Shown: piece by piece, positions 1-64,000 of the stretch
Position numbering within the stretch: the stretch's first letter is position 1
Layout of the letters: every line of letters begins with the position of its first letter
NCBI GenBank assembly: GCA_013298775.1
Contig: JAAFIV010000001.1
Location: 124,001 to 188,000 of the forward strand
Direction of reading: 5' to 3'
DNA: 64,000 bases
From: Ignavibacteria bacterium
GTDB lineage: Bacteria; Bacteroidota; Ignavibacteria; Kapaibacteriales; UBA4661
The notes under the pieces: generated by a model
What the model was told of the DNA's origin: nothing
Databases searched by the model: none
Seen by the model: only the letters and a program-made list of their open reading frames with translations
Position numbers and translations under genes: made by a program

Positions 1-111
1 CGCAGAAAACAGGAATCCAACGAAAAACACCACCGCAAACGCATGTATTGATGCGCTCTGCAGCTTACTCTGCTTACAGAGATGTGTGCATGTGGTGGTG
101 AAGAATGTCAT
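1..111 (-). CDS. secreted protein, N-terminal fragment (runs off left edge)
   Basis: An ATG at 111 (read leftward) opens a frame that stays open for all 37 codons to the window edge. The product has a polar start, a basic KQSK segment and a hydrophobic run (AFAVVFFVGFLFSA) that looks like a signal peptide. It lies 36 bp beyond the stop of the secreted protein at 148-1035 on the same strand, so the two may be co-transcribed. Nothing can be said about function because only the export signal is in view. Cysteines before the hydrophobic run are unusual for a signal peptide, so the call is tentative. Confidence 0.45.
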   Translation of the reverse strand, partial: MTFFTTTCTHLCKQSKLQSASIHAFAVVFFVGFLFSA

Positions 112-147
112 TGGGCATCGTCAATGATTACAAAATTATCGCAGAGA

Positions 148-1035
148 TTATTGCACAAAAACCAAACGCGAGACAGCGTAAGTGGCATACGCAAAGCGGC
201 ACAGATACAAGCCTCGTGGTAATCTTGGTCCGTTATTTGGGAAACGCAATTCCCCGCGAAGCATTTCGGTTCTCCGTGAGCGAAAGAGCGGAGTCAAGTC
301 ATCCCTAAAACTGATTGCTTCGCTACCGGCAAACGGACCTTGCAAAAAATACAGAGAAAGCGTTGGTACAGCAAGTGGTTGCGTGGGGAGATTGCCGATA
401 CTGAGTTGAAAATTGAGAACATTTGTTGCTGGATTTGGACCAAGGGTCATACTAAGCGGCGAACCAAGCTGATTCAGTGTGAGCAAAGAATCGCCCCATG
501 CGACATCACGAATACGAAAAAGATGACTTTCCAATGGAACACTCCGAAAATTCACGGCATCAACGACATTTATTTTGAACTCTCCACCACCTTTTAACTC
601 GGAAAATTCGGTATCGCCCCACGTAATGAGAAGCGGAATTTGCAAAAGAGTATCTTCTTGGGCTTGCAGAGAACGGTTTACAGGACGCGCTATGCTTACT
701 TCCATGTTGTTTCCGCCGTAGTAGGCAGCACGTGAAAGATTTGTATCAAGCAAATACACGACGCTTGGATTAAAGCGAAACAAAAATTCTACACTCGTAA
801 TCGTGAGTTGCCGCGCAGCTGGCGTAAGCGCACGAAGGACGATAGCAGCACGCACGGTATCGCCAATACTGACCTCTCGCGGCATGCGTATTGATGCTGT
901 GAACTCTTGAGGAGGTGTGGGAGTCGGTTGTGCGTGCAAGTTCGGCGCGAGGTGTGCTAGAACCTGTGCCACAACGCACAGCAGCAGCATACACACTTGT
1001 TGAAGAGTGATTGTTTTTGTAATAATGTATTCCAT
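148..1035 (-). CDS. secreted protein with probable type IX secretion C-terminal tail
   Basis: A 295-residue protein of unknown role. Residues about 10-35 form a signal peptide (hydrophobic VCMLLLCVVAQVLAHLAP, then LHAQ). The middle is beta-rich and cohesin/Ig-like in feel (IRMPREVSIGDTVRAAIVL, VEFLFRFNPSVVYLL), but I do not recognise a family. The last 85 residues (LSMTLGPNPATNVLNFQL through LPRGLYLCRFAYATYAVSRLVFV) resemble a Por/type IX sorting domain: the GPNPATN motif is typical of its start and G-x-Y-x-C/V-R-F near its end. I infer export by Sec, then type IX secretion to the surface. A family B repeat element lies immediately upstream of the start. Confidence 0.8.
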   Translation of the reverse strand: MEYIITKTITLQQVCMLLLCVVAQVLAHLAPNLHAQPTPTPPQEFTASIRMPREVSIGDTVRAAIVLRALTPAARQLTITSVEFLFRFNPSVVYLLDTNLSRAAYYGGNNMEVSIARPVNRSLQAQEDTLLQIPLLITWGDTEFSELKGGGEFKINVVDAVNFRSVPLESHLFRIRDVAWGDSLLTLNQLGSPLSMTLGPNPATNVLNFQLSIGNLPTQPLAVPTLSLYFLQGPFAGSEAISFRDDLTPLFRSRRTEMLRGELRFPNNGPRLPRGLYLCRFAYATYAVSRLVFVQ

Positions 1036-1058
1036 TCAGATTATCTCCAAAAATGACG

Positions 1059-1228
1059 CACATGTCTCTTTGTACACGACAGAATCTCTTGAAAGCTCGC
1101 AACCATTAGGCTTTAGTGGGACAGACATTCTTGTCTGTATTTGCCGCCTAAATCCCGCATCAACACTCATAGACAAGAATGTCTGTGCCACTACTAAAGA
1201 AATTTTGTCGTGTACTCAACACATATCC
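1059..1228. repeat. family B inverted-repeat element with degraded 9-bp TSD
   Basis: The element spans about 1068-1219 (152 bp). Its left end is CTTTGTACACGAC and its right end is GTCGTGTAC followed by diverged bases. Flanking 9-mers CACATGTCT (1059-1067) and CACATATCC (1220-1228) match at 7 of 9 positions, both differences being transitions, as expected of an old target duplication. The interior carries two copies of the palindromic CACAGACATTCTTGTCTGTG core in inverted order. It lies between the secreted-protein gene start (1035) and the FAH gene stop (1233). No coding content. Confidence 0.8.
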
Positions 1229-1232
1229 TTCT

Positions 1233-1919
1233 TTACGCACTAACGACAACGCTAAGGTCAAGTCCAGAAAAAGCAGCATGCGAAAGCCGAGCATTGATGC
1301 GGTCTCCAACGACGACGCGCCCAACGCCTTCGGGTGTGCCAGTAAAAATACAATCGCCTTTACGAAGGGTAAAAACTTCAGAAAGATAGGCAATGAGTGT
1401 AGCGACATCGCGCTCCATAAGCCGCGTAGAGGCTTGTTGGCGAATGACATCGTTTACGCGCAATTCTAATTCAAACTCTGGATTCTCTGGTAATTCTGCT
1501 GCGGGAAGAATCCGCGAACATGGCGCAGAAGCTGCATAGCCCTTCGCAACTGCCCATGGCGAACCGCTTGTTTTTGCCTCGCTTTGAAGGTCGCGCAGCG
1601 TCATGTCTAGCCCGATGCCATATCCCGCAATCACGCTTGCAGCCTCGCTTTTGGGAAGATTTTGACAATCTTTTCCAATCACTACGACAAGCTCTACTTC
1701 ATAATGAAGATTATTTGTCAAGGAAAGATGCGGTGTTTGGGCATTATCGCTGGGCGCAGCATTCACAAAAGAGGCTGGCGGCTTGATGAATACCATTGGC
1801 GAAGCGGGGACTTCGCCGCCCATTTCGCGGGCGTGAGCAGCATAATTTTTTCCAATGCCGTAGATTGTTCCAACGGGAAGTTGTGCGCCGCTCGTGAAAA
1901 GAAATTCTGGATAGAGCAT
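1233..1919 (-). CDS. fumarylacetoacetate hydrolase family protein
   Basis: Metal-dependent hydrolase/decarboxylase of the FAH fold, acting on small beta-keto or oxo-acids; the substrate cannot be read from sequence. Motifs are GIGKNYAAHAREMG near the N-terminus, the metal-binding HYEVELVVVIG, GYGIGLDMTLRDLQ, SPWAVAKG and the C-terminal FTGTPEGVG. The length (about 228 residues) fits the short YcgM-like class. The open frame continues to a GTG at 2000, but that extension is encoded by a family E palindrome (1969-2000) and is not FAH-like, so I place the start at ATG 1919 (MLYPEFLF). It lies close downstream of the sugar-phosphate isomerase gene on the same strand. Confidence 0.85.
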   Translation of the reverse strand: MLYPEFLFTSGAQLPVGTIYGIGKNYAAHAREMGGEVPASPMVFIKPPASFVNAAPSDNAQTPHLSLTNNLHYEVELVVVIGKDCQNLPKSEAASVIAGYGIGLDMTLRDLQSEAKTSGSPWAVAKGYAASAPCSRILPAAELPENPEFELELRVNDVIRQQASTRLMERDVATLIAYLSEVFTLRKGDCIFTGTPEGVGRVVVGDRINARLSHAAFSGLDLSVVVSA

Positions 1920-1968
1920 AAATGCTGGTGTTTCAAAGGTGATGTGGGGTAGAGTATGGAGTTTAACA

Positions 1969-2000
1969 GTGAGACCCTCACTACGAAGTGAGAGCCTCAC
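1969..2000. repeat. family E 32-bp palindrome
   Basis: Near-perfect palindrome: GTGAGACCCTCA at the left, TGAGAGCCTCAC at the right, short centre. The same unit recurs at 14578, 39783, 46887, 61175 and 61231. It sits in the gap between the FAH gene and the upstream isomerase gene. It could form a hairpin in RNA but lacks a T-run, so I do not call it a terminator. Confidence 0.85.
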
Positions 2001-2009
2001 AAGAGCTAA

Positions 2010-3095
2010 TTAGCTTTTGTCAGTCATGTAGTTTTTCAATGCCGTAATATCGGCAATTTCTGATGGGTCGAGACCATTCAAGAGCGCGAGCCAGTAGCTT
2101 GTCCAGTCCGCCAGCATTACCTGCATAAACATTTGCTCAAGGAATGTTTCGCCCTCGGCATTGACCTCCAAGAGCTGATGTACTTTGGGTTGCAGAATAT
2201 TGCGCATTGCCTCAAATCGAAGATTGATGCGGGCGTGGGGCTGCTGCGTCATTCCCAAAAAGACAATGGTAAAATTTTTCATAAGCTCACTCGGCATCAC
2301 CCAACCATTGATTTCATTATGATTCATTTCTGGTACGATATTGCCAAACGCAACTTGCTTTGCATTTTCCTGAATCTGACCGCGCCAGCGCAGATTTACT
2401 GCCTCTAAAAGCGGCGATGAGTAAAAAACGGGAATTGTCCCTTTGAGCTTCTCTGCAAGGGCAAACGCGGGATTTGTTGCGGGGTCTGGATGACGATACT
2501 TCTCGGCAAGCTCATCTAACGCCTTCGGAAGATGATGCACGGAATGAAGGAGGCTGGCGCGAGCGTCGGCACTAATTGCGCCGTGCAAAGCAAGCGTCAG
2601 CAAAACGGGAAAAAACGAATATCCCACCGCACAACGAGGCTGCAAGCCGCTTGGGATGGTGATAAGCGGCACATTATCTGCTTTTGCGGAACGTGCCAAT
2701 TCACCACCGGTTGCAATGCACAATCGCCGCCGCGTACGCGTAGAAGCCGCACGGTAGCTGGCGATAGTCTCTTCCGTATTACCAGAATAACTGCTCGCAA
2801 TGAAGGCGGTGTGGTTGTCCACGCCCGAAGGCAGATTGTAACCGCGATTCACGACCATCATAAAATCATCCACACCATAGCCCTGCAACGCGCATCGAAT
2901 GAGGTCTCCGCCAATTGCAGAGCCGCCCATGCCTGAAAAAATCAGCGTCCGAAAGCGGTCTTTCTCGTGAAAATATGGAGCTTTCGCGCCAATGTCGATT
3001 GCCTCGCGCACTTGATTGGGGAAATTCTTGAGAACTTCGTACATGTTGTGCGTGTCGTTGTCCAGAAGGGAACAGGCATCAATACTTGTTGTCAT
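2010..3095 (-). CDS. bifunctional phosphoglucose/phosphomannose isomerase
   Basis: Cytosolic sugar-phosphate isomerase interconverting glucose-6-P (or mannose-6-P) and fructose-6-P, of the SIS-domain type first characterised in Pyrobaculum. Visible motifs: GMGGSAIGGD at residues 55-64 (first SIS loop), SSYSGNTEET at 101-110 (phosphate-binding SIS motif) and NHNEINGW at 258-265, which carries the family's catalytic Glu/His region. The length of 361 fits the family (about 300-350). The start is ATG 3095. The enzyme feeds glycolysis and possibly mannose-derived nucleotide sugars; no canonical pgi is in the window. A family C element separates it from the upstream PBP4 gene. Confidence 0.87.
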   Translation of the reverse strand: MTTSIDACSLLDNDTHNMYEVLKNFPNQVREAIDIGAKAPYFHEKDRFRTLIFSGMGGSAIGGDLIRCALQGYGVDDFMMVVNRGYNLPSGVDNHTAFIASSYSGNTEETIASYRAASTRTRRRLCIATGGELARSAKADNVPLITIPSGLQPRCAVGYSFFPVLLTLALHGAISADARASLLHSVHHLPKALDELAEKYRHPDPATNPAFALAEKLKGTIPVFYSSPLLEAVNLRWRGQIQENAKQVAFGNIVPEMNHNEINGWVMPSELMKNFTIVFLGMTQQPHARINLRFEAMRNILQPKVHQLLEVNAEGETFLEQMFMQVMLADWTSYWLALLNGLDPSEIADITALKNYMTDKS

Positions 3096-3123
3096 GCGTT
3101 CTTAGGATTGGTGTGGATGGGTT

Positions 3124-3312
3124 GAATTGAGGTAACTTGGTCATGCGCACAAAATACTGTCGCATTCGCCCCCTTGATAAAGGGGGAACGGGGGATTAAG
3201 GGTTTAATACCGCTTCAAATCACTCGTTTCACGTGGCAAATCCCCCGTTCCCCCTTTATCAAGGGGGCTAATGAGTAAAATTGCCACAAAACCTGACCAA
3301 TTACGAATTGAG
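3124..3312. mobile_element. family C MITE-like element with 8-bp TSD GAATTGAG
   Basis: Element 3132-3304 (173 bp) is flanked by exact 8-bp direct repeats GAATTGAG at 3124-3131 and 3305-3312. Its ends are GTAACTTGGTCATG and the complement of GTAATTGGTCAGGT. The interior is a long inverted repeat built on CCCCCTTGATAAAGGGGG and AACGGGGGATT. It lies between the isomerase start (3095) and the PBP4 stop (3325). No open frame. The same end type carries different interiors at 20018 and 53875. Confidence 0.88.
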
Positions 3313-3324
3313 AGAAATTGATTC

Positions 3325-4878
3325 TTACCGCCGAGAAAAGCCTGCAAGCCTCATACACACGAGGTCTTGGATGTTTCGCACCACCGACGACGGTGTCGTG
3401 TAGTTATTGAATATCATCGAAAAAACGAGTGGTTCTTGGTCGCGTGTAGTGATATAGCCTGAAAGAGAAGAGACATTTGTCAGTGTGCCAGTTTTTGCCT
3501 TCAGCGTTGATGCGGCAATGGTATTTTTTAAGCGATTTTGCAATGTGCCTTTTTCGCCTGGAGCCGCCAGCGAGCGCGTAAATGCTGATTTGTTGCGAGA
3601 ATTGTGCATCGCCGTTAAAATTCCAACAAGGTGTTTTGGCGAAATGATATTGAAGCGCGACAAGCCCGAACCATCAGCAACGACCATACCTTTCGCGGAT
3701 AAGCCATTTTTTTCCATAAATTTTTGTACTAACAATTCGCCCTTTTCCGCGCTGCCTTTGCCAGAAAATTCCTTTGCCGCCGTGCGCCAAACCAGCTCTG
3801 CACCGAGATTGTTGCTGATGGTATTGACATTACGAATAATTTCTTTCAGTGGCGGCGAAGTAGTATAGGCAACGGGGCGAAGCTCTGTGTAGGCGATTTT
3901 ATCGCCCCACTGTTTTGCATCGTAAATGCTGCCACGCACGACAATTCCTCGCTCGGAGAGGGTTCGCTTGAATAACGAGACCAAAAAGAGGGTTGGATTA
4001 TCCACCGCTACGGACGAGGAACGGCGAGGGTCTTGGGTAGAATCGGCGGGTGGCGCAATGGTGCCGGAAACATACACAACATTAGAATAGGCTTGGCGCG
4101 TAGCATTGATGCCGCTTGCAGAGTCTTTTGGCACGGTGCGCACCGAATTCACAAGGCTAACGTAGTTCGTGGTCGGAATGACCATTGCGTCGGCTATTTG
4201 CCCTAGTGAAAATGCGGGTTTGGTAACAACCTCTACTTTGTTGTCATTGAACGACAGCGCGGAAAGTTGTGCGGAAAAAGAGTACGGAATATCATCCCAC
4301 GACCAGCCTTCGCCCCACGGCTCATCTTCAAAATACGAATCATCGCCAACGATATTACCACGAATGGAGCGAATACCAAGCGAATCGAAGGTATCGCACC
4401 ATTGGTGCAGAATGCTCATTGGGTCGGGATAGAAATACTGCGACATTGAGGGGTCGCCAGCACCGCGAATGATAACGTTTCCAACAAATTCTCCACTGGA
4501 TTTTTTCAATAATCCATCCAAAAATACGGTCGTGGTGTATTGAAAATCTGCACCGAGAAAGTCCATTGCCACAGCCGTTGAGACGATTTTCATATTCGAG
4601 GCAGGCACAAAAGATTTCGTATCATTTCTAGCAAACAGCACCTCTTTCGATTTCAACGAAGCAACGTGAATTCCCACGTGCGCATTTGAAATTGCGGAGT
4701 CGGCGAAAAGATTCACAAGGTCATTGCGCAAGTCGGTAAGGGCTTTTGCAGCCACAGAGTCCGACTGTGCGGGCGTAAGCGGTAGTACCGGCGGGTTTTG
4801 CTGGGCAGAGAGGTTGGGCGCAAGGAATGATGCACTCAGCAGCATTCCACAAAGCATCTGTCGAAATGAATTACGCAT
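3325..4878 (-). CDS. dacB: D-alanyl-D-alanine carboxypeptidase/endopeptidase (PBP4 type)
   Basis: Periplasmic low-molecular-mass penicillin-binding protein (peptidase family S13) that trims or cleaves peptidoglycan cross-links. With the start at ATG 4878 the product is 517 residues: signal peptide ending near LSAQ (residues 23-26), catalytic SNMK (Ser94, Lys97), an SNN triad motif in ISNNLGAEL, and KTGTL in AKTGTLTNVSSLSGYI near residue 460. The large insert between SxxK and SxN is typical of PBP4. An in-frame extension to 4950 would overlap the upstream gene by 80 bp. The chosen ATG overlaps that gene's stop by 8 bp, which suggests translational coupling. Confidence 0.9.
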   Translation of the reverse strand: MRNSFRQMLCGMLLSASFLAPNLSAQQNPPVLPLTPAQSDSVAAKALTDLRNDLVNLFADSAISNAHVGIHVASLKSKEVLFARNDTKSFVPASNMKIVSTAVAMDFLGADFQYTTTVFLDGLLKKSSGEFVGNVIIRGAGDPSMSQYFYPDPMSILHQWCDTFDSLGIRSIRGNIVGDDSYFEDEPWGEGWSWDDIPYSFSAQLSALSFNDNKVEVVTKPAFSLGQIADAMVIPTTNYVSLVNSVRTVPKDSASGINATRQAYSNVVYVSGTIAPPADSTQDPRRSSSVAVDNPTLFLVSLFKRTLSERGIVVRGSIYDAKQWGDKIAYTELRPVAYTTSPPLKEIIRNVNTISNNLGAELVWRTAAKEFSGKGSAEKGELLVQKFMEKNGLSAKGMVVADGSGLSRFNIISPKHLVGILTAMHNSRNKSAFTRSLAAPGEKGTLQNRLKNTIAASTLKAKTGTLTNVSSLSGYITTRDQEPLVFSMIFNNYTTPSSVVRNIQDLVCMRLAGFSRR

Positions 4879-5575
4879 GAGCAATTCTCCCCAGAACGCT
4901 CTCCAATACGAGCTTTGCAGCACGAACACGTTCTTGAATATGTGGTTCATCGAAAATTTCTAAATTGTTCAAAATATCAATACACTCAATGGGCGCAGCA
5001 CCGAGATTCATTGCGCCGCGCAAGTGCGAGTACAACTGAGTTTTCCAGCCCGTTACTGCCAAAGCACTTACCACGAGAAGTTCACGCAAGCGCGGCTGTA
5101 ATCCCTTGCGTGATAATGTTTTACCATATCCTTCTACAATCATCCATTCGGCAAGGTCGGGCGAGAGCGTGGCTAAATTGGTACGCATCTTGCTATATGT
5201 GTTCGTGTAGATTGCTTCGCAAAGCTGCTCCCCGCGCTTTTGGAACGATGCGGTGTCAAGCTCTGCCTTTGAAGGCGCGTGAAAGCTCAATCCGCGCTCG
5301 TTGCAAAAATCATGCAGCAGCGCAATTGCCTCCAATGCAGCCGGAAAGCCCGCAAAAAGGTAGGTTTGCAAAAATGCTTCGTAGAATTCATGCGGTGTTG
5401 CGCCGTATTCTAGTCCAAGAGCGAGGCAATCCCGCAGTATTTCCGCATTGCCGAGTGCTTCTGCGGCAACAGCAAGCGCGAGAGCTTGCTCCTTTGGATA
5501 CACCGCTTCGGAGCGTTCCAGAACAAAGCGCAACGAATCAAGACTGGCGGATGGGGCGTGTTGAGAAGACGGCAT
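4871..5575 (-). CDS. carboxymuconolactone decarboxylase/AhpD-fold protein
   Basis: All-alpha 234-residue protein that appears to contain two tandem CMD-type repeats. One is near residues 30-95 (ALALAVAAEALGNAEILRDCLALGLEYGATPHEFYEAFLQTYLFAGFPAAL). The other is near 165-225 (RELLVVSALAVTGWKTQLYSHLRGAMNLGAAPIECIDILNNL). It lacks the CxxC of peroxidase-active AhpD, so a redox role is not supported. The spacing of the L-R-x-A-x-N-x-G-A motif is that of the CMD family. The reaction is unknown. It ends within the start of the downstream PBP4 gene, so the two form an operon. Confidence 0.7.
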   Translation of the reverse strand: MPSSQHAPSASLDSLRFVLERSEAVYPKEQALALAVAAEALGNAEILRDCLALGLEYGATPHEFYEAFLQTYLFAGFPAALEAIALLHDFCNERGLSFHAPSKAELDTASFQKRGEQLCEAIYTNTYSKMRTNLATLSPDLAEWMIVEGYGKTLSRKGLQPRLRELLVVSALAVTGWKTQLYSHLRGAMNLGAAPIECIDILNNLEIFDEPHIQERVRAAKLVLESVLGRIAHA

Positions 5576-6018
5576 ATCAAGAAAGAAAGTAGAAGTATTG
5601 GTGAGCTTTTGCGGCGATAGAGCAATAATTCCTCAAAATGATGTATCGCGTACCTATACAATAATCTATACAATACCCACACGATACCCACACACTGTAC
5701 ACCCGCAACAAAAGCAAGCCCAAATGTACAAAAATTTGCTCAAACATTTTGGGATTTATAGCACGAACAGACCGTAAAAATCTGCTCCAGCTGACAATAC
5801 AATCAAATGTCTCACAATTCTCAAAAAAAACTTTCTCCAAACGTGAATAAGTCTTGCGTTGAAGGGCTTCCGTTTTGTATTTTCGAGCATTGGTATTTCA
5901 ATGAATACAACGTGATGTGTTTCGGGAAGGTCTGGCTACTGGCGTTTGCGCATGTATTGATGATATTTGCGGGCTTCCACCTTCATACTGTATAGTTTGT
6001 ATAGTCTTAGGTTGTATA
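5576..6018. other. AT-rich divergent intergenic region
   Basis: This gap separates the minus-strand CMD gene from the plus-strand chemoreceptor and must hold promoters for both. It is rich in ACAATA/ATACCCACAC runs, but I see no convincing gene or binding-site pair. Short open frames here (for example 5577-5840 minus and 5807-5995 plus) have no recognisable features. Confidence 0.5.
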
Positions 6019-6026
6019 GTCTTAGG
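5997..6026. repeat. 15-bp tandem duplication next to family A element
   Basis: Two perfect copies of TTGTATAGTCTTAGG (5997-6011, 6012-6026). The second copy runs into the first five bases of the family A element at 6022, so the junction itself was duplicated, perhaps by slippage after insertion. Confidence 0.75.
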
Positions 6027-6150
6027 ACTTTCGCAAATGGCGCAGACAGGAGTGTCTGCGCTACCACGTGAGGCAGATTTTACATGTCTTCGGTAGCACA
6101 GACACTCTTGTCTGTGCCACACAACGAACATTTTGCGAAAGTCCTAAGTC
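6019..6150. mobile_element. family A MITE-like element, 126 bp, 3-bp TSD GTC
   Basis: Element 6022-6147 has perfect 16-bp terminal inverted repeats (TTAGGACTTTCGCAAA and complement) and is flanked by GTC at 6019-6021 and 6148-6150. Two palindromic cores lie inside: GCGCAGACAGGAGTGTCTGCGC and GCACAGACACTCTTGTCTGTGCC in opposite order. An ATG at 6084 inside the element opens a frame that reads in phase into the chemoreceptor gene (peptide [11 protein letters not shown]); I regard that as fortuitous. Other copies are at 26777 and 63653. Confidence 0.88.
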
Positions 6151-6209
6151 TGTTTAGTTCATCCCTATTCTTACGATTATTCCTCCTCTTTCATTTCCCG
6201 CGTACTTCT

Positions 6210-8063
6210 ATGATAAAACTTTTACGTTCCTCTATCGGGTGGCAAATTGCACTTGTCGCCACGCTTGCAGTCGCAACGCTTACGGCGGTAAACGTGATTA
6301 CATCGCTTGTGCAACAGCGCAAAAGCGGCTCGGCACTGATGGAAGATGAAACCAAAGCTATTGCGCTTATCGCGGCGACATCGGCGGTGCCGGGTTTAGA
6401 TTTTGACAATCGCCAATCCGTTGCTGATGCTGTTGCGGGCGTATTGCAGTTGCATAATTTTAGTTTTATCATAGTCAAAAAGAAAAATGGTGATTCGATT
6501 TACACAAGCGGTTACGAAAAATGTCCCACCGAATACCGCGAACTGAAATCACTGATTGAAAACGAAGATAAAGCCTTTTCCAACGGCTCAGATGCTATTG
6601 CGATTGTCCCGATTATCGCCAACACCAAAGAAAAAATCGGCGAAGTTGTGCTTGGTATCAATACCCGCACGATGACCGAAGCCGTTACGCGCAGCGTGAG
6701 TTCGCTCACCGTAATTGGTATTTTGGGTGCGCTTATTTGTTCTGGTGTGATTTTTGCCTTTGCGCGGCGCGTGGTAAAAGCTATTCAGCAGTTGAATAGT
6801 GCCGCAAAGAAAGTGAGCGAAGGCGACCTTAACCAAAATGTGTACAATGAATCAAGAAATGAAGCCGGTGAACTGAGCCGTGCATTTAATGAGATGGTCT
6901 CACGGATTCGCACCTCGCAAAATGAAACCCAAGAACTTTTGCGTCAAACCGGAGAGCAAAATAAAACTATCGAAGCGGCAGCAACGCAGTCGCACGAAGA
7001 GCGTGAATACTTGAAGCATCAGGTAAGCCGCATCTCCATTGTGCTGGAAGCAATGTACAACAACGACCTGAGCCACCAGCTGGAAGTGCATCGCAACGAC
7101 GACGTAGGCAAACTTGTTTCGGTATTGAACACAACCATTCTTGGTCTGCGCCGCATGATTGCTCAAATTGGCAACACATCAGGACGCGTAGCAAGTTCGT
7201 TTGAGCAAATTGCTGTTTCGTCGAATGAAATCGCTGACCGCAGCGTACAGCAAGCCCGCCAAACCGATGAAGTTGCTTCTGCAATTGAAGAAATGACTTC
7301 GACTATCAACGAAACCGCGCAAAACATTAACAAAACCACACAACTTGCGAACGACACAATTAAAATTGCGAAGAATGGTCAAGAAACCGTGTTAGGAACA
7401 GTCGAGGGAATGCGCCGCATTGCGGAGATTGTAACCGAAACAACGGAAATGATTGACAAACTCGGCACGTCGTCGGCGCAGATTGGTGAAATTGTGCAGG
7501 TGATTGAGGAAATCGCTGACCAAACAAACCTTCTCGCGCTCAACGCCGCTATCGAAGCAGCCCGCGCAGGCGAGGCAGGACGCGGCTTTGCGGTCGTTGC
7601 CGATGAAGTTCGCAAGCTCGCCGAGCGTACACAAAAAGCGACGAAAGAAATTAGCAAAACTATCCGCACCATTCAGCAAGACACTTCGACTGCCGTAGAA
7701 GCCGCACAAACAGGCGCAGAGCAGGTAAAAAGCGGTATCAATCTTGCGGAAAATGCAGGCAGAGCATTGGAAACAATCGTATCATCCATTCGCAACGTAG
7801 GCGACATGATTTACCAAGTAGCGGCTGCGGCAGAGCAACAATCGGTAACAGCAGAGCATATTGGCAAGAACATTGAGGCAATTTCGCAAGTAACGAACTC
7901 GAACTTGAAAATCGTTCAAAGCGTTGCAAAAGATACCCGCGAGCTGAACGGCGAAGTAGGCGAAATGCTTGGCACCATTGAGCAATTCTATTTGGGCGAG
8001 GATATGCACTCCACCGAAACACTCTCGCAAGCAAAAGAGAAAAATAGCCGCTTGCTGAAGTAA
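6210..8063 (+). CDS. methyl-accepting chemotaxis protein with CHASE8-like sensor
   Basis: Inner-membrane chemoreceptor, 617 residues from ATG 6210 ([12 protein letters not shown]). TM1 is at about 12-32. A periplasmic domain at about 40-155 contains [21 protein letters not shown], resembling CHASE8-type sensors. TM2 is at about 163-186, followed by HAMP ([20 protein letters not shown]), coiled coil and a cytoplasmic signalling domain with the hairpin tip [18 protein letters not shown]. That tip normally contacts CheA/CheW. The frame extends upstream to 6084 through the family A repeat, but those 42 residues are repeat-derived. No che genes are in the window, so partners lie elsewhere. Confidence 0.92.
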
Positions 8064-8086
8064 AGAAGCGAAAAGCAATACACAAG

Positions 8087-8127
8087 CAAGAAAGCCCGCA
8101 ACACGAGGTGTGATGCGGGCTTTCTTG
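8087..8127. terminator. bidirectional terminator between mcp and msrB
   Basis: 14-bp perfect stem CAAGAAAGCCCGCA (8087-8100) and its complement (8114-8127) around a 13-nt loop. It lies between convergent genes ending at 8063 (plus) and 8157 (minus). Confidence 0.85.
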
Positions 8128-8156
8128 TTTGCCATCATAACATCATAACGAAATGC

Positions 8157-8720
8157 TTATTTTTTCTCGACAAATTCCATAGAAACCGAATTCATACAGT
8201 AGCGCAAGCCCGTTGGCTTTGGACCGTCATCGAAAACGTGTCCCAGATGCCCGCCACAACGTGCGCATTTTGCTTCTGTGCGCACCATACCGTAGGTGCG
8301 GTCGGTTTCAGTTTCTACATTTTCTGGGGCGATTGGCTGCCAGAAGCTGGGCCAGCCTGTACCGGAATCGAATTTGGTATCGGAGCTAAAGAGTTCTAAT
8401 CCACACCCAGAGCATTTATACACGCCCTTACGATGATTATCCCAGTATTTGCCTGTAAATGCTCGTTCTGTTCCTTTTTCGCGCAAGACATGAAATTCAT
8501 CGGCATCCAATTCTTTGCGCCATTCGCTATCGGGTTTTACAACCTTAGTCATACTTGTTTTGTTTTTTGATGAAGATTGTTGAGGCTTTTGTTGGCTTGT
8601 TTGCGGATTATCGGCGTTGCTTGCTTGAGCGCGATTACTTTCTGCGCGGCTACCACAAGCAAATACGAGAGCAAACATTACCGCAAAACTTGCCCATCGG
8701 AGGGAAGAAACGTACTGCAT
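8157..8720 (-). CDS. msrB: peptide-methionine (R)-S-oxide reductase, lipoprotein form
   Basis: Reduces methionine-R-sulfoxide in damaged proteins. The catalytic domain (about residues 55-187) shows two zinc CxxC pairs (CSGC and CARC), the substrate-site motif GTGWPSFW, GHLGHVFDDGP, and the C-terminal RYCMNSVSMEF with the nucleophilic Cys. The first 22 residues are a lipoprotein-type signal with a lipobox-like FAC, followed by a Q/S/N-rich tether of about 30 residues. It is therefore probably anchored in the envelope and acts in the periplasm, unlike cytosolic MsrB of enterobacteria. Start ATG 8720. It probably shares a promoter with or lies downstream of the 8804-9289 gene. Confidence 0.93.
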   Translation of the reverse strand: MQYVSSLRWASFAVMFALVFACGSRAESNRAQASNADNPQTSQQKPQQSSSKNKTSMTKVVKPDSEWRKELDADEFHVLREKGTERAFTGKYWDNHRKGVYKCSGCGLELFSSDTKFDSGTGWPSFWQPIAPENVETETDRTYGMVRTEAKCARCGGHLGHVFDDGPKPTGLRYCMNSVSMEFVEKK

Positions 8721-8803
8721 AGAAATCTATTGTTGCGAATGACGTGAAGGGAAGAATTTTGACCTGCGACAAATGGGACTACGATGTAATTATTACCATG
8801 GAA

Positions 8804-9289
8804 TTATTGCTTTTCCGGTGCTGGCGGGTCTTCTTTTTTAGGATTTTTCTTTTTGCCGTCGCTAATATCTTTTTTGACCATGTAGCTATTGAATTCATTC
8901 GGAATTTTTTGCGGTTCTTCGCTAAAGATATTACGGCTATTGTGGTCCACAAGAGCGCAATGAATTTTATTTGACGAAAGACCAATACCAATAATCGCTT
9001 TGGGATTGCCAACACTAAACGCCTTTTCTCCTTGCAAAATCAGCACATCGCCAACAAGTTGAATTGGTACGGGATTATTATTCAAGCGATCTTTCATGTT
9101 GTTGAACTCCTTCCCAAGCAATTTGGTCAGTCGCTCATTTATCTTTGTTTCCTGATTCAAAAGGTCAAGCGGCATCTGCCCAATATATTGTTTGAGAGAT
9201 TGCAGTGAACTGGACTGCTGCGCAGAAGCAGAAACTACTGAACACAGAAAGCACACACAACAAAGAAAACAGAGTTGAAAACGTGTCAT
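8804..9289 (-). CDS. small secreted protein of unknown function
   Basis: 161 residues. A Cys-rich signal peptide (LCFLCCVCFLCSVVSASAQ) is followed by a short alpha-helical segment (LKQYIGQMPLDLLNQETKINERLTKLLG). A compact beta-rich region (PVPIQLVGDVLILQGEKAFSVGNPKAIIGIGLSSNKIHCALVD) comes next, and a charged Lys/Pro tail (DGKKKNPKKEDPPAPEKQ) ends it. I do not recognise the family. It precedes msrB on the same strand with an 83-bp gap. Periplasmic location is inferred from the signal. Confidence 0.65.
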   Translation of the reverse strand: MTRFQLCFLCCVCFLCSVVSASAQQSSSLQSLKQYIGQMPLDLLNQETKINERLTKLLGKEFNNMKDRLNNNPVPIQLVGDVLILQGEKAFSVGNPKAIIGIGLSSNKIHCALVDHNSRNIFSEEPQKIPNEFNSYMVKKDISDGKKKNPKKEDPPAPEKQ

Positions 9290-9504
9290 AACAGCAACAA
9301 AAAGTAAGGAAAAAATGCGTCAAGAATTGGTCGTATGCTTCAGTACATCGGCATTACACAATGTTGGAAGCAGAATACCATAAAATCGTTTAAAGGATGA
9401 AACAACTTAGTAAAAATTTCTAGCAGAGCAAACACGAATTTCAGCTTTGCAGAGATTATTTCTTTTGATGCAATAATCTCTGGCAAGCGCACAACTCCAC
9501 AAAC
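9290..9504. other. intergenic, probable promoter region of the 8804-9289 gene
   Basis: AT-rich non-coding stretch upstream of the small secreted-protein gene. I see no repeat element, RNA gene or clear operator. Confidence 0.4.
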
Positions 9505-9554
9505 AACACAAGCGCAAACAAAGTGAGGAAAATCCTCGTGTTTGCGCTTGTGTT
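9505..9554 (-). terminator. terminator after the first OmpA-like gene
   Basis: 16-bp perfect stem AACACAAGCGCAAACA (9505-9520) with complement at 9539-9554. The intervening 18 nt contain a further small hairpin (GAGGA/TCCTC). It lies 38 bp downstream of the minus-strand OmpA-like gene (stop 9593). A T-run on the plus strand could also make it act the other way. Confidence 0.8.
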
Positions 9555-9592
9555 TTTTAGCATATTTCGCTGTCTTTCTCGCTTGTCCTGCG

Positions 9593-11773
9593 TTACTCTT
9601 CTATCGGCGTTTCAACGCGTACTTCTACCGTGCGGCTGAGGAAGCGACCTTCGGGCAATTCATTTGGATAAATCGTCATCTTTGCACCAAAGCCTTTTGC
9701 GGCGGTTTGTTTGGATTGTACAAGATTTGCCACGCTTCTCGCTCGTCCTTCCGACAAACGCTGATTTACTTCCGCGCTGCCGAGCTTATCTGTAAAGCCC
9801 GTCACCTGAACCGTGGATTGCGGTTTGACATTCCCTAACACCAAATCTTTGATAATTTTTGCGTTTTCGGGACCAACTTCAGGGCTATCGAAATCGAACA
9901 AAATCAAGCGATACGTGTCAATTTCCTTATCCTTAATACGCAAGCTACGTTTTTTGCGAATCGTAATCTGCTCAACGGGAATAGAATCAATCGGCATTGC
10001 AGAGCGTCCGTCGGCATCCAACACTTCGTAGCTAAATTTCATTTTCTCTTCCGAGCGAGGAATCGTCGCTTGTTCGCGGGCAGTGTTCCATTCAATCACG
10101 GGGTCGAGTGCGCTCAAGGAAGCATATTGCTTGAGTGTGCGACCGCCCTGAAATGCGCGAAGCGTTGCTTTTGCGATGCCCGCATCGGCTTTTGCTGTTG
10201 TTTTGAAACGAATTACGGGTGCAGATGGCACCAGCAAGGTATCGTACACAAGCGTTGGCTGCATGATTTCCCACGACGTTGAGTGAATTTCCACACGACG
10301 ATTTTCCTCAATTCCAGCAGAATCTTTCGACATCGTTGGTTTTTCGGGCAAGTTGCGTTCGCGAAGTTCCATACGATTAGAATCTATCGCAAAGGTGCGG
10401 CGCAAGTATTGGCGCACCTCTTCAGCACGCGACTTGGAAAGCTGGAGATTGCCCACTTCGCCTGTGGTTGCATTGTCATTACAGCCAATAATCGTCACTT
10501 TTGTTTTCGGATATTGCTGCAAGCGTTTCCCAATGATATTCAGCACATCGTAATAGACGCGCATAGCATCCGCATTAAAAAATTTACTCTCGGTAAATGC
10601 CGTTGCCTCGTCAGCACTCAAGCGGTGATACCGTGCGGGCATCACGCTCGAATTGTAGTCAAAAAAGACATAGGGCAAAAGCGGGTACATCTGGCGCGAA
10701 ACAAACTCTTCTACCTTAATCTGCACGAGTGGAATTTCTGTACCAGAGGTATCAGTTGTGAAAGCAGCCACAGTCGCTTCCACTGGTTCAACCGTTTTTG
10801 GCGGTGGTGGTGGAGGTGGTGGTGGTGGTGGTGGCAACGCGTACCGAATGCTAATTGCACCACGAATTTGATTCACATTCCAATTCACACCATCAACAAG
10901 CGGCGTTAAACCATGCGAGTAGATAACTTCAGGAGAAATTGCCACTGCGCCAAGCGAAATATCATATCCAACACCGACAGAAGCGGCAATGTGTAAGGTT
11001 TGCGCTCGTGGTATCTCGCCTGATTGTGGATTGCGGTCGCGGAGAAGATTATTGAAAACAACGGCAGAGGCGGAAGAATTTTCTGGGTCTAAGCTCACAA
11101 TGCTTTCGCGCTGCGTAAAGGTGCGCTGAAACAAATAGCCTAAACGCGCTCCTGCGTAAAACCGTAAGCCTTTCGCATCGGTTTGTGCAAATGGGTGAAT
11201 GCCCAAAAGCGGCTCTACGCCAAGCGTAGCGATATTTGCTTGTAATTCCCGTCCCAAGCGGGCATTGTAGAAATTCACCTGCGCACCATCGGCGGAAAGC
11301 GCACCAATACGCGCATTCTCAACGGCATTCAAGGTTGCAGCGTGAGAAACGTAGCTGAGGCGCAAGCCAATATTCACCATATCCGACAGTGGATATTCCG
11401 CCAATAACCCTGCCGCGAGACCAATTGCGGCGGCATCACCAAAGTTTACGCCATCGCCCGTGCGCCCCGTTGGAACGCCAGGCAAGGCGGGAAAACTTGC
11501 TTGGTGAATGTTATACGCTGCGCCGCCAAAAACGCCCAAACGCAAGGTGCGGACGGTATCGGAGCGGTTTGTATTTTCTTGAGAAATGGTTCTTTGCGGC
11601 AATGCAAAGAAAGAAACCAGCAAACACGCCATCAACACGCCAGCAATACGAGCATTGCGGCGCGAACGATTGGGTATGAAGAATTGGGTTGCTGTTTCGT
11701 GGGGGGGAGGAAGCGTCGCCATGAGCAATGACGCTGCTTTGGAGACCGTATTCGACAGTTCATTCATGCTCAT
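9593..11773 (-). CDS. large outer-membrane protein with two OmpA-like domains
   Basis: 726-residue envelope protein. An unusually long N-region (about 42 residues) precedes a hydrophobic export signal (IAGVLMACLLVSFFALP). Residues about 75-310 look like a beta-barrel (alternating strands, GVFGGAAYNIHQ to GAISIRYALP). A 12-proline linker follows, then a first OmpA-like peptidoglycan-binding domain (about 375-495, ending ENRRVEIHS), an Ig-like spacer, and a second OmpA domain (about 620-726: LILFDFDSPEVG, TGFTDKLGSAEVNQRLSEGRARSV, SRTVEVRVETP). The D...LSxxRA..V pattern is that of OmpA/MotB domains. Paralogue of the next gene upstream. Likely tethers outer membrane to peptidoglycan. The start could instead be ATG 11767. 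Confidence 0.85.
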   Translation of the reverse strand: MSMNELSNTVSKAASLLMATLPPPHETATQFFIPNRSRRNARIAGVLMACLLVSFFALPQRTISQENTNRSDTVRTLRLGVFGGAAYNIHQASFPALPGVPTGRTGDGVNFGDAAAIGLAAGLLAEYPLSDMVNIGLRLSYVSHAATLNAVENARIGALSADGAQVNFYNARLGRELQANIATLGVEPLLGIHPFAQTDAKGLRFYAGARLGYLFQRTFTQRESIVSLDPENSSASAVVFNNLLRDRNPQSGEIPRAQTLHIAASVGVGYDISLGAVAISPEVIYSHGLTPLVDGVNWNVNQIRGAISIRYALPPPPPPPPPPPPKTVEPVEATVAAFTTDTSGTEIPLVQIKVEEFVSRQMYPLLPYVFFDYNSSVMPARYHRLSADEATAFTESKFFNADAMRVYYDVLNIIGKRLQQYPKTKVTIIGCNDNATTGEVGNLQLSKSRAEEVRQYLRRTFAIDSNRMELRERNLPEKPTMSKDSAGIEENRRVEIHSTSWEIMQPTLVYDTLLVPSAPVIRFKTTAKADAGIAKATLRAFQGGRTLKQYASLSALDPVIEWNTAREQATIPRSEEKMKFSYEVLDADGRSAMPIDSIPVEQITIRKKRSLRIKDKEIDTYRLILFDFDSPEVGPENAKIIKDLVLGNVKPQSTVQVTGFTDKLGSAEVNQRLSEGRARSVANLVQSKQTAAKGFGAKMTIYPNELPEGRFLSRTVEVRVETPIEE

Positions 11774-11783
11774 TTTCCTTATG

Positions 11784-12060
11784 CTAAGGAATACTCAAAA
11801 ATTCAATGGACAAATTTGAAAGATTGTGGCTGAAAGACTGTGGCGGCACAGAATTGTAGTAGCACAGACAAACAATGTTGTGTACCGCTACGAATTTTGG
11901 TCACGTAGGATTGAACAAAAATAGTTGGCGAAAGTCTTCATTGGTAGCGCAGACACTCTTGTCTGCGCCATTTGACGCTCTCTTCGATGGCACAGACAAG
12001 AGTGTCTGTGCTACCGAAGCCTGAAGAAATTTGTCCACTGAATTTTTGAGCTTTCCCTAG
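11784..12060. mobile_element. 277-bp inverted-repeat element between the OmpA paralogues
   Basis: Terminal inverted repeats of about 34 bp (11784-11817 and 12027-12060) match at about 30 positions; the ends begin CTAAGGAATACTCAAAAATT and CTAGGGAAAGCTCAAAAATT. Inside are several CACAGACA...TGTCTGTG palindromes and a stretch (GGCGAAAGTCTTC near 11930) resembling a family A end. I find no clear target duplication. It fills the gap between the two OmpA-like genes, separating the downstream gene from its paralogue. Confidence 0.72.
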
Positions 12061-12091
12061 TTTTTCACATCCAAATTCCGAACTAAAAAAC

Positions 12092-14338
12092 TTATTCGCT
12101 TTTCTTAATATCTTTCTCTTGCAGCATAATCGGTGTTTCAACGCGCACCTCTACCGAGCGGTTGTAAATGCGACCTTCTGGCGTTTCATTGGTGTATTGC
12201 GGACGTGTTCCGCCTACGCCACGAGCTTGTGTGTCGCGCCATTTGATATAATCTGCCACCGATTTTGCGCGTCCCGAGGAGAGCTTCATATTGACTTCGG
12301 GATTCCCCAATTTGTCGGTAAAGCCCGTAATATCTACTTTCGATTTATCCTGCAAATTATCCATGATAAACGAATTGATAATCCGCGCATTATTTGTACC
12401 AACCGATGGGCTGTTGAAATCGAACAAAATAAGACGATAGATAGCAAGCTGTTTATCCACAACGCCCGCTTCGCGCTTTTTCTTGACCGTAACAAGCTCC
12501 ACAGGAATTGCACCAATGGGATGCGCCTCCTGACCTTTTTTATCAACCACATCCAAACCAAATTTCAAATCATCTGGCAAACTTGGCGCAGAGGCTTGGT
12601 CATTGATGGTGTTCCAGTCAATAATCGGACTCCAATCTAGCGTGGTGTCGGGCTTGCCTTGTACAGAGAAGAGCTTGAGCGCACGCTCGCCTTGTTTTAC
12701 GTTCAGCGTTGTGCGTGCAACACCGTCATCTGCTTTGATGTTCATGCGGAAGCGAATCGTCGGCGGTTCGGGAACGTTAATCGTATCGCTCACCAGTACG
12801 GGCTTCAAAATATCCCACACATCGGAGTAAATTTCCACACGGCGATTTTCCTCAATACCTAAGGAATCACGCGACATGGTGGGCTTCTGCGGAAGGTTAC
12901 GCGCCTGCACCGTGACACGCGCCGAATCAATATCCCACATATCAATCAAATAGCGGCGAATCTCATTTGCGCGGCGGAAAGAAAGCGGAATATTTCCTGC
13001 TTCCAAACCAACATTGTTATTACACCCAACAAGTTGCAATTTTGCATTCGGGATATTGCGCATCCGCTTACCGATGATATTGATAACATCGTAGTACACG
13101 CGCAGCATATTCACGTTGTGAAATTCTTTCTCATCGAAGGTTTGCGTTTCTTCTTTCGACTTCAACAAACGATAGCGCGTGGGGACATTCGGCGCGTTCT
13201 GGTCGAAAAAGATATAATTCATAAGCGGGTACATCTGCCATGCGAAGAACTGCTCTACTTTCAGGCGCACCAATGCTTGCTCTACACCATTACTATCCAC
13301 CATGAAGGCAGCAATAGAGGCATTCAGCGAGCCTTTCGGATTTTCGTCGGCGTGCTTGAAGGTTGGTGTTTTCTTGAAATCACGCGGTTCTGCTGGTGGC
13401 TCGACCGTTGCTGAATCCAAGCGGGTTTTCGGCAATTCTGGTGGTGGCGTTTTAACAGCAACTGGTGGCGGCGAAGCCGTATCGGTTTTCGGCGGATTCT
13501 CTTGAGGCGGAATCTGCACACGTGGCTGATACCGTAAGGAAATTCCACCACGAATCGTATTTGCTGACCAATTCAAGCCATTCACAAATGGTGTGAGCGA
13601 GTACACATAAAACGCTTCTGGCGAAAGAATGATATTACTCGAACCAAGCGGAATATCATAGCCCAAACCACCAATTAACGCCAAGTTCAGAGGATTTGCC
13701 GCTGGAATTTCCTCTGCACGCTGGTTGCGCTCGGTTAAGCCATTGTTCCAGATGTAGCGCGGGTCGGTGGGTTCGGCGAGACGTTCTACCTGCGTGAATG
13801 AGCGTTGAATCATAAAACCAGCACGACCGCCTACATACAAGCGAAAGTCTGGCAACGAAGCAATGGGAGAAATCGCCAGAATCGGCTCAATTCCTATTGT
13901 TCCAAGATTTGGTGTGAGTTCGCGGCGGACAATCCCGTCAGCAAAAGCAACCTCAGTACCACTTGTGGACAAGCCAGAGACGCGAAGTTTTTCCGTTGAA
14001 AATAGTTGTGCGTTGTGTGTGGTATAACTCAGGCGGAGCGACAGGGCGAAGACATCAGAAAAAGGAACGTCGGCAAGTGCGCCCGCCGTAAAGCCCCAAC
14101 CGTTTGCGTCGCCAAAGATAATGTCATCATTTTGCGGACGCGGTATCGTTGTATAAAAATTCGTTGTTGGGATGCCGGGTAACTCCCGAAATCCTGCCCT
14201 GTGCTGATTAAAATTCGCAGCACCAAACACACCAAAACCAACCGATTTTGATGGGGCATTCTGTTGCGCTCTCAAATGGGACGCGGACTGCGCCCAAAGG
14301 AGGCAAATACTACAACTGAGTATGATGAAACGATTCAT
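12092..14338 (-). CDS. large outer-membrane protein with two OmpA-like domains (paralogue)
   Basis: 748 residues from ATG 14338 (a TTG at 14344 is in frame two codons earlier). Signal peptide residues 1-25 (RFIILSCSICLLWAQSASHLRAQ). A barrel-like N-terminal half follows to about residue 285 (GVFGAANFNQHRAGF to GGISLRYQP). Then come a Pro/Thr/Glu-rich linker and a first OmpA domain (about 385-505, YIFFDQNAPNVPTRYRLL to ENRRVEIYSD). A spacer precedes a second OmpA domain (about 640-745, LILFDFNSPSVGTNNARI, TGFTDKLGNPEVNMKLSSGRAKSV, NRSVEVRVETP). Architecture and motifs match the downstream gene throughout, so they arose by duplication. It ends in a charged KDIKKSE tail. Confidence 0.85.
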   Translation of the reverse strand: MNRFIILSCSICLLWAQSASHLRAQQNAPSKSVGFGVFGAANFNQHRAGFRELPGIPTTNFYTTIPRPQNDDIIFGDANGWGFTAGALADVPFSDVFALSLRLSYTTHNAQLFSTEKLRVSGLSTSGTEVAFADGIVRRELTPNLGTIGIEPILAISPIASLPDFRLYVGGRAGFMIQRSFTQVERLAEPTDPRYIWNNGLTERNQRAEEIPAANPLNLALIGGLGYDIPLGSSNIILSPEAFYVYSLTPFVNGLNWSANTIRGGISLRYQPRVQIPPQENPPKTDTASPPPVAVKTPPPELPKTRLDSATVEPPAEPRDFKKTPTFKHADENPKGSLNASIAAFMVDSNGVEQALVRLKVEQFFAWQMYPLMNYIFFDQNAPNVPTRYRLLKSKEETQTFDEKEFHNVNMLRVYYDVINIIGKRMRNIPNAKLQLVGCNNNVGLEAGNIPLSFRRANEIRRYLIDMWDIDSARVTVQARNLPQKPTMSRDSLGIEENRRVEIYSDVWDILKPVLVSDTINVPEPPTIRFRMNIKADDGVARTTLNVKQGERALKLFSVQGKPDTTLDWSPIIDWNTINDQASAPSLPDDLKFGLDVVDKKGQEAHPIGAIPVELVTVKKKREAGVVDKQLAIYRLILFDFNSPSVGTNNARIINSFIMDNLQDKSKVDITGFTDKLGNPEVNMKLSSGRAKSVADYIKWRDTQARGVGGTRPQYTNETPEGRIYNRSVEVRVETPIMLQEKDIKKSE

Positions 14339-14577
14339 AATCAAAGCAACGATAAGTGAATATCCTGCGACACAACGAGATAGAACAAATCAACGGGAGC
14401 GAAGAACATATATTTCTTAATGAATACACGCAAGCCGTTGTATTACCTTATTTTAGCACTATTTACTGTGAATACCGTATAAGTTTTTATGGAGGTCTCA
14501 AGTCAAAATACAAAACTTATATTATCGCGCAAGGCGAACTTTCGCCCAGCTTGGGTTAGCCCAGCTTTGGTGAGAAC
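14339..14577. other. intergenic region upstream of the OmpA-like gene
   Basis: AT-rich; must contain the promoter for the minus-strand OmpA-like gene. A small GC hairpin (CCCAGCTTGGGTTAGCCCAGCTTTGG near 14547-14570) is visible. No gene or RNA recognised. Confidence 0.4.
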
Positions 14578-14609
14578 GTGAGACTCTCAATACAAATTGA
14601 GAGCCTCAC
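14578..14609. repeat. family E 32-bp palindrome
   Basis: GTGAGACTCTCA ... TGAGAGCCTCAC around a short AT centre. It lies 18 bp downstream of the stop of the large secreted protein on the minus strand, so in RNA it would form a 3'-end hairpin. Confidence 0.85.
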
Positions 14610-14627
14610 TCCTTACCTTGTTCTTTT

Positions 14628-17600
14628 TTAGCGAAGAATGTGAATACGCTGTACCGCAACGACATCTTTTGTGCGCACGGTCATAAAATAGACACCCGGC
14701 GCGAGGTCGCGGACATCCATACTGATTTCACCATTCGAGCCAATAAGCTGCTGCACATCCGATACCTTCACCACACGCCCGTACACATCGCTGAGGCTCA
14801 CGGCTACTGGCAGAACGGGTATGGTGTTCTTATTTGCAGCACTGATATTTTCAAGCGTGTAGCCTACCGAAGCCACATCCGACGTTGGGTTTTGTGCCGT
14901 CGGCGTGAGGCGCATTCTTGGCGGCGGACCGATAAGACGCGGACCACCTGCGTAGGAAATGTTTGTCAGGCGGAAGGAACCAACGCTGTTTGGCAAAGGA
15001 GCTTGGCTCGGCTGCAAACGGACATTTTGTAAGCGGACAGCCGTAATACTATCATTACCCAAAGCAGCACGGAAAAGTGCGTTTAAGAGACCATCCGAAA
15101 TGACGGCTGGCAACGTGAAGTTTACAGTAATACAACGAATGCCATTGGTAATTGTACCGCCACTGAGTGGTGGTAATGGCTCCATCATGGTTGCGTTGAA
15201 ACAGAGGTCGCCAGAAATACGCGCTCCTGGCTCTAGTGTGCCAAAAGAAGAAAGCGTGAAACGGAAAGCGATTGTATCGCCAGGAGCCGCCACACCATCT
15301 GGTGTACCAATACCGCCAATTGTACCGTTTGTTGAACCAGGCGTTATTCCTGGAGGACATGTAACCACCGCACCTGCGCTTGCGCATGTAACTGTTGGAG
15401 TACGAAATGTAGGCAGAATGAATAATACTGGGCGAGCAGCCGTATCAGAACAGCCATTGACATCGGTTATACGGACATTATATGAGCCATTCACTGTTGG
15501 TGCAAAGATAGAATCAATAGCATCGCGTATGCTCATGCCATTCAGCAGCCATTGGAAACGGAGCGGTGCAGGCGTAGAGGTAGCACGGAAACGTGTTCCG
15601 CCATCAAGCGTTGTAATCGTAACATTAACTGCCGTTTGCGTAACAGTGACGGTTGATGAAGTATTGATACAACCATTCATATTTGTAACGCGCACACTGT
15701 ACTCGCCCGCAGAGCGGATAGTAAGTGTGCGAGCGGTTTCGCTCATGAGTACCACACCATTGCGTAACCATTGATAGCCCGTAAAACCTGGTCCTGCGTC
15801 TGCATTGGTAGAAGCATTTGGGCAGATAACGATAGTACGCGGCAAAAGCGGTGGCGTAGGCAACGGCACAGAATCCACGCGCGATGGCGACATCGGACGA
15901 GAAGTACAGCCGTTTGCATTGCGAGCTTCAACAATGTAGTTTCCTGCTCGCGTGATAGTCAGACGCGGACCAGTTGCACCATCTATTGCGAGATTTTCGC
16001 GGAACCATTGATAGGTAATTCCTGGTGTTTCATTGGTTACACGAAGCTCTGACGCGCCATTTGGACAGACGAGGAAGTTTGTACTTGAGCCAATCGTTGG
16101 TTGTGCTGGCGCGGGTATTTCCCGCACAGAGCGCGTCGCAGATGTGCCAAAGCAGCCACCAGAGGCGGTTACACGCACGGAATAGTTTCCTGTTTGATTT
16201 ACGGTCAAATTAGCTGTGTTACTATTTGGAATCACCGTACCATTGCGCGACCATTCATAACTTTGAAAGCCTTGTCGTACATTCAGAATGATACTACTTC
16301 CTTGACAGAAGGTACTATCGCTCGCAGGATTGAGAATTTCAACTGTCGGATTATCAACTTCGGAAACAGTAACAGAAGCGGTACTGGAGCAGCTACTAAG
16401 TCTTGGATCTTCAAAGGTAATACGGACGGAGTAAATACCTGGTCGCCGAGCGGTGATAGTCCGCGTCGTCGGTAAGAACTCACGCATTGCGCCTTGACTT
16501 GCTTGGTAGAACCATTCAAAGTTATCGCCACCATTAACAGAAAGGTCAATTGAAGAACCACGACAGAAAGATAAATCTCCGCCTGGTGGGCGAATAACTG
16601 GCGTGGGAACATTTGTACGTTCAACGACAACGGGCGGATTGGAGATTGGCGTAAGGCAACCATCGGCATTAACCCCCTGAACTTGATATGATCCTATCAC
16701 GTTTGTTGTATATAGGCGTTGAGTTGCGCCTGGAATAACTGTTCCATTCAAATACCAAATATACTGAGCGTATGGGGGGTCGGAGACAGCTTGCAAAGTT
16801 ACTGTACCACCTGGACAAACAAACAAAGGTTGTCCACCAATTGGACGAGGTTGAACTTCAGGAGGACCACCCGGAGGCTGTCCCGGACGAACTGTTTTGC
16901 TTACTGACACCGCACAACCTTCGACAGTAACTGCACGGAAGGTGAATGTGCCTGTTGTTACACTTAACGTATTTGTATTTGCATTTGGAATGACGCGCCC
17001 TAAAGCATCCAACCATTGAATGGTGCGATACGAAGGGTCGTTGCTAGCAGTCAAGGTAACGGGAGTAGTAATCCTGCCTGTCACGGGGTTCGGGCAATTG
17101 ACATCAGGACCAATAATCACTGGAACCGCAGAAGATAACGTTTCCAAATTAATTTCCGCTGGTTTATTCAAACAGCCATTTTCATCACTCGTTTCGACGG
17201 TGTAGTTACCAAGCGCACGGGCAAAGAACGTGCGAGAGCGTCCTGTATCTACGGGCGAGCCGTTGAAGTACCACTGATACGTGCGGAAGCCCGCTTCTGC
17301 TGTGAAGGTAATACCATCCACAAAACAGATACGCTCGACGCGAGGGTTCTGATTGGCTGCGTAGGTTCTTCCATTGCTCAAGGTGATTGCAGCTTGGCGA
17401 CCACCACGAACGTTTACATTGATAGAAGTAGAAAGGCGAATACAACCATTTTGGTCGGTAATTTGCACACGCACGGGAACAGGCTGGTCAATAAATATCA
17501 CCAAAGAATCCCCGACGTTGCCGCGCGGTGTTTCACCTTGATACCGCCCTGTAAAAATAAGCGTGCGGCGCGTTTGCCCTGCAATCGGGGTAAACGTACC

Positions 17601-18719
17601 ACCGCCATTGTCGCGTACCCATTGGTACTGCGAGCCTGTACCGCCATCTTCTGCCGTCAGCGTGGTGCTTTGTCCTAAGCAGAACGACACCGATTGGCGT
17701 GCGGTTGTGGGTGCTGCTGTACCAGCTTGTACCGTCGGGATGCCGCCGCCAACATTCACAATAAAGGTTTGGGGTTGCGTAACAAGAGGAGCATTGAAAA
17801 TATCGCGGGCAATGACCGCACTTGCTGTATTGGTTGTCGCAATTCGATACACGCCAGATTCAGTAATTGCGGGGCTAATCGTCAAGCCAAAGGTTTGCGG
17901 TGCAGTATTACCAGAAGGGCAATTTGAGCAAGCAACGCCAGTAATAGTATAGTTCTTTGTGCCATCGAGGCTTTGAATCGTAAAGCTGCTCGGCTGAATA
18001 CTTCCACGCAAAACAGGCTGCGAAAAGGTGAGGTTAATCACCGTCGGTGCGCTACACCCCGTCGTCGGGGAATTGGTCTGTACGGCGGTCACTGCCGTTG
18101 TTGTTTGCGTCATTTGCGTTGAAATTGGAATCACGCCTGCCGTAGATTTAGAAAAATCTAAGGTAAAGCCAGAACGTCCACCTGTATTCGAGACGCAGAT
18201 AAGAACGACATCGCCAGCATTCACAGAAATTGCGGGAGTAAATGAACCTGGAAACGAACGAACGAAATCGTTATCGGCACCAGTTACGCCAGAGCCAGGA
18301 TTAAAACTACACGCTGCGAAATTCGCACCATTTGAAATGCCGATACAGTCCGACAAACCAGGTGTATTAGCGGGAGCGCGATACGCAGCGAAGTTGTAAT
18401 CATCTTCGTTGTTATTCGGCGTAATGGTAAAGGAAAGACTGCCCGTAACGCCAACATTGACGCGATACCACGAAGAGTTCACCTCGCGGATAATACCGCA
18501 ACTTGGCGTAATTCCAAGGTCGGTGCCATTCTGTCCCGCGCCGGAATAGGAAAGCTGCTGGAGAATAATGTTTCGCACAACAGGGAGGGCATTGGCACAA
18601 TCTTGCTCCGGACCCGTTGCCGTTTGGGCAAAGGCGCGGGGCGTGGTGCCGAGTATTCCGCTCACAAAGAGCATACTGCTCGCAACGAGCAATGCCGCAA
18701 GCCAAGAAGAGGCTTTCAT
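14628..18719 (-). CDS. giant secreted Ig/PKD-like repeat protein with type IX sorting tail
   Basis: About 1363 residues from ATG 18719, chosen because it starts a clean signal peptide (MKASSWLAALLVASSMLFV ... AFAQ). An N-terminal PPC-like beta domain (SSWYRVNVGVTGSLSFTITP, FTLDFSK) is followed by an Ig-like domain. About ten repeats of 70-85 residues come next, each with the pattern Y-x-W-x-x-N/D-G ... I-x-x-A ... Y-x-V-x-V/A ... GC. Such repeats are typical of Bacteroidota adhesins. A cohesin-like region lies near 1180-1280. The last 80 residues (LSDVYGRVV ... DLAPGVYFMTVRT ... QRIHIL) are a type IX (Por) sorting domain. Likely a cell-surface or secreted adhesin. Confidence 0.87.
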   Translation of the reverse strand: MKASSWLAALLVASSMLFVSGILGTTPRAFAQTATGPEQDCANALPVVRNIILQQLSYSGAGQNGTDLGITPSCGIIREVNSSWYRVNVGVTGSLSFTITPNNNEDDYNFAAYRAPANTPGLSDCIGISNGANFAACSFNPGSGVTGADNDFVRSFPGSFTPAISVNAGDVVLICVSNTGGRSGFTLDFSKSTAGVIPISTQMTQTTTAVTAVQTNSPTTGCSAPTVINLTFSQPVLRGSIQPSSFTIQSLDGTKNYTITGVACSNCPSGNTAPQTFGLTISPAITESGVYRIATTNTASAVIARDIFNAPLVTQPQTFIVNVGGGIPTVQAGTAAPTTARQSVSFCLGQSTTLTAEDGGTGSQYQWVRDNGGGTFTPIAGQTRRTLIFTGRYQGETPRGNVGDSLVIFIDQPVPVRVQITDQNGCIRLSTSINVNVRGGRQAAITLSNGRTYAANQNPRVERICFVDGITFTAEAGFRTYQWYFNGSPVDTGRSRTFFARALGNYTVETSDENGCLNKPAEINLETLSSAVPVIIGPDVNCPNPVTGRITTPVTLTASNDPSYRTIQWLDALGRVIPNANTNTLSVTTGTFTFRAVTVEGCAVSVSKTVRPGQPPGGPPEVQPRPIGGQPLFVCPGGTVTLQAVSDPPYAQYIWYLNGTVIPGATQRLYTTNVIGSYQVQGVNADGCLTPISNPPVVVERTNVPTPVIRPPGGDLSFCRGSSIDLSVNGGDNFEWFYQASQGAMREFLPTTRTITARRPGIYSVRITFEDPRLSSCSSTASVTVSEVDNPTVEILNPASDSTFCQGSSIILNVRQGFQSYEWSRNGTVIPNSNTANLTVNQTGNYSVRVTASGGCFGTSATRSVREIPAPAQPTIGSSTNFLVCPNGASELRVTNETPGITYQWFRENLAIDGATGPRLTITRAGNYIVEARNANGCTSRPMSPSRVDSVPLPTPPLLPRTIVICPNASTNADAGPGFTGYQWLRNGVVLMSETARTLTIRSAGEYSVRVTNMNGCINTSSTVTVTQTAVNVTITTLDGGTRFRATSTPAPLRFQWLLNGMSIRDAIDSIFAPTVNGSYNVRITDVNGCSDTAARPVLFILPTFRTPTVTCASAGAVVTCPPGITPGSTNGTIGGIGTPDGVAAPGDTIAFRFTLSSFGTLEPGARISGDLCFNATMMEPLPPLSGGTITNGIRCITVNFTLPAVISDGLLNALFRAALGNDSITAVRLQNVRLQPSQAPLPNSVGSFRLTNISYAGGPRLIGPPPRMRLTPTAQNPTSDVASVGYTLENISAANKNTIPVLPVAVSLSDVYGRVVKVSDVQQLIGSNGEISMDVRDLAPGVYFMTVRTKDVVAVQRIHILR

Positions 18720-18897
18720 GCGAGTTTTCTGGGCAATATTTGTATTTGTAATGAATGTCATAGCGGTAAAACCGGTTCTCCGGCAGTTAATGATACCACA
18801 TAGTTCTTTATTTTTCAAATTGTAATTCTGCAAATATCATGCCAAATCAAAAGAAATTCGGCGTACTATATTGAACAGAGTTTCAAATTCTTTTTCT

Positions 18898-19024
18898 TTC
18901 AGAGGTTCGCACAATGGCAACTGTATGGCACAGACAAGAGTGTCTGTGCTACCGAAGCCTGATAAAACCTGCGTTTACTGGTAGTGCGTAAGAGTCCTGT
19001 CTGCGCCATTTGCAAACGTCCTAA
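18898..19024. repeat. diverged family A element
   Basis: About 127 bp. The right end GCGCCATTTGCAAACGTCCTAA aligns with the family A terminus. The left end (TTCAGAGGTTCGCACAATGG) aligns with several mismatches. The interior holds GGCACAGACAAGAGTGTCTGTGC and the second core. No clean 3-bp TSD (TCT versus GCT). It lies between the giant adhesin gene and the MqnA-like gene stop. Confidence 0.7.
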
Positions 19025-19044
19025 GCTCTTCTACAATCGCTCTT

Positions 19045-19833
19045 CTACAATCGCTCTACTACATCGCGCTGCCAAATTTTCACCGCCGCAACGCCCGAAA
19101 CATGCTGCGTGTAGTAGAGAAGCTCCATCGTGCCTTCGATTGCTTCTTCTACGGCGGGATTCCACGCAAGCGAGATAGTACCTGTGCGTCCAGCCGTTGT
19201 GCCGTGCTGCTCTTGTTCAGTGATTTCCTGTACGTCGGGAAAGGTTTCATCACGAAAGGCGTGTATAATTTCAAGCAAATCGTCTGGCACTTCTTCAGGA
19301 CGACACACCCACACGCCAAGCGGCATCGGCACTTCCACGAAATCCGTCCATTCGTCGCTTACATCCAGTACCACAGCTTGTGCGGCATCGTAACCGTATT
19401 CAATCACGGCATCTGCTGTCTGTAAGGCTTCAGCAATATCGCTGGTCGTGCTTTGCTTGAGCGTGAGTGGTAAATCAAATTTTTCACTCAGCATGATTAC
19501 GCCCATCTGCATCATAAAATCGCTTGCGGTACTTGAAACACAAGTACGAATCTCTTCGGCATTCGGTTTCAGATACACCGACGCGCTATACGTCAAGCCT
19601 TCTAGCACGAGCGTTGGAGCGTTGAGAATACGCAAGTCAGTTTTTAATCCAATAAGCGCGTAGCTCATGGGGGAAATAAAGGCAGCCTCTACGGTATGGC
19701 GGGCAAGATGTTCTGCGCAATCGCGTTCGGTGCCACGCAGAAGACGGATTCCGCGCTCGGCACAAACACGCTCGGCATTCGCAAATAATGGCGCGAAAAG
19801 AGAATGCGTGGGAATGGCAATACTAAAACTCAT
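19045..19833 (-). CDS. MqnA/MqnD-like periplasmic-binding-fold protein
   Basis: 262 residues with the two-lobed binding-protein fold of the VitK2_biosynth family. N-terminal SIAIPTHSLFAPLF, the lobe-crossing AAFISPMSYALIG, TASDFMMQMGVIML, DAVIEYGYDAAQ and MPLGVWVCRPEEVPDDLL all resemble the ordering in MqnA (chorismate dehydratase) or MqnD of the futalosine menaquinone pathway. There is no signal peptide, consistent with a cytosolic enzyme. Similarity is by pattern only, and a nitrate/taurine-type binding protein lacking its signal is an alternative. No other menaquinone genes are nearby. Confidence 0.5.
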   Translation of the reverse strand: MSFSIAIPTHSLFAPLFANAERVCAERGIRLLRGTERDCAEHLARHTVEAAFISPMSYALIGLKTDLRILNAPTLVLEGLTYSASVYLKPNAEEIRTCVSSTASDFMMQMGVIMLSEKFDLPLTLKQSTTSDIAEALQTADAVIEYGYDAAQAVVLDVSDEWTDFVEVPMPLGVWVCRPEEVPDDLLEIIHAFRDETFPDVQEITEQEQHGTTAGRTGTISLAWNPAVEEAIEGTMELLYYTQHVSGVAAVKIWQRDVVERL

Positions 19834-20009
19834 GCAGTTTTGTTGATGCGAAACGAAACGTTGAAACTCTTGAACTCAGACTGAATTTGACCAGAGATAT
19901 TGGAGCAAATATTACGCCAAACGCGGCAAAAACATACCAATCTGCAAGATACACAAGTTTCGTGAATAAATTCAAGGGAGAAATCTCGCCGCAGGTGCAA
20001 GCATACAAT

Positions 20010-20179
20010 ATTTCAGGGTAACTGGTCAGGTTTTTGAACGCAGATTGCCATGATTTCCATGATGAAGAGGATTTCAGAGAAGAATATTCCTTCTTCTCTC
20101 CAGTCTTCATCTGCGAGAATCGTGGAAATCATGGGAATCTGTGTCCCCAAAATTACGACCTGAACAGGTACATTTCAGG
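20010..20179. mobile_element. family C MITE-like element with 8-bp TSD ATTTCAGG
   Basis: Element 20018-20171 (154 bp) lies between exact repeats ATTTCAGG (20010-20017, 20172-20179). Ends are GTAACTGGTCAGGT and the complement of GTACCTGTTCAGGT. The interior is an imperfect inverted repeat of the GCAGATTGCCATGATTTCC / GGAAATCATGGGAATCTG type, unrelated to the interiors at 3132 and 53875. The right TSD copy contains the TGA stop of the flippase gene (20175-20177), so insertion hit the exact gene end without changing the protein. Confidence 0.87.
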
Positions 20180-21686
20180 AAGGACGTGTGCCTAGCACGG
20201 AGGGAAAAACGCCCAAAGCCAGCACGACAAGCGGGTATGCGGCTATCCACGCGCAACGCACAAAAAAGCTCGCTTCGAGCGAAAGCGTTTGTGTGGTGAG
20301 ATGTGCAAACGCGAACACCCCAAGAGCGGAGACAATCAAGCCGATAAGCGGTTTCCATTCATAGCGAATTGGGTAAATGCGCCGCGTGAGAGCGAACATC
20401 CCTGCTGCGCTCACCATGTACGCGCCCAGCGTTGCCCATGCTGCACCTTGTATGCCCAGCACAGGAATAAGCGCGACGTTCAACACGATATTACTCAGCG
20501 CAGAAACACCCGAAACAAGCGGCAAATACTTCGTCCGTTTGCGAATATACACGCTTGCGGCAAAGTGCGTAAACATGCCATTAAAATAATACGCTCCCAG
20601 CACAATCGGCACAAGCCCCAAACCGCTCCAATACGCGGGATTCACAAAACGTCCGCCAACAAAGGGCATGCGTACAACATATTCCATGCACAAGCTACTC
20701 AGCAAAAACACAAAACAGCATGCCGCCGTAAAGTACGTCAGCACTCGCGCCAGCAGGATGTGGAAAGAGCGTCGTTGCTTGATAGTGCGCTTGCTTGCTG
20801 CCGTGTATTCTCGTAAATAAAATGGCTTCCATGCGTACTCAAACACCGTTACCATCATCATCATCGGGATTCCCAAGCGGTAGTTTGCTTGGTAAATCCC
20901 CAGCACCGACGAACCCAGAAAAAACTTGATAATGGGTCTGTCAATCACTTGCAACATCATTGCAGAAAAAGCTGCCGGAACCGTCGGCAAGCCAAATTGC
21001 CATAATTCGCGGAACAGTGCGCCATCCAAGCGAATACCAGAGCGCAAAAGATAGCGCACAAATTCTGGCGCAAGCAGCAGCACGCCTGCAAAAGCAGAAA
21101 GTACGCCCGCAAGAAAAATCCCACGAATGCCCATTTGAAGCCATACAACGCATACAATGTTCGCAGAAACATTCAGCACAATGACTGCAAATTTTGTTGT
21201 CGCAAATCGTTTGGCACGTTGTTCCATGCGGAGTGCAGCGTAGGGAATAAGCGTGAGTGCGTCAAAAAAAGCAATAAGTGCGGAATACGCAACCAGCATT
21301 TCACCTAATTCAATCACGCTCAAACGCAGCAGAGAAGCGGCTTTGGCAGAAAAAAGCAGGAGAAGTGCTGTTACCGTGCCAGCAATAAGCACAATCCCGA
21401 ACAAACTATGCACAAACACAGAACGATTGTGTTCATGCAGGTTCTGGCTTGTTTCTTGTTCACGAGAGTTTTGGAAGAATTTAAAAAATGCAGAATCAAA
21501 ACCGCATGAATACACAACATTCACGAAGGCAATCAAAGTGTAAAGATACGCCGTGTCGCCGAGTTCCGCAGGGGAAATGAAATTGGTGTACAAAGGTGTG
21601 AGCAGGAACGTAAGCAAGCGACCCAGCACGGTACTAACGCCATAAATCAGGGTTTCAGAGCTGAGTGCGCGAAGTTTTGCAAGCAT
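20175..21686 (-). CDS. oligosaccharide flippase family membrane protein (MATE/Wzx-like)
   Basis: About 503 residues with roughly 12-14 predicted transmembrane helices; no soluble domain. The N-terminus SETLIYGVSTVLGRLLTFLLTPLYTNFISPAELGDTAYLYTL is characteristic of Wzx/RfbX-type polysaccharide translocases. These move lipid-linked repeat units across the inner membrane for O-antigen or capsule assembly. The start is ATG 21686; the open frame reaches a TTG at 21710, which lies in a 17-bp direct repeat. No glycosyltransferases are adjacent. The stop codon sits inside the TSD of a family C element. Confidence 0.88.
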   Translation of the reverse strand: MLAKLRALSSETLIYGVSTVLGRLLTFLLTPLYTNFISPAELGDTAYLYTLIAFVNVVYSCGFDSAFFKFFQNSREQETSQNLHEHNRSVFVHSLFGIVLIAGTVTALLLLFSAKAASLLRLSVIELGEMLVAYSALIAFFDALTLIPYAALRMEQRAKRFATTKFAVIVLNVSANIVCVVWLQMGIRGIFLAGVLSAFAGVLLLAPEFVRYLLRSGIRLDGALFRELWQFGLPTVPAAFSAMMLQVIDRPIIKFFLGSSVLGIYQANYRLGIPMMMMVTVFEYAWKPFYLREYTAASKRTIKQRRSFHILLARVLTYFTAACCFVFLLSSLCMEYVVRMPFVGGRFVNPAYWSGLGLVPIVLGAYYFNGMFTHFAASVYIRKRTKYLPLVSGVSALSNIVLNVALIPVLGIQGAAWATLGAYMVSAAGMFALTRRIYPIRYEWKPLIGLIVSALGVFAFAHLTTQTLSLEASFFVRCAWIAAYPLVVLALGVFPSVLGTRPS

Positions 21687-21700
21687 AGAAGCGGGAAAAA

Positions 21701-21734
21701 TATCAATCAAAACAAAATATCAATCAAAACAAAA
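21701..21734. repeat. 17-bp direct duplication upstream of the flippase gene
   Basis: Two perfect tandem copies of TATCAATCAAAACAAAA (21701-21717, 21718-21734) just before the flippase start. They also encode a spurious in-frame TTG start. A slippage-prone site that could alter spacing of the expression signals. Confidence 0.75.
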
Positions 21735-21744
21735 AATACTACGG

Positions 21745-24084
21745 CTACGCCGCATTGCGCCGTGCTTCTTGAGCCGCTTCCGCGCTCAAAAGCGGTAAAC
21801 GCACCGTAAAGATAGAACCTTCATTCATGCGGCTGGCTACGCCGACCGTTCCGCCATGCGCTTCGACAAATTCTTTGACAATTGACAAACCAATGCCCGT
21901 ACCGGAAATAGTCGTGGTATTGGATGCACGGAAAAATGGCGTGAAAAGCCCCGAAATATCTGCCTCAGGAATACCGATGCCTTTGTCTTGTACAGAAATG
22001 ACGACGGATGCCGTTTCGCAATACACATCCACCGTGATAGGCGCGTCTTTCGGTGAATACTTGATTGCATTCGTCACAAGATTTCGCACCACATAGCGCA
22101 AGAGTTTCATGTCCCCGTTTATCATTGCCTCGTGGACGTTGATATTGCGAATAATCCTTGCTCGCGAGGTGGCAGACGCAATAAACTCCATCTCGGTCGA
22201 GATATTACGACACAGCTCCGCAATGTCCATTGCTTTAGGATTGAAGCGTCCTGCGGCACTTTGCGATTCACTTTGCGACAGGAAATCATTCATCAAATCG
22301 GTCAATTCATTCACACGAAGGCGAATTTTGCTGAGTTCCGATAAGCGTTTTTCCGTTGTGAGGCGGTCGAAATAGCGCGTCATCATATCCACCGAAAGCA
22401 AAATTCCCGCAAGCGGAGTGCGGAATTCATGCGAAATCGTTGAAACGAAGCGGGTTTTGAGTGCGCTCACTTGGCGTTCTTTATCCAGCGATTTTTGCAA
22501 CTGTTCTTCGGATTGCTTCTTTTCGCTTACGTCCATCAGAGCTTGTATAACCACCAGCTCGCCAGCATCGGTACGGAGTTTCGTGCTGTAATCGTCGAAC
22601 CAGCGAAACTCGTTGCTGCTCCGCGTGTTTACTTCGCGCACGACGCGCAAACGGTAGGTGCGCGTGAGAACAATATCCGAATCGTTGTCTAGCCATGTTT
22701 GCCATTCCGCCTCTGCTTGTGCGCGGTCTTCTTCGTGCATGGGCAAGCGCATTTCGCCGCTATGCAGCATCTCGGCAAACATTTCCATTGAATAGCCAGT
22801 TTGCTTAACAAATTCCGTATTCACAAATTCTAAACGTGATGATTGCTCGCGTTTGACGCTTTGCAAAATTCCCACTGGCAAGCCCTGTACAAGCGCACGG
22901 TAGCGTTTTTCGCTCACGCGCAAGCGTTCTTCGGCTTCTTTTTGTGAGGAAACATCTACCGTCGAGCAGACAATCTCGCGGACGCGCCCTTGCTCAATCA
23001 CAGGAACAAGAGCGTTTATGTAGTGTGCGCCATTCAAGAACGATTCAAACCGCACATTTTTTCCTTGAAATGCCGCATCGAAATGTTGTTTGTACAATGC
23101 GCTCAGTTTCTCACCAAATACGCCTTTCATCGTTTTTCCACGCAAGGCTTCGGTATCTAAGCCGAACTGTGCGGCAATTTTTCCTTCAAAAAGCGTGATG
23201 TAATACTCGCCGTCGTCATCAGCTCGCACGACCTTAATCACAAGGTTTTGCAAATTGCGCACCGTTTCGCGGAAATCCTCGCGCAGAGCCGATGCCAGAG
23301 CTTCTTTTGCGTTGTCGCGCTCGGCTTCGCGCTTTTGAATTTGCTCCAGCATCGTATTGAAGCCATCGGTGAGTACCCCGATTTCATCATCTCCGCCACG
23401 CAGTTCTGTATTGAAGCGGGCAGAGTAATCATTAGCGTTGGAAATATGCTTCATCACTGCCGCCAAGCCCAAGAGCCGCCGCGAAACCACGCGCTGCAAG
23501 AGCAAGGCAAGCACGACCGACAATCCCGTAAGAACCGCACCAATACCCGCCATTTGCAATGCGGCGGAACGTATTTCAGTATTCAATTCATTGGTAGAAA
23601 GCCGCAAATGCAACACGCCGTAATACTCGTGTTTGAAGATAATGCGTTGGTACAAAGCAAGTGCGGTATCGTTAAAGGTGTGGTAGCGTTGAGTGGTGCT
23701 ATCAAAGCTCAACGTCGTAGGCAAGATGCCCTGAGAAGGCAGGTTTTGCGCTTCTTGCGAGGTGTTTTTTTCAGAATCATTGTAAAATTCCGCAAAAAGA
23801 TTGCCAGATTTATCATACACGGCTGCATAGCGCACCGCCGTTACAGACGACAAGCGCGTCAAGGCTTCATGCGCATCATCAGGATTTTGGAAAGCAAGCG
23901 AGGGCGTGCAGTAATCCCCAACAACTTGTGCGAGTGCTGCCGAACTCCGCACCATATCTTGCTTTGCAGAACGAACATTTTTCACAACAATAAAAGAAAA
24001 CCCCAGCCCCAACGCCAGCACCGTACACAGCAAAATAATGCTGATAAGTTTACTGCGGATGGATAAGTTTTGAAGCCATTTCAT
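21745..24084 (-). CDS. membrane sensor histidine kinase, CHASE8-like/HAMP/PAS
   Basis: About 779 residues from ATG 24084 (MKWLQNLSIRSKL). Order: TM1 about 12-32; periplasmic CHASE8-like domain with AALAQVVGDYCTPSLAFQNPDDA; TM2 about 180-200; HAMP (RLLGLAAVMKHISNANDY); a PAS-like region; a second PAS/PAC (EKRYRALVQGLPVGIL, to VIQALMDVSEKK); HisKA with the phospho-acceptor in STISHEFRTPLAG; then HATPase_c (NLVTNAIKYSPKD, DKGIGIPEAD, GTGIGLSIVKEFVEAHGG). No receiver domain and no adjacent response regulator, so its partner is elsewhere. The sensor resembles that of the chemoreceptor at 6210. Confidence 0.9.
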   Translation of the reverse strand: MKWLQNLSIRSKLISIILLCTVLALGLGFSFIVVKNVRSAKQDMVRSSAALAQVVGDYCTPSLAFQNPDDAHEALTRLSSVTAVRYAAVYDKSGNLFAEFYNDSEKNTSQEAQNLPSQGILPTTLSFDSTTQRYHTFNDTALALYQRIIFKHEYYGVLHLRLSTNELNTEIRSAALQMAGIGAVLTGLSVVLALLLQRVVSRRLLGLAAVMKHISNANDYSARFNTELRGGDDEIGVLTDGFNTMLEQIQKREAERDNAKEALASALREDFRETVRNLQNLVIKVVRADDDGEYYITLFEGKIAAQFGLDTEALRGKTMKGVFGEKLSALYKQHFDAAFQGKNVRFESFLNGAHYINALVPVIEQGRVREIVCSTVDVSSQKEAEERLRVSEKRYRALVQGLPVGILQSVKREQSSRLEFVNTEFVKQTGYSMEMFAEMLHSGEMRLPMHEEDRAQAEAEWQTWLDNDSDIVLTRTYRLRVVREVNTRSSNEFRWFDDYSTKLRTDAGELVVIQALMDVSEKKQSEEQLQKSLDKERQVSALKTRFVSTISHEFRTPLAGILLSVDMMTRYFDRLTTEKRLSELSKIRLRVNELTDLMNDFLSQSESQSAAGRFNPKAMDIAELCRNISTEMEFIASATSRARIIRNINVHEAMINGDMKLLRYVVRNLVTNAIKYSPKDAPITVDVYCETASVVISVQDKGIGIPEADISGLFTPFFRASNTTTISGTGIGLSIVKEFVEAHGGTVGVASRMNEGSIFTVRLPLLSAEAAQEARRNAA

Positions 24085-24239
24085 TGGCGGGTTCTCCGTG
24101 AAAATTCGATGTAGATGCTCTTTGAGGCAAGTTGGAGGAAGCATAAGCAACGACAACCGTGCCGCACAGCGCATAAAACATCACCTGTGAGCGCACTCAC
24201 TTCTCATTCTTTTGCACAAATTTTATTATTGATGTTGCC

Positions 24240-24869
24240 TCAGCGCATGATACGTAAATTTTCGATAATTCCCCAAATTTCTTCATGCAGCGCATCAACA
24301 TTTTGTGCGGCATTGAGCATTTTTACGCGCTCGGGGAAATCGCGGGCAAGCTGCGTGTAGCCCTGAATCACGCGCTCAAAAAAGGCATCGCCAGCAGATT
24401 CAATTCTATCCGCCGTTTTCTCTGAGCAACGCGTTTTTGCCTCTTGCAAAGGAATGTGGAGAAAAAAGGTGCAATCCGGCATGATTCCTGATGTTGCGAG
24501 CATATTTGCTGCCTGAATGTCAGCGAGATTCAAAGCACGTCCAAAGCCTTGATAGGCGGTCGTGGAATCAATAAAGCGGTCGGAAATGACAATTGCACCT
24601 CGCTCCAACGCGGGACGAATACACGTGTCCACAAGTTGTGCGCGAGCGGCTGCATACAGCAAAAGCTCGGTACGAGAAGTCATGGAATTATGGGATTTAT
24701 CTAGGACAATGGCACGAATAGCTTCGGAAACAGCAGTATTTCCTGGGTCGCGGACAAAAAGAACTTCTTGGGGAACGGAAGACTGGAAATGAGTAACAAT
24801 GCGCTCTTGCAACATTCGTGCTTGCGTGGACTTGCCGCAGCCGTCTATTCCTTCAAAGGTAATGAACAT
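24240..24869 (-). CDS. tmk: thymidylate kinase
   Basis: Phosphorylates dTMP to dTDP with ATP for DNA synthesis. 209 residues, the usual length. P-loop FEGIDGCGKSTQA at residues 4-16; DPG in VRDPGNTAVSEAIR, where most TMKs have REPG, so the acidic residue is shortened from Glu to Asp; DRFIDSTTAYQGFGR dTMP-binding segment; then the LID region CSEKTADRIE. Start ATG 24869. Single gene on the minus strand, with 155 bp separating it from the histidine kinase downstream. Confidence 0.93.
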   Translation of the reverse strand: MFITFEGIDGCGKSTQARMLQERIVTHFQSSVPQEVLFVRDPGNTAVSEAIRAIVLDKSHNSMTSRTELLLYAAARAQLVDTCIRPALERGAIVISDRFIDSTTAYQGFGRALNLADIQAANMLATSGIMPDCTFFLHIPLQEAKTRCSEKTADRIESAGDAFFERVIQGYTQLARDFPERVKMLNAAQNVDALHEEIWGIIENLRIMR

Positions 24870-25358
24870 GGACTATCCCCTCTCGGTGGCGAAATTGATG
24901 GTACATACACACGTAAAATGCTACGCACCCACAATTTACAACCTCTCGTTCATACCTACAACACACAATTTGAACATTTCATTTGGACACACAGCCAAAT
25001 AAAAAACCTCCAACAAACCATTCTATGCGGTTTCTGCTTGAGTGATACGTTCTGAATCGTGCCGGGCGGGGCAGAAAAAAGTGGCATCAACGCAAGAAAG
25101 CAATTATGCGAAATAATCAGCTTTCTCATGCGGCTTACGATACCGTAGGTTTCTGCTCTGCTCGAAACGGCAAAGCGCGTATCAGCAAACTTCTTCCGCA
25201 GAGACAATACGTTACACGATGCTTCATTTCCCCAAGCTCGTGTGGACGCGCCTCCTGAAATCCTGACATCACATCAAAAAAAACCGAAGAGCAAGCAACA
25301 AAGTAAAAATGCCACAAGCCAGCATTGACGCTATTCTCAGACCTTTCAACCTTATCTC
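24870..25358. other. 489-bp gap between tmk and rsmI without recognisable gene
   Basis: No conserved protein, RNA, or repeat element is recognisable here. Short minus-strand frames (24956-25207, 25135-25443) translate to composition typical of non-coding DNA, and the latter overlaps rsmI. The tmk promoter is presumably inside. It is the largest gap that none of the repeat families explains. Confidence 0.5.
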
Positions 25359-26063
25359 TTATCCTTCTGCCTTTTCCTTGCCCTCCAGAATGAACACAAA
25401 CTCTCCTTTTTGTTGAGGGCGTGCGGCAAGTCGTTGCAAACACTGTTGTACAGTTCCGCGAAGGAACTCTTCGTACATTTTCGTTAGCTCCCGCGCAATA
25501 CAGATGCGGCGGTGTTCTGAGCCATATTCACAAAATTCTTCTAATAATTTCACTGCTCGGTGCGATGATTCATACAGAATCACTGTTTCGGTGCGCTCCA
25601 GCAGCGATTTCACAAAGGTTTCGCGCCCTTTTTTGTGCGGCGGGAATCCCAAAAATGTGAAAGAATCAACTGCCAAGCCGCTTGCCGAGAGTGCTGGAAC
25701 AAATGCGGTCGCGCCCGGAAGCGGCACAATGGCTATATTTGCGTGAATCGCTGCTTGCACCACGCGAAAGCCTGGGTCGGAAATACACGGCGAACCAGCT
25801 TCGCTCACAAGCGCAATCGCTTTACCTTGCTCAATTTCTCGAATCAAATTTCGCGCTTCAGATTCTTCGTTGTAATCGTGATAGGCGCGAAGACGTTCTG
25901 GTGTAATGCCGTACAAAGCAAGTAACTGTCCCGTTGTGCGCGTATCTTCGGAGGCAATAATATCAGCGCGTTGGAGCGTTTTGAGCGCACGGAGCGTAAT
26001 ATCATCGCGGTTGCCAATTGGCACGGGAACAAGGTACAATGCGGGTTCGAGGCGTTCTGTCAT
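25359..26063 (-). CDS. rsmI: 16S rRNA (cytidine-1402-2'-O)-methyltransferase
   Basis: Uses S-adenosylmethionine to 2'-O-methylate C1402 in the ribosomal P site. 234 residues of the SIROHEME/RsmI (tetrapyrrole methylase) fold: LYLVPVPIGNRDDITLRAL at the N-terminus, SEDTRTT, the nucleotide-loop motif SEAGSPCISDPG (SDAGTPGISDPG in most homologues), PLPGATAFVPALSASG, FLGFPPHKKGR, and ESSHRAVKLL. Shorter than E. coli RsmI because the C-terminal extension is missing, as in many phyla. Single-gene unit on the minus strand. Confidence 0.92.
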   Translation of the reverse strand: MTERLEPALYLVPVPIGNRDDITLRALKTLQRADIIASEDTRTTGQLLALYGITPERLRAYHDYNEESEARNLIREIEQGKAIALVSEAGSPCISDPGFRVVQAAIHANIAIVPLPGATAFVPALSASGLAVDSFTFLGFPPHKKGRETFVKSLLERTETVILYESSHRAVKLLEEFCEYGSEHRRICIARELTKMYEEFLRGTVQQCLQRLAARPQQKGEFVFILEGKEKAEG

Positions 26064-26083
26064 TGGACAACTATTATTGCTCT

Positions 26084-26235
26084 ATTTGGCGCATGGCAAA
26101 ATCTTTGAATAATAGGTAAAATCAGGCTTCAGTGGCACAGACATTCTTGTCTGTGTTTGTCGCTCGAAACCTTTGCCAGAACTCACAGACAAGAATGTCT
26201 GTGCCACTAATGAAGAAATTCCGCCGCGTACTTCA
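26084..26235. repeat. old family B element
   Basis: About 152 bp. GTAAAATCAGGCTTCAGTGGCACAGAC matches the family B subterminal region; right end GAAATTCCGCCGCGTACTTCA is a diverged GAAATTTTGTCGTGTACAAAG. Two inverted CACAGACATTCTTGTCTGTG cores lie inside. It separates rsmI from tadA. No clear TSD remains. Confidence 0.68.
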
Positions 26236-26245
26236 GATTACGATA

Positions 26246-26746
26246 CTAATTTCGATTCTTCCGCACTTGCGCAAAAAATGACTTTAGTATTCCCGCACCT
26301 TCGTATTCCAAAACCCCGCTTCGCAGCTCGCATCGGTGGTTTAAGCGTGGATCTTGGAGGATGTTGTAGAGCGTTCCACCCGCACCAGCTTTGGGGTCGG
26401 AAGCGGCAAACACCACGCGTGGCAAGCGTGCCAACACAATCGCCCCAGCACACATAGAACAAGGTTCGAGGGTTACATAGAGCGTACAATCCAGTAAACG
26501 TCGGCTTCCAAGATAGTTTGCGGCTGCGGTAATGGCAATCATTTCTGCATGCGCGGTGGGGTCTTGAAGATGCTCGGTTTGATTATATCCACGCCCGATA
26601 ACCCGATTTTCATGGACAATCACCGCACCAATCGGCACTTCTTCCCGCTCAAGTGCTTTCTCCGCCTCGCGAAGTGCCAATCGCATGAAGTGTTCATCGT
26701 TTTGCGTGTTCAGCGTAAATTCGGGTGGAAATTCAGACTCAGACAT
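26246..26746 (-). CDS. tadA: tRNA-specific adenosine deaminase
   Basis: Deaminates A34 to inosine in tRNA-Arg(ACG), allowing CGN decoding. 166 residues with the zinc deaminase signature: HAEMIAI (zinc His and catalytic Glu) and PCSMCAGAI (two zinc Cys), plus EEVPIGAVIVHENRVIGRGYN. The C-terminal VFAASDPKAGAGGTLYNILQDPRLNHRCELRSGV is typical of TadA rather than guanine or cytosine deaminases. Start ATG 26746. Probably its own transcription unit, flanked by family A and B elements on both sides. Confidence 0.93.
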   Translation of the reverse strand: MSESEFPPEFTLNTQNDEHFMRLALREAEKALEREEVPIGAVIVHENRVIGRGYNQTEHLQDPTAHAEMIAITAAANYLGSRRLLDCTLYVTLEPCSMCAGAIVLARLPRVVFAASDPKAGAGGTLYNILQDPRLNHRCELRSGVLEYEGAGILKSFFAQVRKNRN

Positions 26747-26773
26747 GGAACTCTCTGAAAATAAAACTCTATA

Positions 26774-26905
26774 ACATTAGGACTTTCGCAAATGGCGCAG
26801 ACAGGAGTGTCTGCGCTACTACTTGATGTAGATTTTACGCGTCTTTGGTAGCACGGACACTTTTGTCTGTGCCACAAAACGAGCATTTTGCGAAAGTCTT
26901 AAACA
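26774..26905. mobile_element. family A MITE-like element, 126 bp, 3-bp TSD ACA
   Basis: Element 26777-26902, exactly 126 bp, with ends TTAGGACTTTCGCAAA and the complement of TTAAGACTTTCGCAAA. It is flanked by ACA at 26774-26776 and 26903-26905. Same orientation and interior order as the copy at 6022. It lies in the divergent gap between tadA and the flavoprotein gene, 219 bp upstream of the latter. Confidence 0.88.
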
Positions 26906-27124
26906 TGAAAACTCTGGGCTATTACAATCAAAAAAAGCAAAAAGCAACAACGCTTTCATCATTCAAAAAAACCAGTAAACATCGGGCATTCAAGCACATT
27001 TACCAATGATTTTAATGAATGTGTCGCAAAGATAAGAAAAGTTTTTATTTTGTGAAGTACAATCAGCACACCTTGAAAGATTTTTTTTATTCTTCACCAT
27101 TACCCACCACAAAACGCAGTATTT

Positions 27125-28390
27125 ATGAGCCTTTCAGAGCAGAATCATGGAGTAGCCACCACCGCGCAGCAAGAAACAGCGCAGCAAGAAACAGCGCAGC
27201 AAGAATACGATGTCGTTATCATCGGCGCAGGCGCGGCGGGACTGATGTGCGCTATTGAAGCGGGCAAGCGCGGGCGACGAGTATTGGTGTTGGAACACGC
27301 AGAAAAAATTGGGAAGAAAATTCTTATCTCTGGCGGCGGACGCTGCAATTTTACGAACATCAACGCCACGCCACGCAATTATCTTTCCGAAAATCCGCAT
27401 TTTTGTAAATCGGCTCTTGCACGCTACACTCCGCATGATTTCTTGGCATTGGTGGAAAAGCACAACATTCCCTACCATGAAAAAAAACTTGGACAACTTT
27501 TTTGCGACAATAGTTCTCGCGACATCGTGCAGATGCTTGAGCGCGAGTGCGAAGACGCAAAGGTACAAATCCGCATCAACACACAGGTTCAAGCAGTTTT
27601 TCGCAATGAAGGTCGCGAAAATTTTTCGTTGCAATTATCGGGGAGGGAGCGCATCAATGCTCAATCGGTGGTCATTGCAACGGGCGGCTTATCTATTCCC
27701 AAAATGGGTGCGACCGACTTCGGACACCGCATTGCGGCTCAGTTTGGCTTGCCTTGCACAGCAATGAAACCAGCTCTTGTACCATTTACCTTTGCCAGCA
27801 CGCAACAGGAATCCGCTTTTGGTGAAATTTCTGGCGTGGCATTCGATGCCTACGCAACGTGTAATGATGCGGAGTTTCGAGAAAATGTGTTATTTACCCA
27901 TCGCGGCATGAGCGGTCCGGCGATTCTGCAAATTTCTTCGTACTGGAACACCAACGACGCGATAACCCTCAACGCTGCACCACATCTGGACTTTGCAGCA
28001 TTGTGGGAAGAAAACCGTACATCTCCAATTATTCTTAAAAATGTGCTTTCACAGCATTTACCAAAGCGATTTGTAGAAGTATTTTGCCAAGAATATGCGT
28101 CGGAGATAGCATCTACGCCATTTTCCAATCTTTCGCGCAAGCACTACGACGCACTGGCTCACACACTCACCGCATGGAATCTCGTCCCAAGCGGAACCGA
28201 AGGATATGTAAAAGCAGAGGTAACTGCTGGCGGCATCAGCACTGACGCGCTTTCTTCCAAAACAATGGAAGCAAAAACTGTACGCGGCTTGTATTTTATT
28301 GGTGAAGTTGTGGATGTGACGGGTTGGCTGGGCGGGTATAATTTTCAGTGGGCGTGGGCTTCTGGCGTGGCTGCGGGGCAGGTAGCGTAG
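27125..28390 (+). CDS. HI0933-type NAD(P)/FAD-dependent flavoprotein
   Basis: Predicted FAD oxidoreductase of the HI0933/YhiN family; the substrate is unknown for the family. FAD-binding Rossmann motif DVVIIGAGAAGLMCAIEAGKRG at about 29-50, LILISGGGRCNFTN-like signature (ILISGGGRCNFTNI), ATGGLSIPKMGATDFGH, FTHRGMSGPAILQISSYW and the C-terminal GEVVDVTGWLGGYNFQWAWASG. The length of 421 is normal apart from an extra N-terminal tail containing QQETAQQETAQQE, encoded by a 15-bp tandem repeat. The start at 27125 is therefore uncertain by up to about 27 codons. Confidence 0.88.
   Translation: MSLSEQNHGVATTAQQETAQQETAQQEYDVVIIGAGAAGLMCAIEAGKRGRRVLVLEHAEKIGKKILISGGGRCNFTNINATPRNYLSENPHFCKSALARYTPHDFLALVEKHNIPYHEKKLGQLFCDNSSRDIVQMLERECEDAKVQIRINTQVQAVFRNEGRENFSLQLSGRERINAQSVVIATGGLSIPKMGATDFGHRIAAQFGLPCTAMKPALVPFTFASTQQESAFGEISGVAFDAYATCNDAEFRENVLFTHRGMSGPAILQISSYWNTNDAITLNAAPHLDFAALWEENRTSPIILKNVLSQHLPKRFVEVFCQEYASEIASTPFSNLSRKHYDALAHTLTAWNLVPSGTEGYVKAEVTAGGISTDALSSKTMEAKTVRGLYFIGEVVDVTGWLGGYNFQWAWASGVAAGQVA
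27164..27208 (+). repeat. 15-bp tandem repeat inside the flavoprotein gene
   Basis: Three tandem copies of GCGCAGCAAGAAACA (the last ends in TAC rather than ACA). The unit length is a multiple of three, so copy-number change would lengthen the tail by five residues without a frameshift. Confidence 0.8.
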
Positions 28391-28432
28391 AAAACGCGTA
28401 AAAAATGCAAGATTGTTAAAAATGAAAATATA

Positions 28433-28609
28433 TGCGAAGCAAAAGCTAAGTTATTGATTTTTTTGACGCTGATTGAACTGACTTCACTGAAGAACACAGA
28501 TTTTTTTGAAAACATAGCACTGTTTTGACCTTGCTCAACATGATTGTACATCAGCGTTTATCAGTGAAATCAGTCCAATCAGTGTCAAAAACTATCTTTA
28601 AACTTCGCA
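28433..28609. repeat. 177-bp inverted-repeat element
   Basis: Outer ends TGCGAAG (28433) and CTTCGCA (to 28609). Inner long arms are TTTTTGACGCTGATTGAACT near 28455 and its imperfect complement CAGTCCAATCAGTGTCAAAAA near 28570-28590. AATATA occurs next to both outer ends and may be a worn TSD. It lies between the flavoprotein gene and the MarR gene. Different ends and core from families A to E. Confidence 0.6.
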
Positions 28610-28691
28610 CAATATAGACAAAAAGACAGATGGACATGACGGACGAAAGAAATGTGTTGCAACGCACATTTTTTTCTCGTAATTTTGTGAC

Positions 28692-29264
28692 ATGAAAACA
28701 ATCACGAAAATAGCACTGAAATCAAGCGAGCGAAGCGATGCCGAGCAAATTGGCACAGAAAAAGCATTACCACTTGCTGTAAACCCAGCAGAGGTGCGTC
28801 ATGCGGCGGTGGACATGCCGCATTTGGTCGAAGCCGCTTTCAATCTCTTCGTTGCGGCAGATTACCTTCGCGGGCAGTTCGATTCGGTCTGCACAAAGCA
28901 TGGAATCTCGCATACGCAATACAATGTATTACGAATTTTGCAACGAGCCTATCCCGAAGGGCATTCTCGGTGCGAAATTATTGACCGCCTCGTAGAACGC
29001 GCACCAGACACCACGCGGCTCATTGACCGCCTTGAGCAGCAAGGCTACGTGGAGCGTATTCGCTCGCTGGAAGACCGCCGCTTGTCCATAGCACGGATTA
29101 CGCATAAAGGCTTGAATATTCTGGATGAAATCACGCCGTGCTTTGAATCGGTGTGGCAAGAGCTTACCTGTAAGGTTTCTCGCGCTGAAAGCCTGATGTT
29201 GGCTGAGATTTGCGAGAAAATTTACGCTGGTGGCTATTGTAAAGAAGTGCGGATTGAAATGTGA
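28692..29264 (+). CDS. MarR family transcriptional regulator
   Basis: 190-residue winged-helix DNA-binding protein. The core is at about 40-175: LFVAADYLRGQFDSVCTKHGISHTQYNVLRIL (dimer and H1-H2), EIIDRLVERAPDTTRLIDRLEQQGYVERIRSLEDRRLSIARITHKGLNILDEI (recognition helix and the DRR wing typical of MarR). It usually represses neighbouring genes in response to a small ligand. A 35-residue N-terminal extension precedes the fold. The next genes on the strand (29430, 29793) are candidates for its regulon but are separated by 165 bp or more. Confidence 0.9.
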   Translation: MKTITKIALKSSERSDAEQIGTEKALPLAVNPAEVRHAAVDMPHLVEAAFNLFVAADYLRGQFDSVCTKHGISHTQYNVLRILQRAYPEGHSRCEIIDRLVERAPDTTRLIDRLEQQGYVERIRSLEDRRLSIARITHKGLNILDEITPCFESVWQELTCKVSRAESLMLAEICEKIYAGGYCKEVRIEM

Positions 29265-29429
29265 GTTGCGACGGCAAATAGGCACAAAGAAATAGTGTTG
29301 CAACAAATTTTTCTTCTCCCCGTCTTATCACAAAAAACAACGACAATCCAACGAACTATAATCCAACGAATACCAATCTAACGAATACAATCTTCTATCT
29401 TCACTTTTCATTTTGACAAGGACACCACA

Positions 29430-29738
29430 ATGAAATCCTACATGGTAACAATCGAACTCGGCGAATTTACCGAAGAATTTATGTCGCTGATACCCTTGCA
29501 ACGCCAGCAAATTAGCATCTTGATGCAAAGTGGTCGCTTGACCACCTACGCCGTTTCTATGGACCGCAGCACGCTTTGGATAACGATGAATGCTGAAAAT
29601 GAGCAAGAAATTGAAAGCCTCATTACGGCAATGCCTTTGCATAAATACTTACACATTTCCAGCGTACAAGATTTGATGTTCCACGAGCGAGCAGTTCCGC
29701 AAACACGTGTGAATTTCCCGTCGTTTTCGTTGAATTAA
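29430..29738 (+). CDS. small dimeric alpha/beta-barrel-like protein (YciI/muconolactone isomerase-like)
   Basis: 102 residues with a beta-alpha-beta-beta-alpha-beta pattern: MKSYMVTIELG, then EFMSLIPLQRQQISILMQSGRLTTYAVSMDRSTLWITMNAENEQEIESLITAMPLHKYL. The spacing of strand, helix, G-R-L-x-x-Y and W-I-x-x-x-A-x-x-x-E-I matches the ferredoxin-like barrel of YciI and muconolactone isomerase proteins. No catalytic residues can be assigned. Followed after 54 bp by the CDGSH gene, so probably co-transcribed. Confidence 0.6.
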   Translation: MKSYMVTIELGEFTEEFMSLIPLQRQQISILMQSGRLTTYAVSMDRSTLWITMNAENEQEIESLITAMPLHKYLHISSVQDLMFHERAVPQTRVNFPSFSLN

Positions 29739-29792
29739 ACGCCTTTTCACCATTCTTCTTATTGCGCCTCACAGCGTACCAATACTAGCACT

Positions 29793-29996
29793 ATGCCAAC
29801 AAAAGTTATCATTAAAAACAATGGACCAATTCGCTTAGAAGGCGAATTTGAACTTTTCGACGAAAACGGCAAACAATTCAACACCGAAGGCAAAACCGCG
29901 CTTTCGCTCTGCCGTTGCGGACAAAGTAGCAAAATTCCTTTTTGCGACGGAACGCATAAAAGCTGCGGCTTCACTTCTACCGTAGAAGCCGCGTAA
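29793..29996 (+). CDS. CDGSH iron-sulfur domain protein
   Basis: 67 residues; a single CDGSH zinc-finger-like motif CRCGQSSKIPFCDGTHK at residues 40-56 binds a [2Fe-2S] cluster through three Cys and one His. No transmembrane anchor, so it is soluble, unlike mitoNEET. Family members are linked to iron/redox handling, with roles in bacteria still unclear. Ends just before a strong terminator hairpin at 30025. Confidence 0.92.
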   Translation: MPTKVIIKNNGPIRLEGEFELFDENGKQFNTEGKTALSLCRCGQSSKIPFCDGTHKSCGFTSTVEAA

Positions 29997-30024
29997 ACAC
30001 TTGCTTTGTAGGATATATTTTCAC

Positions 30025-30066
30025 AACAACGCCGCTTATTTCGGAATTGAAATAAGTGGCGTTGTT
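30025..30066 (+). terminator. terminator after the CDGSH gene
   Basis: 18-bp stem (one G-U pair): AACAACGCCGCTTATTTC at 30025-30042 with complement at 30049-30066, 6-nt loop, followed by TGTTATT. It begins 29 bp after the CDGSH stop. Confidence 0.85.
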
Positions 30067-30095
30067 TGTTATTCCCTTTCGGATGATAGACTGAT

Positions 30096-30188
30096 AACGG
30101 GTAGAAATTGCACAAGTCAAACCCGCCCGACGGCAGCGTTCTGGCACTCTTCAGCCGCCGGACGGGGAAGAGCGTCCTACCCTTGTTG
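30096..30188. repeat. GC-rich palindromic repeat sharing the 53.9-kb core
   Basis: The core at 30122-30167 (CCCGCCCGACGGCAGCG, GCCGCCGGACGGGG) is an inverted homologue of one half of the interior of the family C element at 53875, but the outer ends (AACGGGTAG / CTACCCTTGTT) are unrelated to GTAACTGGTCAGGT. It lies upstream of lon. Confidence 0.6.
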
Positions 30189-30388
30189 AGTATAGAACCG
30201 CAGTTTCCGCCCAAGCACCGCATCATTGCTGGTAGAACAGGATGGAATTATCATATTTGTTCAAGGGAAAATCAATTTGAGCCAACGTTCTTTGCATAAA
30301 AAGCGTAAATTGCGTTCTTGTACCGCGTATTCTTCGCACGTATCATTTGTGTTCTCCATCTGTCTTCATATCCCCCTCAATATTGCCC

Positions 30389-32935
30389 ATGAAAAAGAAA
30401 ATTATTCAGGAAAATCCAGCATTGCAGAGCGTTCTCACGACGGAAATACCGAAACGGCTTTCCGTACTGCCCTTGCGCGAGGTCATTGTTTATCCGCATA
30501 TGATTTTCCCCGTCCTCATTGGGCGGGAATCCTCATTGCAAGCGGTTTCGGAGGCGTTGAAGCGCGAGAAATATATTTTCCTTTCGGCGCAAAGCAATCC
30601 TCTCGCTGAAGACCCGCGTCCGGGCGATGTGTACGAAGCTGGCACCATTGCAAAGATTATCCAAATTGTGCGCTTGCCGAATAATCTTATCAAAATCCTT
30701 GTTGATGGTGTGGTGCAAGGGCGCGTGATTGAATTCACAGAAGAAGAAAGTTTCATGGAGGCGGATATTGAAATTGTTCCGCCGAGCGAAGAAAGCGACA
30801 ATCCAGAATTGCAAGCAATGATGCGCCATGCAGCCGATTTTTTCAAGCAATATGTTCGCACACATCGCGGCATTCCGCCTGAAGTTTTGACCGCATTTGA
30901 CAACCTTCAAGACCCCGTCCGGCGGCTCTACTATGCGGCGGCGAACATCGAAACGCCAATTGACGAGAAACAAGCAATTCTTGAGAAGTTCACCTTGCAA
31001 GAGCAATACTTTATACTTGTGTCCTTGCTCACCGCCGAGCTAGAAGTGCTGCGCCTTGAGCAGGATATTGATGATAAAGTGCAGGAAACAATTCAAAAGA
31101 CGCAAAAACGCTATTTCATTCAAGAACAGATTCGCGCTTTGCAGCTGGAACTGGACGAAGAAGAAGGGGAGGCATTTCCAGAATTAATCAAAATTCGCGA
31201 AGACTTGGACAACGCGAACATGCCGCTCGAAACACTCAAGAAAATTGATGAGGAATTTGAAAAGCTCAAAAAAACGCAGCCCATGATGCCCGAATACGGC
31301 GTGCTGCGCAATTACTTGGAACTCGTGGCAGCCTTGCCCTGGAGCCATGCAACCGCCGACACGCTAGATATTACGCACGTTCGCACCATTTTGGATGAAG
31401 ACCACTTTGGCTTAGAAAAAATCAAAGAACGCATTATTGAGTACATCGCGGTTTTGAGTTTGGTCAAAGGCGTACAGGGGCAAGTTCTCTGCTTTTCGGG
31501 ACCGCCGGGCGTAGGCAAAACCTCGCTTGCCCGCTCTATTGCTCGTGCCTTGGGGCGCAAATTTGTGCGGATGTCGCTTGGTGGCGTGCGCGACGAGGCG
31601 GAAATTCGCGGACACCGCCGCACCTACATTGGCGCGATGCCCGGACGCATTATCCAGAGCATGAAACGTGCTGGTACGGTCAATCCCGTCATTTTGCTGG
31701 ATGAAGTTGATAAAATGGTGACAGATTTTCGTGGCGACCCCTCCGCCGCGCTCTTGGAAGTGCTTGACCCCGAGCAAAATTCAGCCTTCAACGACCATTA
31801 CCTCGAAGTGGATTACGACCTTTCCAAAGTGCTGTTTATCGCAACGGCAAACGTGAAATACGACATTCCCGCGCCGCTTTTAGACCGCATGGAAATTATT
31901 GAGCTTTCCAGTTATTTAGAGTTTGAAAAAGAGCAGATAGCTCATCAGCACTTGATTCCACGCCAGTTAGAGAAGCACGGCGTTCAGGAATTTCCGATAC
32001 AATTCACCAATGATGCCATTTTGGAGCTTATTCGCAGTTACACCAAAGAAGCGGGCGTGCGGAATTTAGAACGCCAAATTGCTGCGGTCATTCGCAAAAC
32101 CGCACGAAACATCGTGTTTGATTTGAGCAAAACCGAACATGAACTGACCGAAGAAGCCCGTCAAACAGAAACCGCAGCCACGAAACGCCCGCGTAAAAAA
32201 GCACTGCATCCCGATATTGCCGAAGTAGCAGAACTCGTTTCGACCGAAACAACTGCTGCTGCAAATCCGCATAAAATCAAGGCTCGCGAGCAGGTGCGGA
32301 CGGTGGAGCGCGAGATTACAGGCGCACTCGTGCATGAATATCTCAAAACGCCCGTCAATCGCAGACGCGAGAAGGAATTGAGCGATAAAATTGGCGTTGT
32401 TACAGGGCTTGCATGGACGAGCATGGGCGGTGATATTTTGCCCGTCGAGGTAACAATTATGCCATCGTCGAACAAAGAAAAACTCACGCTCACAGGCAAA
32501 CTGGGCGATGTGATGAAAGAATCTGCAATGGCGGCGTTGTCGTATGTTCGGGCAAATGCAGAAAAGCTCGGCATGAGCAATGATGCGCTTCAGGAGCGAG
32601 AAATCCACATCCACGTTCCCGAAGGTGCCATTCCCAAAGATGGTCCATCGGCGGGAATTACGATGACGATGGCACTTATTTCGGCAGCCGCACAGCGTCC
32701 AGCACGGGGAGACGTTGCAATGACAGGCGAGGTAACGCTTCGCGGGAACGTGCTTGCTATCGGCGGTCTCACGGAAAAGCTACTCGCCGCAAAACACGCT
32801 GGCATCACGACCGTGCTGATTCCCAAAGAAAATGAAGTAGATTTATTAGAAATGAATGAACAAACGCTTGCGGGCTTGCGCATTGTCCCAGTGGGTCATA
32901 TTAGCGAGGCTTTGGGCGAAGTGTTTCGGAATTGA
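30389..32935 (+). CDS. lon: ATP-dependent protease La
   Basis: Cytosolic hexameric AAA+ serine protease degrading misfolded and regulatory proteins. About 848 residues from ATG 30389 (MKKKIIQEN). LON substrate-binding domain about 20-215 (LPLREVIVYPHMIFPVLIG), coiled coil to about 330, Walker A GPPGVGKTSLA near 375, Walker B VILLDEVDKM, then the protease domain with Ser in PKDGPSAGITM and Lys in AKHAGITTVLIP. Between the AAA lid and protease domain lies a charged insert of about 50 residues (TEEARQTETAATKRPRKK ... HKIKAREQVRTVE), longer than usual. An earlier ATG at 30347 adds 14 unrelated residues. Confidence 0.95.
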   Translation: MKKKIIQENPALQSVLTTEIPKRLSVLPLREVIVYPHMIFPVLIGRESSLQAVSEALKREKYIFLSAQSNPLAEDPRPGDVYEAGTIAKIIQIVRLPNNLIKILVDGVVQGRVIEFTEEESFMEADIEIVPPSEESDNPELQAMMRHAADFFKQYVRTHRGIPPEVLTAFDNLQDPVRRLYYAAANIETPIDEKQAILEKFTLQEQYFILVSLLTAELEVLRLEQDIDDKVQETIQKTQKRYFIQEQIRALQLELDEEEGEAFPELIKIREDLDNANMPLETLKKIDEEFEKLKKTQPMMPEYGVLRNYLELVAALPWSHATADTLDITHVRTILDEDHFGLEKIKERIIEYIAVLSLVKGVQGQVLCFSGPPGVGKTSLARSIARALGRKFVRMSLGGVRDEAEIRGHRRTYIGAMPGRIIQSMKRAGTVNPVILLDEVDKMVTDFRGDPSAALLEVLDPEQNSAFNDHYLEVDYDLSKVLFIATANVKYDIPAPLLDRMEIIELSSYLEFEKEQIAHQHLIPRQLEKHGVQEFPIQFTNDAILELIRSYTKEAGVRNLERQIAAVIRKTARNIVFDLSKTEHELTEEARQTETAATKRPRKKALHPDIAEVAELVSTETTAAANPHKIKAREQVRTVEREITGALVHEYLKTPVNRRREKELSDKIGVVTGLAWTSMGGDILPVEVTIMPSSNKEKLTLTGKLGDVMKESAMAALSYVRANAEKLGMSNDALQEREIHIHVPEGAIPKDGPSAGITMTMALISAAAQRPARGDVAMTGEVTLRGNVLAIGGLTEKLLAAKHAGITTVLIPKENEVDLLEMNEQTLAGLRIVPVGHISEALGEVFRN

Positions 32936-32970
32936 TGCTGGCGTAAGTGAGGATAGAAGAATGTTATTTT

Positions 32971-33066
32971 TATAGGACTTTCGCCAACTTCACAGGCAAG
33001 AATGCCTGTGCCACTATAAATCGTATAAATAAGCGAGCTTTAGTGGCACAGACATTCTTGTCTGTG
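32971..33066. repeat. diverged family A/B-like repeat
   Basis: Begins TATAGGACTTTCGCCAA, close to the family A end. Two CACAGGCAAGAATGCCTGTG / CACAGACATTCTTGTCTGTG palindromes follow in inverted order. No matching right terminus, so truncated. Lies between lon and the DUF2461 gene. Confidence 0.65.
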
Positions 33067-33140
33067 TTCTTCTCAAGCACATTTGGGGGAAACCCTTATA
33101 CCTCAACAATACAAAAAAAATCAAACCATAATATTTCCCA

Positions 33141-33830
33141 ATGCAGCTCCAATCCTCCATTCTCGACTTCCTCCGCGACCTCCGCGCAAACAACACGCGC
33201 GAATGGTTTGCCGCAAATAAAGACCGCTATTTGGTGCAAAAAGCCGCGTTTGAAGATTTTGTTACCGCATTTCTCTTCGAGCTTGGCGAAATAGATGAGC
33301 GTTTACGCGGCTTGGAGGCAAAATCGTGTATTTTTCGTATCCACCGCGATACGCGCTTTTCGCACAACAAAGACCCGTACAAAACCAATATGGGTGCGAG
33401 TTTCAGCCCAAATGGGAAGAAAATTCAATCGCCCGGATATTACCTGCATTGCGAACCAGAAACGATATTTTTTGGTGGTGGAATTTACATGCCCGAAAAA
33501 GACGCGCTTGCAGCGATTCGCAAGGAAATTGGAGAGTTCGGCGACGATGTTCAAGCAATTCTCGACCATCCAGATTTCAAGAGCTTTTACGGCGCACCAA
33601 GCGGGAATGTTTTAGAGCAGGAATTGCGTCTCAAGAAGCCGCCCAAAGGCTTTGACGCAAGCCACAAGCACGTTGAACTCTTAAAACTCACGAGCTTTGT
33701 TGCGACGCGCAGCTTCAGCGACAAACAAGCGTTATCGAAAAATTTTCTCGCGGAGTTGCGGCACGGCGCAGAAATCCTCAAGCCTTTCAATGATATGCTG
33801 GAATTTGCGATAAAAGGCGAGAAAAATTAA
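33141..33830 (+). CDS. DUF2461 family protein
   Basis: 229 residues of the DUF2461/TIGR02453 family, function unknown. Signature segments: FLRDLRANNTREWFAANKDRYL at the N-terminus, CIFRIHRDTRFSHNKDPYKTNMGASFSPNGKK in the middle (the most conserved part), and PGYYLHCEPETIFFGGGIYMPEKDALAAIRKEI. Length and order match the family fully. Cytosolic (no signal). It starts a plus-strand run with the SDR and membrane protein genes, gaps 68 and 33 bp. Confidence 0.9.
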   Translation: MQLQSSILDFLRDLRANNTREWFAANKDRYLVQKAAFEDFVTAFLFELGEIDERLRGLEAKSCIFRIHRDTRFSHNKDPYKTNMGASFSPNGKKIQSPGYYLHCEPETIFFGGGIYMPEKDALAAIRKEIGEFGDDVQAILDHPDFKSFYGAPSGNVLEQELRLKKPPKGFDASHKHVELLKLTSFVATRSFSDKQALSKNFLAELRHGAEILKPFNDMLEFAIKGEKN

Positions 33831-33898
33831 GCAAGAACAATTTCGCAATAATTCACCTCAACACCGCTTCAATTCGATATTCTCATCTTTATTACACA

Positions 33899-34630
33899 AT
33901 GCAAAACTCCTCTTCTCTCAATCTCGCTGAAAGCACTATTTGGATAACAGGCGCAAGTCGTGGTATTGGCGCGGCATGCGCGAAAGTGCTGGCACGCACG
34001 GGCGCACACCTCATTCTTTCGGCTCGCACGAAGGACGCGCTCACGAACACAACGGCAAGCCTGCACGCGGAAGCGCGATATACGCTTGTTCCGTGCGATG
34101 TCGCCTCAAACGCTAGTATTCAAGCGGCATACAAAGAAATCGCTTTCCAGCGCGGCGCGGTAGATATTCTCATCAATAATGCTGGAATCGGCATATTTGC
34201 TCCCTTTGCGGAACTTTCGTCTGATGACGTAGAAACAATGCTGCGCACCAATCTTCATGGTGCAATTGCTTGTACGCAAGTAGTGTTGCCGTCTATGCAG
34301 GAACGCGCTTCGGGAGTGGTTGTCAATATCAATTCTGTTGCGGCAGTAAAGACATTCACAGGGGCAAGTGTTTATGCGGCTTCTAAGGCAGGTCTTTTGG
34401 CAATGAGCCGCGTGCTGCGCGAGGAAGTGCGTAAGGATGGCATAAAAGTTATTGATTTACTGATTGGTGCCACAGCAACGGATATTTGGAGCGCAGAATC
34501 GCGCAACGAATTTGAAGCACGCATGATGCAGCCCGACGACATTGCAGATGCGCTGCTCGCAACGCTTCGTCTCCCGCCGCGCACCATGCCTGAAGAGCTC
34601 GTATTGCGCCCGCAGCAAGGAGATTTGTGA
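33899..34630 (+). CDS. short-chain dehydrogenase/reductase
   Basis: 243-residue classical SDR, NAD(P)-dependent oxidation or reduction of an unknown substrate. Rossmann TGASRGIGAACA at about 17-28, where the R after TGAS suggests NADPH; NNAGIG at about 92-97; Ser in NSVAAV; catalytic YAASKAG. Compared with FabG, the C-terminal substrate loop is short (IGATATDIWSAESRNEFEARMMQPDDIADALL), as in YdfG/sepiapterin-reductase-like SDRs. Middle gene of the probable three-gene run 33141-35188. Confidence 0.9.
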   Translation: MQNSSSLNLAESTIWITGASRGIGAACAKVLARTGAHLILSARTKDALTNTTASLHAEARYTLVPCDVASNASIQAAYKEIAFQRGAVDILINNAGIGIFAPFAELSSDDVETMLRTNLHGAIACTQVVLPSMQERASGVVVNINSVAAVKTFTGASVYAASKAGLLAMSRVLREEVRKDGIKVIDLLIGATATDIWSAESRNEFEARMMQPDDIADALLATLRLPPRTMPEELVLRPQQGDL

Positions 34631-34663
34631 GGAATATTCGTTCAAAAAACCTTTTCAATCTCA

Positions 34664-35188
34664 ATGAATACAGACAATCTCACCAACGCCAGTAATTACG
34701 GGCTTTCACAGCTCTTTCGCGCAATTCTTTTTGCCACCATGCTTTCGGGAACCTTGGATATTTGTGCTGCGTGTCTTCATGCGTACATCCAGTTTGGTTT
34801 TACGCCCGTGCGGGTTCTCCAGTTTGTTGCGAGCGGCATTTGGGGACAAAGCGCGTATTTGAGCGGTTCACAGGGCGCATTGGCAGGGTTGGGGGTGCAT
34901 TATATGATTGCCTATTTTTGGTCGGTGGTATTCTTTTTTTGTTATCCGTATCTGCTGCGGTTTCGCCCAAACATCTCACAAAACCTTGTACTTACGGGAT
35001 GTATGTATGGTGCGATTGTCTGGCTCTGTATGACGTTCCTTATTCTTCCCCAAACAAATGTCGTCCAACGCCCCCTGCAAGCACTTTCAGCAAGCATTGG
35101 TGCGTCAATCCTGATGTGCTGTATCGGTATGCCGCTTACATGGGCAGCACGGCGATTTTTTCGCAAAAATCCTGATTTGCTCGGCTGA
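34664..35188 (+). CDS. four-helix membrane protein (DUF1440/YagU-like)
   Basis: 174 residues with four hydrophobic segments: ILFATMLSGTLDICAACLHAYI, a GIWGQSAYLSGSQGALAGLGVHYMIAYFWSVVFFFCYPYLL helix pair, LTGCMYGAIVWLCMTFLI, and ASIGASILMCCIGMPLTWAARRF. The GTLDI...A opening, the ASGIWG...A loop and LG-HY-IA resemble YagU/DUF1440 inner-membrane proteins. Role unknown. Starts 33 bp after the SDR, so probably co-transcribed. Confidence 0.65.
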   Translation: MNTDNLTNASNYGLSQLFRAILFATMLSGTLDICAACLHAYIQFGFTPVRVLQFVASGIWGQSAYLSGSQGALAGLGVHYMIAYFWSVVFFFCYPYLLRFRPNISQNLVLTGCMYGAIVWLCMTFLILPQTNVVQRPLQALSASIGASILMCCIGMPLTWAARRFFRKNPDLLG

Positions 35189-35256
35189 GTACCTGGTTCT
35201 CGTGATACAAAATAGAGCGAACAATAATAACAGGAGAGATGCACCAGAGCGGAGTT

Positions 35257-35304
35257 GTTTGGTGTAATACAGGTTTGGTGTAATACAGGTTTGGTGTAAT
35301 ACAG
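35257..35304. repeat. three perfect 16-bp tandem repeats
   Basis: GTTTGGTGTAATACAG three times head to tail (35257-35272, 35273-35288, 35289-35304). Non-coding, between the membrane protein gene and the tRNA terminator. Confidence 0.9.
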
Positions 35305-35392
35305 TATGTACGGTAGAGAATTAAAAAAGTCGTGTGGTACTTATCTGCATTGCATCTGGTTTTAATCTTAACGACATTGATAGATAAAACAG

Positions 35393-35427
35393 AAAAAGCT
35401 CATCAAACTAGGTTTGATGAGCTTTTT
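35393..35427 (-). terminator. terminator of tRNA-Lys (bidirectional form)
   Basis: 16-bp perfect stem AAAAAGCTCATCAAAC (35393-35408) with complement 35412-35427 and a 3-nt loop. It lies 14 bp past the tRNA 3' end, with A/T runs on both sides. Confidence 0.88.
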
Positions 35428-35441
35428 CTGTTTTTCTTTTG

Positions 35442-35513
35442 TGATCCCGGATGGTCTCGAACCATCGGCCCTTTGATTAAAAGTCAAATGCTCTACCGCT
35501 GAGCTACGGGATC
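35442..35513 (-). tRNA. tRNA-Lys (anticodon UUU)
   Basis: 72-nt cloverleaf on the minus strand: acceptor GATCCCG pairs with CGGGATC, D-arm GCTC-AGCGGTA-GAGC, anticodon stem TTTGA/TCAAA with loop CTTTTAA, T-arm GATGG-TTCGAGA-CCATC, discriminator A. The 3' CCA is not encoded (sequence continues CAAAA), so a CCA-adding enzyme is needed. Immediately followed by the hairpin at 35393-35427. Confidence 0.97.
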
Positions 35514-35673
35514 TTCCCGCTTTATGTACACACAGCGTGTATAAATAAAGAGCTACAAAGATACAACTATTACGAACAAATGTCAAACATTTTTTTATTT
35601 TTCGTGCTTTTGAACTGAAAAACAAGCAATTTGCACCTGCCCACAATCAACAACACTCTACGCTTTTTGCTCT

Positions 35674-37092
35674 ATGCAACGTTCTTCATTTCTCGTGCAG
35701 TTCCTCGCTTTTTTGCGCCGCTTCCTGACGCAACTTGGCGTATTTTCTGAACATACCGCCACACTCTCGCCCGAAGTAGAGAATCGCATCGCGCTTGAAA
35801 TCTTGAAGATTCAACAACTCCGCGTGATAATTCTCATTTGCTTGGGAACCGTCGCAACCACGCAAGCATTTGTCACAGAATTTCTGCTTCCGCCATCGTC
35901 GCGGGCGTTGCGGGGCGTGTTCCAAAACTTTTCGCTTATCGAATGGGGCTTTATCATGCTTGGCGCGACCTTGTATGAAGTAGGCGCGTTCGTGGTTGCC
36001 CGCAAGGCAATTCGCACGCGGGCGGTGCCGCCTGTGTGGACGCAGTACCTGAGCCTGCTCGTCGAAATGAGCTTCCCAACTATCGTGATACTCTTCCAGG
36101 GACCGCTTATCCACCCACTTTTTGCTGTACATACACCGTTTATTCTCACGTATTCGCTGTTTATCGTTTTGTCTGCCTTGCGCTTGAGTTTTAAGTTTGG
36201 TTTAGTAAGCGGGATTGCTGCTGGAGCGGGATATTTCCTTGTCTATTGGCTTATCACGCCGCAACCGCGCCCGATTACCGCAGAGAATTATTTCTACGCT
36301 TCGCCAACGATTGCTCTTGCAAAATCGTGGTTTCTCGTGATAGGTGGCGCAGTAGCTGGTTTTGTGGGCTATCAAATGCGAAAAGTGCTTGCCTTCGCAA
36401 TTCGTCTCCAAGAAGAGCGCAACAACGTTGTGGGGATGTTTGGACAGTATGTTTCGCCTTCGGTCGTAGAAAAACTCATGGAAGTACAACAAAACTTGGG
36501 AAATGATCTCGCTGGCGAAGTGCGGCATGTAACGGTGATGTTTCTTGACATTCGTGGCTTTACAACATTCTCTGAAAAGCGCACCCCGACTGAGGTTGTG
36601 CAATACTTGAACACACTTTTTGGGCATTTAATTTCCACCGTGAATGCACATGACGGTATTGTCAATAAATTTCTTGGCGATGGCTTTATGGCGGTCTTTG
36701 GCGCACCTTTTTCGACGGGAACAGACTCTGCCAATGCGTTTCGCGCCGCACTCGAAATGACCGCAAAAGTAGAAGACCTCAATCGTTCAGGTGAAATCCC
36801 TGAAACCCGCATTGGTATTGGTATTCACACTGGTATTGCCGTTACGGGCAGTGTTGGCTCGGAGGAGCGCAAGGAATACACTATTATTGGCGATACAGTC
36901 AATCTCGCCTCACGCGTGGAGCAATTGACCAAAGAATACGCGGCGCAAATGCTGATAACCGCAGCCGTATTTGAGAAATTGCGTGTGGAAATGTCGCATC
37001 ACGAACACAGCGAAAAATGCCGCTTCGAGAAATTACCGCCCGTTCACGTCAAAGGTCGCAACGAGCCTGTGGTGATTTACAAAGCTGCGTAA
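35674..37092 (+). CDS. membrane class III adenylate/guanylate cyclase
   Basis: 472 residues. The N-terminal half (about 45-225) has about six transmembrane helices (VIILICLGTVATTQAFV, WGFIMLGATLYEVGAFVVA, SLLVEMSFPTIVILF, HTPFILTYSLFIVLSAL, LVSGIAAGAGYFLVYWLI, SWFLVIGGAVAGFVGYQM). The cytosolic catalytic domain is about 275-470: VTVMFLDIRGFTTFSE (metal Asp), VNKFLGDGFMAVFGAP (second metal Asp and adenine-selecting Lys), EYTIIGDTVNLASRVEQL (transition-state Asn/Arg). These residues favour cAMP production, class IIIb-like with Thr before the GD motif. It needs a dimer. No cAMP receptor is nearby. Confidence 0.9.
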   Translation: MQRSSFLVQFLAFLRRFLTQLGVFSEHTATLSPEVENRIALEILKIQQLRVIILICLGTVATTQAFVTEFLLPPSSRALRGVFQNFSLIEWGFIMLGATLYEVGAFVVARKAIRTRAVPPVWTQYLSLLVEMSFPTIVILFQGPLIHPLFAVHTPFILTYSLFIVLSALRLSFKFGLVSGIAAGAGYFLVYWLITPQPRPITAENYFYASPTIALAKSWFLVIGGAVAGFVGYQMRKVLAFAIRLQEERNNVVGMFGQYVSPSVVEKLMEVQQNLGNDLAGEVRHVTVMFLDIRGFTTFSEKRTPTEVVQYLNTLFGHLISTVNAHDGIVNKFLGDGFMAVFGAPFSTGTDSANAFRAALEMTAKVEDLNRSGEIPETRIGIGIHTGIAVTGSVGSEERKEYTIIGDTVNLASRVEQLTKEYAAQMLITAAVFEKLRVEMSHHEHSEKCRFEKLPPVHVKGRNEPVVIYKAA

Positions 37093-37253
37093 ATAAAGCT
37101 GCGTAAACATTTCCTCACGAAAAATTCCTTTGCGCAAATGCCTCTGAACGCCTAAATTACGAGCTTTCGACGTGATACACGATTCCACAATGCCATTGCA
37201 CAATTTCTTCTTTTCACAATTTTGTTTACAATTTTCTGTGGGAGTTCAGGACT

Positions 37254-38465
37254 ATGCTCGAAGCCTTGCAACAACGCTTTACAACCGACCATTACACCGA
37301 AGAACGCTACAAAGCTCTTCTTGCCGATATTGACAAAACGCTCGGAATGAATGTGGAATTTCGCATCGCTGAAATGCCGCTTTTTCTTTCCACATCGTTT
37401 GCAAAAAAGCTCGAAGATGCCGCCATTTCTATTCTTCTGGAATGTATCACGCCGGAATATCTGAAATTTGCCGCGCCCTCGCTCGAAGACCGCTATACTG
37501 TACCGAATCAGCATGCGCATCCCTTGTTTGGGATTGTGGATTTTGCCGTTACCAAAGGTGCGAATGGTGAATACGAGCCGAAGCTCATTGAATTGCAGGG
37601 TTTTCCGTCCTTGTACGGTTTTCAGTATTTGTACGCACAGAAAGCTCTCCAGCATTTTGAACTCGACCCGCGTCTGTACTACACTCTCAGCGGTGTGAAG
37701 CCAGAGGAATACTTGACAATGTTGCGGAAAAATCTCTTGAACGGACACAATCCAGAAAATGTTGTTCTCATGGAATTGCGCCCCGATGAGCAAAAAACAC
37801 GTCCTGATTTCATTGCAACCGAGCAATTAACTGGTGTTCGCGCTGTGGACATCTGCTCGCTGAAAAAAGACGGTAACAAACTTCTCTATGAGCGCGACGG
37901 CAAGTGGATTCCCATTCACCGCATCTACAACCGCGCAATTATTGATGAATTGGATGATGCAAAAGCTGTCATTCCGTTCAATTGGAATGATGATTTAGAC
38001 GTAGAATGGGCGGGGCATCCGAACTGGTATTTCCTCATCAGCAAGTATTCTATGCCGTTTTTGAAACATACATCCGTGCCGAAAACACACTTTTTGCATC
38101 AAATGCCGGAAATCCCACAGGACATGGAAAACTACGTCCTAAAGCCGCTTTTTGCCTTCGCGGGCAAGGGCGTAAACGTCGCGCCGACTCGCGCCGACGT
38201 AGAAGCTGTTCCCGCCGCAGAGCGCGACAAATGGATATTGCAAGAGCGCGTCCACTACGCGGAAGCTCTGTACACGCCAGAAGGCATGAATAAATCAGAA
38301 GTTCGCATTTTGTGCATCTGGGAACCGGGCGCAGCAAAGCCAATCCCTATTTTATCGCTTTTGCGCTCAGGACGAGGTCCGATGCTGGGTTCACGTTACA
38401 ACCGCGTTCCTTGGACGGGCGCGTCGAGCTGCTTCTTTGGTGATGATGCGATTTTTCGTGCGTGA
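37254..38465 (+). CDS. ATP-grasp-like protein of unknown function
   Basis: 403 residues, cytosolic. I do not recognise a named family. Several segments look like an ATP-grasp ligase: LIELQGFPSLYGFQYLYAQK, WIPIHRIYNRAIIDEL (as in glutathionylspermidine-synthase-like proteins), YVLKPLFAFAGKGVNV (Lys plus Gly-rich loop expected to contact ATP phosphates), KWILQERVHYAEA and SEVRILCIWEPG. Such enzymes join a carboxylate to an amine using ATP. Neighbours (cyclase, obg) give no substrate hint. It ends just before a family D element. Confidence 0.6.
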   Translation: MLEALQQRFTTDHYTEERYKALLADIDKTLGMNVEFRIAEMPLFLSTSFAKKLEDAAISILLECITPEYLKFAAPSLEDRYTVPNQHAHPLFGIVDFAVTKGANGEYEPKLIELQGFPSLYGFQYLYAQKALQHFELDPRLYYTLSGVKPEEYLTMLRKNLLNGHNPENVVLMELRPDEQKTRPDFIATEQLTGVRAVDICSLKKDGNKLLYERDGKWIPIHRIYNRAIIDELDDAKAVIPFNWNDDLDVEWAGHPNWYFLISKYSMPFLKHTSVPKTHFLHQMPEIPQDMENYVLKPLFAFAGKGVNVAPTRADVEAVPAAERDKWILQERVHYAEALYTPEGMNKSEVRILCIWEPGAAKPIPILSLLRSGRGPMLGSRYNRVPWTGASSCFFGDDAIFRA

Positions 38466-38523
38466 GGCATTATTACCAAGAGTTTCATACTCAATAAATT
38501 TTCCCCGAAGCCGGATTACCACG

Positions 38524-38695
38524 CTTAATCCGAGTGTGAACAAAATTTTGTGTACCCCCCTCACCCCAACCCTCTCCCAGAGGGAGAGGGCTTCAGAATA
38601 TATTAACGTTCTTTGTCTTAGCTCCTTCTCCTTTTGGGAGAAGGCGGGGGATGAGGGAACGTTTACACAAAATTTCTTGCACACTCCTTAATCCG
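38524..38695. mobile_element. family D MITE-like element with 9-bp TSD CTTAATCCG
   Basis: Element 38533-38686 (154 bp) between exact CTTAATCCG copies (38524-38532, 38687-38695). Long inverted arms begin AGTGTGAACAAAATTTTGTG at the left and GAGTGTGCAAGAAATTTTGT on the complement of the right. The core is a pair of CCCTCACCCCAACCCTCTCCC / GGGAGAAGGCGGGGGATGAGG palindromes. Lies 58 bp after the ATP-grasp-like gene and 56 bp before obg. Confidence 0.85.
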
Positions 38696-38751
38696 GCTTC
38701 TTTTTCATGGTTTTTTAGCCGAAACTTTTTTAGCAGGAATTTAGGTATATC

Positions 38752-39774
38752 ATGTTTTTAGATAGAGCGGTCATCAGCATTGCCTCTGGCAATGGCGGTA
38801 ATGGAATTATTCACTGGCGGCGGGAGAAATTCGCTCCCAAGGGCGGTCCCGACGGCGGTAATGGCGGACGCGGCGGCGATATTATTTTTGTTGCGAATCC
38901 GAATATGTCCACCTTGCTTGATTTTCGCTATAAACAGCATTACCAAGCCGCACACGGCAAGCCAGGTGGTGGTGCGAACTGGACAGGCAAAAGTGGGAAA
39001 GACACCGTCATTCAGGTTCCTTGCGGCACGATTATCCACGACGCAGAGACAAACGACGTTCTCGCCGACCTCACCGAAGCTGGGCAGGAAGTGGTACTGG
39101 CTGCAGGCGGACGCGGCGGACGCGGCAATTCAGAATTTGCTACCTCCATCAACCAAGCTCCGCGCTATGCCGAAGAAGGCAAGCCGGGCGAAGAAAAAAG
39201 ATTGGCATTAGAATTGAAGCTCATTGCTGATATAGGCTTAGTTGGATTTCCGAATGCGGGAAAATCTACCTTGATTTCCTCCATTTCTGCGGCAAAGCCG
39301 AAAATTGCGGATTATCCCTTTACAACGCTTGTTCCAAACCTAGGAATTGTCTCGCTTTCAGAGGATTCGCACCGACAATCGTTGGAAAGTTTTTGCGTGG
39401 CAGATATTCCGGGCTTAATCGAAGGAGCGCATACGGGAAAAGGCTTGGGATTCCAATTTTTGCGCCATGTTGAGCGGACGCAGGTTCTCGTGTTTTTGCT
39501 CGACCCACTTTCGGAAATTCCGCCCAAAGACCAATTCAAACTCTTGCGCAAAGAGCTGAAATTATTCAACAAAGAACTCGACACAAAAGAGCGTATTATC
39601 TGCTTTACCAAGATGGACGCGCTTACGGACGACGATAAAACCACGTTCCGCAAAACAAAACTTCGTGGTGAAGCCGCTGCGCACTGCATTTCGGGCGTTT
39701 CGGGCGAAGGCTTGGAAACACTGAAACGTGCTATGTGGAATGCCTTGCAACGCGCACGGAATCTTGAGTTGTGA
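38752..39774 (+). CDS. obg: Obg family GTPase
   Basis: Essential ribosome-associated GTPase (also called cgtA/obgE) assisting 50S maturation and stress control. 340 residues: Obg glycine-rich fold 1-158 (NGGNGIIHWRREKFAPKGGPDGGNGGRGGD, GKPGGGANWTGKSGKD, GGRGGRGNSEF), then the G domain: G1 GFPNAGKST, G2 YPFTTLVPNLG, G3 DIPGLIEGAHTGKGLG, G4 TKMD, G5 ISG. It lacks the C-terminal OCT domain, as in many Gram-negatives. The stop is followed directly by a family E palindrome. Confidence 0.96.
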   Translation: MFLDRAVISIASGNGGNGIIHWRREKFAPKGGPDGGNGGRGGDIIFVANPNMSTLLDFRYKQHYQAAHGKPGGGANWTGKSGKDTVIQVPCGTIIHDAETNDVLADLTEAGQEVVLAAGGRGGRGNSEFATSINQAPRYAEEGKPGEEKRLALELKLIADIGLVGFPNAGKSTLISSISAAKPKIADYPFTTLVPNLGIVSLSEDSHRQSLESFCVADIPGLIEGAHTGKGLGFQFLRHVERTQVLVFLLDPLSEIPPKDQFKLLRKELKLFNKELDTKERIICFTKMDALTDDDKTTFRKTKLRGEAAAHCISGVSGEGLETLKRAMWNALQRARNLEL

Positions 39775-39782
39775 AATACCCT

Positions 39783-39856
39783 GTGAGGCTCTCAATTCCT
39801 ATTGAGGGTCTCACTACGCGCTCTGCTACTCCAGCGCAAGTGCATGAGAGCCTCAC
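39783..39856. repeat. family E palindrome plus half copy
   Basis: Full 32-bp unit at 39783-39814 (GTGAGGCTCTCA ... TGAGGGTCTCAC) and half unit GAGAGCCTCAC at 39846-39856. It starts 9 bp after the obg stop and causes a spurious in-frame extension of the next gene. Confidence 0.8.
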
Positions 39857-39920
39857 AAAGAATTCAGCCCCTCACGCTCATTCATCAGCACCATTTCTCA
39901 GAATACTTCGACGTAACCCG

Positions 39921-42900
39921 ATGCCGCAAAACCGCGTCATATCTTGCTTGCCGTGCCACGCGCTTCTTTCCGCGCTGTGGCATTACGCGCTTGTGGGGAT
40001 GTTGTTTTGTAACACCGTAGCTCTCCAAAGCAAGCAAGAACAACGCACACAGCCAACAGCACGTGCCTATCCGCATCAAAACAACGCCGCCTCCAACTCT
40101 GCTTACAACTTTGCACGGATTTCGATTGAGCGCGGTTTATCGCAAAGCTCCGTTTATACGATGGTGCAGGACAAGCAAGGTTTTATGTGGTTTGGCACGC
40201 AGGACGGCTTGAATAAGTTCGATGGATACTCCTTCACCAGTATTCGCGCCAATAAACTCCTCACAACGCACACGCGCACGGTGTTTCCAAACGGCTGGCT
40301 TACGTCGTTGATATGCGATAAACACGGCAATCTCTGGACGGGCATGAACGGCGGCGGCTTAGTCTTTACGCACCGCGAAACAGGCGCATTGCTCGTGATG
40401 AACGACGATACGCTTGCCAGCACGCCAGAGAACGCAATCGCCAGCAAAGAATTATGGGCAAATGCGCGGATTTCCAGCACGTTCATCAATGCGATTCAAT
40501 GCGACGTGCGTGGGACAATTTGGATAGCAACCGATAAGGGCATTGATTACATCCCAAACCCCCAAGCGCAGTATTCCCTTGCCAAACCGCCTGCTGTCAA
40601 GCATTTACAACATCCTTCCCTGAAAAACGGCGTAAATGCTCTTGCAGTTGATAGCGCGGGCAATCTGTGGCTCGCAACATCGCACGCGCTTCTCCGCTAT
40701 TCAACGCTCCGCCAGACCTTTGATTCTATCAACCTCCCCGACCAATTTCGTGCCGCTCAACCATCAGTCTTCTCACTTTTCATAGACCGTCTCGGGCGCG
40801 TCTGGGCTGGCTCGGCGGGAAATGGTATTTTTTTGTATAATCCACTCACCCATTTTCAGCGCGTCATTGCGCATGATGCTCGCACTCCCGCCGCGCTTGA
40901 AACCTCGCTTGCGAACAATCGTGTTTTCGCACTACAAACCGATGCACGTGGGTATTTGTGGGTTGGCACCGACGGTGGTGTTAGTATTCTCGAGCAAGAT
41001 ATTTTCACGCTTCCCGACGACGCGCCCGTGCGCTTTACGAATTGCCGATACAGCCCAGTACGGGTGCGCAGTGTAAGCGATAATGCCGTCCGCTCCTTGT
41101 ACTCCGACCGCTCTGGGACAATGTGGGTAGGAACGCTGGTTGCGGGCTTATCTTCATGGCATCCTATTCGGCAGCGATTTGGCTTGTATTCTCCCGAACT
41201 TGGCAATGCGGACTTCCTTCCAAGCCGCATTGTACGGTCGTTCCATGAAATTAATGACACGCTCATCTGGATTGGCACCGATGGCGGCGCAGTACGGTGG
41301 AATCGAAGGACTGGTGCGGCGTTCACGCTCCATCCCGATACGCATCCTGTTATGACCTCGCCTCGCGTATGGTCGGTCGTGCCAGACCCACAAAAGCCGG
41401 ATATTCTCTGGCTTGGCACCGATGGTGGCGGTTTCTACCGCTACGATACTCGCTCGCAAGCACTCCGCCGATTTGATAATTCTGCCAATACTCCAAACAG
41501 CCTCGTCAATAATCGTGTACGGTTTATGCGGTTTGATAAAAATGGCTCTCTCTGGCTCTGTACCTTGTCTGGGTTGGATTGTTTCGACCCCAAAACAGAA
41601 ATATTTACGCATTATGCACACAATCCCGACGATAGCACGAGCCTTGCCAACAACCGTATTCATGCGGTGTTTGAGGATTCACGCGGACGCTTGTGGGTGG
41701 CAACGGCACAAGGTCTGAATCTCTTCCAAGCCGCAACGCGCTCATGGCGACGCTTCACCCACACAACAGATTCTACCAGCCTTCCCAGCGATTGGATTCG
41801 GAGTGTGATGCAAACACGCGACGGCACGATTTGGGTGTCCACCATTCGCGGCATTTCTTCCTACGACGAGCAGCGCAATTGCTTTCGCACCTTCGACCAA
41901 AAACACGGCTTGGCAAATGAGTATGTATATGGAATACTTGAAGATAAGCAGGGTTTTTTGTGGATGGGAACGGATAACGGTTTAGCGCGATTTGACCGCA
42001 AAACGGCATCATTCCGCATTTTTGAGCAAGCAGACGGTTTGCAAAGCAATGAATTCAACACCAATGCTTTTTTCTGCAACCCGCATGGAGACTTGTTTTT
42101 TGGCGGTGTCAATGGGTTTAATATTATCGAACCAGAAAAGAGCGAAACATATCGGTACATGCCGACCGTGTTACTCACATCGGTCAAAGTGATGAATGAG
42201 CAATACCGCGCAAAGCGTGATGTTTCCTTGTCTCCTGAGATAATTGTTTCACACCGCGAGAACATTATTGAGCTTGGTTTTTCGGCGTTTGACTTTTCCA
42301 ATATCGAACGCGTGCAATACTCCTATCGCTTGGAAGGCAGCATGGATGCGTGGTCGCAGCCAAGTTTGCGGAATTTTATTAGCTTTACCAATCTCCCACC
42401 GGGCGCGTATTTACTGCATGTTCGGGCAAGCAATAGCGATAATGTGTGGTCGGAAAATGAAGTACAGGTGCAATTAACGATTACGCCGCCGTTTTGGGCA
42501 ACATGGTGGTTTCGTGGGCTTGCTGCGTTCTGTATGGCGGGCTTTGTCTGGACGGGCTACCGATGGCGTGTGAGCAGTATTGCACGGCGGAATATGATGC
42601 TTGCAGAAGAAGTGCAGTACCGCACCGCCGAACTTCGTGAGCGCAGTTTTCAACTTGAGCAAAGCAACCAAGAGCTTTCGTGGGCAAATGACCGCTTACA
42701 CGAATTAAACAATGAAAAAAATGCACTGCTCGGAATTGCTGCACACGACATGAAAACACCGCTCGGAACAATTTTAACAATTACTGAACTTTTAGAAGAT
42801 ACAAATCATCCGCCAAATACGGAGGAAACACGCGCCTTTTCGAGCATGATTCGCCAAACAGCAGAACGGATGCTGGGCTTGGTGCGGCAAGTCTTGGATA

Positions 42901-43415
42901 TGAATATGATTGAAGAAGGCAGACTGCAACTCAGTTTGCAGGACTTCGACCTCCGCGACACCTTGAATAAAGTCATTTTTGATGCACGTGCCTTGGCATA
43001 TCCCAAAAATATCACGCTCCATTTCACGCCACCGCCAGAGGCATTGTGCGTTCATGCCGACCACATTGCCACGATTCAGTGCTTGGAAAATATCCTTTCC
43101 AATGCCGTTAAATACTCACCTCTCGGCAAAAATGTGTGGATGGAAGTAGAGGAAAAACAAGAAGGAGATAAGACCGTTGTGTGCGTGAGTGTGCGCGATG
43201 AAGGGCAGGGATTAACCGAAAAAGATAAAGAACGCCTGTTTATGAAGTTTGCGCGGCTTTCGGCACGCCCCACAGGAGGCGAGCATTCATCAGGCTTGGG
43301 GCTTTCGATTGTTAAAAAATTGCTCGAAGCAATGCACGGTGATATTCGCTGTATTTCGCAGCATGGCAAAGGCGCGACGTTTGTTATCGTGCTGCCACGC
43401 GCAAAAGTGCAGTAG
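39921..43415 (+). CDS. propeller-domain sensor histidine kinase (Reg_prop/Y_Y_Y)
   Basis: 1164 residues from ATG 39921. A signal/anchor (about 8-37) is followed by a periplasmic region to about 735 of Reg_prop repeats, recurring as W-V/I/L-G-T/A-x-x-G and SLxNNRV/IxxxxxDxxGxLW: two seven-bladed propellers. A Y_Y_Y domain (about 750-825, YSYRLEGSMDAWSQ ... YLLHVRASNSDNVWS) and one TM helix (WWFRGLAAFCMAGFVWTGY) follow. Then come coiled coil, HisKA (IAAHDMKTPLGTI) and HATPase_c (NILSNAVKYSPLGKN, DEGQGLTEKD, SGLGLSIVKKLLEAMHG). It has no receiver or AraC domain, unlike many Bacteroidota hybrids. A start at 39771 would add residues from a family E repeat. Confidence 0.92.
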   Translation: MPQNRVISCLPCHALLSALWHYALVGMLFCNTVALQSKQEQRTQPTARAYPHQNNAASNSAYNFARISIERGLSQSSVYTMVQDKQGFMWFGTQDGLNKFDGYSFTSIRANKLLTTHTRTVFPNGWLTSLICDKHGNLWTGMNGGGLVFTHRETGALLVMNDDTLASTPENAIASKELWANARISSTFINAIQCDVRGTIWIATDKGIDYIPNPQAQYSLAKPPAVKHLQHPSLKNGVNALAVDSAGNLWLATSHALLRYSTLRQTFDSINLPDQFRAAQPSVFSLFIDRLGRVWAGSAGNGIFLYNPLTHFQRVIAHDARTPAALETSLANNRVFALQTDARGYLWVGTDGGVSILEQDIFTLPDDAPVRFTNCRYSPVRVRSVSDNAVRSLYSDRSGTMWVGTLVAGLSSWHPIRQRFGLYSPELGNADFLPSRIVRSFHEINDTLIWIGTDGGAVRWNRRTGAAFTLHPDTHPVMTSPRVWSVVPDPQKPDILWLGTDGGGFYRYDTRSQALRRFDNSANTPNSLVNNRVRFMRFDKNGSLWLCTLSGLDCFDPKTEIFTHYAHNPDDSTSLANNRIHAVFEDSRGRLWVATAQGLNLFQAATRSWRRFTHTTDSTSLPSDWIRSVMQTRDGTIWVSTIRGISSYDEQRNCFRTFDQKHGLANEYVYGILEDKQGFLWMGTDNGLARFDRKTASFRIFEQADGLQSNEFNTNAFFCNPHGDLFFGGVNGFNIIEPEKSETYRYMPTVLLTSVKVMNEQYRAKRDVSLSPEIIVSHRENIIELGFSAFDFSNIERVQYSYRLEGSMDAWSQPSLRNFISFTNLPPGAYLLHVRASNSDNVWSENEVQVQLTITPPFWATWWFRGLAAFCMAGFVWTGYRWRVSSIARRNMMLAEEVQYRTAELRERSFQLEQSNQELSWANDRLHELNNEKNALLGIAAHDMKTPLGTILTITELLEDTNHPPNTEETRAFSSMIRQTAERMLGLVRQVLDMNMIEEGRLQLSLQDFDLRDTLNKVIFDARALAYPKNITLHFTPPPEALCVHADHIATIQCLENILSNAVKYSPLGKNVWMEVEEKQEGDKTVVCVSVRDEGQGLTEKDKERLFMKFARLSARPTGGEHSSGLGLSIVKKLLEAMHGDIRCISQHGKGATFVIVLPRAKVQ

Positions 43416-43462
43416 TAGCGTAATTGATATACGTCGTCGTGGAATAAAAAAATTGTACAAAA

Positions 43463-43508
43463 AATGCCTGTACTGCCGATGAATACGAGTTTCGGCAATA
43501 CAGACATT
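43463..43508. terminator. bidirectional terminator between kinase and malQ
   Basis: Stem AATGCCTGTACTGCCGA (from 43463) pairs with TTCGGCAATACAGACATT (to 43508) through two G-U pairs, with A-run before and T-run after. It separates convergent genes ending at 43415 and 43536. Confidence 0.82.
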
Positions 43509-43535
43509 CTTTTTTATGAGATTTTGCTCACGACT

Positions 43536-45098
43536 TTACAACGTTGATTCCAGCTTCACTGGCTCCTTCTCAACAGGTTCAAGGCGGTTGGAGAGCTTAC
43601 CAAGTTTTGCGAGCATATTCACGTGCCATTCGCCGAGTTGATTCGGCAACAAGCGGTATTCCCAGTTTCCATCAGCTTTCCCGGGCGAATTCATCCGTGA
43701 ACTTGAGTCCTGTGTGAGAATATCTTGCAAGGGGAAAATTGCAAAGAGTGCCGTTGATAAATATCCAGCGCGAATCATTTCCCAGACCACTTCCTGCTCG
43801 CTGCTTGCACGTAAGTAGTCGAGCGCGTTGCGCTTGCGGTCGTCGCTGCACGAGCGGAACCAGCCAAGCGTGGTGTCGTTGTCGTGGGTGCCGGTGTAGG
43901 CGGCGCAATCGGTCTCGTAGTTGTGTGGGAGGAAGCCGTCGCTTGGGTCGCCGCCTTCGTAGCCGAATTGCAAAATTTTCATGCCCGGCATTCCAAATTC
44001 CTTACGCAATGCCGTTACTTCGGGCGTGATTAAACCTAAATCTTCCGCAATCACGGGCAATTCCTTAAATCGCTTTTTCATTGCGCTGAACAGCTTTTGT
44101 CCTGGAGCAAGCTGCCACTTGCCTTTCATGGCATTCGGCATACCAAACGGTACTTCCCAATACGCCTCAAAGCCGCGAAAATGGTCCACGCGCACAACGT
44201 CGTACAATTCAAAGCATTTCTCAAAGCGGTCGCCCCACCATTGGAACTTATCTTTTTCCATGTTTGCCCAGTTGTAATGCGGGTTGCCCCAGAGTTGTCC
44301 TGTTGCAGAGAAGTAGTCGGGCGGCACACCTGCGACGTGCGTCGGCATGGCGTTATCATCCAAGCGGAATGCGTCTTTTTTCGACCACACATCGGCGGAA
44401 TCATACGCAACAAAAATCGGAATATCACCCACGAGTGCAACACCTTTGCTGTTGGCGTATTTGCGCAATGATGCCCATTGTACGCTGAATTCGTATTGCA
44501 AAAATTTGTGCAAATCAATGATGTGCGCGTAGTTTTTGCGAGCCGCGTCCATTGCTTTTTTCTCCAAGAAACGGTCGGGCTGCTCCCATTTATCCCACGG
44601 TTGACCGTCGTATTTCGCCGTTTTCAGCGCGACGTAGAGCGCGAAATCTTCCAACCACGCGCTATTGTCCTTGCAGTATTTCTCATAGTTTTTGCGCTCT
44701 TCTTTGGAGGCATTTGCTTGGAAATTTGCGAGTGCTTTCTCGAACAAGCCCATTTTGAAGGGAATCATCGCGCCATAATCCACGCGATTATCGGGGAAAT
44801 TCGGCACATTTTCGAGGTCGCTCTCGGCAAGAAAACCACGCTCTTTCAAGCCGTCAGGGCTGATGAGCAGATGATTTCCCGCCATTGCGGAATAGGAATA
44901 ATACGGGCTGTTGCCGTAGCCCGTCGGCGTAAGCGGAAGCACCTGCCAGAGGCGCAAATGCGCGGCATTGCAGAAATCCACGAACTGATAGGCAGATTTG
45001 CCCATATCGCCAATGCCGAAGCGTCCCGGAAGCGAGGTAATATGCGCCAGAACGCCTGCCGAGCGCGAAAAAAGACGTTGGTAAGAAGAAAGAGCCAT
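43536..45098 (-). CDS. malQ: 4-alpha-glucanotransferase (amylomaltase)
   Basis: Transfers alpha-1,4-glucan segments between maltodextrins (GH77), in glycogen or starch breakdown. 520 residues, the short MalQ type. Family anchors: AGVLAHITSLPGRFGIGDMG and PLTPTGYGNSPYYSYSAMAGN at the N-terminus, IFVAYDSADVW, FSATGQLWGNPHYNW, nucleophile Asp in VRVDHFRGFEAYWEVP, acid/base Glu in VIAEDLGLITPEV, and GTHDNDTTLGWF. No other glycogen gene is in the window. Start ATG 45098. Confidence 0.95.
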   Translation of the reverse strand: MALSSYQRLFSRSAGVLAHITSLPGRFGIGDMGKSAYQFVDFCNAAHLRLWQVLPLTPTGYGNSPYYSYSAMAGNHLLISPDGLKERGFLAESDLENVPNFPDNRVDYGAMIPFKMGLFEKALANFQANASKEERKNYEKYCKDNSAWLEDFALYVALKTAKYDGQPWDKWEQPDRFLEKKAMDAARKNYAHIIDLHKFLQYEFSVQWASLRKYANSKGVALVGDIPIFVAYDSADVWSKKDAFRLDDNAMPTHVAGVPPDYFSATGQLWGNPHYNWANMEKDKFQWWGDRFEKCFELYDVVRVDHFRGFEAYWEVPFGMPNAMKGKWQLAPGQKLFSAMKKRFKELPVIAEDLGLITPEVTALRKEFGMPGMKILQFGYEGGDPSDGFLPHNYETDCAAYTGTHDNDTTLGWFRSCSDDRKRNALDYLRASSEQEVVWEMIRAGYLSTALFAIFPLQDILTQDSSSRMNSPGKADGNWEYRLLPNQLGEWHVNMLAKLGKLSNRLEPVEKEPVKLESTL

Positions 45099-45165
45099 AA
45101 TGATTATGGAGTTTAGAAAAATTGAGGAAAGGTTTGAGTAGTGTACTTGTTTTTATCGTGTTCTT

Positions 45166-45332
45166 GTAAATGGTCAGGTATGCTTGTTTTCTCGTCGGGC
45201 GGCTGTTATCACAAGCGCAGTAGCCGTCCGGCGAGTTTTTTTTGGGAAATCGTGTGAAAGCGTCGCGTGTACACCCGCCGGACGGCTACTGTACTTGTGA
45301 TAACAGCCGCCCGACGGGATAGTCCTTGATTA
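45166..45332. repeat. family C-like element with GC-rich core, worn right end
   Basis: Left end GTAAATGGTCAGGTATGCTT matches family C. The core is a strong inverted repeat (CGTCGGGCGGCTGTTATCAC ... GTGATAACAGCCGCCCGACG) with inner CCGTCCGGCGAG arms, the same core as at 53875. The right end (AGTCCTTGATTATC) is diverged and appears to overlap the stop of the OstA-like gene at 45330. No TSD found. Confidence 0.7.
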
Positions 45333-46829
45333 TCTTTTGGGCAATTTTTCTTTTTTCTTCACCAAAGGGCTTGCCGAAGAAGCCTGTACTGGTGGGCTTG
45401 CTCGCTCCACGCCTTGCGTCATGCCGCGCCACAAAACAGGGCGATTCAACAACCATTCAAAACCTTTCAAACGCAAGGTTTGAAGCTGCTTTCGGGCAAT
45501 GGATTCGGGAATATACTCGCCTTCTACTTTGCCGCGCCAAAGGATATTGTCCAATTCACCGCGCTCGAAGAGGACGCGCACGGTGTCGGCGGCATTTTTC
45601 ACCGCGCCATCGGGCTGTTTTGTGCGGAGGCTGTCCTCGCTTTCGGATTGCGCAAAATACACATTAAATGCTTTTCCTTCAGCAGAAATTGAACGCATGG
45701 TGTCGCGCTGAATGTTGATGATGATATTTTCGCCCGAAAGCTGGTCAATGCGGTCTTGGTGCGCGGTATCGTTCTTGGTTGCGGCAAAGGCGTTGTCGAA
45801 AGCAGTGAGGCGGTCGAGCTGCTTGTTGCGGAGTTGAATAAATACCGAATCGCCGCGTAGTTGCGTGGAATCAAGCCACAGAATAGGCGTAGCGGTGGTT
45901 GTGGCGTACAGGCGAATGCGCTCAAATGTTTTTTCATAGACCGCCCGTTCTGCGCGTCCAGCGAGCCGCCCGCGTGTCATTTGCACTGCGCCGACTGCAA
46001 TATACACTTCGTTGCTATCCTTGCGAAATCCTTCCAATACTTGTCCAGCTATACACAAGGTGTCGAGCCGCACAGGAGCATTTTTCTTCGTAATTTTTTC
46101 TGATTTTTTTTCAATACTTTTTGCAGAAGAAGACTCTTTATTGCTGGACGAATCCGTACTGTTTCCCGCATCCCGCACGGTATCTATCTGGCTGACCATT
46201 GCTTGCCCGTGTCCAGCGTAGTTGCTGACGCGCGTGTAGCGGTCGGCGTGGATGTTGGTGAGCGAATCGCCTTGCAAATACGCACTTGTAAACTTGCCCT
46301 GCGCAGTAACGGTGCCGTTTGCAAAGCTGTTTTGCGTTGCGCGGTGATATTCGAGCGAATCGGCAGTGATGATGAGCGAATCATTTTCAATGCGCACTTT
46401 ACCGAAAAATCGGGCTTGCTTCACAGCCGTAGAATAGCTGCCTGTGCGGGCTTTCAGGTTTGATTTTCCATCGAAAAGCTCTACGCCGCCTCTGCCCGAA
46501 ATTACCCGCGCTGCGCCGTCGTAGGTGCCTTCTGCGGCTTTCATCGTGGTCGCGCCTTGCGTGAGGACGACGTTGCCAAACACGTCAGCGCGGTTCTGCT
46601 CAACGTAGTGCATAGCGCGATTGCAGGTAATCCGCACGGGACCTTGCGTTAAGACCACGTTGCCAATCAATTCTCGCGTAAATCCGCCCGCCGCGCCAAC
46701 ATTGCCAATGAGCTTTTCTGCTTGGAGGAATAAAGGCGTATTTGGTTGTACGTCGTCGGCTTCTTGTGCGAGCAGTGGTGCGACTTGGAGGCACAAAAAG
46801 AGAAGAAAGAACAAGAATCGGTGCAGCAT
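45330..46829 (-). CDS. OstA-like (LptA/LptD N-domain) envelope protein
   Basis: About 499 residues from ATG 46829. Signal peptide FLFFLLFLCLQVAPLLAQ, then repeated beta-jellyroll strands of the OstA type: LIGNVVLTQGPVRITCNRAMHYVEQNRADVFGNVVLTQGATTMKAAEGTYDG, FFGKVRIENDSLIITADSLEYHR, NGTVTAQGKFTSAYLQGDS. This protein class carries lipopolysaccharide across the periplasm (LptA) or forms the N-terminus of LptD; Bacteroidota commonly encode a stand-alone OstA-like protein. A Ser/Lys-rich low-complexity stretch lies near 230-255. The C-terminus has no visible LptD barrel, so it is a periplasmic bridge candidate. Confidence 0.82.
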   Translation of the reverse strand: MLHRFLFFLLFLCLQVAPLLAQEADDVQPNTPLFLQAEKLIGNVGAAGGFTRELIGNVVLTQGPVRITCNRAMHYVEQNRADVFGNVVLTQGATTMKAAEGTYDGAARVISGRGGVELFDGKSNLKARTGSYSTAVKQARFFGKVRIENDSLIITADSLEYHRATQNSFANGTVTAQGKFTSAYLQGDSLTNIHADRYTRVSNYAGHGQAMVSQIDTVRDAGNSTDSSSNKESSSAKSIEKKSEKITKKNAPVRLDTLCIAGQVLEGFRKDSNEVYIAVGAVQMTRGRLAGRAERAVYEKTFERIRLYATTTATPILWLDSTQLRGDSVFIQLRNKQLDRLTAFDNAFAATKNDTAHQDRIDQLSGENIIINIQRDTMRSISAEGKAFNVYFAQSESEDSLRTKQPDGAVKNAADTVRVLFERGELDNILWRGKVEGEYIPESIARKQLQTLRLKGFEWLLNRPVLWRGMTQGVERASPPVQASSASPLVKKKEKLPKR

Positions 46830-46886
46830 GGGGGAAACTTTCGGAGTGAAGTCTTTGACTAGCAAAGTGAGTCTTTGGCTGGTAAA

Positions 46887-46918
46887 GTGAGACCCTCAAT
46901 AAGAATTGAGAGCCTCAC
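46887..46918. repeat. family E 32-bp palindrome
   Basis: GTGAGACCCTCA ... TGAGAGCCTCAC in the gap between the RsmB-like gene stop (46932) and the OstA-like gene. A partial unit (GTGAGTCTTTGG) lies just upstream at about 46867. On the minus strand it forms a hairpin 14 bp past the RsmB-like stop. Confidence 0.85.
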
Positions 46919-46931
46919 ATATGCTGAAAAA

Positions 46932-48464
46932 TTACGCGCCACCATTTTTCCGCAACCGTGCCACAAAGAAGCCATCGGTACCGTGCTGCGCGGGTGTGAG
47001 CGTGAGCGTGTGCGCATCTTTGTGCAAGCCTGGAATGTGAACGTTATTTTCTGCAAAGTGCGGCGCGAGTGCTTCTGGCGTAAAATCTGGGTTTGCCGCC
47101 AAAAATGTACGGACAACGTGCTCGTTTTCTTGTGGCATCAGCGAACAGGTAGAATACAGCAACACGCCATCTTCTTTCACCGCAGGAGCGAAGGATTGCA
47201 AGATTTCAAGCTGCTTCTGGGCGTGTTTGCGCAAAAGGTCAGGCGTGAGCCGCCACTTCGTCATCGGCATTCGACGGACGGTTCCCATGCCAGAGCAGGG
47301 CGCGTCCACGACAACCGCATCGCAGCTTTCTTTGTAGCGTTGGAGCTGTTCGGGGAGCGCGTTCGTCGTGATTTTGCTGGTAAGCTGAATAGTAGAAATG
47401 TTCGTCAGCCCGCTTCGCCGCGCTCGTACAGGCAATTCCTTCAAGCGTTGGTATTCCACATCAGAGGCAATAATTTCACCACGATTTTTCTGTAAAACCC
47501 CGATATGAAGCGACTTCCCGCCCGCACCTGCACACGCATCCAGCACCCGCCAGCCCTGTTGCGGTGCGAGCGCGAAGCCCGCTAATTGGCTTGCTTCGTC
47601 TTGAATTTCAATCGTGCCTTCGCGGTACAAATTGGTCGTGGTCAAGTTTACACGCTGCTCGGAGGTGATGCAGTGCGGTGAGAGCTTGCCTTCACGGGCA
47701 ATTACGCCGTCATTGCGCAAAATTTCCAGCACACCTGCGCGGTCTGCACCCAGCATATTTACACGCAGCGAGAGCGGTGCTGCACCCAAAAGCGATGCCG
47801 CTAATTCCACCGCTTGAAACCAGTCGTGCTGCGGCACGGTGCCTTCTTGCCAGGCTTGCATAATCCAATGCGGTACGGCGTATCGCTTGGCAATAAGCTC
47901 CTGTGCGGCTTCTGGGAATTCATCGGCATCAAAAATTGCTTCAATTTCTTCATGCAACATCGTCCAATACTCGTACAATGCCGCCGCGAACTGCACTCCA
48001 GCATCTTGGGAGATGGCAGCACGTTCACCAAACGCCTCACCTAAAGCAATAATGCGCCCTTCAAGGTCTTGATAGGGAATGCCAAGCGATTGCTCAATGG
48101 TGGCAAACATATTGCCCACGCCGACTTGATTGCCCACCAAACAACACGCCGTAATCACGCCCAATTCGTCGAAGAGCATTTCCGCGCTGCTGCGCCGCCC
48201 CACTTTCCCATGTTCTTGTAAATGCGCTTTCACAGCATCGGTATCATGCGCAATGTGCTTCAATGCTTCATGCGCACAGTACGCAAAAACGCTGTGTCCG
48301 CGCAAGGAGGAAAATACGGCTTGCGCAATAAATCGGCGTTCTTTCGCGCCAATGTATTTTTTTGAACGAAAATACTCGGAAGCAAGTACGTCTGCGGGTC
48401 GGGGGGAATGTTCAATTATCCGCAAAAGCTGGGCGGAATGCCCTAAAAGTGAGGGTAAACGCAT
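46932..48464 (-). CDS. RsmB-family (NOL1/NOP2/sun) RNA m5C methyltransferase
   Basis: 510 residues. The N-terminal NusB-like region (about 1-180: SEYFRSKKYIGAKERRFIAQAVFSSLRG) is of the type seen in RsmB. The catalytic domain is about 290-510: SAM motif VLDACAGAGGKSLHIG, SDVEYQRLKELPVRARRSGLTNI, motif IV VVVDAPCSGMGTVRR (PCSG Cys) and motif VI LLYSTCSLMPQENEHVV (nucleophilic Cys). It methylates cytosine C5 in rRNA, probably 16S C967, inferred from architecture. Start ATG 48464. The N-terminal half is longer and more divergent than in E. coli RsmB. Confidence 0.87.
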   Translation of the reverse strand: MRLPSLLGHSAQLLRIIEHSPRPADVLASEYFRSKKYIGAKERRFIAQAVFSSLRGHSVFAYCAHEALKHIAHDTDAVKAHLQEHGKVGRRSSAEMLFDELGVITACCLVGNQVGVGNMFATIEQSLGIPYQDLEGRIIALGEAFGERAAISQDAGVQFAAALYEYWTMLHEEIEAIFDADEFPEAAQELIAKRYAVPHWIMQAWQEGTVPQHDWFQAVELAASLLGAAPLSLRVNMLGADRAGVLEILRNDGVIAREGKLSPHCITSEQRVNLTTTNLYREGTIEIQDEASQLAGFALAPQQGWRVLDACAGAGGKSLHIGVLQKNRGEIIASDVEYQRLKELPVRARRSGLTNISTIQLTSKITTNALPEQLQRYKESCDAVVVDAPCSGMGTVRRMPMTKWRLTPDLLRKHAQKQLEILQSFAPAVKEDGVLLYSTCSLMPQENEHVVRTFLAANPDFTPEALAPHFAENNVHIPGLHKDAHTLTLTPAQHGTDGFFVARLRKNGGA

Positions 48465-48560
48465 AGTGAAGGGGGAAACATCCCAACAACAGAGGGACGT
48501 AAAAGAAATGATGAACTACAACTGAAAAAAGTCCTCAACAGAAGATATAATCAGATGTTG

Positions 48561-48650
48561 AGTGGCACAGACATTCCTGTCTGTGAGTATTGGTGTAAAG
48601 TTTCGGGTGAGAAACACAGACAAGAATGTCTGTGCCACTGCCTGATAAAA
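48561..48650. repeat. family B core without recognisable ends
   Basis: AGTGGCACAGACATTCCTGTCTGTGAG and the inverted GAAACACAGACAAGAATGTCTGTGCCACT flank a GTATTGGTGTAAAGTTTCGGG spacer that matches the family B interior. CTTTGTACACGAC ends are not visible; the right side abuts the dehydrogenase stop at 48661. Confidence 0.7.
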
Positions 48651-48660
48651 AGACACATAT

Positions 48661-49668
48661 TCAAAACTTCACCACCAACTTGCCAAACTGACCGCCACGC
48701 GCCATTCTATCGAAGGCAGAAACAATATCGGTAAAAGAAAATACAGAATCAACAACGGGAATAATTTTTTTTGCTTCCACAAAACGCAGCATTTCCGCGA
48801 ACTCCGCATCATTGCCCATTGTTGAGCCTTGCAAGCGGAGTTGTTTCCAGAAAATCATCTGCACGTTCAGCGTTGTTGGGCGACCGTTTGTCGCGCCGTA
48901 GAACACATAGCGTCCACCAAACGCCAGCAGCCCCAAGAGCGCGTCAATGCTATCGCCAACGGCAGAATCAATCACGACATCGCATTCGCCATGTTCTTGA
49001 AGCAAGGTTTTCTGCCAATCGCTGCTTTTGTAATTGTATGCCCCATGAACGCCCATTTCACGAGCCTTCTGGAGCTTTTGCTCATCACCCGACGTACACA
49101 AAACCTTTGCTCCCAGCGCGAGTGCAAACTGCGCCGCAAATTGCGCCACACCACCGCCAATGCCCGTTACAAGGACGGTTTGTCCTGCGGAAATTTCTCC
49201 TTGTGTGGTAACGGCGCGGAACGCGGTCAATCCAGCAAGCGGCAAAGCAGCCGCTTGAACATCTGATAAATGCTGGGGTTTCGGGTGAAGATTTGTAATG
49301 GGAACAGCGCAATATTCCGCAAATGTGCCATCGGTAGGCATTCCCAGAATGTGATAGGCGCGGTCTTGAACACGAGGATTCTTGCCCCATCCAAGCGATG
49401 GATTGATAATAACTTCTTTGCCAAGCCAGTGTTTGTGTGCTTCGTGGTCGGTGCTTACAATTTCTTCTACAACGCCGCAGCCGTCCGAGCCAAGAATCGC
49501 GCCGTAGCGGAGCTTTCCGTATTGTCCTTTGCGAATCCACTCGTCGCGGTGATTGAGCGCAGCAGTGTGAAGGCGCACCAGTGCTTGCCCTTGGGCAAGT
49601 TCGGGACGTGGAACATCGTCAAGGGAAAGACGTTGTGCGGTGGATTCGTGAAGGCGGAGTGCTTTCAT
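48661..49668 (-). CDS. MDR-superfamily zinc-type alcohol dehydrogenase/quinone reductase-like
   Basis: 335-residue medium-chain dehydrogenase/reductase. Substrate domain with ALNHRDEWIRKGQYGKLRYGAILGSDGCGVVEEI, catalytic-zinc-like GSDGCG region, and FAEYCAVPITNLHPKPQHLSDVQAAALPLAGLTAFRAV. The Rossmann fold follows: VLVTGIGGGVAQFAAQFALALGAKV (about 168-192) and YGATNGRP. The N-x-R-D motif replaces the zinc Cys, so zinc-free quinone-oxidoreductase-like activity is likely. NADPH preference is not decidable. Start ATG 49668; it stands alone between two repeat elements. Confidence 0.85.
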   Translation of the reverse strand: MKALRLHESTAQRLSLDDVPRPELAQGQALVRLHTAALNHRDEWIRKGQYGKLRYGAILGSDGCGVVEEIVSTDHEAHKHWLGKEVIINPSLGWGKNPRVQDRAYHILGMPTDGTFAEYCAVPITNLHPKPQHLSDVQAAALPLAGLTAFRAVTTQGEISAGQTVLVTGIGGGVAQFAAQFALALGAKVLCTSGDEQKLQKAREMGVHGAYNYKSSDWQKTLLQEHGECDVVIDSAVGDSIDALLGLLAFGGRYVFYGATNGRPTTLNVQMIFWKQLRLQGSTMGNDAEFAEMLRFVEAKKIIPVVDSVFSFTDIVSAFDRMARGGQFGKLVVKF

Positions 49669-49703
49669 GGTGCTTGATGTTGTGCGGTGTTTGTTTTTTT
49701 TGA

Positions 49704-49775
49704 GGAACAGACAAGAGTGTCTGTTCTACTGAAGCCAGTCTTTGTCAGTAGCGCAGACACTCCTATCTGCGTCTG
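49704..49775. repeat. family A core, ends lost
   Basis: GGAACAGACAAGAGTGTCTGTTC and AGCGCAGACACTCCTATCTGCG in the same arrangement as the family A interior, joined by a GAAGCCAGTCTTTGTCAGT spacer. No TTAGGACTTTCGC termini. Lies in the divergent promoter gap before the nucleotidyltransferase. Confidence 0.65.
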
Positions 49776-49872
49776 CTTTGTGCATCAAAAATGCAGAAAT
49801 TTCGCGCTATTTCCACGCCCAAATTTGCCAAAAAACTTTGCTAAATTCTTATGCTATACCACAAAAAAGTTG

Positions 49873-49880
49873 TATATTTG
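49873..49880 (+). promoter_or_regulatory. possible Bacteroidota-type -7 promoter box
   Basis: TATATTTG matches the TAnnTTTG element of primary-sigma promoters in Bacteroidota, 55 bp before the nucleotidyltransferase start. I do not find a TTTG -33 box at the expected 17-23 bp spacing, so this is weak. Confidence 0.25.
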
Positions 49881-49934
49881 AGGCTTTCGTAGTCAAAAAA
49901 ATTTGGTAATATTTTTCGGCATAAACGACCTCAA

Positions 49935-50912
49935 ATGCGAGCAATTATCCCCGTTGCAGGAGTTGGCAGCCGCCTTCGCCCTCATACATATACTCTTCCA
50001 AAAGTGCTGCTGAACGTAGCTGGCAAGCCTATTCTGGGACATATTCTTGATGAACTTGTCCAGCAAGGCTTTGAGGAAGCGACGATTATTACGGGATACA
50101 TGAAAGAGCTTGTTGTGGACTACGTTACGGGCAATTATCCGCTCAAGGTAGATTTTGTTGAACAGCCAGAACTTCGCGGCTTGGGACACGCACTGTGGCT
50201 TGCGCGGCACACTTTTTCGGATGAGCCATTATTCATCATTTTAGGTGATACCATTTTTGAAGTAGATTTAGCAAGCGTCCTCCAAAGCCCGCATAGTTCC
50301 TTGGGTGTAAAGACCGTTGAAGACCCGCGCCGCTTCGGTGTTGTAGAAATGAACGGCGACTATGTTCAAAAACTTGTCGAAAAACCTGAAGTCCCGCCAA
50401 CGAACTTAGCGATTGTGGGTTTATACTACATCAAGCAACCACGCCTCCTCGCGGAGTGTCTCGACCACATTGTTTCCAACGACCTCCGCACACGCGGCGA
50501 ATATCAACTCACCGACGCACTCCAACTGATGATTGAACGCGGCGAAACCTTCACCACCTTTGGTGTGGAAGGCTGGTACGATTGCGGGAAGCCTGAAACA
50601 TTGCTTGCCACAAACCGCTACTTGCTGGAGAAAAAACCGCTTCAGCGCGAATGCACAAATACCATCGTGATTCCGCCCGTGTATATTTCGCCGAGCGCAG
50701 TTGTGGAGCGGTCTGTGATTGGTCCCTATGCAACGGTTGCCGAAGGTGCGATTGTTCTCAATTCCATCGTCCGTGATTCAATTGTGAGCAATTATTCAAC
50801 AGTGGACCAATCCATGCTCGACCGCTCTATCGTCGGCAATAATGCTCAGGTTCGCGGGAATTTCCGCCGCATCAATGTTGGTGATTCTAGCGAAATTGAT
50901 TTTTCAAATTAA
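49935..50912 (+). CDS. sugar-1-phosphate nucleotidyltransferase
   Basis: 325 residues; joins NTP and a hexose-1-phosphate to give NDP-sugar for polysaccharide or cell-wall precursors. GT-A catalytic fold: signature IPVAGVGSRLRPHTYTLPKVLLNVAGKPILGHIL, EQPELRGLGHAL, FIILGDTIFEVD (metal Asp), VEKPEVPPTNLAIVGLY, GEYQLTDAL and VEGWYDCGKPETLL. The C-terminal about 70 residues form a left-handed beta-helix of hexapeptides (SPSAVVERSVIGPYATVAEGAIVLNSIVRDSIV). The C-terminal helix plus EYQLTDAL suggests RmlA-long or a UDP/dTDP-glucose enzyme; the base is not decidable. 124 bp upstream of metK. Confidence 0.85.
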   Translation: MRAIIPVAGVGSRLRPHTYTLPKVLLNVAGKPILGHILDELVQQGFEEATIITGYMKELVVDYVTGNYPLKVDFVEQPELRGLGHALWLARHTFSDEPLFIILGDTIFEVDLASVLQSPHSSLGVKTVEDPRRFGVVEMNGDYVQKLVEKPEVPPTNLAIVGLYYIKQPRLLAECLDHIVSNDLRTRGEYQLTDALQLMIERGETFTTFGVEGWYDCGKPETLLATNRYLLEKKPLQRECTNTIVIPPVYISPSAVVERSVIGPYATVAEGAIVLNSIVRDSIVSNYSTVDQSMLDRSIVGNNAQVRGNFRRINVGDSSEIDFSN

Positions 50913-50991
50913 AGGATGAAATCTGAGAAATGAAGGATGAAGCGCAAAATATCGTCAAAATTTCATCCCTCAGATTTCATCCCTCATCCTT
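50912..50991. repeat. inverted repeat of the GAAGGATGAA type
   Basis: AAGGATGAAATCTGAGAAATGAAGGATGAA (two motif units) faces TTTCATCCCTCAGATTTCATCCCTCATCCTT across a 19-nt centre. It starts at the nucleotidyltransferase stop. A single unit (GAAATATGAAGGATGAAAG) also follows ahcY near 53737. It may act as a weak terminator or be another mobile core. Confidence 0.6.
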
Positions 50992-51036
50992 AAATCTTCT
51001 GTCAGTAACCCTTCTATCTTTCATTATTTTCAAGCT

Positions 51037-52176
51037 ATGTCATATTTCTTCACGTCCGAGTCCGTTTCCGAAGGACATCCCGATAAAGTGTGCGACCAAG
51101 TCTCCGACGCGGTTCTTGATGCTGTTTTGGCGCAAGACCCAATGGGGCGCGTTGCGTGTGAATCGTTTGCAACCACAGGTTTAATCGTGGTTGGCGGCGA
51201 AATTACCACTACCACCTACATTGATTTGCCCGACCTCGTACGCGGCGTTATCCGCGACATCGGCTACACTAAAGCAGAATACCGCTTTGATTGCGATTCC
51301 TGCGCGGTTGTAAACGTGATTAACCGCCAATCGCCCGACATCGCAATGGGCGTGGATACAGGCGGTGCGGGCGACCAAGGGATGATGTTCGGCTACGCCG
51401 TGGACGAAACACCAGAGCTTATGCCAGCGGCAATTACGTTCTCGCACCGTGTTGTGCATAAACTCGCGGAAATTCGCAAGACAAATTCAGCACTGATGCC
51501 GTATTTGCGTCCTGACGCGAAATCGCAAGTTACGCTTGAATACAATGACGACAACTCTATCAAGCGTGTTGATACGGTTGTGGTTTCAACCCAGCACGAC
51601 CCCGATGCAGAGCTGAAAACAATCCAAGACGACGTGTTGAAACACGCAATTCAAACAAGCATTCCCGCGAATTTGTTGGATGCAAACACGAAATATCATA
51701 TCAACCCAACAGGCAAGTTCGTTATCGGCGGACCGCACGGCGACACAGGTTTGACAGGACGAAAAATTATCGTGGACACCTACGGCGGCAAAGCTCCACA
51801 CGGCGGCGGCGCGTTCTCTGGCAAAGACCCGACAAAAGTGGACCGCTCGGCTGCGTACGCGGCGCGTCATTTGGCGAAAAACGTTGTGTCAGCAGGCTTG
51901 GCGAAAGAATGTACGATTCAGCTTTCCTACGCGATTGGCGTTGCGCAGCCCGTTTCGGTACTCGTCAATACGCACGGCACGAGCAAAATTGCATCGTCGG
52001 TGATTGGTGATTACATCGTAAAAAACATCGACCTCACGCCAAAGGGCATCATTACTCGCTTGAACCTCCGTCGTCCGATTTATCGCGCTTCTGCAGCGTA
52101 TGGTCATTTTGGTCGAAATGAGTTCCCTTGGGAACAATTAGACCTCGTTGATGCGTTTAAGAAGATTAGTGCGTAA
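51037..52176 (+). CDS. metK: S-adenosylmethionine synthetase
   Basis: Makes S-adenosylmethionine from ATP and methionine; supplies the methyltransferases, including rsmI and the RsmB-like enzyme here. 379 residues, normal. [23 protein letters not shown] (ATP and Mg site) at the N-terminus, [12 protein letters not shown] hexapeptide region, [20 protein letters not shown] phosphate loop and [22 protein letters not shown]. Start ATG 51037. The next gene, 59 bp on, is ahcY, so the two steps of the methyl cycle are together. I do not see a SAM riboswitch upstream. Confidence 0.97.
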
Positions 52177-52235
52177 TTGCAGCAAAAATACTCGACAATA
52201 ACCCCTAACAATTTTACCATTTATTATTCAAAACA

Positions 52236-53717
52236 ATGGCAACAGCAACCAAAAAGTCTCCTGCAAAAAAAGCAGTAGCAAAAGCAGCAACAAAACCTGC
52301 TGCAAAGAATGGCGTTCACAAGAACGGCATGAATGGTGCGCACAAAAACGGTAACGGTGCAGCACACAAAAACGGCAACGGCGCAGTTTCTAGCTCTTCG
52401 CTCGGTAAAGGTATTCCAGCGAAAAAAGGAAAAGGCACATTCAGCGAGGTTCCGGGTAAATATTGCGTCCGCGACATCAAATTGGCTGAAGAAGGTCGTA
52501 TGCTCATTCAGTGGGCAGAATCTCGTATGCCCGTGCTTATGCACATCCGCGACAAATACAAAAAAGCACAACCTTTCAAAGGTTTGCGCCTTGCGGGTTC
52601 TTTGCACGTAACGAAAGAAACAGCCGTGCTTGTAGAAACATTTGCTGCTTTGGGCGCAGACGTTTCTTGGTCAGGTTGCAACCCGCTTTCTACTAACGAT
52701 GCGGTTGCTGCGGCACTCGCAAAAGGCGGCATTTCTATCTTCGCATGGTACGGTAACCACGAAGATTTCTACTGGTGTATTGAGCGCACAATTGACTTGA
52801 AGCCGCATCTCACGCTCGACGACGGTTGCGACCTCATCAACACCGTTCACGAGAAATATCCTGAGTTCGCAAAGCGTGATGTTATCGGTGGTACCGAAGA
52901 AACCACCACAGGCGTACACCGCCTTCGCGCTCGCGCGGCGGCTGGTAAACTCTACTACCCAGTGTATGCAGTGAATGATGCAATCACCAAATGGGACTTC
53001 GATAACGTCTATGGTACAGGTCAATCCACGATTGATGGTATTCTTCGCGCTACATCAGTAATGCTTGCTGGCAAAACCTTCGTTGTTGCTGGTAATGGTC
53101 ACTGCGGTTCGGGCGTAGCGAAGCGTGCTGTTGGCTTGGGCGCAAACGTTGTCGTTACAGAAGTTGTTGCAACATCAGCATTGAAGGCAGTGTTGGAAGG
53201 TCAGCGCGTAATGACGATGGACGAAGCTGCGAAAGTTGGCGATATTTTCTGTACCGCAACGGGTGTAAAAGACATCATCCGCAAGAAGCATTTTGAGTCA
53301 ATGAAAGATGGCGCAATCGTTTGTAACACTGGTCACTACGACGCGGAAATCAACCTCAAAGAACTTGCTTCAATTACCAAGAGCAAGCGTACCATTCGCC
53401 CAAATTGCGAAGAATACACACTCAAAAACGGTAAAAAAATCTTCGTTCTTGCAGAAGGTCGCCTTGTAAACCTTGCTGCTGCTGAAGGTCATCCGTCGGA
53501 AGTAATGGATATGTCGTTCTCAAACCAGCTTATGTGCCACATCAAACTTGCTGAAGCACACAAAGCAGGCAAAAAACTTCCTAAAGAAGTGATTGATATT
53601 CCAAAAGAACAAGATGAGTTTATCGCAGAAACCAAGCTCTCAACAATGGGCATGAAAATGGACAAACTCAGCAAAGAACAACTCGCGTATATCAACGATT
53701 ACAACGCGGGAACCTAA
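52236..53717 (+). CDS. ahcY: adenosylhomocysteinase with Lys/Ala and HKNGNG-rich N-terminal extension
   Basis: Hydrolyses S-adenosylhomocysteine to adenosine and homocysteine, relieving methyltransferase inhibition. 493 residues. Catalytic core from about 75: RMPVLMHIRDKYKKAQPFKGLRLAGSLHVTKETAVLVETF, DDGCDLINTVH, GGTEETTTGVHRLRA, NAD-binding VVAGNGHCGSGVAKRA, CNTGHYDAEI. The C-terminus ends in INDYNAGT without the usual KPDHYRY, as in the Thermotoga/archaeal subtype. The first about 75 residues are unusual: ATKKSPAKKAVAKAATKPAAK is histone H1-like, then HKNG(M)NGA/HKNGNGA repeats. The base composition of the tail differs little, so it is a real coding extension. Second gene of metK-ahcY. Confidence 0.95.
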   Translation: MATATKKSPAKKAVAKAATKPAAKNGVHKNGMNGAHKNGNGAAHKNGNGAVSSSSLGKGIPAKKGKGTFSEVPGKYCVRDIKLAEEGRMLIQWAESRMPVLMHIRDKYKKAQPFKGLRLAGSLHVTKETAVLVETFAALGADVSWSGCNPLSTNDAVAAALAKGGISIFAWYGNHEDFYWCIERTIDLKPHLTLDDGCDLINTVHEKYPEFAKRDVIGGTEETTTGVHRLRARAAAGKLYYPVYAVNDAITKWDFDNVYGTGQSTIDGILRATSVMLAGKTFVVAGNGHCGSGVAKRAVGLGANVVVTEVVATSALKAVLEGQRVMTMDEAAKVGDIFCTATGVKDIIRKKHFESMKDGAIVCNTGHYDAEINLKELASITKSKRTIRPNCEEYTLKNGKKIFVLAEGRLVNLAAAEGHPSEVMDMSFSNQLMCHIKLAEAHKAGKKLPKEVIDIPKEQDEFIAETKLSTMGMKMDKLSKEQLAYINDYNAGT

Positions 53718-53788
53718 GAGGAAAGTAAGAGGTTTGAAATATGAAGGATGAAAGTTTCGCCTTTCTATTTCTCCTTTTCAAGAAAAGT

Positions 53789-53831
53789 AAAAGCCCTGTA
53801 TGCCAGTTTTTATGCGGCATACAGGGCTTTT
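53789..53831 (+). terminator. terminator after ahcY
   Basis: 16-bp perfect stem AAAAGCCCTGTATGCC (53789-53804) and complement (53816-53831), 11-nt loop, followed by TCATTTTATG. It begins 71 bp past the ahcY stop. Confidence 0.9.
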
Positions 53832-53851
53832 CATTTTATGGATTATGGCTC

Positions 53852-54153
53852 ACAAAGTACCATAAAAAATCTTCGTAACTGGTCAGGTATCTTCTCGCCC
53901 AAGCGGCTGAGGAGCGCAGAAACGCTGCCGTCCGGCGAGTTGGTCGCTTGCACAACACTCGCCGGACGGCTACTGCTCTTATGATAACAGCCGCCCGACG
54001 GGAAGACCTGACCAGTGACAAATCTTCAACAGTGGCACAGACATTCTTGTCTGTGAGTGTTGGTACGGGGTTCAAGTAACAAACACAGACAAGGAGTCCC
54101 AAGCCACTGGCACGCGGTTCTATGCGCTCTGAGAGGGTTTTGCTTGGTATTTA
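53852..54153. mobile_element. family B element interrupted by a family C element
   Basis: After the nested element (53875-54019) and one TSD copy are removed, the remaining about 149 bp follow the family B layout. Left end is CAAAGTACCATAAAAAATCTTC. Then comes AACAGTGGCACAGACATTCTTGTCTGTGAGTG with the inverted core. The right end is GAGGGTTTTGCTTGGTA, a worn GAGGTTTTGTCGTGTA. Lies between the ahcY terminator and the secF terminator. Confidence 0.65.
53867..54027. mobile_element. family C MITE-like element with 8-bp TSD AAATCTTC
   Basis: Element 53875-54019 (145 bp) between exact AAATCTTC copies (53867-53874, 54020-54027). Ends are GTAACTGGTCAGGT and the complement of GTCACTGGTCAGGT. The interior has GC-rich GCTGCCGTCCGGCGAG and CTCGCCGGACGGCTACTG arms plus TTATGATAACAGCCGCCCGACGGG, closely related to the interior at 45166. 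Confidence 0.88.
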
Positions 54154-54200
54154 TATGGTATGAAACCATCATCATTATCTTCAAAGTTTGCCATAAAAAA

Positions 54201-54230
54201 GGGCTTACATCTGAGTTCAAATGTAAGCCC
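54201..54230 (-). terminator. terminator after secF
   Basis: 10-bp perfect stem GGGCTTACAT (54201-54210) and complement (54221-54230) with an A-run at 54195-54200 that reads as U-run on the minus strand. 60 bp past the secF stop. Confidence 0.85.
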
Positions 54231-54290
54231 TGCGCCGATGTTTTCCAAGATGCTTTTGCATCAATCTGCGTGCAATTACGCTACCCGCAA

Positions 54291-55253
54291 TTACGCTACT
54301 TTCGCTTTCGCGGTCAAAGTTGCGTAGGTTTCTTTGTGCAGGTCGTATTTTTTCACCGATTCCAAGTACCAGCCTACAAACGAGGTAGCAATGTAAATCG
54401 AAGAATACGCACCCGTGATAAAGCCAATCAACATCACAAACGCAAAGCCTTGAAGCACTTCACCGCCGAAAACGGTGATGACCAAAAGTACCAATACCGC
54501 CGTAAGTACGGTGTTGATAGTGCGGCTCAAGGTCTCATTGATACTGAGGTTCATCATGTCCAAGAAGGGCATATTTTTGAGCTTCTCGCGGTTCTCGCGG
54601 ATACGGTCGAAAATAATAACCGTGTCGTGAACGGAGAAACCAATTACCGTCAGCATTGCCGCGAGTGTACTTTGATTTATTTCAAGGTTAATAATGCCCA
54701 AATCGTGAACCATGACCGAAATCACAAACGCGATAATGGCATCGTGCAGAAGCGCGACGAGCGCACCCAAACCGTATAAGAACTCAAAGCGGAAGGCAAT
54801 ATAAATCGTAATCATAAGAAACGACAAACCAAGTGCCAAGATAGCTTTACTGCGGAGTTCCGCACCTACTTTGGGACCGATTTTATCAACCTTCAAGAGT
54901 GTTGGTGTCGAGTTTGGAAATGATTTTTTGAGGGTTTCCAAAATTGCGGTCGAGGTATAATCTTTTCCAACAACGTTGGGCAAGCGAATCAAAAATTCAT
55001 CGCTACGTCCGTAGGATTTAATCTCCGAACCCGTGAATTTTGCTTCGTCCATTACCTTACGAACCTGCTCGGTTTGCACCGCAGCACCGCTAAATTTAAT
55101 GCCGACTTCAGTACCGCCAACAAAGTCAATACCGTAATCCAAGCCCTTAATTGCGACAACGAGCAAACCAATAATGTTAATGGCGATTGACATAAAGAAG
55201 AACAAGCGACGCTTGCTCATAAAGTCAATTTTTGTATCGTGAAAAAATTGCAT
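54291..55253 (-). CDS. secF: protein-export membrane protein SecF
   Basis: Inner-membrane subunit of the SecDF complex that uses the proton gradient to drive the late stage of Sec translocation. 320 residues, six transmembrane helices with a periplasmic P1 domain between TM1 and TM2. Characteristic: GLDYGIDFVGGTEVGIKF, the SecF hallmark VVGKDYTSTAILETLKKSF to DKIGPKVGAEL, VGFSVHDTVIIFDRIREN, SINETLSRTINTVLTAVLVL, and GAYSSIYIATSFVGWYL. Start ATG 55253, 26 bp downstream of secD, so co-transcribed; terminator at 54201. Confidence 0.97.
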   Translation of the reverse strand: MQFFHDTKIDFMSKRRLFFFMSIAINIIGLLVVAIKGLDYGIDFVGGTEVGIKFSGAAVQTEQVRKVMDEAKFTGSEIKSYGRSDEFLIRLPNVVGKDYTSTAILETLKKSFPNSTPTLLKVDKIGPKVGAELRSKAILALGLSFLMITIYIAFRFEFLYGLGALVALLHDAIIAFVISVMVHDLGIINLEINQSTLAAMLTVIGFSVHDTVIIFDRIRENREKLKNMPFLDMMNLSINETLSRTINTVLTAVLVLLVITVFGGEVLQGFAFVMLIGFITGAYSSIYIATSFVGWYLESVKKYDLHKETYATLTAKAKVA

Positions 55254-55279
55254 GATAAATTCTCCAAGTTTGAAATGTA

Positions 55280-57337
55280 TTACGCAGTTGCTTTGTCCTC
55301 AGCCGGCTGACCAAGGTTGAAATGAGTTGCGCCACGCGAAAGGATAAGCTCAAAGAACACTTTCGAGAGCGTAATACCAGTAAAAAGCGTAACGATAATA
55401 CCAATCATCAGGGTTACGGCAAAACCACGAATTGGACCTGTTCCCAAATAGAAGAGAATCGCGCCCGTAATCATAGTGGTAATGTTTGAGTCCAAAATCG
55501 CGTTAAATGCGCGTTTGAAGCCTTCATCTACCGCCGCACGGAGTGAGCGTCCGCGACGCAATTCCTCACGAATACGCTCGAAAACGAGGATGTTCGTGTC
55601 CACCGCCATAGCGAAGGTCAAAATCAAACCAGCGATGCCCGGAAGCGTGAGCGTACCAGCGAAAGCCGCCAATACTGCGATGATAATGATGATGTTTACC
55701 GTTACTGCGATGTCCGCAAGAATGCCAGCCGTTGCGTAGTAGATAATCATGAACAGCACAACGAGCAAGGCAGAAATCACGCTGGAAAGAATACCTTTGC
55801 GAATAGAATCCTCGCCGAGCGACGGACCAACAACGCGCTCTTCCACGATTTTCACGGGAGCTTTCAGTGCGCCTGCCTTCAAGATAATTTCCAACAAACG
55901 TGCTTCTTCAATGTTCGCGCTACCTGTGATTTGCGAGCGTCCGCCTGTGATTTTGTTCTGTACCGTTGGTGCAGAATAAACCCGGTCGTCCAACACAACT
56001 GCAATGCGCTTTTTCACATTCGCGCCCGTTACCCGCGCCCATGTTGCTGCGCCGTCGGCGTTCATGTCCATCATTACCATTGGGGTATTGTTGGTTGGGT
56101 CGAAGGTTGCTTGTGCGTCGGAGATAACATCACCTGTGAGTTCAGCTTTTGCAAGCACACCGTAGATGTAGTAAATCTTCACGCCTTGTTTTTCGTAGAA
56201 CGGCTCAGGTTTTGCAGAGATGAGTGCTTGATATTCATTGCCAACAATGCGGCGAACATCATTTCGTGCCATAATTTGCTCAAATTCCGCAACTTGCTCA
56301 TCCGCAATTTGGAAGGTATAATCGCCTTCAGGGAATTCATTCTTTTCGTAAATCACTGGCACAGGTTGGCGATTTTGCGCGCCTTCTGGCGGATTAAAGA
56401 ACGTCGCAAAGAGCGAGGTAAACGGATAATCTTTTTTGAATTTCGCACGTTTTTGGTCATCGGTCAAACCCGCGTAGGGGTCTTTTTTCGTCGTGTCATT
56501 GCTATTGCTGTTGCTTGCAACGGTCGCTGTTGATGTTGCCGATGCGGTTGCTCCAGAGCTGGCAACGGTGCCTGTTGTCGAGGCTGTTGGTGCAACACCT
56601 TTATTTTTCAAAAGTTGGTCAATAGCGTAGAAAGCGCGTACAATCTGAACGTTATTGCGAACAAGTTTGAATTCAAGACGAGCCGTTGTTTGGAGAAGTG
56701 AGCGTACTTCTGCTTCATTGTTTACGCCTGGAAGCTCAAGAACGATGCGGCGTGTACCTTGTTTTTGGATGGTTGTTTCGGCAACACCGTATTTGTCAAT
56801 ACGCTGGCGGACAACTTCCATTGCTTGGTCAATCGCTTCGTTGATATTGCGTTCAAGACGTTTTACAATCGCATCTTCGCTGAGGTCGCGGTTATCGCCG
56901 GTGTCGTAATACGAGAAAAGTTTACGACCTTTTGGGCGAGCGATTGCATCAAAATTTTTCAGAAAAGCTCCAAGTACGTCATCATCGCCGGAAGCATCTA
57001 CTTGCTGGCGCGTTTTTTCGATAACTTCAAGGAAAATATCGTCCACTGCTTCACGCATAGCCGATTCTTCCAAAAGGCGCACCACATCTACTTCGAGCGT
57101 TACATAAATACCACCTTGCAAGTCCAAGCCGAGTTTGAGGCGGCTGTCTTTTGCCTTGCGCAGTGTTTCGCCGTTTTCTTTGTCGAAAGCAGCGAGAGCG
57201 GTCTCGTTCTTTGCATTGACCAACTCTTGACGTTGTTTGTCAAGCTGGGATGCGCGGAACGTCGGAAACAGCAATATTCCAGCCGCGATGAGCGGGAGAA
57301 TAATAATCAGCCATTTTCCAAGTAATCCTTTTTTCAA
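55280..57337 (-). CDS. secD: protein-export membrane protein SecD
   Basis: Partner of SecF in the SecDF translocation motor. 685 residues from TTG 57337 (MKKGLLGKW); TTG is the only start matching the family N-terminus. TM1 at 10-27, then RLKLGLDLQGGIYVTLEVD, a large periplasmic P1 domain including VVRQRIDKYGVAETTIQKQGTRRIVLELPGVN, a low-complexity insert TASTTGTVASSGATASATSTATVASNSNSND, then TM2-6: AVDTNILVFERIREELRRG and GFKRAFNAILDSNITTMITGAIL. No sign that SecDF are fused. The Thr/Ser/Ala-rich insert within the P1 domain is unusual in length. Confidence 0.97.
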   Translation of the reverse strand: MKKGLLGKWLIIILPLIAAGILLFPTFRASQLDKQRQELVNAKNETALAAFDKENGETLRKAKDSRLKLGLDLQGGIYVTLEVDVVRLLEESAMREAVDDIFLEVIEKTRQQVDASGDDDVLGAFLKNFDAIARPKGRKLFSYYDTGDNRDLSEDAIVKRLERNINEAIDQAMEVVRQRIDKYGVAETTIQKQGTRRIVLELPGVNNEAEVRSLLQTTARLEFKLVRNNVQIVRAFYAIDQLLKNKGVAPTASTTGTVASSGATASATSTATVASNSNSNDTTKKDPYAGLTDDQKRAKFKKDYPFTSLFATFFNPPEGAQNRQPVPVIYEKNEFPEGDYTFQIADEQVAEFEQIMARNDVRRIVGNEYQALISAKPEPFYEKQGVKIYYIYGVLAKAELTGDVISDAQATFDPTNNTPMVMMDMNADGAATWARVTGANVKKRIAVVLDDRVYSAPTVQNKITGGRSQITGSANIEEARLLEIILKAGALKAPVKIVEERVVGPSLGEDSIRKGILSSVISALLVVLFMIIYYATAGILADIAVTVNIIIIIAVLAAFAGTLTLPGIAGLILTFAMAVDTNILVFERIREELRRGRSLRAAVDEGFKRAFNAILDSNITTMITGAILFYLGTGPIRGFAVTLMIGIIVTLFTGITLSKVFFELILSRGATHFNLGQPAEDKATA

Positions 57338-57673
57338 GGTTCTACTCCTTCAAATAGTGAAAGTTGTGCAAACAAAACGAAATGGTTTATGTCAAATTTT
57401 GAGGGTATTCAACGCCAGCGAATCAAGGAATGATGCGGCTTTGAAAGGGGTAAACTGCGCAAATATCGGTGCATTCCGATAAATTATGCAGACCCGCAAT
57501 ATACGAGGAGTCTAGGAAATAATCAACGAAAATTCATTCACATTCATCAATAATGGCATGGAAATTCATAATGATAGCGTAGAAATGCGAGGAAATCTGG
57601 TAGGGAAATCAGGAAAGATATTGAGAATTGATGCGGTTTTTGCGAGGCAGAATAGTAGAGAAGATTGCAAATA
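57338..57673. other. promoter region of secD
   Basis: Non-coding region upstream of secD. I see AT-rich runs but cannot assign a promoter pair or operator. No gene. Confidence 0.4.
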
Positions 57674-57751
57674 GTCCACGAATCTCACGAATTGACACGA
57701 ATCACGAAAACAATCGAAGCAAATTCGTGAAGATTCGTGCGATTCGTGGAC
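57674..57751. repeat. inverted repeat of the CACGAATC type
   Basis: 78 bp. GTCCACGAATCTCACGAATT at the left faces AATTCGTGAAGATTCGTGCGATTCGTGGAC at the right. No clear TSD. A further palindromic core type, located just beyond the small lipoprotein gene stop at 57760. Confidence 0.7.
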
Positions 57752-57759
57752 AAATGAAA

Positions 57760-58200
57760 CTATCGCTCAGAAATTTTAGAAATAAACCACAAACTATCGA
57801 TGCGCACCGTCGTAAAAGTAAGTTCTTTCAAATAGCCAAATTCGGTGCGTAAACGCTGACGGACGGGCGAGAGCGTATCCACACGCTGTGCAGTGATGTC
57901 GCGCTTCGTGATGATGCGCCCCAGCCGTGCGATTTCTTCTTGCATATCCAATTTCTCTATCGCCAAGAGCGGGCGTTCATCATCGCTTGCCATCACTTTC
58001 ATTGCCGCTTGGACGTTGTTGCTGTCAATTTCCGACTTAAAAAGCAGCACCACGCCTTGCGGACTTTCTTGGTCGCGCTCAGTAATGGTGCGGGTATTCG
58101 TCGGTTCTTTTACCACAATCATTGCACAAGCGGTGCAAAGGAGGAAGCAGGGAACAATGCTTGCGAGTAAAAGCCGTGAATGCCGCATATAATCTTGCAT
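57760..58200 (-). CDS. small putative lipoprotein, unknown function
   Basis: About 146 residues from ATG 58200 (MQDYMRHSRLLL). Hydrophobic leader LLLASIVPCFLLCTACAM with Cys positions that could be a lipobox (TAC), though the -3 residue is Cys rather than Leu. The mature part is alpha/beta with GVVLLFKSEIDSNNVQAAMKVMASDDERPLLAIEKLDMQEEIARLGRII, NTF2/DUF4878-like in feel, then VRQRLRTEFGYLKELTFTTVRIDSLWFISKI. Not assignable to a family with confidence. Downstream of the Rpn-type gene on the same strand. Confidence 0.6.
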   Translation of the reverse strand: MQDYMRHSRLLLASIVPCFLLCTACAMIVVKEPTNTRTITERDQESPQGVVLLFKSEIDSNNVQAAMKVMASDDERPLLAIEKLDMQEEIARLGRIITKRDITAQRVDTLSPVRQRLRTEFGYLKELTFTTVRIDSLWFISKISER

Positions 58201-58267
58201 TGGAGGTTGGAGAGTGTTTTTTCTTGTCATGGTCGCATTTGTACGATGGCGCGGCGAACGCAAGGTT

Positions 58268-59065
58268 TTACGAGTGCTGCAAGGCTTTTACCGCCTTGAT
58301 GCTCAATCCCGTTACCCGCGCTATCATCTTGATTTCAAGCCCTTCGGCAAGCAAATTTTGTGCGATAGCGATTTGTTTTGCATGTGCGCCTTGTTCCATG
58401 TTTTTCTTTTCCATTGCCTTCAAATCGCGGTAGTAGCGTGTTTTTTCCAAACCGCTTAATGTTGGTTCGACCATAGCTTTTATCTCCTCAAAACTTAGGT
58501 TGGGTAATATTGCGGAAATTATGCCGTGGAGCAAGCGCGTAACATTGGAACGTTTTTTCTTCGACATTGGCGAGGACAAAACCTTTTGTACCGTATCAGC
58601 AATAATTTCCTTTTGCTTCGGCGCATTCAAAAGCTGTACGATATTGAGCGGAAAATCTGCCAATGCTTCCTGCGGCAATTCATTCAAATATACGATTTTT
58701 AGACGACCCGATGCAAGATACTCGCGGTACGCATCTGGTACACCCGCATCAATGCTGCGCTTGGGGAATATCACCACGACACGCCAGTATCCTTGTGGCT
58801 GATGCTGGTACAAAAACACCATAATCTCTGCAAAAATACGCTCGTACAGCGTTGCGTCTTTTTGGTACTGCACTTCCACGAAGAAAAATGTATCGTGAAA
58901 ATCCGCCAGAGCCAGCACACCATCAAGGCGGAAGGACAAATCCTTTATTTCCACCGATTGAAACCGATACGCCGAACTCTTTTCCGTGATTGGCTCTCCC
59001 GCAAGGAGCAGCAAGGCTTCGGGCAGAAGCTGGAAGTATTTGTAAAAAAGCGAATCGGATTTCAT
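58268..59065 (-). CDS. Rpn/DUF2887-type PD-(D/E)XK nuclease-like protein
   Basis: About 265 residues from ATG 59065 (MKSDSLFYKYFQLLPEALLLL), an opening typical of DUF2887 proteins. The core shows LDGVLALADFHDTFFFVEVQYQKDATLYERIFAEIMVFLYQ, where an acidic residue, E-V-Q and following motif resemble the restriction-like active site (E/D-x-K variant with Q). Rpn family members are DNase-like and have been linked to recombination. A C-terminal predicted coiled coil (KAMEKKNMEQGAHAKQIAIAQNLLAEGLEIKMIARVTGLS) ends it. No transposase motifs. Overlaps nothing; neighbours share the minus strand. Confidence 0.75.
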   Translation of the reverse strand: MKSDSLFYKYFQLLPEALLLLAGEPITEKSSAYRFQSVEIKDLSFRLDGVLALADFHDTFFFVEVQYQKDATLYERIFAEIMVFLYQHQPQGYWRVVVIFPKRSIDAGVPDAYREYLASGRLKIVYLNELPQEALADFPLNIVQLLNAPKQKEIIADTVQKVLSSPMSKKKRSNVTRLLHGIISAILPNLSFEEIKAMVEPTLSGLEKTRYYRDLKAMEKKNMEQGAHAKQIAIAQNLLAEGLEIKMIARVTGLSIKAVKALQHS

Positions 59066-59085
59066 TGGCTGTATCAATCTCGCGC

Positions 59086-60372
59086 TTAGGGGCGCGTTAC
59101 AATGTCATTGATAAACCACTGCGCACTGTTCAGAGCTTGTTCTGGCGATTTTATCCCGTACAATGCTTCTACAATCGCATCCTCCACAACCCGCTCAATA
59201 TCAAGCCAGTGGCGGTGTATCGGCGAAGTATGCGAGCTTTCTAACTGCTCGACAAATACTTTACGGTATGGGGCAGAAAGCACGTATTCATCACGCATGA
59301 AGCGTTTATCGGCGGGAATACCAGCATCTTGGAATTGCTTCAAGAGGGCGAGCGCATTGTCGCCGCTTGTGATAAACAACGCCAAACGCCGCGCCAAGGA
59401 AGGATTGCGCGTGTTCCGATTCACCGCGACATACTCTACGCCAGCAAACGACGCGCTTTTCGCGCCAAAGGCTGGAATGAGGGCAACGCCAAAGGGCAGC
59501 GAAGGAGATTCTTTCTTGATTTTATCCAGCAGCCACGCGCCCGAAATCCAAAAACCGAGTTTCCCGCGAACAAAAAGATTGTCCAATTCGCGCTGGGTTT
59601 CGATAAATCCTGCCCGCGACAAATCGCAGTACATTTGCAGCGCGTCAATGTTTGCGCGGCTGTTGATGACGGGACGGCTGCTATCGTCCAGCACATCGCC
59701 ACCCGCGCTCCAAAACATTGGTAGAACGCGCTTGTACAAACGATGCTCGTCCGAACCATTCGCGCCAAAGCCGTACACGCGGTCTCTCATGCCTTTTGCG
59801 GCTTGTTCATCGCCAAGCGCGTGAACGGCACGTGCCGCGCGAAGTAGCTCTGGTGCGGTCTTCGGCGGCGCATCCATGCCGATTTGCCTCAGTAAATTCT
59901 TGTTGTAAAACAGCACCCGTGTATCAACCGTCCAAGGGAGCGCGAAAATGCTGTCGTTGTACTTGGCGGTTTTATGCGTGAATTCTGCAAAATTGTTCAA
60001 ATGCAAACCCGACTTCGATAAATTCAGCAATACGCCACCTTGTGAAAACTGCGCAACCCAGTCCGAACCAAGCTCCAGCACGTCTGGCGCGGTGTTCGAG
60101 TTGAATGCTGCAATGAGCTTCGTTTTGCCGTCGCCCCAGCTTAAATCTACGAGTTTTACTTTGCAGTCGTGTTCTTGCTCAAACCGCGCAACAATTGCCC
60201 GCAACGCCTCTCGCTGCTTGGGTTCGCTGCGAAAATGCCAGAAAATGAGGTCTTTGGATTCACCAAATATGGGAACAGTTTCGTCTTCACGCGAGCATTG
60301 CCCCGAAAGCAGCATGAGTGCTGATGTTGCAGCACAACAAACAAGCAGAATATGGCGAATAAGTTTTTGCAC
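59086..60372 (-). CDS. extracellular solute-binding protein (sugar-type ABC)
   Basis: About 428 residues from a GTG at 60372 (VQKLIRHILLVCCAATSALMLLSGQCSRE), which gives a signal with a Cys-containing end. The frame reaches an ATG at 60438, but that overlaps the upstream gene by 29 bp and yields an implausible signal. The mature protein is a type I binding protein: DLIFWHFRSEPKQREALRAIVARFEQEHDCKVKLV, TAPDVLELGSDWVAQF, IFALPWTVDTRVLFYNKNLL, KLGFWISGAWLLDKI, VALIPAFG. Such proteins deliver sugars to an ABC permease; no permease is in the window. The position of the start is uncertain. Confidence 0.85.
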   Translation of the reverse strand: MQKLIRHILLVCCAATSALMLLSGQCSREDETVPIFGESKDLIFWHFRSEPKQREALRAIVARFEQEHDCKVKLVDLSWGDGKTKLIAAFNSNTAPDVLELGSDWVAQFSQGGVLLNLSKSGLHLNNFAEFTHKTAKYNDSIFALPWTVDTRVLFYNKNLLRQIGMDAPPKTAPELLRAARAVHALGDEQAAKGMRDRVYGFGANGSDEHRLYKRVLPMFWSAGGDVLDDSSRPVINSRANIDALQMYCDLSRAGFIETQRELDNLFVRGKLGFWISGAWLLDKIKKESPSLPFGVALIPAFGAKSASFAGVEYVAVNRNTRNPSLARRLALFITSGDNALALLKQFQDAGIPADKRFMRDEYVLSAPYRKVFVEQLESSHTSPIHRHWLDIERVVEDAIVEALYGIKSPEQALNSAQWFINDIVTRP

Positions 60373-60409
60373 AATGATTACCTGAAGAAAGAGAGTTTGC
60401 GAAGGAAAA

Positions 60410-61135
60410 TTACCGCGCAAGGCGAGTAATAGAGCCAAGTGCAGGCTCTATTGCTTGCATGTCGTCGCCGGCTGTTTGGCGTTGGATGGCGAAGTCGAAC
60501 TGCACGGCTTCCGTCGGCTTCAAGCCAGCAAATACCACGCGAATAAGCCCTTTATCTGCCTCTTGAATGAAAAATTGCGTGATTTTTATATCGCCCTTCA
60601 GAAAGAACGTTGTGGTAATACTTGCAGGCGAAAACCGCGTCCGCACAAGGTTTTCGTAATCTTTGAGGAATTGGTCGTAAGAAATATTTTTCAAACGAAT
60701 GCTCGAAACGAGCATACTGTTTCGTGCGCGAAAAGCATGAACGGGCTGAATACTGTATTGTGGCGACGCATACGCGGCAAACTTGGTGGCAATATCGCTT
60801 GCCGCAAGAGAATTTGGCGAAAGCGGCACGTAATTTCGCGGCGGAGCAAAGGAAACACCCAACGCCACATCATTCACAAACGCGCCAACTTTATCGGCAT
60901 CAACCGAAAACGCGACCTGTTCTTGGGAATTTTTCTGCTCGTATCTCCCCATCGGGTTCTGCTGAATCGTAGCCGTCGTGCCAGATTGCGGGTTTTGTTG
61001 TGAAAATGTATTTTGTGGTGTGGTATTCTGTGCTGTACCATTTTGCTCATCTTTTTTGCACGAGGCGAGGAAAGAGGAACAAAGTACAACTACCGCAAGG
61101 CTTGTGGTGATGCGCTGTTGAAGTCGGGTGTACAT
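60410..61135 (-). CDS. predicted lipoprotein of unknown function
   Basis: 241 residues. Lipoprotein signal with lipobox FLASC (Cys26) and no other recognisable domain: a T/Q/N-rich tether (NGTAQNTTPQNTFSQQNPQSGTTATIQQNP), then an alpha/beta domain with SFAPPRNYVPLSPNSLAASDIATKFAAYASPQY and KNISYDQFLKDYENLVRTRF. C-terminal VVFAGLKPTEAVQFDFAIQRQ. Likely outer-membrane or periplasmic. 37 bp upstream of the solute-binding protein start at 60372, so probably co-transcribed. Confidence 0.7.
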   Translation of the reverse strand: MYTRLQQRITTSLAVVVLCSSFLASCKKDEQNGTAQNTTPQNTFSQQNPQSGTTATIQQNPMGRYEQKNSQEQVAFSVDADKVGAFVNDVALGVSFAPPRNYVPLSPNSLAASDIATKFAAYASPQYSIQPVHAFRARNSMLVSSIRLKNISYDQFLKDYENLVRTRFSPASITTTFFLKGDIKITQFFIQEADKGLIRVVFAGLKPTEAVQFDFAIQRQTAGDDMQAIEPALGSITRLAR

Positions 61136-61174
61136 GTAGGAAGAATAGTGAAATGATTGATGAAGTGTATGGAT

Positions 61175-61263
61175 GTAAGGCTCTCACTTCCCAGTGAGGG
61201 TCTCACTTTCGGCAAAGTATCGTGGTCAAAGTGAGAGCCTTTGGTAAGAATTGATACCCTCAC
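61175..61263. repeat. two family E palindromes
   Basis: First unit 61175-61206 (GTAAGGCTCTCA ... TGAGGGTCTCAC), second 61231-61263 (GTGAGAGCCTTT ... GATACCCTCAC, less perfect). They lie between the lipoprotein gene start and the TPR kinase stop, the only place in the window with two full units. Confidence 0.78.
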
Positions 61264-61277
61264 GGTTGTTGCGGTTT

Positions 61278-63503
61278 CTACGCCACCGCAACAGGAAACT
61301 CTGCTACAAACGTCGCGCCTTTGCCCAGCTTGCTTTCGCACCAGACGCGCCCACTCATGGCTTCGACGAGGCGTTTGACAATCGAAAGACCTAGACCCGT
61401 AGAATGCTCTCCAGCAGTGGGCTGTGCGGTGAGGCGAGCAAATTTACCAAAAAGTTTTGCTTTATCTTCCGCGCTAATGCCTGGACCTTCGTCCTGCACC
61501 TCCACGCGCACGTACTGTTGCGCTATTCCCGCACCGCTTTGCCCCGAAAAGGCTGATATTTCCGAGCTTACCACGCGTACCCAAACATTTTTATTGGCGG
61601 GCGAGTATTTTATGGCATTAGAAACCAGATTTTCAACGATTTGGTAAAAAATATTCGGGTCGCCGGTGATGAATTTATCAGGTGCTTGGTTGTCGTAGCG
61701 AAGTTTGATAGATTTTGCATTTGCTTTTACTTGCCAATCTTGCGCGATTTGCTCCGTGATTTCGCCTGGCTGCACCGGCTCTGTCGCCATTTCGAGCTTG
61801 CCTGATTCAATGCGATTCAATTCCAGCAAATTATGGATAATAAGCCGCATCCGCTCTGCTGTAACTTCAACATTACCGATCATTTCCAGCACGTCTTCTT
61901 TGCTCATGCGGTCGTAATATCGCTTTATTGCGCTGGCGGACATGACAATTGACGATAGCGGATTTTTCAAGTCGTGCGCTGCAATTGCGAGGAAGTCGTT
62001 GAGCTGCTCATTGAGTTCATTCAGTTGGCTGTTGCCAGTTTGTAGTTCTTCATTCGCTTTTTCAATCTGTTCGGCTTGCCTTTCCAGCGTTTTTTGTTTG
62101 TGTTCGAGATTGATATTGAGTTCAAGCAATTCATTGTTTGCCATCTCAATTTCACGAGTTTGCTCTTCCAAAATTCCCTGTTGCCGTTGCAGATTGATAT
62201 TCGCCTCATGCAGCTCCGTATTGGCAAGCTGAATCTCGCTTGCTTGCTCTTCCAACATCTTTTGCTGACGCAGAATTTCCTCGTTTTGCTGCGAAAGAAG
62301 TTGGTTCGCTTTCTTTTGCTGATGATTGCTGCGGAACAGCACATACGCCAGCACAAATACCATCACAAACCCAACAGCAAAACTATTACGAATAAGCTGC
62401 TGAATTTGATTTTCCTTCGTGAGCAATTCTATTTGTGCTTGTCGCTTTTCGAGCGCGAGCATTGCTTCGAGGTCGGCAATTTTGCGGACACTTTCCTCAC
62501 CCGTTACGGAATCTTTCAGCGTGGAATACAAAAGTTGATAATCCAGTGCTTTTTTATAGTTTTCGCGCTTCGTGTAAATTGCTGAAAGGGTCTTACTTGC
62601 TTGTTTCATCCATTCGATTTCACCAACTTCGCGGGCGTACTCTAGCGAGGTGGAGGCAAATTCTTCTGCTTTTTTCAATTCCCCTGTCTGCAAGAGAATA
62701 CCAGCAATACTACTGAGCGTTTGCGCCACGCCCGACTTATTCCCAATGTCTTCGTATAAGTTCAATGCTTTTTGGAGATAATCCAAGCTCAGGCGCGTAT
62801 TTCCTTGTTTGCCGTACACCAGACCAATTTCCAAGCCCGATTCTGCAACGCCGTCGCGGTAGCCTGTTTCCTCGTGAATTGCTTGGCTTTTTACCAAATA
62901 TTCCAGTCCAAGCGAGTATTTCCCTTGCCGCGCATAGATTTCACCAATGTTTGTCATTGCCTTACCAACGCCGAGCAAATCGTTTGTTCGCTCGTAAATC
63001 TGCCGCGCTCGCTCGAAATACTCTAGTGCCGCTTGGTAATTGACTTGTCCTTGATAAATAAGTCCAATGCGGTTCAGTGCCTGCCCAATATCCGCCGAGT
63101 CGCGTATTTCCTCACTAATTTTCAAGGCTTTGAGGTGATAATCCAACGCTTGCGGATAATTCCCCCGCCGCCGATACACCACGCCTAAATTATTCAATGC
63201 CCGCGCCATTCCTGACTTGAGCTGCAACTGCTCCGCCAAACCCAATGCTTGTAAGCCGTATTCAATCGCACGGTCTTGGTTGGAAGTGCGATACTCCCAC
63301 GCAAGAGCATTCAGCACTGTAACCCGCTTCTCGCCTTGTGTTTTGGGCAATTCTGCTTTCAGACTGTCAATTATTGCTTTGTTTTGGATAGCCCATGCTG
63401 TACTCGGCTGGAATACAGCAATGAAGCCAAGCGCAAGGCACAGCGCAAGGCGGTAATACGGTAACATCACGTGAACACGATAATCCAATAAAACTTTGGT
63501 CAT
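61278..63503 (-). CDS. TPR-repeat sensor histidine kinase
   Basis: About 741 residues from ATG 63503 (MTKVLLDYRVHV); signal sequence LALCLALGFIAVF ... AWA. The periplasmic part (about 40-335) has roughly seven tetratricopeptide repeats (ALNNLGVVYRRRGNYPQALDYHLKALKI, ALNRIGLIYQGQVNYQAALEYFERARQIY). Then comes TM NSFAVGFVMVFVLAYVLF. A long heptad coiled coil follows, with repeated E-E-Q-x-x-E-I-x-x-A-N-x-E-L. HisKA is FLAIAAHDLKNPLSSIV. HATPase_c is NLVSNAIKYSPANKN, DEGPGISAED, GLGLSIVKRLVEAMSG. Both catalytic domains resemble the propeller kinase at 39921, so they are paralogues. The frame extends to 63716 through the family A repeat, which I discount. Confidence 0.9.
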   Translation of the reverse strand: MTKVLLDYRVHVMLPYYRLALCLALGFIAVFQPSTAWAIQNKAIIDSLKAELPKTQGEKRVTVLNALAWEYRTSNQDRAIEYGLQALGLAEQLQLKSGMARALNNLGVVYRRRGNYPQALDYHLKALKISEEIRDSADIGQALNRIGLIYQGQVNYQAALEYFERARQIYERTNDLLGVGKAMTNIGEIYARQGKYSLGLEYLVKSQAIHEETGYRDGVAESGLEIGLVYGKQGNTRLSLDYLQKALNLYEDIGNKSGVAQTLSSIAGILLQTGELKKAEEFASTSLEYAREVGEIEWMKQASKTLSAIYTKRENYKKALDYQLLYSTLKDSVTGEESVRKIADLEAMLALEKRQAQIELLTKENQIQQLIRNSFAVGFVMVFVLAYVLFRSNHQQKKANQLLSQQNEEILRQQKMLEEQASEIQLANTELHEANINLQRQQGILEEQTREIEMANNELLELNINLEHKQKTLERQAEQIEKANEELQTGNSQLNELNEQLNDFLAIAAHDLKNPLSSIVMSASAIKRYYDRMSKEDVLEMIGNVEVTAERMRLIIHNLLELNRIESGKLEMATEPVQPGEITEQIAQDWQVKANAKSIKLRYDNQAPDKFITGDPNIFYQIVENLVSNAIKYSPANKNVWVRVVSSEISAFSGQSGAGIAQQYVRVEVQDEGPGISAEDKAKLFGKFARLTAQPTAGEHSTGLGLSIVKRLVEAMSGRVWCESKLGKGATFVAEFPVAVA

Positions 63504-63649
63504 AAAAATGCTCCAGCCAAAAAGGAAGGATAGAAAAAGACAGCAACAGCGTGAAGAAGACACGCAAACATGGCATAAAATCAATAAAGAACAAAGGTGC
63601 GTTTGTAAACCGAGAATATAATAAAGTATTTGCAAAAATAGCGTTGTAA

Positions 63650-63941
63650 ACGATACAACTTTCGCAAAATGCTCGTTTTGTAGCACAGACAAGAGTGTCT
63701 GTGCTACCGAAGACACATAAAATCTGCATCAATTGGTAGCGCAGACCTTTGTACACGACAAAATTTCTTCAGCAGTGGCACAGACATTCTTGTCTGTGAG
63801 TGTTGGTGCGGGATTCAGGTAAGAAACACAGACAGAAAGTCTCAAGCCACTGAAGCCTGATTTTACGAGCTTTTCAGAGGTTTTGTCGTGTACAAAGAGC
63901 GCAGACACTCCTGTTTGCGCCATTTACGAAAGTCCTAAACG
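63650..63941. mobile_element. family A element interrupted by a family B element, 3-bp TSD ACG
   Basis: Family A ends at 63653 (ATACAACTTTCGCAAAATG, worn) and 63938 (TTTACGAAAGTCCTAA), flanked by ACG at 63650-63652 and 63939-63941. The span is 286 bp; subtracting the nested family B (151 bp) and one 9-bp TSD leaves exactly 126 bp. It begins 150 bp upstream of the TPR kinase start. Confidence 0.88.
63738..63906. mobile_element. family B MITE-like element, 151 bp, 9-bp TSD AGCGCAGAC
   Basis: Element 63747-63897 has a perfect 17-bp terminal inverted repeat (CTTTGTACACGACAAAA and complement) and lies between identical AGCGCAGAC copies (63738-63746, 63898-63906), which are part of the disrupted family A core. 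The cleanest copy in the window. The interior holds CACAGACATTCTTGTCTGTG and inverted partner (with mismatches). No open frame worth calling. Confidence 0.92.
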
Positions 63942-63983
63942 AATCAAATCAACGCTGCGGGATAGAATAATTTGGCATCTTTT

Positions 63984-64000
63984 GGCGCAGACAGGTGTGT
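63984..64000. repeat. start of another CAGACA-type repeat (cut by window edge)
   Basis: GGCGCAGACAGGTGTGT matches the opening of a family A core. The rest is beyond the window. Confidence 0.55.

What the first reader, a model, noticed from the sequence alone, without database searches (positions are those of the whole stretch)
3124..3312. Family C: one set of ends and 8-bp TSDs carrying unrelated palindromic cores
Three elements (3132-3304, 20018-20171, 53875-54019) share GTAACTGGTCAGGT-type ends and each has a clear 8-bp direct flank (GAATTGAG, ATTTCAGG, AAATCTTC). Their interiors differ entirely: a CCCCCTTGATAAAGGGGG repeat, a GCAGATTGCCATGATTTCC repeat and a GC-rich GCCGTCCGGCGAG repeat. 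The ends thus look like a reusable shell able to carry different palindromes, which is unlike an ordinary MITE family derived from one parent.
Basis: seen in the sequence. Interest (0 to 1): 0.85.

Follow-up and report, generated by a model that had tools for sequence, protein, structure and literature searches.

The report
IS66-ended miniature transposons with interchangeable palindromes
A bacterial genome carries over a hundred tiny jumping elements that share the same 14-base ends, which belong to a known transposon family, but hold quite different hairpin-shaped cores, and at least one core also sits inside a different element's ends, so ends and cores behave as separable modules.

Summary
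In a 1.17-Mb sample of the 5.19-Mb genome, 74 inverted pairs of GTAACTGGTCAGGT-type ends were found; 54 have flanks matching at 7 or 8 of 8 bases, against 0.7% of mispaired ends. The 89 elements with target duplications, from this genome and two congeners, fall into 8 core families. Only two of the family pairs share real sequence. 77 of 89 interiors fold more strongly than shuffles (z below -3).

The parent was found. A congener, an Ignavibacteria MAG, carries 18 ends of an IS66-family transposon (9 left, 9 right) with exactly these ends; three left/right pairs share an identical 8-base flank (chance 0.0075). The elements are therefore IS66-mobilised 'type II' MITEs, homologous to the parent over only 14-16 bases.

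Beyond an ordinary MITE family: cores are modular. One 85-bp core also sits between unrelated ends. Congeners amplify different cores in the same shell. An IS110 element has landed in the GC-rich core at one exact site, and its left end carries matching guide-like sequences.

How cores enter the shell is not shown. Verdict: new variant of a known kind.

The parts
3124..3131 (.). 8-bp target-site duplication, left copy, GAATTGAG
3132..3304 (.). Element 1: IS66-type ends (left GTAACTTGGTCATG degenerate, right GTAATTGGTCAGGT) around the CCCCCTTGATAAAGGGGG core
3165..3270 (.). Palindromic core of family CCCCCTTG; 47 forward and 46 reverse matches of its 29-mer in the genome, none in 295 other genomes sampled from the phylum
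3305..3312 (.). 8-bp target-site duplication, right copy, GAATTGAG
20010..20017 (.). 8-bp target-site duplication, left copy, ATTTCAGG
20018..20171 (.). Element 2: IS66-type ends (left exact; right GTACCTGTTCAGGT, 2 mismatches) around the CATGATTTCC core (20038-20143)
20172..20179 (.). 8-bp target-site duplication, right copy, ATTTCAGG
53867..53874 (.). 8-bp target-site duplication, left copy, AAATCTTC
53875..54019 (.). Element 3: IS66-type ends (left exact, right 1 mismatch) around the GC-rich core
54020..54027 (.). 8-bp target-site duplication, right copy, AAATCTTC
45166..45325 (.). Fourth member: left end GTAAATGGTCAGGT, GC-rich core, right end decayed, no clear duplication

Best explanation
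The elements are non-autonomous miniature transposons (type II MITEs) of an IS66-family insertion sequence. The transposase needs little more than a pair of inverted 14-bp ends, GTAACTGGTCAGGT, and duplicates 8 bp on insertion, so whatever lies between two such ends can move. What lies between them is almost always a long imperfect palindrome, and this genus has put at least six unrelated kinds of palindrome there (eight core families in elements with a duplication). SHOWN: shared ends, 8-bp duplications, filled and empty sites, unrelated multi-copy cores, an IS66 transposon with identical ends and 8-bp duplications in a congener, one core shared with unrelated ends, and IS110 insertions at one site in the GC-rich core. 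INFERRED: mobilisation in trans by the IS66 transposase. INFERRED, weaker: pre-existing palindromic repeats became bracketed by IS66 ends, by insertion of two short elements at the mirrored sites of a palindrome or by template switching at hairpins. The strong hairpin may help by bringing the two ends together.
For: Ends and duplications. Cores: 89 elements with at least 6/8 duplication form 14 clusters, which reduce to 8 families; only two family pairs share real similarity. Palindromes: 77 of 89 have folding z below -3, against 3 of 60 random 140-mers. Parent: IS66 transposase end (NF033517, 8e-8) whose stop codon abuts an exact end; left end with an exact 14-mer and a transposase reading frame, both ends in several copies at contig ends; 9 left and 9 right ends, three pairs with identical 8-bp flanks against 0.0075 expected. 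Other congeners carry IS66 relics with variant ends, GTAACTAGTCAGGT and GTAACTGTTTAGGT. In this genome only the first 16 nt of the IS66 left end have repeated matches. Core modularity: the same 85-bp core in this shell and in an unrelated shell, the similarity stopping at both core borders. The congeners use other cores in the same shell. Filled and empty sites: two copies inserted in the end of the other shell with duplications AATTATGC and ATGATGCA/ATTATGCA; the uninterrupted sequence is seen in other copies.
Against: No IS66 transposase or IS66 left end is found in this genome's own assembly; it may be lost, or dropped because multi-copy contigs under about 2.5 kb are missing. No full-length IS66 copy with these ends could be read in one piece, and its duplications are matched across contigs. 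No step of core capture is caught in the act. One core in a congener (202 bp, AT-rich) is not clearly palindromic (z -1.0).
Confidence: 0.86

Rival explanations
1. Ordinary MITE family from one parent element whose interiors have decayed beyond recognition.
For: Two family pairs share an outer arm or half-arm (GC/CCTACC, GATGAAG/CATGATT), so some turnover inside one lineage does occur.
Against: Each core family is itself multi-copy and well conserved; most family pairs score at shuffle level; a core also occurs between unrelated ends.
Confidence: 0.05
2. The palindromes are the mobile units (REP-like) and keep inserting into one kind of shell, so that the shell is only a preferred target.
For: Cores or their relatives occur without the shell. 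Palindromic elements sit nested inside cores, and one with 9-bp duplications has landed inside an end of this shell. Two Y1-type transposase matches exist in this genome.
Against: No element with only the two ends was seen. The elements move as units with 8-bp duplications. Known REP-type movement leaves no such duplication, and no Y1 transposase has been linked to these cores.
Confidence: 0.15
3. The IS110 recombinase swaps cores: it recognises CCCGTC^GGGCGG in the core, and recombination at that point joins one shell arm to another core.
For: IS110 left ends follow CCCGTC in 13 of 13 readable copies and right ends precede TCGGGCGG. The left end holds TTTCCCGTC and CGCCCGA, fitting both target halves. 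GC and CCTACC cores share CCCGTC and form half-and-half chimeras in a congener.
Against: Five or more other core families lack the target, so this can at best explain exchange between two families.
Confidence: 0.08
4. The cores are kept for a host function, such as transcription terminators or regulatory RNA, and the shell is incidental.
For: Strong hairpins; mostly between genes.
Against: No excess between convergent genes: 6 of 49 intergenic elements, against 134 of 779 gaps. Copy numbers and core types differ between congeners.
Confidence: 0.08

Closest known systems
Type II MITEs of prokaryotes (PMC10969869)
   Same: Short, without genes, similarity to the mobilising IS confined to the terminal repeats, direct duplications.
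   Different: Usually one interior per family. Here one pair of ends carries at least six unrelated palindromes, and a core recurs between other ends.
IS66 family insertion sequences (PMC11946415, PMC3281130)
   Same: Ends begin with GTAA, 8-bp duplications, IS66 transposase with zinc-finger and DDE regions in the parent.
   Different: Ends read GTAACTGGTCAGGT instead of the usual GTAAGCG; no IS66-derived palindromic MITE was found in the papers searched.
TIMEs, Tn3-derived miniature elements with mosaic cores (PMC4133298)
   Same: Shared ends irrespective of core; different cores become mobilised.
   Different: TIME composites carry plasmid segments between two whole TIMEs; here the cargo is almost always a palindromic repeat and the ends are 14 bp.
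IS110-family elements that insert into REP sequences or MITEs (PMC1525189, PMC11208160; IS1111 in QMITE2, PMC10969869)
   Same: An IS110 element inserts at one exact point of a repeated palindrome.
   Different: Here the palindrome is itself cargo of IS66-type miniature elements.
REPINs / REP sequences (PMC3116915)
   Same: Multi-copy intergenic palindromes.
   Different: Move as units with 8-bp duplications and IS66-type ends.

Membership tests
Type II MITE of IS66 | Inverted terminal repeats flanked by direct duplications of fixed length | tested here: met
   54 of 74 pairs with 7/8 or 8/8 duplications, control 0.7%
Type II MITE of IS66 | Ends identical to an autonomous IS | tested here: met
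   Exact 14-mer at both ends of a multi-copy IS66 in a congener
Type II MITE of IS66 | Similarity to the IS confined to the ends | tested here: met
   Only the first 16 nt of the IS66 left end have repeated matches in this genome
Type II MITE of IS66 | Short (under about 500 bp) | tested here: met
   Lengths 100-352 bp, most 139-174
Type II MITE of IS66 | Mobilised in trans by the IS66 transposase | not testable with these tools
   Needs a transposition assay; no IS66 in the own assembly
IS66 family (parent element) | IS66 transposase domains | tested here: met
   NF033517 and zf-IS66 / DDE_Tnp_IS66 in relatives' elements
IS66 family (parent element) | 8-bp target duplication | tested here: met
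   Three left/right pairs with identical 8-bp flanks, expected 0.0075; matched across contigs
IS66 family (parent element) | Terminal GTAAGCG, 20-30 bp inverted repeats | tested here: not met
   GTAA present but followed by CTGG; inverted match 14-17 bp. The family is assigned by its transposase
IS110 family (element in the cores) | DEDD and Transposase_20 domains | tested here: met
   PF01548 5e-22, PF02371 6e-15, NF033542 above cut-off, in the congener's copy
IS110 family (element in the cores) | Bridge RNA guides matching the target | tested here: inconclusive
   TTTCCCGTC and CGCCCGA in the left end fit both target halves; RNA not shown
REPIN/RAYT | Mobilised by a Y1 (RAYT) transposase linked to the repeat | tested here: inconclusive
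   Two Y1_Tnp matches in the genome; no link to these cores examined

The most novel reading that the evidence does not exclude
Palindromic repeats are a shared pool of interchangeable cargo that several unrelated bacterial transposons pick up between their ends, so that new MITE families arise by end-swapping around palindromes and not by internal deletion of one parent.
Probability: 0.35. Interest if true: 0.75.

Novelty: new variant of a known kind. Interest (0 to 1): 0.6.

Why it matters
The origin of bacterial MITEs that share only their ends with an insertion sequence is unclear; internal deletion explains those with leftover IS sequence, not these. Here one genus holds the parent IS66, several core lineages in different species, the same core between different ends, and filled and empty sites. 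That makes two questions testable: how cargo enters between transposon ends, and whether a hairpin interior is an advantage for a miniature element. It also shows a three-layer nest in which an IS110 element uses the cargo palindrome as its landing site.

Tried and rejected
IS66 transposase in the own genome: none. Multi-copy open reading frames in the sampled stretches: no transposase. Small contigs searched for a collapsed IS: none held it. Ends in phage and other viral contigs: none. Loose single-linkage clustering of the interiors joined nearly everything through nested and chimeric elements; it was replaced by clustering that requires mutual coverage. Terminator role: no convergent-gene bias. 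The CCCCCTTG core elsewhere in the phylum sample: none. The duplication length of the second shell (3 bp, TAA/TTA) was seen in only 3 of about 10 copies and is not claimed.

Full report
Observation. Two have ends within 0-2 mismatches of GTAACTGGTCAGGT; the first has a decayed left end with one extra base. A fourth, decayed member with the GC-rich core starts at 45166. The window lies at G000:C1:124001-188000 of a 5.19-Mb assembly in 95 contigs; the 14-mer with up to 2 mismatches occurs 260 times there, against 31 for the reversed pattern.

Genome-wide test. Sixty stretches of up to 20 kb round the exact ends were taken (with the window about 1.17 Mb, so the sample is biased towards well-kept ends). 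They hold 74 inverted end pairs within 600 bp. Flanks agree at 8/8 in 37 and 7/8 in 17; mispaired ends reach 7/8 in 0.7% and 8/8 never. Filled and empty sites exist inside the genome: two copies sit in the end of another repeat, with duplications AATTATGC and ATGATGCA/ATTATGCA, and other copies of that repeat are uninterrupted.

Cores. Interiors of 89 elements with at least 6/8 duplication, from this genome and two congeners, form 14 clusters under mutual coverage. Merging nested variants gives 8 families: GC-rich, GATGAAG, CCTACC, GCGGAT, CACGAATC, CATGATT, CCCCCTTG and an AT-rich 202-bp core. A ninth (GCGAGGG) was seen once, without a good duplication. Of 36 family pairs, two share real sequence: GC with CCTACC (a half-arm; chimeras in a congener) and GATGAAG with CATGATT (the outer 31 nt). 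A third pair above threshold is an A-rich 14-mer. The interiors are palindromes: 77 of 89 fold with z below -3 against dinucleotide shuffles, against 3 of 60 random 140-mers; the AT-rich core does not (z -1.0).

Parent transposon. IS66-family members carry 8-bp duplications and ends that begin with GTAA (PMC11946415, PMC3281130). This genome has no IS66 match. Congeners do. In one, a degenerate IS66 transposase ends inside GTAACTAGTCAGGT, and other copies have GTAACTGTTTAGGT ends. In another (G002) the transposase stop codon abuts the exact 14-mer, and a left end with the exact 14-mer leads into the transposase frame. G002 holds 9 left and 9 right ends, all or nearly all at contig ends as expected of a collapsed multi-copy element; three left/right pairs share an identical 8-bp flank (ATTTCAAC, CCTAAATC, GATTTGCT; 0.0075 expected). 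Used as a query against this genome, the IS66 left end has repeated matches only over its first 16 nt. The elements therefore fit the definition of type II MITEs, whose similarity is confined to the ends (PMC10969869).

Distribution. Among 41 related genomes the ends are abundant only in some members of the same genus. Viral contigs gave none. In the sampled congeners the shell carries other cores: in G005 all 18 sampled elements have the GATGAAG core; in G002 CACGAATC, CCTACC-type chimeras and the AT-rich core. Since some cores recur across species, the number of independent captures is not known.

Modularity. The GCGGAT core occurs in this shell and in a second one with ends like GTACATGATTCTTG. 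Aligned, three copies of each share an 85-bp core, and the similarity stops at its borders. Another core, GGCACAGACA, sits in other shells, one with CTTTGTACACGACAAAA ends and 9-bp duplications in 11 of 26 copies. Cores or relatives also occur without this shell.

IS110 in the core. Several contigs break inside a GC-rich core. The break is an IS110-family element (congener copy: PF01548, PF02371, NF033542). Left ends follow CCCGTC and right ends precede TCGGGCGG, which puts the insertion at CCCGTC^GGGCGG with TC on both sides. Its left end holds TTTCCCGTC and CGCCCGA, matching the two halves of the target; the congener's copy has CGCGTC where its target reads GCGTC. This is what a bridge-RNA-guided IS110 should look like (PMC11208160), but the RNA is not shown. 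IS110 insertion into REP sequences and MITEs is known (PMC1525189, PMC10969869).

Mechanism. Shown: common ends, duplications, parent, unrelated cores, a core shared with other ends. Inferred: the IS66 transposase moves these elements in trans. Not shown: how a core gets between the ends. Two routes fit: two short elements land at the mirrored sites of a palindrome, bracket it and lose their own interiors; or replication switches template at hairpins, as the chimeric arms suggest. A host function was not supported: intergenic elements show no bias to convergent genes (6 of 49 against 134 of 779 gaps; gene calls were simple open reading frames).

Limits. The assembly is a draft, and repeats shorter than about 2.5 kb appear to be missing from it. 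About a quarter of the genome was read. Literature searches covered open-licence papers only, so an earlier description of IS66-ended palindromic MITEs cannot be excluded.

Noticed in passing
window 1116-1191 and 63776-63842: Palindromic GGCACAGACA-type repeats in another shell with CTTTGTACACGACAAAA ends; the copy at 63776 has a 9-bp duplication (AGCGCAGAC).
   Followed up: partly
window 57674-57749: A CACGAATC core without the IS66-type ends.
   Followed up: no
G000 contig ends, e.g. L139, L133, L067: IS110-family element in at least 14 copies, all cut by contig ends, inserted at CCCGTC^GGGCGG of the GC-rich core; its left end holds guide-like matches to both target halves.
   Followed up: partly
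L081 14895-15100, L087 6455-6655, L067 2985-3185: Second shell (GTACATGATTCTTG ends) carrying the same GCGGAT core; its parent transposon and duplication length are unknown.
   Followed up: partly
L167 652-853, L162 9256-9457: A 202-bp AT-rich, hardly palindromic core in the same ends, in a congener and in another genus of the family; the second copy lacks a good duplication.
   Followed up: no
L147 12181-12466, L033 (C1:252775-253044), L062 (C27:7233 and C27:14765): Other palindromic elements nested inside the cores, often near the centre of the palindrome.
   Followed up: no

Follow-up and report, generated by a model that had tools for sequence, protein, structure and literature searches.

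A MITE inserted within a MITE

The locus at positions 63650-63941 of the window (the whole stretch of DNA analyzed, 64,000 nucleotides) is made up of a MITE of one family, here called A, interrupted by a MITE of a second family, B. Both elements carry hairpins that are putatively of the REP type. The features are, from left to right:

63650..63652: ACG, left copy of the 3-bp target duplication of A
63653..63938, minus strand: outer MITE, family A, interrupted, 286 bp (126 bp minus the insert)
63653..63668, plus strand: left terminal inverted repeat of outer A, decayed, ATACAACTTTCGCAAA
63684..63703, plus strand: A hairpin, putatively REP-type, intact, CACAGACA-AGAG-TGTCTGTG
63738..63746: left copy of the 9-bp target duplication AGCGCAGAC, within the A hairpin stem
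63747..63897, minus strand (with respect to our consensus of B): inner MITE of family B, 151 bp
63747..63763, plus strand: B terminal inverted repeat CTTTGTACACGACAAAA, with the same ends on the IS4-family element of locus L084
63779..63798, plus strand: B hairpin 1, CACAGACA-TTCT-TGTCTGTG
63827..63846, minus strand: B hairpin 2, variant, CACAGACAGAAAGTCTCAAG
63881..63897, minus strand: B terminal inverted repeat, other end, TTTTGTCGTGTACAAAG
63898..63906: right copy of the 9-bp target duplication AGCGCAGAC
63898..63919, plus strand: right part of the A hairpin (putatively REP-type) split by B
63923..63938, minus strand: right terminal inverted repeat of outer A, TTTACGAAAGTCCTAA
63939..63941: ACG, right copy of the 3-bp target duplication of A

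A preliminary description of this DNA had proposed an inner 151-bp element with perfect ends and identical 9-bp flanks, these flanks being part of an outer element, and our analysis agrees with it to the base. The ends CTTTGTACACGACAAAA and TTTTGTCGTGTACAAAG are perfect 17-bp inverted repeats, and the left copy of AGCGCAGAC lies within an A hairpin stem. Removing B and one 9-mer leaves exactly 126 bp, the length of the intact A copies starting at 6022 and 26777, as had also been described; the emptied element is identical to the copy at 6022-6147 in 113/126 positions (90%) and to that at 26777-26902 in 112/126. This exact empty form supports the proposed order of events: the locus is a MITE-in-MITE insertion, A before B. 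The claim of an outer ACG duplication stood with one qualification: both flanks are present, and because the left end is decayed (ATACAACTTTCGCAAA vs TTAGGACTTTCGCAAA, 4 mismatches) its support comes from the right end and the family consensus.

The genome to which the window belongs (G000; 5.19 Mb, 95 contigs, 99% complete) contains many uninterrupted A copies, which are natural empty sites, and copies elsewhere in it are also about 126 bp long. No orthologous site without the 160 bp was found in any strain or species, synteny being broken beside the locus; in the relative G005 the reductase gene to the right is conserved and the left side is not syntenic. A candidate cross-species empty site of an A copy (L050 vs L191) was rejected, as it proved to be another repeat. 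It is extremely improbable that the nesting reflects recombination or an assembly chimera, with no two transpositions behind it: hairpin sequence common to A and B could indeed recombine or be mis-assembled, in an assembly of this many contigs, but the 9-bp duplication is exact and in register around an empty form of exactly the family length, the contig is long (265 kb), and the same arrangement recurs independently with differing duplications (GTCTGCGCT, GTCTGCTCT and AGCGCAGAC).

Families A and B

Four further copies lie in the window:

1068..1219 (right boundary approximate), plus strand: diverged B copy
6022..6147, plus strand: intact A copy, GTC duplication
26777..26902, plus strand: intact A copy, ACA duplication
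32971..33080 (boundaries approximate), plus strand: A-type left end with B-like hairpins inside, a probable hybrid, decayed

Both families are short, multicopy and non-coding, with terminal inverted repeats and target duplications, which are the characters of MITEs. That both had moved as discrete units, as first suggested, is borne out by their characteristic duplications, of 3 bp in A and 9 bp in B. The terminal ends of A are NTAGGACTTTCGCAAA (the A-end sequence is also given as TAGGACTTTCGCAAA). Identical 3-bp flanks were present at the predicted boundary in 29 of 50 A copies with paired ends, with 0.8 expected by chance, and in at most 2 when the boundaries were shifted. We found no autonomous A element: no transposase lay between A ends within the ~1.9 kb searched at 20 single A ends, and there was none among the matches listed in a one-mismatch pattern search.

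Family B is present throughout G000, where 40 candidates were scored and where its end pattern occurred 69 times, with no occurrence in the reversed control. Full copies were nearly all 150-152 bp. Across 41 elements (40 B copies and the insertion sequence described below), the 9-bp flanks differed by no more than one mismatch in 30, and in 20 of these they were perfect; random 9-mer pairs agree to within one mismatch in 0.02% of cases. Further B copies had 8-9-bp duplications at all seven paired places in G000, and at 13 of the 19 B places fetched from G005. The 41 sites outside hairpins gave the target consensus T-G-N7-C-A, with A/T-rich arms.

The window contains a second nested insertion, at 53875-54019: a MITE with GTAACTGGTCAGGT ends and an 8-bp duplication, AAATCTTC, whose host is apparently a decayed B element (right part at about 54020-54150). 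Separately, the sampled genome has four or more copies of a long inverted repeat, CCCCCTTGATAAAGGGGGAACGGGGGATT, one of them at 3163-3273 of the window.

An IS4-family partner of B

A DDE_Tnp_1 family search identified a 354-aa frame on contig C14; the corresponding IS element (L084:1324-2502, 1,179 bp) is bounded by CTATGTACACGACAAAA and TTTTGTCGTGTACAAAG and flanked by the duplication GGTACAGAC. Its transposase scored 203 bits on NCBIfam transpos_IS4_2 (NF033591; cut-off 152) and has Y249-R252-E256-K263, which matches the Y(2)R(3)E(6)K motif of the IS4 family. The candidate catalytic residues D93, D158 and E256, assigned by eye, have spacings of 64 and 97, the second just short of the reference D(60-110)D(100-150)E. 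A target duplication near one helix turn is a criterion of the IS4 family, and the IS and most B copies have 9 bp. Another genome has an 86% identical transposase enclosed by the same ends, which are 1,187 bp from each other. The named genomes with the closest relatives of the transposase are both MAGs, one of Candidatus Kapaibacterium and one of Ignavibacteria, and the host is therefore probably from that part of Bacteroidota. The IS10 subgroup of the IS4 family is characterized by lengths of 1200-1350 bp, CT ends and 9-bp repeats (PMC2266710); by its CT ends and 9-bp repeats the element would belong to the IS10-like group, its length of 1,179 bp falling slightly short.

The 17-bp ends are all that B and this IS have in common; the interiors are unlike, that of B being no deletion of the IS. 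From these ends we infer that B most likely owes its movement to an IS4-family DDE transposase acting in trans. The IS for its part interrupts a hairpin of a third MITE (C), in the phase that prevails among the B insertions in hairpins.

B insertions in hairpins

The insertion of B into A recurs. Further B copies lie in A-like hairpin elements at L010, L022, L025 and L036, with differing duplications; another (L019) is within a hairpin pair of the A kind, and one (L261) is in a hairpin at another phase. Our first list of B copies came from a query that included A flank and favoured B-in-A cases, and the list from the end pattern was used in its place; the copy counts in the hairpin-targeting comparison were compiled by hand. 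CAGACA hairpins host 7 of the 18 B copies with both ends exact, 6 of them in one phase, where the intergenic background predicts 0.7 (P about 2e-6). The hairpin stem, however, reads T-R-N7-Y-A, and 13% of the intergenic sites that fit the target consensus are in hairpins. Conditioned on the consensus, 2.4 of 18 were expected against the 7 seen (P 0.006), and among all G000 B copies with duplications 8 were in hairpins against 4.9 expected (P 0.10). The 13 B insertions of G005 all lay outside REP hairpins. A much stronger REP targeting, at P 1e-12, was rejected as naive, the restriction to intergenic consensus sites leaving P 0.006-0.10.

Since the stem fits the ordinary target T-G-N7-C-A, the enrichment of B in A-type hairpins is probably largely passive. 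We consider it rather unlikely that the B transposase actively recognises REP hairpins, by structure or sequence, and that A elements are its true preferred targets. Such recognition would account for the excess over the intergenic background and its one prevailing phase, shared by the autonomous IS, and it has a published precedent in ISRm22, an IS4-family element inserted exclusively in REPs (PMC1525189); but the excess shrinks once the consensus is taken into account, and none of the insertions in G005 is in a REP. A mostly passive preference, with possibly some active part, fits the counts best.

The hairpins as probable REP-type repeats

The hairpin CAGACA-N3-5-TGTCTG occurred 97 times in 464 kb sampled from G000 and once in the reversed control, and is also present in the relatives G001, G005, G006 and G007. 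The hairpin core is a high-copy palindrome arranged in inverted pairs, as REPs and REPINs often are. The foot of the stem is GTAG in A and GTGG in B.

In three of the relatives (G005, G006 and G007), CAGACA hairpins flank a tyrosine transposase gene of RAYT-like type located within recG (loci L217, L212 and L223). The insert is in frame in each complete gene: G005 and G006 have an open frame from end to end, and the G007 contig begins near the insert. At the same position, recG of G001-G004 has just a linker of 36-41 residues and no transposase, and that of G000 has a different short insert without the hairpin. REP_Tyr_transpos (NF047646) was the best family of the recG transposase, with E 1.9e-22 and 79.7 bits against a cut-off of 80; Y1_Tnp was over its cut-off. 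REPs within DNA repair genes are already known (PMC3733652). A protein search of G000 yielded no homologue of the recG transposase. This genome has two more distant RAYT-like genes, neither with CAGACA hairpins beside it; one of the two could in principle act on these hairpins.

From the RAYT flanks of the relatives we infer that the hairpins in A and B, including those of G000, are probably REP-type repeats. The alternative, that they are ordinary parts of MITEs, such as transcription terminators, alike by convergence and no REPs, appears unlikely. Hairpins can act as RNA signals, B RNA folds into a very stable structure (-57.6 kcal/mol, z -7.3), and no transposase flanked by CAGACA hairpins was found in G000. 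Convergence fits poorly, however, with the hairpins flanking a mobile REP-type transposase inside recG in three species, and with the close similarity of whole cores, unpaired spacer included, under different MITE ends (below).

Another hairpin repeat, GTGAGRCTCTCA...TGAGAGCCTCAC, occurs in the window at 1957-2000, 14566-14609, 39771-39814, 46875-46918 and 61163-61206, and hairpins like it lie on either side of a RAYT-like pseudogene (G000:C1:198447, L215). In G001, a RAYT-like domain (L213, 1191-1448 and 1501-1689) with CAAGGGAGCATGCTCCCTTG hairpins nearby is in frame in a methylase-like ORF.

Similar hairpin cores under unrelated MITE ends

At least four unrelated kinds of MITE ends, with 3-bp, 9-bp, 8-bp and TA duplications, enclose hairpin pairs; for C, E, P and F the lengths were read by eye from a few copies. 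B ends with the 9-bp duplication, C ends (GGTACTAAATGATTTCGGTTGGAAA) with an 8-bp duplication (ATTTGAAC in L158) and E ends (TAGACATTATACAGATTA) with TA on the flanks all surround a 76-bp core made up of two hairpins and the spacer between them. With the unpaired spacer counted, core identity across these three end types is about 90-96%. The E cores of L162 and L167 are 96% identical to the B core of L036, including a paired double variant, and are thus closer to it than B cores are to one another (median 83%). In A, with its 3-bp duplication, the hairpins are similar and the spacer is a different one; CAGACA hairpins likewise lie within the P ends of G005 and the Q ends of G007. Conversely, A ends in relatives enclose other hairpins: CAAGGGG...CCCCTTG in G007, TGGAGTGCGGAAT in G005 and TCATTCCGAC in G001. 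Among hairpin clusters, 70 of 98 had no known end type (decayed copies, unknown ends or free REPs). In the broad inverted-repeat scan, N runs swamped one stretch of G005, and the smaller clusters were usable.

The core may be transferred between shells by gene conversion, by template switching at hairpins or by RAYT insertion. One E-ended element (L148:10549-10875) has two tandem hairpin cores, which fits recombination or slippage. Several unrelated cores lie within elements that have GTAACTGGTCAGGT ends and ~8-bp duplications, in three species (G000, G005 and G007; window 20018-20171, and L163, L164, L167, L174, L194, L200 and L202), and elements with ACTCACCTTACGCACA ends and ~5-bp duplications share a CCCTCTCCCAGAGGGAGAGG core (L149, L151, L154, L162 and L166).

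A model for the locus and its implications

The whole is very probably explained as follows. The 126-bp non-autonomous MITE A inserted first, with a 3-bp duplication, and the 151-bp MITE B later entered one of its hairpin stems with a 9-bp duplication. B would have been mobilised in trans by an IS4-family DDE transposase, of which G000 has one autonomous copy with the same ends. The point of insertion would be in a stem largely because the stem reads as the target and intergenic DNA is rich in such stems, and the REP-type hairpins would now be carried as passengers within MITE shells.

Nesting of MITEs is in standard use for dating, and the nested insertion as such is ordinary in kind. The preliminary description had not foreseen the REP-type hairpin common to A and B, the link between B and an IS4-family IS, or the recurrence of B-in-A. 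The new part is the REP-type core common to several MITE families, which hints that a third kind of selfish repeat, otherwise stranded, is carried inside them; a claim that this is a rule needs whole-genome typing. A broader reading, which we hold tentatively and judge somewhat less probable than its opposite, is that REP pairs are exchangeable passengers in the genus, their core moving among the shells of at least four unrelated DDE transposases. If true, a REP family persists and spreads in a genome without its own tyrosine transposase. It is believed that REP populations rely on a resident RAYT; one carried by DDE-driven MITEs would be an exception to this dependence. Clustering MITEs by core would merge families with unrelated transposases, and clustering them by ends would merge unrelated cores.

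Comparison with known systems

The L084 element resembles the IS4 family, in particular its IS10-like subgroup (De Palmenaer et al. 2008, PMC2266710), in its YREK motif, single ORF, CT ends and 9-bp duplications. It differs in its length of 1,179 bp, slightly below the 1,200-1,350 bp of IS10, and in having 97 residues between the second D and the E, where the family reference has 100-150.

In being DDE elements found at a fixed phase in a palindromic intergenic repeat, B and its IS are like the REP-targeting ISs (Tobes and Pareja 2006, PMC1525189), notably ISRm22. Every copy of ISRm22, however, is in REPs, with 6-bp repeats and insertion at the palindrome axis (PMC1525189), whereas about one fifth of the duplication-bearing insertions of B and the IS are in REPs, with 9-bp repeats and insertion in the stem, and are mostly accounted for by the general target consensus.

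A and B are like other bacterial MITEs (reviewed in PMC10969869) in being short and non-coding and in having target duplications and ends similar to those of ISs. The modular combining of ends and contents is similar to that of mosaic TIME elements (PMC4133298); however, these enclose genes between two MITEs, while here a single small hairpin core is found under unrelated ends, a recurrence of which we found no report in the literature searched.

Finally, the inverted pairs of short palindromes in high copy number are like REPINs and BIMEs, and, as in REPIN/RAYT systems, related hairpins flank a RAYT-like gene and GTAG precedes the stem in A (PMC3116915, PMC2817692, PMC3733652). Unlike those systems, a matching RAYT was not found in the window's genome, and, unlike in REPINs and BIMEs, the hairpin pair is enclosed by DDE-type terminal inverted repeats with target duplications.
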